Part shown: piece by piece, positions 1 through 9,358 of the stretch | How positions within the stretch are numbered: position 1 is the stretch's first letter | Layout: every line of letters starts with the position of its first letter | Assembly: GCA_028868395.1 (NCBI GenBank) | Contig: JAGWUO010000026.1 | Coordinates: 1 to 9,358 of the forward strand | DNA: 9,358 bases | Reading direction: 5' to 3' | Origin: Cytophagales bacterium | Lineage (GTDB): Bacteria; Bacteroidota; Bacteroidia; Cytophagales; Spirosomataceae | Made by a program: the position numbers and the translations under genes | The notes under the pieces: generated by a model | What the model was told of the DNA's origin: nothing | What the model saw: the letters and a program-made list of their open reading frames with translations, nothing else | Databases searched by the model: none

Positions 1-1
1 T

Positions 2-586
2 TACCCATTCGTTACCTCATCAAATACCATCACCGCAGGTGCTTGTACCGGTTTAGGTGTGGCTCCTAAAAATATCGGTGAGGTTTTCGGTATCTTCAAA
101 GCCTATGCAACTCGCGTAGGTTCTGGTCCATTCCCAACTGAATTAGAAGATGAAGTAGGGGAGCGTATGCGCGTAGAAGGCCGTGAGTTTGGTTCTACGA
201 CAGGTCGTCCACGCCGTTGTGGTTGGATTGATTTGCCAGCTTTGAAATACGCGATGATGATCAATGGAGTGACTCAATTGATCATGATGAAAGCAGACGT
301 CTTGAACATCTTTGATGAAATTCAGGTATGTACGGCTTACGAAATGCCGGACGGTACGATTACAGACCAAATCCCTTTCGAAATCACTGATATCAAAGTG
401 AAGCCAGTATACGAAACCTTGAAAGGTTGGGCATGCAGCTTAGAGGGAATGCGCGATTTCAACGAATTGCCAGTGGAGCTAGCGGATTACATCAAATTCT
501 TAGAAAAACACTTGAACCTACCTATTAACTTCATCTCCACGGGTCCAGACCGTGAGGCTTGTGTGTTAAGAGGTTCATTAGCATAA
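2..586 (+). CDS. purA: Adenylosuccinate synthetase, C-terminal part (5' end outside window)
   Basis: PurA joins IMP and aspartate using GTP to give adenylosuccinate, the first committed step from IMP to AMP, in the cytoplasm. The frame is open from base 2 and gives 194 codons, a little under half of the usual 425 or so; the N-terminal GTP-binding part is missing. Visible family signatures are SSNTITAGACTGLGVAP at the start, the substrate-binding loop REFGSTTGRPRRCGWIDLPA, the nucleotide-recognition stretch LIMMKADVLN (Lys and Asp of the KxD guanine-contact motif), and STGPDR near the C-terminus. The GTG at base 59 is an internal valine codon, not a start, because conserved PurA sequence continues upstream of it. 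The next gene begins 9 bases after the stop on the same strand, so the two are probably co-transcribed. No frameshift or missing motif is seen in the visible part. Confidence 0.97.
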   Translation, partial: YPFVTSSNTITAGACTGLGVAPKNIGEVFGIFKAYATRVGSGPFPTELEDEVGERMRVEGREFGSTTGRPRRCGWIDLPALKYAMMINGVTQLIMMKADVLNIFDEIQVCTAYEMPDGTITDQIPFEITDIKVKPVYETLKGWACSLEGMRDFNELPVELADYIKFLEKHLNLPINFISTGPDREACVLRGSLA

Positions 587-595
587 ACCATCAAA

Positions 596-1084
596 ATGGA
601 GGGGATTTCATTAGCTGATTTGTACAAGTTCGACGAGATCTATTGGGTCCCGCAGGATAAGTCAGAGTCGCAGCTAGCGGAATCCCCTGCTATTGTCGTG
701 GAGGAAGAGGCTATTGCGGCGGTAAAGCCTAAGATCTCCACTCCTTGGGTGGTCGTAGGCCAAATCGCCGAAACCGAACTTGCTCGTTTAAAACTCATTT
801 TCTCTGCTCCTCCATTAGTGTTAGGGCCATCCGATTGGTCTGTCTACACACCAACAGATGAAGAACCAAGCTTCTCAGAATTCCTGAAAGAGACGAGCGC
901 AAAACGCTATATCTTTATCGGTCAACAGCCGGCTGTTTGGCAAGGTGAATTACCTACCACCGAGATTGATACGATTGAATCAAAATTAGTCTATTTCTTT
1001 CCACGCTATATTTCGTCGTTGACGGATGCGGAGAAGACGCTGAAGATGGCGTTTTGGAATGCGTTGAAAGAGATGAAAGGGTAA
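596..1084 (+). CDS. Hypothetical protein, possible DNA polymerase III psi-like (HolD-like) subunit
   Basis: I do not firmly recognise this 162-residue protein. No signal peptide or membrane segment is visible, so it is probably cytoplasmic. The N-terminus contains DLYKFDEIYWVPQ, followed by an acidic, low-complexity linker (about residues 22-44, rich in E, A and V). The core from about residue 49 has alternating hydrophobic strands (WVVVGQIAETELARLKLIF, then KRYIFIGQQPAVWQGELP). It ends in SSLTDAEKTLKMAFWNALKEM. That ending resembles the 'SL..P..K..LW..L' pattern at the C-terminus of the clamp-loader subunit psi (HolD), and the overall length and strand pattern are compatible. This is a fold-level guess, not a motif proof. 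The gene starts 9 bases after purA and is probably in its operon. Its TAA stop forms the first half of a linker-like TAAGTC that opens the hairpin array. It is a real gene rather than a shadow ORF: its spacing to purA is tight, its codon use matches the neighbours, and nothing conserved lies on the other strand. Confidence 0.8.
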   Translation: MEGISLADLYKFDEIYWVPQDKSESQLAESPAIVVEEEAIAAVKPKISTPWVVVGQIAETELARLKLIFSAPPLVLGPSDWSVYTPTDEEPSFSEFLKETSAKRYIFIGQQPAVWQGELPTTEIDTIESKLVYFFPRYISSLTDAEKTLKMAFWNALKEMKG

Positions 1085-1312
1085 GTCGACTTCGTCTTAG
1101 TCACGACTTCGTCGTTTAGTCGCTGCTGCGCAGCTTAGTCATCCTTCGGATTTAGTCACGACTTCGTTGTTTAGTCGGCGCGTTTCGCCTTAGTCACAAA
1201 GTGTCGACCCTTTGACCAGGCGACGAAGTCGCGACTAAGCTGCGTAGCAGCGACTAAATCGCGCAGCGATGACTGAGTCACGTAGTGACGACTATACGAG
1301 CGGCTTCGCCGC
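1082..1312. repeat. Array of compensating mini-hairpins separated by TTAGTC linkers
   Basis: The whole convergent gap is built from one pattern: linker TTAGTC, then a short palindrome with a 3-base loop. Left half (plus sense): linkers at 1097, 1116, 1135, 1152, 1171 and 1190, with a degenerate TAAGTC at 1082. Hairpins are GAC-TTC-GTC (1088), ACGAC-TTC-GTCGT (1103), GCTGC-TGC-GCAGC (1122), ATCC-TTC-GGAT (1141), ACGAC-TTC-GTTGT (1158), GGCG-CGTTT-CGCC (1177) and ACA-AAG-TGT (1196). Right half (inverted): linkers GACTAA at 1233 and 1252, GACTGA at 1271, GACTAT at 1290. Hairpins are GCGAC-GAA-GTCGC (1220), GCTGC-GTA-GCAGC (1239), ATCGC-GCA-GCGAT (1258), GTCAC-GTA-GTGAC (1277) and GCGGC-TTC-GCCGC (1300). 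The last of these lies inside the tsaD coding end. Full units are 19 bases. Bases 1205-1219 at the switch point fit no unit. The position suggests a role at the two transcript ends, such as RNA 3' protection or termination, but there is no T-tract. Function is unknown. Confidence 0.93.
1116..1257. repeat. Long-range 25-base inverted repeat within the hairpin array
   Basis: Bases 1116-1140 (linker, GCTGC hairpin, linker) and 1233-1257 are reverse complements at 24 of 25 positions. The only difference is in the loop (G at 1128 opposite T at 1245), which would still pair as G-U in RNA. The arms are 92 bases apart. A transcript through the region could therefore fold either as a row of small local hairpins or as one long stem with the central units in its loop. 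The single-strand pairing is read directly from the sequence; which fold occurs is not known. Confidence 0.88.
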
Positions 1313-2308
1313 GAGCTCGTACCTCGCCAGCGGACTCACATCCTGACCACAAAATTCCCCCGCTTCTGCCTTAAAATGTCCCGCCATGGCGATCATGCCT
1401 GCATTATCGGTGCAATAGCTGAAAGCTGGAATGAAAACTTCCCAACCTAATTCAGAACCCATTTCTGTCAGTCGAGTGCGTAAACCGGAGTTAGCTGAAA
1501 CGCCACCGGCGATGGCGATTTGAGTGCAGTTCATTTCCTTCATTGCCTTTTTCGTCTTGCGAAGAAGCATATCGATGAGGGATTTTTGAACGGAGGCGCA
1601 GATGTCTGCTTTGTTTTCTTCGATGAAGTTGGGGTTGTTTTTGATTTCTTTTTGGAGGAAGTACAGGATGGCTGTTTTGATGCCTGAAAAACTAAAGTTG
1701 AGGCCGGGCATTTCACCTAGTGAGAAGGGGAAGCGGTCCGGGTTACCTTCTTTGGCTAACTTATCGATCAACGGACCACCCGGATAAGGTAGGCCGATCA
1801 GTTTTGCCGTTTTGTCAAAGGCCTCGCCCACGGCATCGTCCTGCGTTTCGCCAATGACCTCCATGTCGAGTGCCGATTTTACCCAAACCAATTGCGTATG
1901 TCCGCCACTCACGGTTAGGCAAAGGAAGGGAAATGTGGGCTTAGGATCCTCAATAAAATGGGCCAATACGTGCGCCTGCATATGATTCACCTCGATTAAC
2001 GGGATGTTCAAACTTAAGGCCAAAGACTTCGCAAACGAGGTGCCGATTAATAAAGCTCCTAAAAGCCCTGGGCCCCTTGTGAAGGCAATGGCATTCAGTT
2101 CATTTTTGTTTATATTTGCTTTTTGCAGGGCCTCTGTCACGACAGGGATGATCGATTTTTGATGAGCTCTGCTGGCTAATTCGGGAACGACGCCACCCCA
2201 TTCCGTGTGGATGAGTTGTGTCGAGATGATGTTAGACTTCAAAACGCCGTCTACCATGACAGCGGCCGAAGTTTCATCGCAAGAAGATTCAATAGCCAGT
2301 AGCTTCAT
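1292..2308 (-). CDS. tsaD: tRNA N6-threonylcarbamoyladenosine transferase TsaD
   Basis: TsaD transfers the threonylcarbamoyl group from threonylcarbamoyl-AMP to A37 of ANN-decoding tRNAs (t6A), working in the cytoplasm with TsaB and TsaE; none of these partners is in the window. The protein has 338 residues, the usual bacterial length. Visible in order are: LLAIESSCDETSAAV (residues 3-17); GPGLLGALLIG (79-89); the metal-binding pair in HMQAH (His109, His113); SGGHTQLV (134-141); DDAVGEAFDKTAKLIGLP (157-174); NFSFSGIKTA (204-213); AGGVSAN (267-273); and the metal-ligand Asp301 in YCTDNAGMIA. The start fits, because the conserved N-terminus begins at residue 3. The final residues AAKPLV are encoded by the outermost hairpin of the neighbouring array, and the TAG stop lies in an array linker, so the tail looks repeat-derived. 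The gene is divergent from tamB (32 bases between starts) and convergent with the gene after purA. Confidence 0.98.
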   Translation of the reverse strand: MKLLAIESSCDETSAAVMVDGVLKSNIISTQLIHTEWGGVVPELASRAHQKSIIPVVTEALQKANINKNELNAIAFTRGPGLLGALLIGTSFAKSLALSLNIPLIEVNHMQAHVLAHFIEDPKPTFPFLCLTVSGGHTQLVWVKSALDMEVIGETQDDAVGEAFDKTAKLIGLPYPGGPLIDKLAKEGNPDRFPFSLGEMPGLNFSFSGIKTAILYFLQKEIKNNPNFIEENKADICASVQKSLIDMLLRKTKKAMKEMNCTQIAIAGGVSANSGLRTRLTEMGSELGWEVFIPAFSYCTDNAGMIAMAGHFKAEAGEFCGQDVSPLARYELAAKPLV

Positions 2309-2325
2309 AAAAATAGAATTCTGCG

Positions 2326-2357
2326 CAAAAATACGGCAATATGGTCAAATATCTCAA
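2326..2357 (-). promoter_or_regulatory. Candidate Bacteroidota-type promoter for tsaD
   Basis: Read on the minus strand, TATTTTTG (2333 down to 2326) matches the Bacteroidota -7 element TAnnTTTG exactly. A TTG (2357 to 2355, within TTTTG) lies 21 bases upstream, in the accepted range for the -33 element. This would give a leader of only about 10-15 bases before the tsaD ATG at 2308. The -33 part falls inside the first codons of tamB, so the two genes' start regions overlap. The assignment rests on pattern matching alone in an A/T-rich stretch. Confidence 0.5.
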
Positions 2358-5300
2358 AATCTTCGTCAAAACAATCCTCTACGGATTGCTGGGGATTTTT
2401 TTGTTGATTTTTGCCACCATACTTCTCCTTAGAGCGCCCGTTAATCAGACCTTATTAGCGAATTACTTAACGCCTAAAGTCGAAAAGGCGATTGGCTACC
2501 CCGTGAAAATGCAGGGTATCCAGGTTAAGTTTTTCGATGAAGTCAGCATCAAAGGCTTGGAGGTAAAAGACCCTTGGGGCGCTAAGATGATCCAAATCGA
2601 TCAGCTCGATGTAAATTTCAGTATCACGCATTTATTCTTACAGCCAGGAAAACCGAGTTTGGATTATGCGCGATTGACGCGACCTAATGTGCATTTGATC
2701 TTTGAGAAGAAGACCGGAAAAATGAACATTGAGGAGTTTATTTTGCGCTTGGAAAACTGGTTTACGGGAGGAGTGAAAACGGTTAAGAAAGGGCCTTCGT
2801 CCATTTTTACGATACCGGAAGCGGAAGTTATTGATGGGGCATTCTCATTAGATGATAATACGGTGAAGAGTGAGGCGACTCGCCGCCATTTCGATATTTC
2901 GCACTTTACCTTAGCAAAGGTTTATTCCAAAGTCAAGAATTTTTACGTTAAAAACGATACACTCGGGCTGCAGGCGATTGGTTTGCGTACGAAGGATCCG
3001 TTGACAGGTTTTGACGTGAAAAGCCTAAACACGGTATTCATGATTTCGGATCACCAAATGCGCTTTGATCAACTGGATTTGCGCTTTAATGATTCGCGCG
3101 TCACACGGAAATTTGTCGTGAATTACCGCGATATGAGCTCCATGACGCGTTGGATTACGGACGTGGATATGCAAGCGGATTTCAATGGAGCCCTGGTAAA
3201 AGGGGAAGATTTAGGTCGTTTTGTGGAGGCGATGTACGACTATAAAGGGATGTATCGTTTGAAAGGGGCACTTAGGGGTACGGTGGCGAAACTGGATTTG
3301 AAGAAGTTTGAATTAGGCTTCGGTGGCAAGAGTGTCTTGCGCGGTGATTTTAATTTCAAAGGTTTGCCTAATGTAGACAAGACGGAGATGGATTTTGCAA
3401 TGAAATCGTCCGTGTTTTACCCGCAAGATTTAGGCCCCTATATTACAAAGTCTGCTGCAGAAAACATGGTTATTCTAGGTCCTGTGGCCTTTGATGGTCT
3501 TTTCAAAGGGAACAATAGTGTTTTTAGAACGGCCGGAAAATTGAAGACGGGTTTAGGGTATGTGGAGGCGGATGTGAAAATGAATTTGCAGGATTCGATG
3601 GCCTTTTCGCGCTACGATGGAAAGATCAAATTACAGAAGTTTAAGTTAGGTAAACTACTAGGTTTGGAACCCATGTTAGGAACTTTGGATGCAGAAGGGA
3701 ATTTGAAGGGTAGTGGTTTTGCAAAGAAATCGGCCAACATTGATTTTGACGGCAACGTTTCAGAGATCTTTTTTAATCAATACCTCTATCATAAAATAGC
3801 ATTGAAAGGAAACTTTCAAAAGCAATTATTCAAGGGTAATGTGAGCTCGAAAGACACTAATTTAGTGGCTACCATGTCTGGTTTAATTGATTTGCGTGGA
3901 TCGAAACCGGTGTATCAAATGCAAGGGGAGATTAGTCATTCAAACTTGCATAACATTCGATTAATGGACCCTCAGGTAAGTTTATCGACTGATTTTGAAT
4001 TAGACTTTAAGGGTAATCGTTTTGATGATTTGGAAGGGCGCACCGTATTTTATAATTCCACGTTGCGAACACCTAATAAGCCAGATTTACACGTGGAGTT
4101 AGTGACGCTAACTTCTGAAAATGGGCCTGGCCAAAAACGCCATTACAAATTGACTTCAGACCTAGTTTCTGCAGAGATTAGTGGTGAATTCACCCCTAGT
4201 TTATTGCAATCGCAATTAGGTCAATTAGCGGATGAATATGCGCTTTACTTCCAAAAAGGAGCAGATGAACGCTGGGGTTATTACGCTACCCATCGCCACG
4301 AAACAGATACAAAATACAAGGCGGATTTTACGGTGATTTGCCATCGGATTGATCCTATTTTAGCGCGCTTTTTTCCCTCCGTTCAGATTGGAGAAAACAC
4401 GGTTTTCTCGGGTAATATATCGAAAGGAAGGACGCTTTCAGTGAGTTTAGAAGCCTATCCAGACACCTTGGCTTTTGGCGGATATCATTTTTATCAGTCG
4501 GTATTTTCATTTCAAAGTTCCAAATTCCTAGGGGCTCCTGAGGTTTCATCAAGTTTGGTTTTCTCTTCCAGAAAACAGCAATTAAACTTCTTGACGCCTA
4601 CAGAGAACTTTAAATTGGATGCGCTTTGGGATCAGGATCGCATCAACTTTGGCCTTGATTTTAAACAGCAAGGGGAGGAGAATTCAGCCCATTTAGCTGG
4701 GGCTTGGGCCTTTGAAGAAGAGGGATTGTCTCTGAAATTTAAGGATACTTATTTCCGGATTTTAGGCCAAGACTGGGCCATGGATCCGGCGAATAAAATC
4801 ACGATTCAAGGGCCAGAATGGAAGGCGGATCGGGTGTTAGTTTCTAACCAAAATCAATCCATTTCGTTACAAGGTAGTCTTTCGAATGACACAACGGAGA
4901 CCATTAAATTGCGAGCTAACCACTTCCAGCTGTCCACCTTGAAACCCCTGTTTGCGACAAAGACAACAGGTGAATTGAATGGCGAAATTGCGATTCAAGA
5001 TTGGTACAATCACACGCGTTTGGATTCGTGGTTATTAGTGGATTCGTTACGTTTGAACAAGTTTTATATAGGGAATTTGCAGGGGGTGGGAACCTATTTA
5101 GCGGACGATAAAGCGATGGATTTAAACCTAAATTTGAATCGTTTAGGAGAATCCGTTTTATCACTGACAGGATCCTATAAGCCTTTTGAGGAGGACCAAA
5201 AATTGAATGTGAAAGCTGAATTGAATCAGACGGATTTGCAGATTTTAGAACCCTTTACGGAAGGGGTTTTCTCTGGTTTGAAAGGTTCTGCATCGGGTAA

Positions 5301-6822
5301 TTTGCACATCGGAGGCTTGCCTACGAAGCCGGAGATAACGGGAGATATCGTATTCTCGAAGGCGGGAGCGGTATTTAATTATTTGAAAACATCGATGTCT
5401 GTATCGGATACCGTAAACTTTACCCCACGTCGGATCTATGCCAAAAACTGGAAAGTTTTAGATACGGAAGGGAATAAAGCCTTGGTCAATACCACGCTAC
5501 AATTTCCAGAGGGTAAGCCATTTGAATTAGACATCCAAGCAAATTTGGATCACTATAAATTATTGAATACGAGCAGGGAACCTAACTCGATTTATTATGG
5601 ATTGGGCTACGCCTCTGGTCCGATGCGGGTTTCCGGATCGATTGATAACTTAGTCGTTTCAGCTGATTTAAAGTCAGAGAAAGGCACGCGTTTGTTCATT
5701 CCATTGGATAGGGAGGAAGATGCGACAGAGGCGGAGGATTACAGCTTTGTTAGTGAAATTGCTTCGACTAATGTGGAGCAAGCTGCGGCAGCAGTGTCCA
5801 CGAAATTACAGGAGGATGGAATTACCTTAGACCTTCGCTTAGCCTTGACGCCTGAGGCTTATGGCGAGGTTCAGTTTGATGCCAAAAAAGGGGATGTGAT
5901 GCGTATGTATGGTTCAGGTGATATCAAGATGAATCTGGACAAAAAAGGAGCCTTTAAAATGGTGGGTGATTATGCCATCGACCAAGGGGATTATACCTTT
6001 ACCCTTCAAAATTTGATCAATAAAAAGTTCGCGATTCAACGGGGTTCTAAGATCTCATGGACCGGAGATCCACTTGAAGCGAATGTCAATATCAAGGCAA
6101 TTTACACGCAGTATGCTTCCTTGTTTCCCATTTTATTAGATACGACGAATAAAGGCAATTTGCCGGAGTTTAAGCGACGTTATCCGGTCGATGTGACCAT
6201 TAGTTTACAAGATCGTTTACTATCGCCTAGTGTGAATTTTGATATTGGTATTAGGGATTATCCGAAGGACATGACCTTGAACGGTGCAGTGACTGCCTTT
6301 ACGAATCGGATCAAAACAGACGACCAAGAATTAACGCGTCAGGTAAGTAATATCTTGTTATTTGGTCAGTTGGTTTCTCCATTCGGAGGAAGCGGTTTAG
6401 CCCTAGGGAATTTGATGGGAAATTTCACGGAGATGCTATCGAACCAGTTGAGTAATTTGGCTTCTAAAATCAACAAGGATCTAGATATTTCTGTTTCTCT
6501 TGGCGGTGGAGCCTTGAACCAAGATATCTTGTCGAATCTACAATTGCGAGCCTCCTACAACTTTAATGATCGCTTGCGCATCACGAGAAGTGGTGGATTT
6601 ACCGATGCTAGAAACCAAACGAGTCCGCAAGTGTTGCTTGGGGACTGGGCGCTAGAGTGGTTTGTGAAACCGGATGGCAGTTTGCGCCTGAAGACCTACA
6701 ATCGGAACGTTCAGACGACGATCTTGGGATCGTTTAACTCGTATCAGATTAACCAAACAGTGGGAGCTAGCTTACTCTATAACAAGGGTTTCAATACCTT
6801 CTTTTGGCAAAAGAAGAAATAA
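2341..6822 (+). CDS. tamB: Translocation and assembly module protein TamB (DUF490 family)
   Basis: TamB-family proteins are inner-membrane-anchored and span the periplasm as a long beta-rich groove. They act in outer-membrane protein insertion with a TamA/BamA-type barrel and, as AsmA-like proteins, in lipid transport to the outer membrane. The protein has 1493 residues, within the range for Bacteroidota. An N-terminal anchor of hydrophobic residues (about 9-30) follows Lys3, Lys6 and Lys10. Next comes an AsmA-like segment (IQVKFFDEVSIKGLEVKDPW, about 60-80). Over a thousand residues of alternating beta strands follow, with repeated 'G.L.G.' and 'F.G.' patterns and no catalytic motif. The DUF490 C-terminal domain starts near residue 1130: GDYTFTLQNLINKKFAIQRG (about 1215), DVTISLQDRLLSPSVNFDI (about 1285), QVSNILLFGQLVSPFGG, then a barrel-like end with LGDWALEWFVKPDGSLRLK. 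A short acidic insert (EEDATEAEDY) lies near 1123-1132. No TamA gene is adjacent. The start at 2341 gives the expected anchor. The stop overlaps the A-run of the terminator. Confidence 0.95.
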   Translation: MVKYLKIFVKTILYGLLGIFLLIFATILLLRAPVNQTLLANYLTPKVEKAIGYPVKMQGIQVKFFDEVSIKGLEVKDPWGAKMIQIDQLDVNFSITHLFLQPGKPSLDYARLTRPNVHLIFEKKTGKMNIEEFILRLENWFTGGVKTVKKGPSSIFTIPEAEVIDGAFSLDDNTVKSEATRRHFDISHFTLAKVYSKVKNFYVKNDTLGLQAIGLRTKDPLTGFDVKSLNTVFMISDHQMRFDQLDLRFNDSRVTRKFVVNYRDMSSMTRWITDVDMQADFNGALVKGEDLGRFVEAMYDYKGMYRLKGALRGTVAKLDLKKFELGFGGKSVLRGDFNFKGLPNVDKTEMDFAMKSSVFYPQDLGPYITKSAAENMVILGPVAFDGLFKGNNSVFRTAGKLKTGLGYVEADVKMNLQDSMAFSRYDGKIKLQKFKLGKLLGLEPMLGTLDAEGNLKGSGFAKKSANIDFDGNVSEIFFNQYLYHKIALKGNFQKQLFKGNVSSKDTNLVATMSGLIDLRGSKPVYQMQGEISHSNLHNIRLMDPQVSLSTDFELDFKGNRFDDLEGRTVFYNSTLRTPNKPDLHVELVTLTSENGPGQKRHYKLTSDLVSAEISGEFTPSLLQSQLGQLADEYALYFQKGADERWGYYATHRHETDTKYKADFTVICHRIDPILARFFPSVQIGENTVFSGNISKGRTLSVSLEAYPDTLAFGGYHFYQSVFSFQSSKFLGAPEVSSSLVFSSRKQQLNFLTPTENFKLDALWDQDRINFGLDFKQQGEENSAHLAGAWAFEEEGLSLKFKDTYFRILGQDWAMDPANKITIQGPEWKADRVLVSNQNQSISLQGSLSNDTTETIKLRANHFQLSTLKPLFATKTTGELNGEIAIQDWYNHTRLDSWLLVDSLRLNKFYIGNLQGVGTYLADDKAMDLNLNLNRLGESVLSLTGSYKPFEEDQKLNVKAELNQTDLQILEPFTEGVFSGLKGSASGNLHIGGLPTKPEITGDIVFSKAGAVFNYLKTSMSVSDTVNFTPRRIYAKNWKVLDTEGNKALVNTTLQFPEGKPFELDIQANLDHYKLLNTSREPNSIYYGLGYASGPMRVSGSIDNLVVSADLKSEKGTRLFIPLDREEDATEAEDYSFVSEIASTNVEQAAAAVSTKLQEDGITLDLRLALTPEAYGEVQFDAKKGDVMRMYGSGDIKMNLDKKGAFKMVGDYAIDQGDYTFTLQNLINKKFAIQRGSKISWTGDPLEANVNIKAIYTQYASLFPILLDTTNKGNLPEFKRRYPVDVTISLQDRLLSPSVNFDIGIRDYPKDMTLNGAVTAFTNRIKTDDQELTRQVSNILLFGQLVSPFGGSGLALGNLMGNFTEMLSNQLSNLASKINKDLDISVSLGGGALNQDILSNLQLRASYNFNDRLRITRSGGFTDARNQTSPQVLLGDWALEWFVKPDGSLRLKTYNRNVQTTILGSFNSYQINQTVGASLLYNKGFNTFFWQKKK

Positions 6823-6852
6823 AAAAGGCCACCCTTTCGGATGGCCCCTTTC
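6821..6852. terminator. Intrinsic terminator between convergent genes, strongest for the minus strand
   Basis: A GC-rich hairpin at 6827-6846 pairs GGCCA with TGGCC and extends by two C-G pairs towards a small loop around CTTTC. On the minus strand it is followed by six T residues (the complement of the A-run at 6821-6826), which is a classic terminator for the coiled-coil gene ending at 6871. On the plus strand it is followed only by CCCCTTT-type sequence, so termination of tamB is likely but weaker. Confidence 0.85.
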
Positions 6853-6870
6853 CATAAATGTAGGAGGAAA

Positions 6871-7815
6871 TTATTTTACCTCGAATGCGCCAGTTCCGAT
6901 TTGGAAACCTTCTGCATATAATTCTACCGTATATTTTCCTGGCTTGTAAGCAACGCCACCGCGTGGGTAAGTTACCGCTACGGTTTGGCCATCGTTTGTA
7001 TAATCAAAAGATTGCTTAGCGGTGTAGGTTAATTCTTTTCCGTTGATGGTGATACGGCCAGAACCGATTGCTTCGTCAGATAAAGTAGCGCCTTCGCCAT
7101 CTAATACGCGAACGTAAACCGTCTTGCTTTCTAACTTCGTGATAGGGTTTGTTGCTAGGCTAAATACCACTTTTAATTTCTCGATTTTCTTTCCGTTCAA
7201 ACGAGCTCTTTCCGTTTCTTTACCCTTCGCGTTCACTGCTAAAACTTTCAAGTTTTGCGCTTTTAAAGCTGCAGCGATGCTAACCTTGCGTGCTAATTCT
7301 TTATTGCGTTGGCTAACCGAAGAAAGCGTATCGTTTAACGTTTGGTTTTGTGTTTTTAAACCAGAGTTCTCTGTGTTTAACGTGGCGTTTTGCGTTGTTA
7401 AGGTTTGATTGCTCTCAGTTAGAATACCGTTTTGCTTTTTCAATTCAACGATTTCGCTGTCTTTGGTTGTCAAAACCGCGTTGTATTCCTTGATTTTCGC
7501 TTCATAAGAGGCGATCGTTGCGTGGTTTGAATTCTTTAAAGACGCTTTGTCTTGTTCTAATTGAACTTTCAATGCTTCTAAATCAGCTACTTGACCACCT
7601 AGCGATTTGATCTCGGCGATTTTAGCGTCTAATTGCGTAGAAATCGAGTCTAAAGAAGAGCGTGTATTCGCTAATTCGGTTGCTTTTTGTTCGATTTGTG
7701 ATGCTTGATCTTTCGTCGTTTGATACGAACGGAAGTACAAAACTCCTAATACTGCCGTTAGCACAGCTAAGACAATCAGGGCGGTTTTGGAATTGTTGTT
7801 AGGCGATTGTTCCAT
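6871..7815 (-). CDS. Membrane-anchored coiled-coil protein of unknown function
   Basis: This 314-residue protein is of a type common in Bacteroidota and often mislabelled as SMC-like; its function is not known to me. A short N-terminal tail (MEQSPNNNSK) precedes one hydrophobic segment (residues 11-28, TALIVLAVLTAVLGVLYF). A long coiled coil follows, from about 38 to 178. Within it, residues 129-164 are strikingly regular: Asn at 129, 136, 143, 150 and 157 and Leu at 132, 139, 146, 153 and 160, i.e. Asn at 'a' and Leu at 'd' in five consecutive heptads. The C-terminal part (about 180-314) is beta-rich (KLKVVFSLATNPI, KTVYVRVLDGEG, GKYTVELYAEGFQIGTGAFEVK) and looks like an Ig-like sandwich. 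It is probably anchored in the inner membrane; the side on which the coil lies cannot be read with confidence. The start at 7815 is preferred over an in-frame ATG at 7884, because the longer version adds 23 atypical residues (MWTLFCSFAA...) and would cover the candidate promoter. The gene ends 24 bases before a strong terminator. Confidence 0.88.
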   Translation of the reverse strand: MEQSPNNNSKTALIVLAVLTAVLGVLYFRSYQTTKDQASQIEQKATELANTRSSLDSISTQLDAKIAEIKSLGGQVADLEALKVQLEQDKASLKNSNHATIASYEAKIKEYNAVLTTKDSEIVELKKQNGILTESNQTLTTQNATLNTENSGLKTQNQTLNDTLSSVSQRNKELARKVSIAAALKAQNLKVLAVNAKGKETERARLNGKKIEKLKVVFSLATNPITKLESKTVYVRVLDGEGATLSDEAIGSGRITINGKELTYTAKQSFDYTNDGQTVAVTYPRGGVAYKPGKYTVELYAEGFQIGTGAFEVK

Positions 7816-7859
7816 TTGGTATAAATTGATTTTTAAGGGTTTATATTTTTTTATTGCGG

Positions 7860-7867
7860 CAAAACTA
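7860..7867 (-). promoter_or_regulatory. Possible -7 promoter element for the coiled-coil gene
   Basis: On the minus strand, TAGTTTTG (7867 down to 7860) matches TAnnTTTG and lies about 45 bases before the chosen start at 7815. I found no TTG at the expected distance upstream, so only half of the promoter pattern is supported. The 122-base divergent gap (7816-7937) must also hold the nadB promoter, for which I see only imperfect matches. Confidence 0.3.
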
Positions 7868-7937
7868 CAAAATAAAGTCCACATTTTGGGTGGTATTTCG
7901 GATTGAAGGCTCTTTTTGATTAATTTGCACTACCTAA

Positions 7938-9358
7938 ATGAATCCTATGCCCACATACGACTTTATTGTCATTGGTTCTGGAATTGCTGGTTTATCCTAT
8001 TCGGTAAAGGTGGCGGATTATTTTCAGCAACGTCAAATTCCCATTAAAATTGCTTTGATTACCAAAACCGTGGCCGAAGAAACGAACACGAAGTATGCCC
8101 AAGGGGGGATTGCAACGGTTTGGGATTCAGCTGATTCTTTTGAAAAGCATATTGATGATACCATGGTGGCGGGGGACTTTGTAAGTGATCGCAAAGTAGT
8201 GGAAATTGTAGTGAAAGAAGCGCCAGAACGTTTGAAGGAATTGATTGCTTATGGCACGGATTTTGATCGCCAAGCGGACGGAAGTTTTGATCTTGTCAAA
8301 GAGGGAGGTCACTCAGATAAACGTATTTTGCACCACAAAGATTCGACCGGTAATGAAATTGAACGGGCTTTATTAGCCAAAGTCAAGTCTTATGACTGCG
8401 TGGATTTCTTTACTCATTACTTCGCCGTTGACTTAATTACTCAGCACCATTTAGGCGAAAAAGTAACGAAGGATACGCCGGGTAAGAAGTGTTTTGGGGT
8501 TTATGTATTGAACCTCAAGACAAATAAAATTGAAACTTTTTTAGGGAAAACTACGCTATTAGCAACGGGTGGAATTGGTCAAGTCTATCAATCAACCACT
8601 AATCCGACGATTGCGACCGGGGACGGAATCGCCATGGCTTATCGCGCCAAAGCCTTCGTTCAAGGGATGGAATTCATTCAATTTCACCCGACAGCCCTTT
8701 ATAACCCAGGAAAGAAGCCTTCTTTTTTAATTTCTGAAGCCGTTCGTGGCCACGGAGGTATTTTGAAGAATCAAGACGGTTCGACTTTTATGGAAAAGTA
8801 CGATTCGCGTCTTTCGTTAGCCCCTCGAGATATTGTGGCGAGAGCGATTGACTCGGAGATGAAGAAGAATGGAACGGATCACGTTTTTTTAGATACCCGA
8901 CACATTCCTAAAGAGGAGATTCTACAGCATTTTCCGATGATCTACAACCATTGTCTGAAGGTGTTGGGGATTGATATGTCGCAAGAAATGATTCCGGTCG
9001 TTCCCGCACAACACTATTTATGTGGCGGAATAATCGTGAATGAATATAGTCAAACAAACATAGAAAATCTCTATGCCGCGGGCGAATGCTCGTTCACAGG
9101 ATTGCATGGGGCGAATCGTTTGGCCTCCAATTCCCTTTTAGAAGCGATCGTTTTTGCACACCGCGCTTTCGAGAAATCGGTGGCTGAATATGGAACCCAA
9201 ATTTTACCAGACGGTATTCCTTCCTGGAATGATGACGGCACACGTCATCCAGAGGAGATGGTTCTAGTGACCGAGATGACCCGTGAGCTAGAGTCGATTA
9301 TGTCGAATTACGTGGGGATTGTTCGCACGGATCGTCGTTTAAAAAGAGCCTATGATCG
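7938..9358 (+). CDS. nadB: L-aspartate oxidase NadB (3' end outside window)
   Basis: NadB oxidises L-aspartate to iminoaspartate with FAD, the first step of de novo NAD synthesis; NadA then makes quinolinate. It is a soluble cytoplasmic flavoprotein. The visible part has 473 codons of a usual 520-540, with no stop before the window edge. The FAD-binding Rossmann motif is at residues 10-20 (IVIGSGIAGLS). Further signatures are KYAQGGIATV (52-61), EGGHS with Glu122, HHKDSTGNEIERAL (132-145), ATGGIGQVY (209-217), QFHPTALY with His250, APRDIVARA with Arg297, PAQHYLCGGI with His359, and GECSFTGLHGANRLASNSLL with Arg394. These His and Arg residues correspond to the substrate-binding and catalytic residues of the succinate dehydrogenase/NadB flavoprotein family. 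The C-terminal helical domain begins before the cut. Two in-frame ATGs (7938 and 7947) are possible starts; the second gives MPTYDFIVIG and is equally plausible. The gene is divergent from the coiled-coil gene. Confidence 0.97.
   Translation, partial: MNPMPTYDFIVIGSGIAGLSYSVKVADYFQQRQIPIKIALITKTVAEETNTKYAQGGIATVWDSADSFEKHIDDTMVAGDFVSDRKVVEIVVKEAPERLKELIAYGTDFDRQADGSFDLVKEGGHSDKRILHHKDSTGNEIERALLAKVKSYDCVDFFTHYFAVDLITQHHLGEKVTKDTPGKKCFGVYVLNLKTNKIETFLGKTTLLATGGIGQVYQSTTNPTIATGDGIAMAYRAKAFVQGMEFIQFHPTALYNPGKKPSFLISEAVRGHGGILKNQDGSTFMEKYDSRLSLAPRDIVARAIDSEMKKNGTDHVFLDTRHIPKEEILQHFPMIYNHCLKVLGIDMSQEMIPVVPAQHYLCGGIIVNEYSQTNIENLYAAGECSFTGLHGANRLASNSLLEAIVFAHRAFEKSVAEYGTQILPDGIPSWNDDGTRHPEEMVLVTEMTRELESIMSNYVGIVRTDRRLKRAYD

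Follow-up and report, generated by a model that had tools for sequence, protein, structure and literature searches.

Mini-hairpin arrays with a constant GACTAA linker and unlike neighbouring stems in a clade of Aquirufa

The intergenic palindromes in a 9,358-nucleotide stretch of Cytophagales DNA, the whole of which is referred to here as the window, belong to a repeat family. Its unit joins a 6-nt GACTAA linker to a hairpin whose stem has 3-5 bp and is closed by a C-G pair, with a GNA triloop in most cases. From the genomes searched, the family appears to be confined to one clade of freshwater Aquirufa. Comparison of its sequences suggests that the fold is kept while the stem letters are free to vary, and adjacent units rarely carry the same stem (4 of 573 pairs, against 44.3 expected from within-chain shuffles). 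An initial annotation of the window had noticed the array, and its observation is both real and general.

The window array (positions 1088-1312) is intergenic and lies between two convergent genes (Table 1). Direct reading of the sequence gave 11 hairpins and a central palindrome, which account for the twelve palindromes that were annotated. Spacing was 19 bases, as reported together with one 17-base, 4-pair unit (ATCC); further exceptions were 15 bases (first unit), the centre and 23 bases (last unit). The annotated linker, TTAGTC or its complement, was found as TTAGTC in the left arm and as GACTAA, twice, plus the variants GACTGA and GACTAT in the right arm, and the listed stems were recovered by reading and by the strict and relaxed hairpin counts. 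Two features had escaped notice: the whole array is inverted about its centre (1196-1219), and the usual loop is GNA on the GACTAA-reading strand. The outermost hairpin (1300-1312) is nested in a longer palindrome, ACGAG..CTCGT. Array sequence also supplies the last part of the tsaD frame together with its stop codon (1292-1339), and the frame length varies slightly among clade genomes.

Table 1. Features of the window array and its two flanking genes
Feature	Position	Strand	Remarks
162-aa gene, left of the convergent pair	596..1084	+	no Pfam match; stop codon abuts the array
Left arm	1088..1195	-	six hairpins, TTAGTC linkers; the - strand reads GACTAA + hairpin
Left-arm hairpin	1088-1096	+	3 bp
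Left-arm hairpin	1103-1115	+	
Left-arm hairpin	1122-1134	+	
Left-arm hairpin	1141-1151	+	4 bp; the 17-base (ATCC) unit
Left-arm hairpin	1158-1170	+	one G-T pair
Left-arm hairpin	1177-1189	+	4 bp, 5-nt loop
Centre between the inverted arms	1196..1219	none	CAAAG/CTTTG palindrome
Right arm	1220..1295	+	four 5-bp GNA hairpins: GCGAC, GCTGC, ATCGC, GTCAC
Right-arm hairpins	1220-1232, 1239-1251, 1258-1270, 1277-1289		
Right-arm linkers			in order: GACTAA, GACTAA, GACTGA, GACTAT
tsaD, right of the convergent pair	1292..2308	-	final codons and stop written in array sequence
Outermost hairpin	1300..1312		GCGGC-TTC-GCCGC, loop inverted; in the 3' end of the tsaD frame

Strict Watson-Crick hairpins with 5-bp stems and 3-nt loops numbered 17 in the whole window, seven of them within 1082-1312, and outside about 800-1320 there were at most two per stretch of comparable length. 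When G-T pairs and 4-bp stems were allowed, 10 were counted in the array versus up to 12 elsewhere in the window; the relaxed count being unexceptional, the case is carried by regularity and linker, not by hairpin number. The folding z-score of 1082-1320 was -7.7 as DNA and -8.1 as RNA, with none of 200 shuffles as good, and the predicted minimum-energy fold was dominated by arm-to-arm pairing. Tandem Repeats Finder reported the left arm only (1087-1176, 69% match), and no Rfam family matched the window at the gathering score.

The unit was examined through the linker alone, using spacers of 5-40 nt between successive GACTAA motifs in the clade loci and the window (n = 598). Spacers of 9 nt (95), 11 nt (54) and 13 nt (345) made up 494 of these; none had 7 nt, and the sole 15-nt spacer paired at 5 of 6 positions. 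Pairing was perfect in 90 of the 95, 50 of the 54 and 305 of the 345, respectively, compared with 35, 36 and 52 after shuffling of the 3' arms. As the pattern used to retrieve the loci already implied one CGNAG unit, a fair test is provided by the 13-nt units that it did not demand (n = 108), of which 94 were perfect (shuffled mean 10.9, maximum 20). The loops of 800 perfect hairpins, duplicates removed, were GNA in 624, ANA in 84, inverted TNC in 27 and others in 65, giving 176 non-GNA loops. The hexamer after GACTAA and a perfect 5-bp hairpin was again GACTAA in 305 of 450 cases, and the next 14 commonest hexamers (110 cases) also start with GAC. A longer linker, GACYYTTTGACTAA, which gives a 27-nt spacing, was seen in the clade loci and in genome G008, and many arrays are bordered by it on their inner side.

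Covariation was then scored on 60 two-unit rows taken from the 228 distinct ones found. Cells paired in 98.7% of cases versus 70.1% after shuffling, two-sided changes were seen at all 10 pairs (for the two closing ones, in a single row each), and covariation scored 0.88 versus 0.31, a signal that was abolished by sliding the partner. The perfect 5-bp stems were of 29 kinds, 28 of which are connected via single-pair changes. The annotated idea that shape is kept over stem sequence thus holds as far as pairing and two-sided changes go, but covariation alone is no proof of selection, since template switching can also give compensated change.

Between species, first-pass ortholog counts were discarded, as units that are not orthologous had been aligned with each other in many pairs. 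The strict set, which excludes one chained group of 34 arrays, comprised 47 unit comparisons from 147 array pairs. In this small sample, 37 stems were identical, five differed by compensated pairs only and five by single changes. Loop positions 1, 2 and 3 had changed in 2, 12 and 0 of the 47 units, and linkers differed at 12 of 564 sites. When compared by their flanks, the 133 arrays fell into 37 positional groups, of which 13 contained a single array and one, of 34, consisted of chained neighbours. A flank was common to another array in 120 of the 133, and counts over genomes are therefore not independent. Array positions are thus mostly common to species while the contents turn over, sometimes via whole-block duplication (L130, L082).

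With regard to a MITE-like origin, the arms are inverted, but the tsaD locus offered no clean empty site, since the sequence there differs in the other five clade genomes. At the ortholog of window 1085-1320, four of these five (G031, G021, G003, G014 and G024) carry different head-to-head inverted short-repeat arrays, of CAAAG../CTTTG, AGAGTA.. and CACAAAG.. types; G024 has a CTTTGTG-type stretch at which its contig ends. Several non-clade species have yet other inverted repeats at this site. Elsewhere, in contig C1 of G008, convergent gaps near 1015656, 1076000 and 1246753 hold inverted arrays of TAGACAG, TATAGAG and AATGGTA types.

The pattern GACTAA-N4-CGNAG-N4-GACTAA was found in 10 of 99 relatives, namely in 10 of 38 Aquirufa genomes and in none of 61 others, which excludes the outcome 'nowhere else' that the initial annotation had named as refuting. 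The backward control pattern was absent from the 10 carriers and matched once in each of two other genomes. The nearest searched relative, G001, had 31% of words in common with the window. The ten carriers coincide fully with the set of genomes having a TsaD 97-99% identical to the window's, the next being 91%, and the family thus seems confined to one Aquirufa clade. A scan of species genomes yielded 108 stretches, 101 of them labelled Cytophagaceae, Aquirufa or (one MAG) Spirosoma. In the seven non-Cytophagaceae stretches and three viral contigs, linker-bounded spacers never paired at more than 3 of 5 positions, and these matches were therefore ascribed to chance. A two-unit covariance model matched at least 10 of 149 relatives, the ten pattern carriers, with at least 12 to at least 45 matches per genome; as about 42 candidates per genome were scored under strict filters, these counts are floors and weak kin could be missed. 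A dialect with another linker in other Aquirufa was unsupported, since a 6-mer spacing scan of 400 kb sampled from G034, G017 and G011 gave nothing like GACTAA at 19.

The arms are chains of up to 16 units. Same-stem neighbours were absent in 7 of the 10 genomes, two of which (G031 and G024) have an expectation below 1. At lags 2, 3 and 4, same-stem pairs were at or above the shuffled level (43 versus 36, 39 versus 28 and 34 versus 20.5). Neighbours able to form 4-5 cross-linker pairs from the linker outward were likewise scarce (4 versus 39 expected). Unequal-length neighbours pairing by at least 3 bp across the linker made up 8 of 320 (0.025 versus 0.042 shuffled, 32 of 1000 shuffles being as low), a weaker depletion than that of same-stem neighbours. 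Tandem blocks of different units were enriched: ABAB occurred 19 times versus 5.7, ABCABC 8 versus 1.5 and ABCDABCD 6 versus 0.3 in shuffles. The ABAB cases are confined to 5 chains, and in one of these two stems take turns over 13 units. We suggest that the arrays act as a folded single strand, in which independent hairpins would stand in a string with the linkers free. Neighbours would then have to differ because, in identical ones, the 3' arm could pair with the next 5' arm and hide the linker in a 6-nt loop. The neighbour rule is a better argument for selection than covariation; it was not met in the open-licence literature searched and is new here.

A single stem transition appears as G-T on one strand and as A-C on the other, so that mismatch bias informs on the folding strand. 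On the GACTAA strand, 70 single mismatches included 35 G-T and 13 A-C (p = 0.002), and distinct sequences alone gave 29 and 13 (p = 0.02), a modest asymmetry. By model energy as DNA, the GACTAA strand was the more stable in 302 of 302 units, albeit slightly (-4.04 versus -3.70 kcal/mol), whereas as RNA it was so in 54% of units, with no clear preference; the energy model used gives no bonus for GNA loops. Exceptional stability is reported for DNA hairpins that combine a GNA loop with G-C pairs (PMC4686876). Taken together, the G-T excess and the invariance of the C-G closing pair and of G and A in the loop speak for the GACTAA strand as the one that folds, as DNA more than as RNA. The GACTAA strand is thus the probable folding strand. 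With less certainty, the folded form would be single-stranded DNA exposed during replication or transcription and not mRNA: a fixed C-G closing pair and fixed outer loop bases (G and A) around a free middle one match the constraint of the DNA hairpin d(cGNAg), which is very stable.

Could the neighbour rule reflect mere instability, with adjacent identical units being lost by slippage between 19-bp direct repeats? Identical neighbours do place long direct repeats on either side of a hairpin, an arrangement especially prone to deletion, which speaks for this reading. Homology-driven deletion should, however, also strike ABAB-type blocks, and these and longer tandem blocks are enriched in spite of their longer homology. 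Simple slippage loss thus does not explain the unlike neighbours, and the rule points to folding; the depletion, though weak, of unequal-length neighbours pairing across the linker argues the same way. We regard slippage as unlikely. Mutational self-perfection, in which hairpin-promoted template switching would copy one stem arm onto the other in a neutral or selfish family without host function, deserves a little more credence, though we still doubt it. Template switching yields compensated changes, perhaps aided by exceptionally stable loops (PMC8794818); the inverted TNC loops might be footprints of such events; and nearly all stems are connected by single-pair changes. Alone, however, self-perfection does not predict that neighbours are unlike, that an unpaired linker is conserved or that GNA outnumbers TNC (624 versus 27). 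Foldback copying between arms was not supported: in 39 two-armed arrays, same-locus arms were slightly less complementary than permuted ones (0.318 versus 0.354; 4958 of 5000 permutations at least as high). As same-locus arms are unmatched, a long inter-arm fold is seemingly not what is kept.

The genomic places of the arrays bear on another reading, that the hairpins are an mRNA 3'-UTR structure which shields the mRNA of the abutting gene from 3' exonucleases or ends transcription. In array-selected loci with mechanical gene calls, 53 of 102 array regions were convergent, 34 tandem and 15 divergent, while all intergenic regions of these loci comprised 110, 284 and 113, respectively. Furthermore, where an arm follows a gene and runs the same way (109 arms), it starts at a median of 21 nt past the gene end; at one locus in seven genomes (L093, L107, L120, L130, L140, L147 and L149), the arms flank a conserved terminator-like centre with a T-tract (U-tract in RNA); and hairpin clusters near stop codons have been reported as terminators (PMC8355165). 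The divergent regions stand against this reading, as do the single arms in ++ tandem regions, which read either way (8 versus 6, plus 3 two-armed; 5 versus 4 in -- regions), the lack of a clear strand preference in RNA folding, and the fact that the abutting mRNA is the TTAGTC strand, whose commonest single departures are A-C, not G-U. In an unselected 300 kb of G008, also with mechanical gene calls, there were 59 units as well as 8 array regions, 4 of the 59 units lying inside ORFs, and among regions of at least 60 bp, arrays occurred in 2 of 14 convergent, 6 of 38 tandem and none of 23 divergent ones. Convergent regions not being richer than tandem ones here, the 3'-end preference rests mainly on the array-selected loci. 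No hairpin followed by a U-tract was found in window 900-1500, while centres at some other loci look terminator-like by eye. We hold the 3'-UTR reading to be doubtful but credible; if the annotated guess of an RNA 3'-end structure is taken to mean one of the abutting gene and nothing else, it agrees poorly with the strand evidence and with arms that are not tied to the direction of transcription in tandem regions. Arm orientation was always TTAGTC left and GACTAA right: of 131 array clusters, 38 had a left-type followed by a right-type arm, 93 were single-armed and none was reversed.

The centres differ among loci, several being terminator-like by eye. A TTGACA..TGTCAA-type palindrome recurs in the array centres of L076, L094, L135, L143, L150 and L152. 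In L061, L095, L106 and L155, a small ORF lies between the left-type and right-type arrays; by eye, its product presumably resembles four-helix-bundle 23S rRNA intervening-sequence proteins.

The nearest known kind is REP/BIME repeats, which are small palindromes with an unpaired tag at one end; their numerous copies lie mainly downstream of genes, frequently as inverted pairs and sometimes in clusters, with heterodimers preferred in most families (PMC3733652). The Aquirufa arrays are likewise many intergenic palindromes with an unpaired end tag and inverted pairs, and in a wide sense they are REP-like, given the counts from the 300 kb of G008 and the 38 two-armed clusters among 131. However, the tags and stems described there (GTAG/CGTC; 6-13 or 8-9 bp) differ from GACTAA and 3-5 bp, and the Aquirufa arrays show many stems per genome, the neighbour rule and no RAYT found in the carriers. 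They possess neither the unpaired GTAG and the 6-13 bp stem of GTAG REPs, whose genomic RAYT was not found in the carriers, nor the CGTC/TGTC/CCTC tag, 8-9 bp stem and 4-5 nt loop of CGTC REPs, the tag end being AGTC, the stem 3-5 bp and the loop 3 nt. That the family is a REP/REPIN one moved by a RAYT (Y1) transposase, as palindromes with an unpaired conserved tag in intergenic inverted pairs might suggest, is very improbable: PF01797 was found in 12 of 38 genus genomes (10 above the cut-off) but in none of the 10 carriers, the GTAG tag is missing and the stems have only 3-5 bp. The carrier genomes are 73-99% complete, three of them 96-99%, and the PF01797 control matched in 5 of 14 known genomes. 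A RAYT may have been lost after the family spread. Among other candidates, a reverse transcriptase partner (5 of 38 genus genomes, 3 of 10 carriers) did not fit, and an IS91-type Y2 transposase was found in none of the 38, its control also matching nowhere. Spread by phage or plasmid found no support, window 1060-1330 having no match at E 0.01 among phage and plasmid records.

REPINs, too, have inverted palindromes as the unit (PMC3116915), whereas the Aquirufa arms are mutually unmatched chains with no RAYT found in carriers. Short hairpins fill intergenic DNA in Volvox organelles as in Aquirufa and are regarded as selfish there; these repeats have common sequence motifs, TAAA/TTTA loops and plastid stems of 5-29 nt, a regular linker or spacing not being mentioned in the portion concerned (PMC2670323). 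Sponge and fungal mitochondrial elements are reportedly also short intergenic hairpins (PMC2800124, PMC7218506). In the terminator clusters of PMC8355165, several hairpins come right after the stop codon, as here, but the abstract mentions neither a repeat family nor a linker, nor any rule of covariation. d(GCGAAGC)-type DNA mini-hairpins have a GNA loop closed by C-G as the Aquirufa units do, but they are a chemical motif, not a genomic repeat (PMC4686876). CRISPR was rejected, the constant part being only 6 nt and the variable parts being palindromes from a small shared set. No description of such a hairpin-array design was found in the open-licence literature, in line with the annotator's own impression.

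The account that we favour, read from sequence patterns, is that of a folded GACTAA single strand with unlike neighbours and a REP/BIME-like role at gene boundaries; taken whole, we think it might equally well prove right or wrong. Such an element would stop read-through or exonucleases, or a protein would bind the free linkers. The arrays would have grown via duplication of blocks of different units, and the family would have spread in the clade ancestor, with a mover not found among the families searched. It may be a replication- or ssDNA-related element or a propagating repeat family, a replication-related site and a self-propagating family both being among the guesses of the initial annotation. 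A more specific proposal, possible though short of an even chance, is that the arrays represent a folding-code repeat class, in which a small stem alphabet would provide mutually orthogonal hairpins with non-cross-pairing neighbours and would leave the linker accessible, at gene boundaries, to a protein or process dedicated to it. Tandem repeats usually have like neighbours, whereas here the neighbours are kept unlike and the fold alike. The arrays are therefore a natural, testable system for asking whether selection acts on folded single strands in bacterial chromosomes, and they could separate selection from template-switch mutation as the source of compensated changes.
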